From NCBI GenBank assembly GCA_017469325.1, contig JAFUGO010000035.1, positions 1-7,200 of the forward strand: a DNA stretch of 7,200 bases, read 5' to 3'. The translations under genes and the position numbers were made by a program. The DNA is from Mogibacterium sp. Its GTDB lineage: Bacteria; Bacillota_A; Clostridia; Peptostreptococcales; Anaerovoracaceae. Positions 1-7,200 of the stretch are shown here, one piece after another; positions within the stretch are counted from its first letter, which is position 1, and every line of letters starts with the position of its first letter. The notes under the pieces are model-generated. The model saw only the letters and a program-made list of their open reading frames with translations. It was not told where the DNA came from and ran no database searches.

Positions 1-89
1 ATGCCGTATACCATGGTGTATCCCAGGGCGATGATGGCATATACACTGCCGAGGCTCAGTCCTGAGATCAAGCTGTTTAAAAAATTCAT
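1..89 (-). CDS. livH: LivH-type branched-chain amino acid ABC transporter permease, N-terminal fragment
   Basis: Only the first 29 codons are in the window; the gene runs off the left edge. The start is ATG at 89, preceded by AAGGAAG about 5 nt upstream. The visible protein begins MNFLNSLISGLSLGS and continues with YAIIALGYTMVYG. In the LivH/BraD family this is the start of the first membrane helix, and the Gly-Ser-Tyr-Ala then Ala-Leu-Gly-Tyr-Thr-Met-Val-Tyr-Gly pattern is highly typical. LivH is one of two membrane permeases of the high-affinity leucine/isoleucine/valine importer in the cytoplasmic membrane. It follows the substrate-binding lipoprotein gene after 111 bp, the usual liv order, so LivM, LivG and LivF probably continue beyond the edge (inference). 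The family call is confident; substrate range cannot be judged from this fragment. Confidence 0.9.
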   Translation of the reverse strand, partial: MNFLNSLISGLSLGSVYAIIALGYTMVYG

Positions 90-120
90 AATACTTCCTT
101 ACTTTAATTAAACGGTTATA

Positions 121-149
121 GGGGTGCCGCAGGAAAACTGCAGCACCCC
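121..149 (-). terminator. Intercistronic stem-loop between binding protein and permease genes
   Basis: A 7-bp GGGGTGC/GCACCCC stem is followed by one C-A mismatch, then a 4-bp GCAG/CTGC stem and a 5-nt loop. On the transcribed strand the sequence after the stem is TATAACCGTTT, which is not a U-tract, so full intrinsic termination is unlikely. Stable hairpins just after a binding-protein gene commonly protect the upstream mRNA or terminate partially, so the binding protein is made in excess over the permeases. That role is inferred from position. Confidence 0.5.
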
Positions 150-200
150 CGGATTAACAACTATACTCAATTGAAAGTTTTAGCGATTATTACGTAAGAC

Positions 201-1373
201 TTATTTCTCAACGTACTTGCCGTCCTGGATCTCGCAGACCTTAGGAGTCTTGTCAACTTCGCCGGCCTCGTTCCATGTCATCGACTCAGCTGTGAGTCCG
301 CTTGCTGTGAATCCGCCGTTGAACTGCTCGATCATAGCCTCGCAGATGTCTTCCATGGAAGCGTCTGTTCCGAGACCTGTCTTGCCGAATGCGTCATATA
401 CAGCGTATACGCAGTCATAAGCGTCTGCTGCGAACTGGATCGGTGTCTCACCGAACTTGTCCTCATAATTCTTAACGAATTCCTGAACCTTCTCATCTTC
501 TGAATAAGGTGTGAACGGTGTCAGAAGGAGTACGCCCTCTGCGAGTGATGTGTCGAATCCCTCGAGGTCGAGGATTCCGTCCATGCCGTCAACTCCGAAG
601 AATGTAGGAGCATATCCCATCTTGTCGGCCTGTGTCATGATGTTCGAAGCCGGTGTGTAGTAGATAGGCAGGAAGATCAGGTCAACGTTTGCGTTCTTCA
701 TGCTGTTGAGCTGAGCTGTGAAGTCTGCGTTATCATCGGAAGCGAAAGCCTCTACTGCAGCAAGAGTCTTGCCGTCTGCCTCATACTCGCTCTTGAACTT
801 GTCATAGATTCCTGTGGAGTAGTTGTCCGAGTTGTTGTAGATAACTCCGACTGTCTTGTCAGCATAGTTAGTCTTGATGTAGTCAGCGGATGCGATACCC
901 TGGTTAGGGTCGGAGAAGCAGAGCTGATAGATGTTGTCATTACCCTCTGTTACTGCCGGGCCCGAAGCCGAAGGTGTCAGTCCGAATGTTCTGTTAGCGT
1001 TAGCCTCAGCTGCTACAGCTGTGCAAGGAGCTGTTGTTACGGATCCGATCATGATCTGCATTCCGTCGTCTACCAGCTTGTTGTAAGCGTTTACAGCCTT
1101 CTCAGCATCGTGCTCGTCGTCCTGCATTTCCCATACGAGCTGAACGCCGTCAGGATTTGCTGCGTTGATCTCTTCAACAGCCAACTGAGCACCGTTATTT
1201 ACTGCGTTACCATACAGAGCTGCAGGGCCTGTCAGAGGGCCTGTACCACCGAGGTGGAGCTCGCCGCCTGCTGCATCGCCGCTGCCGCTGTCACCGCCGC
1301 CGCATGCTGCGAGAGCGACTACCATCATGCATGAAAGCGCAACTACAAGGAATTTCTTAAAATAACCTTTCAT
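201..1373 (-). CDS. livK: Branched-chain amino acid ABC transporter substrate-binding lipoprotein
   Basis: This 390-residue protein is the extracellular ligand receptor of a Leu/Ile/Val importer. Start ATG at 1373 is chosen because GGAAGG lies just upstream and the protein then opens with a lipoprotein signal: basic MKGYFKK, a hydrophobic stretch, and lipobox LAAC with the lipidated Cys at residue 24. A Gly/Ser/Asp linker follows (25-37). An in-frame ATG at 1490 would add 39 residues ahead of the signal peptide and lies inside the structured leader, so it is rejected. Residues about 38-385 form a type I periplasmic-binding fold. Characteristic segments are GGTGPLTGPAALYG (42-55), IGSVTTAPC (109-117), FSDPNQG (153-159) and a hinge region near AADAYD (315-320). 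It sits between the leader element and livH. The family is certain. The ligand could be another amino acid, and livK/livJ naming is by homology only. Confidence 0.93.
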   Translation of the reverse strand: MKGYFKKFLVVALSCMMVVALAACGGGDSGSGDAAGGELHLGGTGPLTGPAALYGNAVNNGAQLAVEEINAANPDGVQLVWEMQDDEHDAEKAVNAYNKLVDDGMQIMIGSVTTAPCTAVAAEANANRTFGLTPSASGPAVTEGNDNIYQLCFSDPNQGIASADYIKTNYADKTVGVIYNNSDNYSTGIYDKFKSEYEADGKTLAAVEAFASDDNADFTAQLNSMKNANVDLIFLPIYYTPASNIMTQADKMGYAPTFFGVDGMDGILDLEGFDTSLAEGVLLLTPFTPYSEDEKVQEFVKNYEDKFGETPIQFAADAYDCVYAVYDAFGKTGLGTDASMEDICEAMIEQFNGGFTASGLTAESMTWNEAGEVDKTPKVCEIQDGKYVEK

Positions 1374-1437
1374 TTTTCTTTCCTTCCCTTCATAAAGATA
1401 ATGCTTGATGAGGGATAGTTGATAGTTCACTTGTTTG

Positions 1438-1492
1438 CCTTGAGCGGGACATTTTATAAGCCCGCATCGCTGCGGGCTCCCAAGCTTCAAGG
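1438..1492 (-). promoter_or_regulatory. Nested stem-loop with GNRA tetraloop in the liv 5' leader
   Basis: On the transcribed strand the outer stem is CCUUG, bulged A, AGC, bulged UU, GGGA, paired with UCCC, GCU, CAAGG. That is 12 bp from three contiguous helices. Inside is a perfect 7-bp GCCCGCA/UGCGGGC hairpin closed by GCGA, a GNRA tetraloop, followed by ten unpaired bases UUAUAAAAUG. The complementary strand would have TCGC as loop, so the tetraloop favours a minus-strand RNA. The GCGGG arm (1465-1461) could alternatively pair with CCCGC (1448-1444), giving a competing hairpin. No U-tract follows either form. It lies 25 nt after the short leader ORF and 64 nt before the binding-protein start. 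The downstream single-stranded part is poor in G and holds a tandem GATAGTT repeat (1414-1427, plus strand). Confidence 0.6.
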
Positions 1493-1517
1493 TTTATTGC
1501 CTCTTGTACTTACCGCC

Positions 1518-1604
1518 CTACAGCATAAACTCGCCCTCTGCCAGTCTGCCGACCAGAAGGACGCTGATAATGCCGATTACGATAAGGCTTGAAGTAAAGT
1601 ACAT
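1518..1604 (-). CDS. 28-residue Leu/Ile/Val-rich leader peptide or small membrane protein
   Basis: A short ORF runs from ATG at 1604 to TAG at 1518. It has an excellent ribosome binding site, AAAGGAG, 5 nt before the ATG, and begins about 32 nt after the predicted transcription start. The peptide begins MYFTSS, has the hydrophobic core LIVIGIISVLLVG, and ends RLAEGEFML. Twelve of its 28 residues are Leu (5), Ile (4) or Val (3). Two readings fit. One is a leader peptide sensing branched-chain amino acid supply, since the next genes are a branched-chain amino acid importer. The other is a single-pass membrane microprotein, since the same composition gives a short transmembrane helix with a charged C-terminal tail. 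I recognise no named family. Translation is well supported by the start region; function is inference. Confidence 0.6.
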   Translation of the reverse strand: MYFTSSLIVIGIISVLLVGRLAEGEFML

Positions 1605-1642
1605 TTGGTCTCCTTTGTTGTACAGATTCTTTGTACATTGCG

Positions 1643-1671
1643 ATGATAGCATTGTGAAGATTGTGTGTCAA
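1643..1671 (-). promoter_or_regulatory. Sigma-A-type promoter of the liv unit
   Basis: On the minus strand a perfect -35 box TTGACA (1671-1666) is followed by exactly 17 bp and the -10 box TATCAT (1648-1643). A/T-rich DNA upstream (about 1672-1700, with runs of A and T) resembles an UP element. Expected transcription start is near 1636. A direct repeat TTGTACA (plus strand, 1618-1624 and 1631-1637, 13-bp period) overlaps the start site and could be an operator. The promoter lies after the terminator of the preceding gene, so liv forms its own unit. Confidence 0.85.
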
Positions 1672-1742
1672 CCGTTTTGTGAAAAAAAATAATTTTTGGC
1701 TTCTGATTTGTGTACGTAATACAAAACATGGCATTTTGCATC

Positions 1743-1773
1743 AAAAAAGCCTTTCTCATGCACGGAGAAAGGC
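1743..1773 (-). terminator. Intrinsic terminator of the phosphoribosyltransferase gene
   Basis: A perfect 9-bp stem GCCTTTCTC/GAGAAAGGC (1773-1765 with 1757-1749) has a 7-nt loop and is followed on the minus strand by TTTTTT (1748-1743). It starts 16 bp after the stop codon of the phosphoribosyltransferase gene. It is directional: the plus strand has no T-run after the stem. Confidence 0.9.
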
Positions 1774-1789
1774 GTGTATTTGTGTATGA

Positions 1790-2338
1790 TTACTGCGGTG
1801 TGCCGTCAGAATTGAAGAGCGGCAGGTATTCGAGGTATGTGATGTCGCTGCGGTCAGCTGCCTCACCCTCTGCAAGTACCGCGAACTTGCCTACGATCTC
1901 GGCTCCGACTGTCTCGACGAGCTGCTCGAGAGCCGCCACGGATTCGCCTGTGCTGATAACGTCATCTACTATGAGGATGCGTTTTCCGCGAAGCTCATCG
2001 CACTCGTCCTTTCCGAGGCAGAGCATCTGCACGTGGCTTGTCGTAATGGATTTTACATGGACTGTTACAACGTCCTGCATGTAGAGCTTTGCTCCCTTGC
2101 GGGCTACGATGTAAGGCTTGCCGGACTGGCGTGCCATCTCGTATGTGAGAGGAATGCCTTTGGTCTCTGCGGTCAGCAGTACGTCGAATTCAGGTGCGAG
2201 CTTCAGGAGATCTCTTGCGCATGCCTCTGTTATCTCAACATCGTTGAACATAATGAATCCGGCGATATAGAGATCGTCTGTGATCTTGCACAGAGGAAGA
2301 CTTCTTTCAACTCCTGCGATAGTCATTTTATATTCCAT
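1790..2338 (-). CDS. Stand-alone phosphoribosyltransferase of the APRT/PurR-like type I family
   Basis: This 182-residue cytoplasmic protein carries the PRPP-binding motif ILIVDDVISTGES (residues 121-133), with the paired Asp and the Thr-Gly expected for type I phosphoribosyltransferases. Earlier, ETKGIPLTYEMA (58-69) followed by KPYIVARKGAKLY (74-86) matches the segment that binds pyrophosphate and the flexible loop in adenine/xanthine phosphoribosyltransferases. The segment VTVHVKSITTSHVQ (91-104) recalls the effector domain of Bacillus PurR, but no winged-helix DNA-binding domain precedes it. It probably salvages a purine base with PRPP to give a nucleotide; the base cannot be told from sequence. 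Start ATG at 2338 has AAAGGAC about 7 nt upstream. A TGTGA-N6-TCACA repeat lies 42 bp upstream of the start and an intrinsic terminator follows, so it may be monocistronic. Confidence 0.85.
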   Translation of the reverse strand: MEYKMTIAGVERSLPLCKITDDLYIAGFIMFNDVEITEACARDLLKLAPEFDVLLTAETKGIPLTYEMARQSGKPYIVARKGAKLYMQDVVTVHVKSITTSHVQMLCLGKDECDELRGKRILIVDDVISTGESVAALEQLVETVGAEIVGKFAVLAEGEAADRSDITYLEYLPLFNSDGTPQ

Positions 2339-2378
2339 GGCTTTGTCCTTTCACTTAACACAGTCAATTGATCCCAAC

Positions 2379-2396
2379 GTGTGAATTTTATCACAC
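2379..2396. promoter_or_regulatory. Inverted repeat with exact TGTGA-N6-TCACA core, possible CRP/FNR-type operator
   Basis: The plus strand reads GTGTGA-ATTTTA-TCACAC, a perfect 6-bp-arm palindrome with a 6-bp A/T spacer. The core TGTGA-N6-TCACA equals the textbook E. coli CRP half-sites. It is the dominant feature of the 78-bp gap between the sortase stop and the phosphoribosyltransferase start, where an operator would be expected. As RNA it would form only a weak hairpin without a U-tract, so it is a poor terminator. No clear -35/-10 pair was found beside it. Confidence 0.45.
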
Positions 2397-2416
2397 CGCG
2401 GAGCAAATTGCATCAT

Positions 2417-3136
2417 CTACTCCCACGGCACCATCTTGCACACGACTATATAGCGCGCGTTTTCGAATTCGTATGCGCATGTCGACAGCATGACCAGTCT
2501 GTCGTCCTCATCGAACGGAACGTCCGTGGTATAGTCAGCCATTCCCCTCATTGAGTCCAGATAGGTGTTTTTCTGTTCGCTGTCTTCTATATTAGTAGTA
2601 TATATGCTGCTGTCTGACGGCTGATTCAGGAAGGCGCAGATCTCCAGATGGTACTTGCCCTTCGGTGTGATCAGCTCGAGCCTCGGGTTCTCCTTGCAGT
2701 ATTCCGGATCTTTCAGCTTCTGCAGGCAGTTGAACATGGAGCCGTCCTTCATGTGGTGCCCGTACACTATGGTGTTGAACTGCTCAAAAGGCTTTTCCGT
2801 CACGCAGTCCACGAACAGAGTTCCGCAGCCGCCGTAGCTTCCGTCAAATGAAGTGTAGAGATACTTGTCGTTGTCAGTGCCCTTCACGATCGGGTAATCG
2901 ATGACCGTTCCTTCATAGTACAGCCAGCCGACCACATCCGGATTCACCTTTGCGAGCTTATCGAAATCTATATCTCCGGTAAAGCCGTTCGGAGATGCTA
3001 TCTCGGATATCTCCTTATACTTTGCCTGGTTCACTTTGTATTCTCTAAGGATGGTGAATATCTTATAGCCGGATATCACCACAATAAGCGCCAGGCATAC
3101 CATTATTACATTCAACGCGGTTCGTCTTACCTTCAC
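2417..3136 (-). CDS. srtB: Class B sortase
   Basis: This 239-residue membrane-anchored cysteine transpeptidase joins surface proteins to peptidoglycan or pilus partners. Residues 1-6 are basic, and about 7-30 form one transmembrane helix, placing the enzyme outside with its N-terminus in. The catalytic triad is visible: His127 in IVYGHHMKDGSMF, Cys220 in LVMLSTC and Arg228 in ENARYIVV. The GHxM-K-D-G-MF pattern and the long segment between His and Cys (helix near 185-200) are class B traits. The start is GTG at 3136, overlapping the mutase stop by 4 bases (GTGA). Its ribosome binding site AAGGAG lies in the mutase's final codons, so translation is probably coupled. No sorting-signal protein is in the window, so this is an orphan sortase whose substrate is unknown. 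In some Clostridia a class B enzyme is the housekeeping sortase. Confidence 0.93.
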   Translation of the reverse strand: MKVRRTALNVIMVCLALIVVISGYKIFTILREYKVNQAKYKEISEIASPNGFTGDIDFDKLAKVNPDVVGWLYYEGTVIDYPIVKGTDNDKYLYTSFDGSYGGCGTLFVDCVTEKPFEQFNTIVYGHHMKDGSMFNCLQKLKDPEYCKENPRLELITPKGKYHLEICAFLNQPSDSSIYTTNIEDSEQKNTYLDSMRGMADYTTDVPFDEDDRLVMLSTCAYEFENARYIVVCKMVPWE

Positions 3137-4623
3137 GCCTCTATCTCCTTGTAATCCTTCATGAATCCGTATATCGCCTCAAGCGCCTTGTCAGCTCCGC
3201 CCGGAGTATCCGACTCTACGTTGAGCGGCATAACAGGATCGTGCAGCGACATGCGGAGCAGGAACCATCCCTTCGCCCCGTCTATATCGTAATTGACTCT
3301 TACGCCTTCGTAATTAGGCTCTACGATCTCAAGACCATCGGTGAACTCCGCCCACTTGCTGAAGTCTTCGAGCACTCCTGCTCCGTACTCCGCGAAGTTC
3401 TCGGCCTTTATCCCGAATCTTATCTCTTTTGACTCGGCCGGTGATTCAAGCCCGTCCATGAGAGCCGTTATGTCTTTGCCCTGCGCTTTGAGTCTTGCCG
3501 CATTGATCACTATCTGTACGGCAAGGAAGGCTCCGTCATCGAGGTAATAGTTGTCAGAATAAGCCGCGTGACCGGAAGTCTCGATCGCGAGGAAGGCGTT
3601 CTCCCCTGCCGCACTGAGCTCTTTTGCCTTGTTGATGACGTTTCTGTAGCCTCTCTTATATCTGTAATGCTTGAGCCCGAGTTTATCCTCGAGGAAGCTG
3701 TGAAGCTGGTTCGAGGTTATGCTGTCGGTGACGACTGTTCCGCCCGGATAGTCTTCCGCTGCCAGAGCCGCAGCCAGAGCGACGATCTCATTGCGGGCTA
3801 TAGGTCTGCCTCCCGGAGCAACGGCCGCCGAACGGTCTCCGTCTGCATCGAATATGATACCGAGATCGGCTCCGCTTTCTTTAACGGCCTTGCAGATGGA
3901 ATCCATAGCGTCCTTGTTCTCCGGATTCGCCGGGTGGTTAGGGAACATCCCGTCCGGTTCAAGGAACTGGCTACCGCTTATGTCAGCGCCCATCTTCTCG
4001 AGGACTTCCTTTGCGAAGAAACCTGACGCTCCGTTGCCGGCGTCAACTACTATATGCATGCCCTTCAGATAACCCGGCACGTCTTTCAGGCCCTGGGATA
4101 TCATCTGGCGAAGGTAGGCTGCATAGAAAGGCATCAGCCCAACCTTGTTCTCCTCATATACACCGCCTATGAATGTATACCTGCTTGCGAGCCTCAGCAT
4201 CTCAGTGATGTCCTCTTTATCAAAGCCGCCCTGCGCCGTGAAGAACTTGAATCCGTTCCTGTTGTAAGGCAGATGGCTGGCGGTTATCATGATCGCCCCG
4301 TCGAATTCAAACTGCGGGAGCACCGTGGACATGAACATCGCCGGCGTTGTAGCCAGACCGGCGTCATAACCTTCAGCACCCCAGAGGCTGATCGCCTCAA
4401 GAATTCCTTCCTTGAGCTCGCTTCCCGACACTCTCGGATCCATTCCGACGCATATCTTGAGCATCACCGGATTCTTGTTTACCTTCTTCGCAAGCAGATA
4501 GCAGAATGAGCCCGCGATCTGCCCGGCGACCTCCTTATTCAGATTTACTTCGGGACCGCCTTCGGTAGCTACGGCTATCCCGCGGATATCGCTTCCGTTC
4601 TGCAGTTTCTTGAAATCTATCAT
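3133..4623 (-). CDS. Phosphomannomutase/phosphoglucomutase (alpha-D-phosphohexomutase family)
   Basis: This 496-residue cytoplasmic enzyme interconverts hexose 6-phosphate and hexose 1-phosphate, feeding nucleotide-sugar and envelope polysaccharide synthesis. All four family signatures are in order. The phosphoserine loop is TASHLPYNRNGFKFF with Ser116. The metal-binding loop is DADGDR (259-264). The sugar-recognition loop is ETSGHAAY (348-355). The phosphate-binding loop is RMSLHDPVMPLNVES (457-471), where HDP replaces the usual T-E-P. The N-terminal GSDIRG (10-15) is also canonical. The ASHLPYNRNG form recalls the cyanobacterial/plant-plastid branch more than E. coli ManB (from memory). Start ATG at 4623 has AAGGAG 6 nt upstream, 10 bp after azlD. 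Whether mannose or glucose phosphate is preferred cannot be told. Overlap with the sortase suggests a shared envelope role, by inference. Confidence 0.93.
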   Translation of the reverse strand: MIDFKKLQNGSDIRGIAVATEGGPEVNLNKEVAGQIAGSFCYLLAKKVNKNPVMLKICVGMDPRVSGSELKEGILEAISLWGAEGYDAGLATTPAMFMSTVLPQFEFDGAIMITASHLPYNRNGFKFFTAQGGFDKEDITEMLRLASRYTFIGGVYEENKVGLMPFYAAYLRQMISQGLKDVPGYLKGMHIVVDAGNGASGFFAKEVLEKMGADISGSQFLEPDGMFPNHPANPENKDAMDSICKAVKESGADLGIIFDADGDRSAAVAPGGRPIARNEIVALAAALAAEDYPGGTVVTDSITSNQLHSFLEDKLGLKHYRYKRGYRNVINKAKELSAAGENAFLAIETSGHAAYSDNYYLDDGAFLAVQIVINAARLKAQGKDITALMDGLESPAESKEIRFGIKAENFAEYGAGVLEDFSKWAEFTDGLEIVEPNYEGVRVNYDIDGAKGWFLLRMSLHDPVMPLNVESDTPGGADKALEAIYGFMKDYKEIEA

Positions 4624-4633
4624 CTGTATCTCC

Positions 4634-4945
4634 TTATATGAACATTTCTATTAAGAATACGACTATACAGCATATGACCGCAACGCCGAAGAGGTTCACT
4701 CCCATCCACGCCGCGGCTACTCCGGCAACAAGGGCCGCAAGTCCGGCCACAGGCGACTGCGTTGCATCCATTATCGCCGGGAACGTCATCACGGCGAGAG
4801 TGACATAAGGCACGTAATACAGGAACGATCTGATGAACCTGTTCTGTATCGGCTTTTTCATCACCAGCGAAGGGATGATGCGCATGAGCCACGTGGTGAA
4901 CGCCATGACGAATATATAAATGTAAATATACAGATTCTTACTCAT
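4634..4945 (-). CDS. azlD: AzlD-family branched-chain amino acid exporter small subunit
   Basis: This 103-residue integral membrane protein has four hydrophobic segments (about 5-22, 42-60, 64-80 and 84-102). The conserved AzlD N-terminal pattern is present as TTWLMRIIPSLVMKKP (17-32), matching the family's T-x-L-x-R-x-x-P signature. AzlD pairs with AzlC to form a LIV-E type exporter of branched-chain amino acids and analogues such as azaleucine. The ATG at 4945 overlaps the end of azlC by 8 bases and is served by GGGAGG inside azlC's last codons, so the two subunits are translationally coupled. Length is normal for the family. An overlapping frame (4620-4892) looks like a shadow and was not annotated. 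Confidence 0.92.
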   Translation of the reverse strand: MSKNLYIYIYIFVMAFTTWLMRIIPSLVMKKPIQNRFIRSFLYYVPYVTLAVMTFPAIMDATQSPVAGLAALVAGVAAAWMGVNLFGVAVICCIVVFLIEMFI

Positions 4946-5729
4946 CGCCGCCTCCCGTCATCGCAGTTCCGGCTGCGTCCGCCTCATCTGCTTCTTTAGC
5001 GGCAGCCGCGGATAATTCATCCGTCTTGTCTGCTCTCGGCGCCGCAAGAGCAAAGGCCGAAGATATGGCCAGCGTGAGTATTATTGTGCGGTTGCCCTGA
5101 GCCATCCCCGATATACCGGGCAGTCTCGATGCCGCGTAAGACAGAGCAAAGCTCACGGCAACGGCAAGACATACCGCTTTGTCCTTACGGGACGGCGGTA
5201 TTATGACAGCCAGGAACATCCCGAAGATCGCTACCGAAAGTGCGCTCACGATACCTGCCGGAAGGACGGTACCCATCACTATGCCAAGCGTAGTGCCGAG
5301 CGCCCACAGAGGCACCGATGCACACCATGCGCCGAATCCGTAATACGGCGAAGGTATGCCGGGACGCGCGATGCTGATACCGAATATCTCATCGGTGATG
5401 CATGTTCCGACCGCCACGCGAGTCGCGACAGATGTACCCTCAGGCATGCGCTGATTGAGCGTGACGCCCATTAGTATGTATCTGAGATTGGTGATCACAG
5501 TGAGCACCACCAGCTGCACAAGAGTGGCATTGGCGGCATAGAGCGAAAAGCCTATGTACTGCCCTGCCGACGCGTAGGTAAGCAGGCTGGCGACAAACCC
5601 CTGCACCGGACCGAAGCCGTAGGAATGCGCCGCTATTCCAAGCGAAAACGCTACAGCAAAATAGCCGAGCCCGATCGGGATGCCGTCTATCAGTCCCTGT
5701 ATGTATATCTTACCCTTTTTTTCTTCCAT
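4938..5729 (-). CDS. azlC: AzlC-family branched-chain amino acid exporter large subunit
   Basis: This 263-residue multi-pass membrane protein is the large subunit of an AzlCD exporter. Family marks are GLIDGIPIGLGYFAVAFSLGI (12-32, written here as the N-terminal helix region), YASAGQYIGFSL (52-63), TNLRYILMG (80-88), and an acidic TDE (112-114) after the third or fourth helix. Hydrophobic segments fill residues about 15-230. The last 30 or so residues (from about 232) form a hydrophilic Ala/Asp/Glu-rich tail ending in GGGDE, longer than I expect for AzlC. Start ATG at 5729 gives the expected N-terminus, but its ribosome binding site is weak (only AGAG-like). A 9-base repeat containing an ATG-TAG start-stop lies 15 nt upstream. 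The gene follows the racemase by 54 bp and overlaps azlD by 8 bases. Confidence 0.92.
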   Translation of the reverse strand: MEEKKGKIYIQGLIDGIPIGLGYFAVAFSLGIAAHSYGFGPVQGFVASLLTYASAGQYIGFSLYAANATLVQLVVLTVITNLRYILMGVTLNQRMPEGTSVATRVAVGTCITDEIFGISIARPGIPSPYYGFGAWCASVPLWALGTTLGIVMGTVLPAGIVSALSVAIFGMFLAVIIPPSRKDKAVCLAVAVSFALSYAASRLPGISGMAQGNRTIILTLAISSAFALAAPRADKTDELSAAAAKEADEADAAGTAMTGGGDE

Positions 5730-5750
5730 CTCTATATTCTACATCTCTAT
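5727..5750 (-). promoter_or_regulatory. azlC start region: duplicated ATAGAGATG with start-stop ATG-TAG and weak ribosome site
   Basis: ATAGAGATG occurs twice on the minus strand, at 5750-5742 and 5735-5727. The downstream copy supplies the azlC ATG. The upstream ATG (5744-5742) is followed at once by TAG (5741-5739), a minimal start-stop ORF. No AGGAGG-like sequence lies at normal distance, unlike azlD, the mutase and the sortase. This may lower or regulate azlC translation, or be chance. Confidence 0.35.
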
Positions 5751-5783
5751 TTCTTTTATGCATTTCAGACGGTGCCGCCCTGA

Positions 5784-6614
5784 CTATACCCGCACCTGCA
5801 TGCGGCTCAAAAGCATGTCGAGCATCATGTCTGCCGGGTCGATCACTCTGAGTTCTGTAAGTTTCTCTATCTCTTCTTTCAGATACGGAAAGTGCGTGCA
5901 TCCGAGCACAACAGCCTCTGATCCGCAGGCCTCCATATAGCGTATCAGATGGTCGATCCCGCACTCCCTTACAATGTCTGCAGGTGCTTTGCCCTCCTCA
6001 ATTGCACGGACTATGCTCATATTGCCGCTTCCTATCATGTATATATCAGGATTCGCTTCCATGAGTGCTTTTTCTATTCCGTGCGCCGATATGTTGTTTG
6101 CTGCGATCACGCCGATCCGTGCATGTCCTCTTCCGAGCTTTCTGTAGACCTGAAGCGGCGTGACTATATTGATTCCCTTTTCTTCTGCATAGCTGTCGAA
6201 ATCAAACGCTCCCGAAAGCGAGTTGCAGTACACAAAGAAATCGCGTGTGCCAAGCGCCGTCTCACGGCTGAATATCTCATCGATGCGCGCACGCTTCTCA
6301 GCATCACTGTAATACTGGAATTTGACCTGTTCATCACAGGTCTCTGCAACCGGGCAGTATGCCGTTTCAATAGGATATTCTGAGACATCATCCATTGCTG
6401 CAGGCAGGCCCATGTGCTGTCTCTCCTTTAATTCTTCCCGCATCTGCCCGAGGCGGCCTTCTATATAATCGATACCCATCTGCGTATCGATTAATGTGCC
6501 TGCAACCACAGCTACTCTTACAGCGGAAGACTCCCTGCTGTTTGTTGCAGCGTTTGCTTCTATATTTAATTCTATAGTATTTGTTGCTTTATTTGTTTCT
6601 CTGTCTGTTCCCAT
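5784..6614 (-). CDS. Aspartate/glutamate racemase-family protein
   Basis: This 276-residue cytoplasmic protein has both cysteine motifs of the cofactor-independent Asp/Glu racemase superfamily: Cys130 in VYCNSLSGAFD and Cys239 in VVLGCTHFPYL. The second closely matches glutamate racemase MurI. The first differs from MurI's C-N-T-A. The MurI N-terminal F-D-S-G-x-G-G-L loop is replaced by VAGTLIDTQMG (37-47), so it is probably not the housekeeping MurI, and its substrate is open. Start ATG at 6614 has only AAGG about 10 nt upstream. Residues 1-31 precede the first strand and are rich in Asn, Thr, Ala and Glu, encoded by unusually AT-rich DNA. It heads the run with azlCD 54 bp downstream. A racemase beside an amino acid exporter suggests amino acid handling or D-amino acid supply for the wall, which is inference. 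Confidence 0.8.
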   Translation of the reverse strand: MGTDRETNKATNTIELNIEANAATNSRESSAVRVAVVAGTLIDTQMGIDYIEGRLGQMREELKERQHMGLPAAMDDVSEYPIETAYCPVAETCDEQVKFQYYSDAEKRARIDEIFSRETALGTRDFFVYCNSLSGAFDFDSYAEEKGINIVTPLQVYRKLGRGHARIGVIAANNISAHGIEKALMEANPDIYMIGSGNMSIVRAIEEGKAPADIVRECGIDHLIRYMEACGSEAVVLGCTHFPYLKEEIEKLTELRVIDPADMMLDMLLSRMQVRV

Positions 6615-6674
6615 ATGCCACTGCCTTGTGCAGACTGCCCGACCGTTCTTGTACTTCCTGTTTAGAATGCCCGA

Positions 6675-6685
6675 ATTGTCAAGAC
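6675..6685 (-). repeat. Outer copy of the GTCTTGACAA motif (left)
   Basis: The plus strand reads ATTGTCAAGAC, so the minus strand has GTCTTGACAAT, identical over 11 bases to the palindrome arm at 6758-6768. It lies 62 bp upstream of the racemase start and contains a TTGACA -35-like hexamer on the minus strand. Confidence 0.6.
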
Positions 6686-6757
6686 GCGGCTCATTTTTAC
6701 CCCGATTTCAGGTCTTGAAACGGTCCGGTCTTGTGGACAGAGCTTCCCGGTAATATT

Positions 6758-6791
6758 ATTGTCAAGACATTTCTCGAAATGTCTTGACAAT
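6758..6791. repeat. Perfect palindrome, 16-bp arms around TC
   Basis: The left arm ATTGTCAAGACATTTC (6758-6773) and the right arm GAAATGTCTTGACAAT (6776-6791) are exact reverse complements separated by two bases. Each arm contains one copy of the 10-mer motif that also occurs singly at 6676-6685 and 6865-6874. It could be an operator for a dimeric or tetrameric regulator, a recombination-type site, or an RNA/DNA hairpin. There is no T-run after it on either strand, so it is not a terminator. Confidence 0.75.
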
Positions 6792-6864
6792 CAGCGTTGT
6801 AAAACCGATCGCAAACAAGAAAGATTCTAAAAAAGCCTCTGATTCCTATGGTTGCCGACATTCA

Positions 6865-6874
6865 GTCTTGACAA
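6865..6874 (+). repeat. Outer copy of the GTCTTGACAA motif (right)
   Basis: An exact 10-base match to the palindrome's right arm in the same orientation, 84 bp away centre to centre. With the left outer copy it flanks the palindrome almost symmetrically (83 bp on the other side), in mirrored orientation. Confidence 0.6.
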
Positions 6875-6971
6875 AGCACGCAAATCATCAACGAATATTC
6901 AAGATTAGCCGCCGGTCAGCTGCGTATCCGCTATTCATTCTAACACATTTGAGTGTTCTTTTTTACCACTA

Positions 6972-7167
6972 TGTTTGCCCGGCCGGCTCGGGTAACGGAT
7001 GTCATGCTTGCCGGCCCTTTTCGGGCAAAGAAGCATGATTTTCCCGGCCAGACGAGGCATGAAGCGGCTGGCGCGGGTGGAAGATGTCATGCTTGTCGAA
7101 CCTTTTCCGGCAAAGAAGCATGACTTTCCCGGCCGGCCGGGGCCAGCGGCAGCCAGCGCGGGTTTGT
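6972..7167. repeat. GC-rich tandem repeat, 85-bp period, each unit with a hairpin
   Basis: Unit A starts at 6998 and unit B at 7083. Their first 52 bases match at 47 positions. Each unit holds an inverted repeat: TCATGCTT/AAGCATGA (7002-7009 with 7031-7038) and GTCATGCTT/AAGCATGAC (7086-7094 with 7116-7124). Both keep the same inner CTTTTC and GCAAAG blocks. A degenerate partial unit (6972-6997, GCCCGGCCGG) precedes unit A. Unit B also carries the 14-bp palindrome CCCGGCCGGCCGGG (7128-7141). The 85-bp period is not a multiple of three, so the units cannot be a repeated protein motif in one frame. It may continue past the window edge. It looks like a dispersed intergenic repeat family, which I cannot confirm from one window. 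Confidence 0.7.
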
Positions 7168-7200
7168 CCGCTACGGGAAACGGGGTTTAGACGGAAAAGC

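Follow-up and report, generated by a model that had tools for sequence, protein, structure and literature searches.

A putative leader-peptide attenuator ahead of a branched-chain amino acid importer gene in Mogibacterium and its relatives

Background

The leaders of the ilvGMEDA, ilvBN and leu operons of E. coli have strong U tracts. In the same species the leader of livJ, which belongs to a LIV importer, shows Rho-linked premature termination, and we know of no leader peptide for livJ.

Control by a leader peptide has been documented for genes of biosynthesis and of tRNA synthetases (PMC5864092, PMC5794164, PMC11109978, PMC2965389, PMC8632094, PMC6123439), including the 'regular' histidine leader peptides of bacilli (PMC2965389) and a set of uORF candidates (PMC8632094). 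Among the branched-chain amino acid (BCAA) systems, the rli60 leader of the ilv-leu operon of Listeria monocytogenes (PMC5864092) resembles the leader described below in occurring in the Firmicutes, in its short peptide of BCAA codons, in its segments 1–4 with a terminator opposed to an antiterminator, and in its super-attenuation without translation. It differs in that it serves biosynthesis, in the presence of CodY and in its 13-residue peptide, whereas here the target is an importer and CodY was not detected. In Staphylococcus aureus a Leu/Ile-rich attenuator peptide and a terminator also stand ahead of a BCAA operon (ilvD; PMC5794164), but this operon is one of biosynthesis, and its antiterminator spares the terminator stem and pairs with the poly-U tail. 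The Ile/Leu/Val-rich uORF of ilvB-II in Corynebacterium is likewise combined with an antiterminator and a terminator, although in Actinobacteria and ahead of a biosynthesis gene (PMC11109978, PMC10272879). The E. coli ilvGMEDA, ilvBN and leu leaders represent classical BCAA leader-peptide attenuation (the ilvGMEDA leader has 15 BCAA among 32 residues) and differ in their Gram-negative host and biosynthesis operons (PMC6123439). Finally, the LIVBP motif, a riboswitch candidate mostly of Streptomyces, is similar as an RNA ahead of LIV binding-protein genes; it differs in having its Shine-Dalgarno (SD) sequence within the P1 bulge, and the available part of the source mentions no leader peptide (PMC11109978).

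No leader peptide ahead of a liv importer was found in the literature surveyed, that is, in the accessible portions of open-licence papers. BCAA leader-peptide attenuation has been described for biosynthesis operons; here it apparently governs an importer of the LIV type, in Clostridia whose genomes yielded no CodY.

Results and Discussion

The leader and its promoter

The window (the whole stretch of 7,200 nucleotides that was analysed) carries all the leader elements and livK on its minus strand (Table 1). The near-consensus promoter, ribosome site, 28-codon ORF with 12 Leu/Ile/Val codons, nested stem and livK that the first-pass annotation had reported were all confirmed in position.

Table 1. 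Coordinates of the leader elements and livK in the window
Feature	Position	Strand	Basis or remark
-35 box TTGACA	1666..1671	minus	promoter scan; kept in 39/39 leaders
-10 box TATCAT	1643..1648	minus	promoter scan; putative transcription start at ~1636
Shine-Dalgarno AAAGGAG of leader ORF	1610..1616	minus	sequence and leader alignment
Leader peptide ORF MYFTSSLIVIGIISVLLVGRLAEGEFML	1518..1604	minus	sequence, conservation, coding tests; ATG at 1604, stop TAG at 1520-1518
Segments 1:2, ORF RNA folded on itself	1505..1603	minus	RNAalifold consensus, 37 leaders
Segment 2, GCUGUAGGGC, over the stop codon	1515..1524	minus	alignment, pairing test, stall model
Nested stem-loop including outer helix	1438..1492	minus	folding and arm-swap test
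Segment 3, GCCCGCAGC, 5' hairpin arm, alternative partners segment 2 or 4	1469..1477	minus	pairing test, stall model
Segment 4, UGCGGGC, 3' arm of 3:4 hairpin	1460..1466	minus	RNAalifold consensus
Conserved tail after 3:4, UUAUAAAAUG in the window, UUAUUAAAUG the commonest type, no U tract	1450..1459	minus	base counts, 37 leaders
Conserved stretch (UAUCAACUAUC...) between hairpin and livK	1401..1424	minus	motif in 33/37 leaders
livK-type binding-protein gene	201..1373	minus	Peripla_BP_6, E 5.6e-43

The promoter, TTGACA-17-TATCAT (1671–1643), matches the consensus at 11 of 12 positions and has TG ahead of the -10 box. By itself this match is weak, because two promoter-like sites occur in the scanned region against 1.3 ± 1.1 in shuffles; a -10-like hexamer accompanies TTGACA in all 39 leaders described below. 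Comparison of 14 leaders by eye showed that the 17-bp spacer ACACAATCTTCACAATG (1649–1665) is almost constant in 13 of them, with L127 deviating, and that a palindrome-like sequence upstream of the -35 box, TTTTGTATTACGTACACAAA at 1707–1726, is recognisable in 12. The latter is possibly an operator for some regulator.

Distribution in the genus

The livK kin at 68–86% identity come from genomes bearing the titles uncultured Clostridiales and Mogibacterium sp., a number of them from goat gut; Mogibacterium is assigned to Anaerovoracaceae in the NCBI taxonomy. Among viral contigs no relative was found. From the genome scan the best 80 of 281 confirmed livK loci were taken, of which L001–L013 are the close ones; the leader is present in 12 of these 13, and L011 has no leader ORF. 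A search of 47 genus genomes with leader DNA matched 37 with one query and 32 with another, mostly at one locus per genome (three fragments in G191). Two leader loci each were seen in G001 (C10, C11) and G005 (C47, C84), which may reflect mixed bins or a further liv locus. Removal of identical cores left 39 distinct leaders, and the arrangement of promoter, SD, Ile/Leu/Val-rich ORF, hairpin and livK recurs in these 39 within one genus of Clostridia. Thirty-seven are complete through the hairpin; the folding sets omit L146 and L095, which end before it does.

Of the 47 genomes, 41 contain a livK ortholog, complete or partial; the leader is present in 37 of these, a diverged leader in three and a leader cut by a contig end in one. 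No leader was found in the six others (G160, G162, G177, G179, G094, G183), whose livK matches were distant paralogs, short and N-terminal, or lacking altogether. In G192 (L207) the contig end cuts the leader, and a terminator-like hairpin is still visible.

Conservation of the leader ORF

An in-frame ATG is present in all 39 distinct leaders, and all 39 have an SD-preceded ORF with at least 9/15 Ile/Leu/Val (mean 0.1/39 in shuffles). In 35 leaders the ORF reaches the conserved stop position after 28 codons; four have 29. It ends early, at codon 25, in L013 and L110; in L131 and L132 the stop is lost (UAG to CAG), likely in a single event, and the ORF is two codons longer. Eleven core positions (7–10, 12, 13, 15–18 and 21) hold Ile, Leu or Val with few exceptions among the 35 leaders of 28 codons, and their codons swap among the three, position 7 being Leu in 15, Ile in 12 and Val in 8. 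Phe, Met, Ala and Trp are absent from these positions in the 35 leaders; Ala occurs once in the core of the 29-codon L004, and some Met and Ala occur in the diverged leaders.

Codon changes in the ORF frame are conservative, with a mean BLOSUM62 score of 0.97 in 16 representatives against 0.01 ± 0.38 in column shuffles (2/500 as high). The coding signal lies in the first half of the ORF (1.60, against -0.08 and -0.98 in the other frames). In the second half another frame outscores the coding frame (0.57 vs 0.25), which is expected if the RNA there has to pair as well. Within the genus, the alignment of relatives showed the Leu/Ile/Val-rich ORF and the stem to be kept despite sequence drift. 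The main idea of the first-pass annotation, that ribosome speed on the ORF could tune liv, is supported by the retention of start, SD, frame and Ile/Leu/Val run while the sequence drifts.

Predicted alternative pairings

The RNAalifold consensus of the 37 complete leaders consists of 1:2 with an inner hairpin, followed by the GCCCGCA/UGCGGGC hairpin (3:4). The closing helix of 1:2 joins UGUACUU (1603–1597) to AAGUACA (1511–1505), and the inner hairpin has a GNRA-type loop in most leaders; in L110 one of its G-C pairs is swapped to C-G. Taken together, 1:2 and 3:4 are paired in 97.0% of the alignment cells, with double changes in two pairs only, not above several slid controls.

It had been stated that no strong pairing links the ORF to the stem. 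This was incorrect, since 1524–1515 pairs with 1477–1469. The duplex (2:3) joins GCUGU-A-GGGC, across the stop codon, to GCCC-GCAGC with a single bulged A, and its pairing is kept in 99.4% of 332 cells in the 37 leaders. Its covariation is thin: five of nine pairs are invariant, and one pair shows double changes (from G-C to U-A, next to a mismatch, in L002 and L006), a number that 46/500 shuffles attain. The loss of the stop in L131 and L132 converts a U-G pair to C-G, which strengthens 2:3, and in L137 one G is missing. In the window alone 42/2000 shuffles match the duplex strength; the case for 2:3 rests on conservation.

In the stall model, a ribosome was placed at each codon in turn and the RNA in front of it was folded, for the 37 leaders. 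The mean 2:3 pairing is 0.08 without a ribosome, 0.47–0.85 with the ribosome at codons 2–7, and 0.91–0.96 with the A site at codons 8–23. It then falls to 0.86 at codon 24, 0.47 at codon 25, 0.27 at codon 26, 0.02 at codon 27 and 0.00 at codons 28–29. When segment 2 is permuted, the pairing of segment 3 decreases from 0.95 to 0.59, the reduction being seen in 37/37 leaders. Some leaders behave less clearly: ribosome-free 2:3 is not excluded in L138 (0.77), L003 (0.55) and L144 (0.46), the stalled 2:3 is weaker in L001, L137, L002 and L006, and L001 switches poorly at codons 12–20. In the equilibrium fold that includes segment 4, 3:4 prevails on average (0.81, minimum 0.00), and therefore the switch needs kinetics, i.e. 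timing. Folding predicts mutually exclusive 1:2, 2:3 and 3:4 pairings, as in a classical switch, placed for opposite folds with a stalled and with a finished ribosome.

Three further elements were considered by eye and rejected. A 4:5 hairpin (GCGGGC with GCCCG after the tail) is missing in L002, L009, L142 and L110; pairing of a downstream CUAUC with the post-stop GAUAG is not conserved; and a second ORF from a conserved AUG past the hairpin differs in frame between L010 and L012.

The hairpin, its tail and the downstream stretch

The fold of the whole leader has an energy of -81.4 kcal/mol (z -4.2; 0/200 shuffles as low), and that of the nested stem (1492–1438) -27.9 kcal/mol (z -3.4; 2/200 as low). 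The terminator scan of the window did not call the nested hairpin, and the tail in the window's clade has three to five U among its first eight bases (37 leaders), which agrees with the initial remark that a U-tract terminator is lacking. The automatic scan also called 19 of the 37 leaders of this clade; the five calls examined lie inside the ORF, and none was counted as a 3:4 terminator. The tail is conserved in other respects, with U at position 1 in 36 and at position 2 in 35 of the 37 leaders, A at position 7 in 33 and at position 8 in 36, and UG at positions 9–10 in all.

The outer helix sits beyond the tail and can form only once RNA polymerase has passed. Its cognate arms pair at -13.8 kcal/mol on average against -10.9 for swapped arms in the 37 leaders (0/20000 permutations), a test inflated by relatedness; at least half of the swaps are as good as the cognate in 10/37 leaders, as are 39% in the window itself. 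The stretch further downstream is unpaired in the window's predicted fold, except at its 3' end, and the relaxed motif found there is TCANCTA. The first-pass annotation was correct in describing 1437–1391 as G-poor (12 C and 4 G in 47 nt). The Rho step that it attached to this stretch may occur, Rho being present in 46/47 genus genomes, but finds no positive support. Over the 90 nt past the hairpin C is not above G (C 0.19, G 0.22; 37 leaders).

Diverged leaders in the genus, the family and beyond

The three diverged genus leaders, MFTLNSLIVIISVINILMVIGLRKDAI (L156), MFRKCSVIVISIIIISILLVVEERYCNAGETDTES (L162) and MFCTSLAVIISIIIINVLLVGDDISMQDGWDTGC (L165), are each followed by a terminator-like hairpin and a U-rich tail. 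Their segments 2 and 3 change together, GCUGCGG occurring with CCUGCAGC and UGCAGG with CCUGCA (by eye and folding). In the family sample a livK ortholog at E 1e-90 was found in 48/296 genomes, 30 of them outside the genus and 29 of these readable. In 24 of the 29, livK is preceded by an ORF rich in Ile/Leu/Val and by a terminator-like hairpin, as judged by eye with the aid of ORF and terminator scans. No leader ORF was seen at L219, L221, L222 and L237, and L242 is cut by a contig end. The family loci are not all independent, since one peptide is common to L223–L225 and another to L231 and L234, and some loci are near-identical. The family peptides have 28–74 codons, many of them without obvious similarity by eye.

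An intrinsic-terminator-like hairpin (at least 5 U in 8) is present in 31/32 loci outside the window's clade, against 4–7/32 in six shuffles; of the 31, those of L219 and L221 may be chance, and that of L222 comes without an ORF. A strict ORF scan (20–45 codons, at least 11/15 Ile/Leu/Val) recovered 34/39 leaders, 3/3 diverged genus leaders and 9/23 family loci, none in shuffles, and 0/67 loci in other families. The livK start could not be placed in L228, L235, L236 and L239–L241, which were read by eye and stand outside the automatic ORF-scan counts; G113, cut by a contig end, was left out of the reading.

The same device in other families was considered and rejected: none of the 67 loci has an SD-preceded ORF of 20–45 codons with at least 9/15 Ile/Leu/Val, one (L056) having 8. 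A looser scan with SD (12–90 codons, at least 8/15), covering loci up to L080, with the livK start unplaceable in six loci up to L065, gave L014, L015, L025, L031, L046 and L048, of which L014 and L015 look leader-like by eye. These two, titled Oscillospiraceae and outside the family, have a 67-codon ORF with 10 and 12 of 15 Ile/Leu/Val and a terminator-like hairpin before livK. At five Lachnospiraceae liv loci (L018, L020, L030, L039, L053), a promoter-like sequence is closely followed by a terminator-like hairpin 17–43 nt before livK, with no leader ORF seen.

The stall model was applied to 14 diverged leaders. A clear switch is seen in L223, L225 and L227, in which segment 3, with other letters, is paired at 0.77–0.93 at Ile/Leu/Val codons vs 0.05–0.46 at the stop. 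It is moderate in L156 (0.95 vs 0.60) and L215 (0.75 vs 0.49), weak in L162, L165, L214, L216 and L220, and not clear in the long leaders L213, L217, L226 and L229.

Proposed mechanism and its alternatives

The anatomy, the conservation, the predicted switch and the U-tailed terminator-like hairpins of relatives, all obtained from sequence and computation, point to a ribosome-mediated (leader-peptide) attenuator through which charged Ile/Leu/Val tRNA sets the expression of the liv operon, a reading to which a probability of about 0.83 is given. The kind of attenuation may be taken as ribosome-mediated because diverged relatives combine Ile/Leu/Val-rich leaders with such hairpins. The 1:2/2:3/3:4 anatomy, together with the intrinsic-terminator-like hairpins in relatives, also weakens the earlier view that a Rho-dependent or translation-linked variant fits better than the classical model. 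Ribosome speed on the leader ORF probably signals when the importer should be made; translation, stalling and the termination step are here inferred rather than computed, as is the identity of the decisive amino acid among the three.

When the amino acids are plentiful, the ribosome would reach the stop codon and mask segment 2, the 3:4 hairpin would form and livK expression would drop. In shortage it would stall within the Ile/Leu/Val run (codons 7–22) and mask segment 1; segment 2 would then pair with segment 3, 3:4 would be blocked and livK transcribed. In an untranslated leader 1:2 would form, followed by 3:4. The output step in the window's clade probably needs help, because its tail has no U tract, and termination assisted by NusA/NusG is the first guess. 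In B. subtilis, Nus factors have been described as assisting termination where the terminator is imperfect (PMC8060035).

Three alternatives concern the ORF itself. Its product might be a functional small membrane protein made alongside the importer, as its hydrophobic core and its conserved frame and SD would allow, but this is very improbable in view of the restricted choice of residues at the core positions (without Phe, Met, Ala and Trp), the polar residues in the core of L008, L013 and L001, the variable ends, length and stop position, the dissimilar family peptides of 28–74 codons, and the pairing constraint on the ORF RNA. That the ORF is incidental to a structured RNA (a riboswitch or protein site) is improbable as well. 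Nucleotide conservation is indeed very high at GUCCUU..GUC and AGAC inside the ORF and at GGGC past the stop, and the coding frame is not the best conserved in the second half of the ORF; yet the window has no match to the T-box (RF00230) or any other Rfam family at the gathering score, the start, SD and whole-codon length are preserved, and what diverged relatives retain is the Ile/Leu/Val run, not the RNA sequence. A chance arrangement without function could appeal to the modest single-sequence statistics of the promoter and 2:3, but it is hardly credible given the conservation in 39 distinct leaders and the parallel designs in other genera.

The remaining alternative keeps the leader-peptide sensing and changes the output: rather than by intrinsic termination, the extended hairpin and UUAUUAAAUG-type tail would act by means of Rho, by pausing or by RNase processing of livK mRNA. 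It accounts for a tail that is conserved yet not U-rich, for the covarying outer helix beyond it and for the conserved downstream stretch in 33/37 leaders, and Rho is present in 46/47 genus genomes. It is nevertheless somewhat doubtful, since relatives in the same genus carry U-rich tails at the equivalent place, C does not exceed G across the 90 nt, and swapped outer arms often pair as well as cognate ones (at least half of them in 10/37 leaders).

For the leader-peptide attenuator, the U tract of the relatives appears, from the sequences compared, to be replaced in the window's clade by the conserved UUAUUAAAUG-type tail. It may be suggested, tentatively, that the classical attenuator of this clade lost its intrinsic terminator, rebuilt its output and kept its sensor. 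With similar reserve, the rebuilt output might comprise the same ribosome-controlled hairpin, the conserved AU tail, the often covarying outer helix and the conserved downstream stretch, and serve as a terminator that depends on a factor, as a pause site or as an element for processing. If so, an attenuator would have been caught switching its output device while the sensor stays. Judged by its design, the leader would be a leader-peptide attenuator that differs from known ones in serving an importer, in turning over within the family and in lacking the U tract. The family retains the device while peptide and RNA sequences turn over, and so offers a natural series for the origin and change of attenuators.

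The importer and its surroundings

That Leu/Ile/Val are the cargo of the importer is suggested by its protein families (Peripla_BP_6, BPD_transp_2, ABC_tran); in the relative L003, livK is followed by two permease genes (BPD_transp_2) and two ABC_tran genes. CodY was found in 0/47 genus genomes, some of which are incomplete bins, the search control being positive in B. subtilis and L. lactis. T-box matches occur elsewhere in 36/47 genus genomes at E 1e-3, three of them above the cut-off. The window also contains, at 4634–5729, genes for AzlC and AzlD, which act in branched-chain amino acid transport and which we take to be exporters. Between livK and the next ORF (start 89), a GC-rich hairpin at 121–150, without a U tract by eye, is perhaps a stem that sets the ratio of binding protein to permease.
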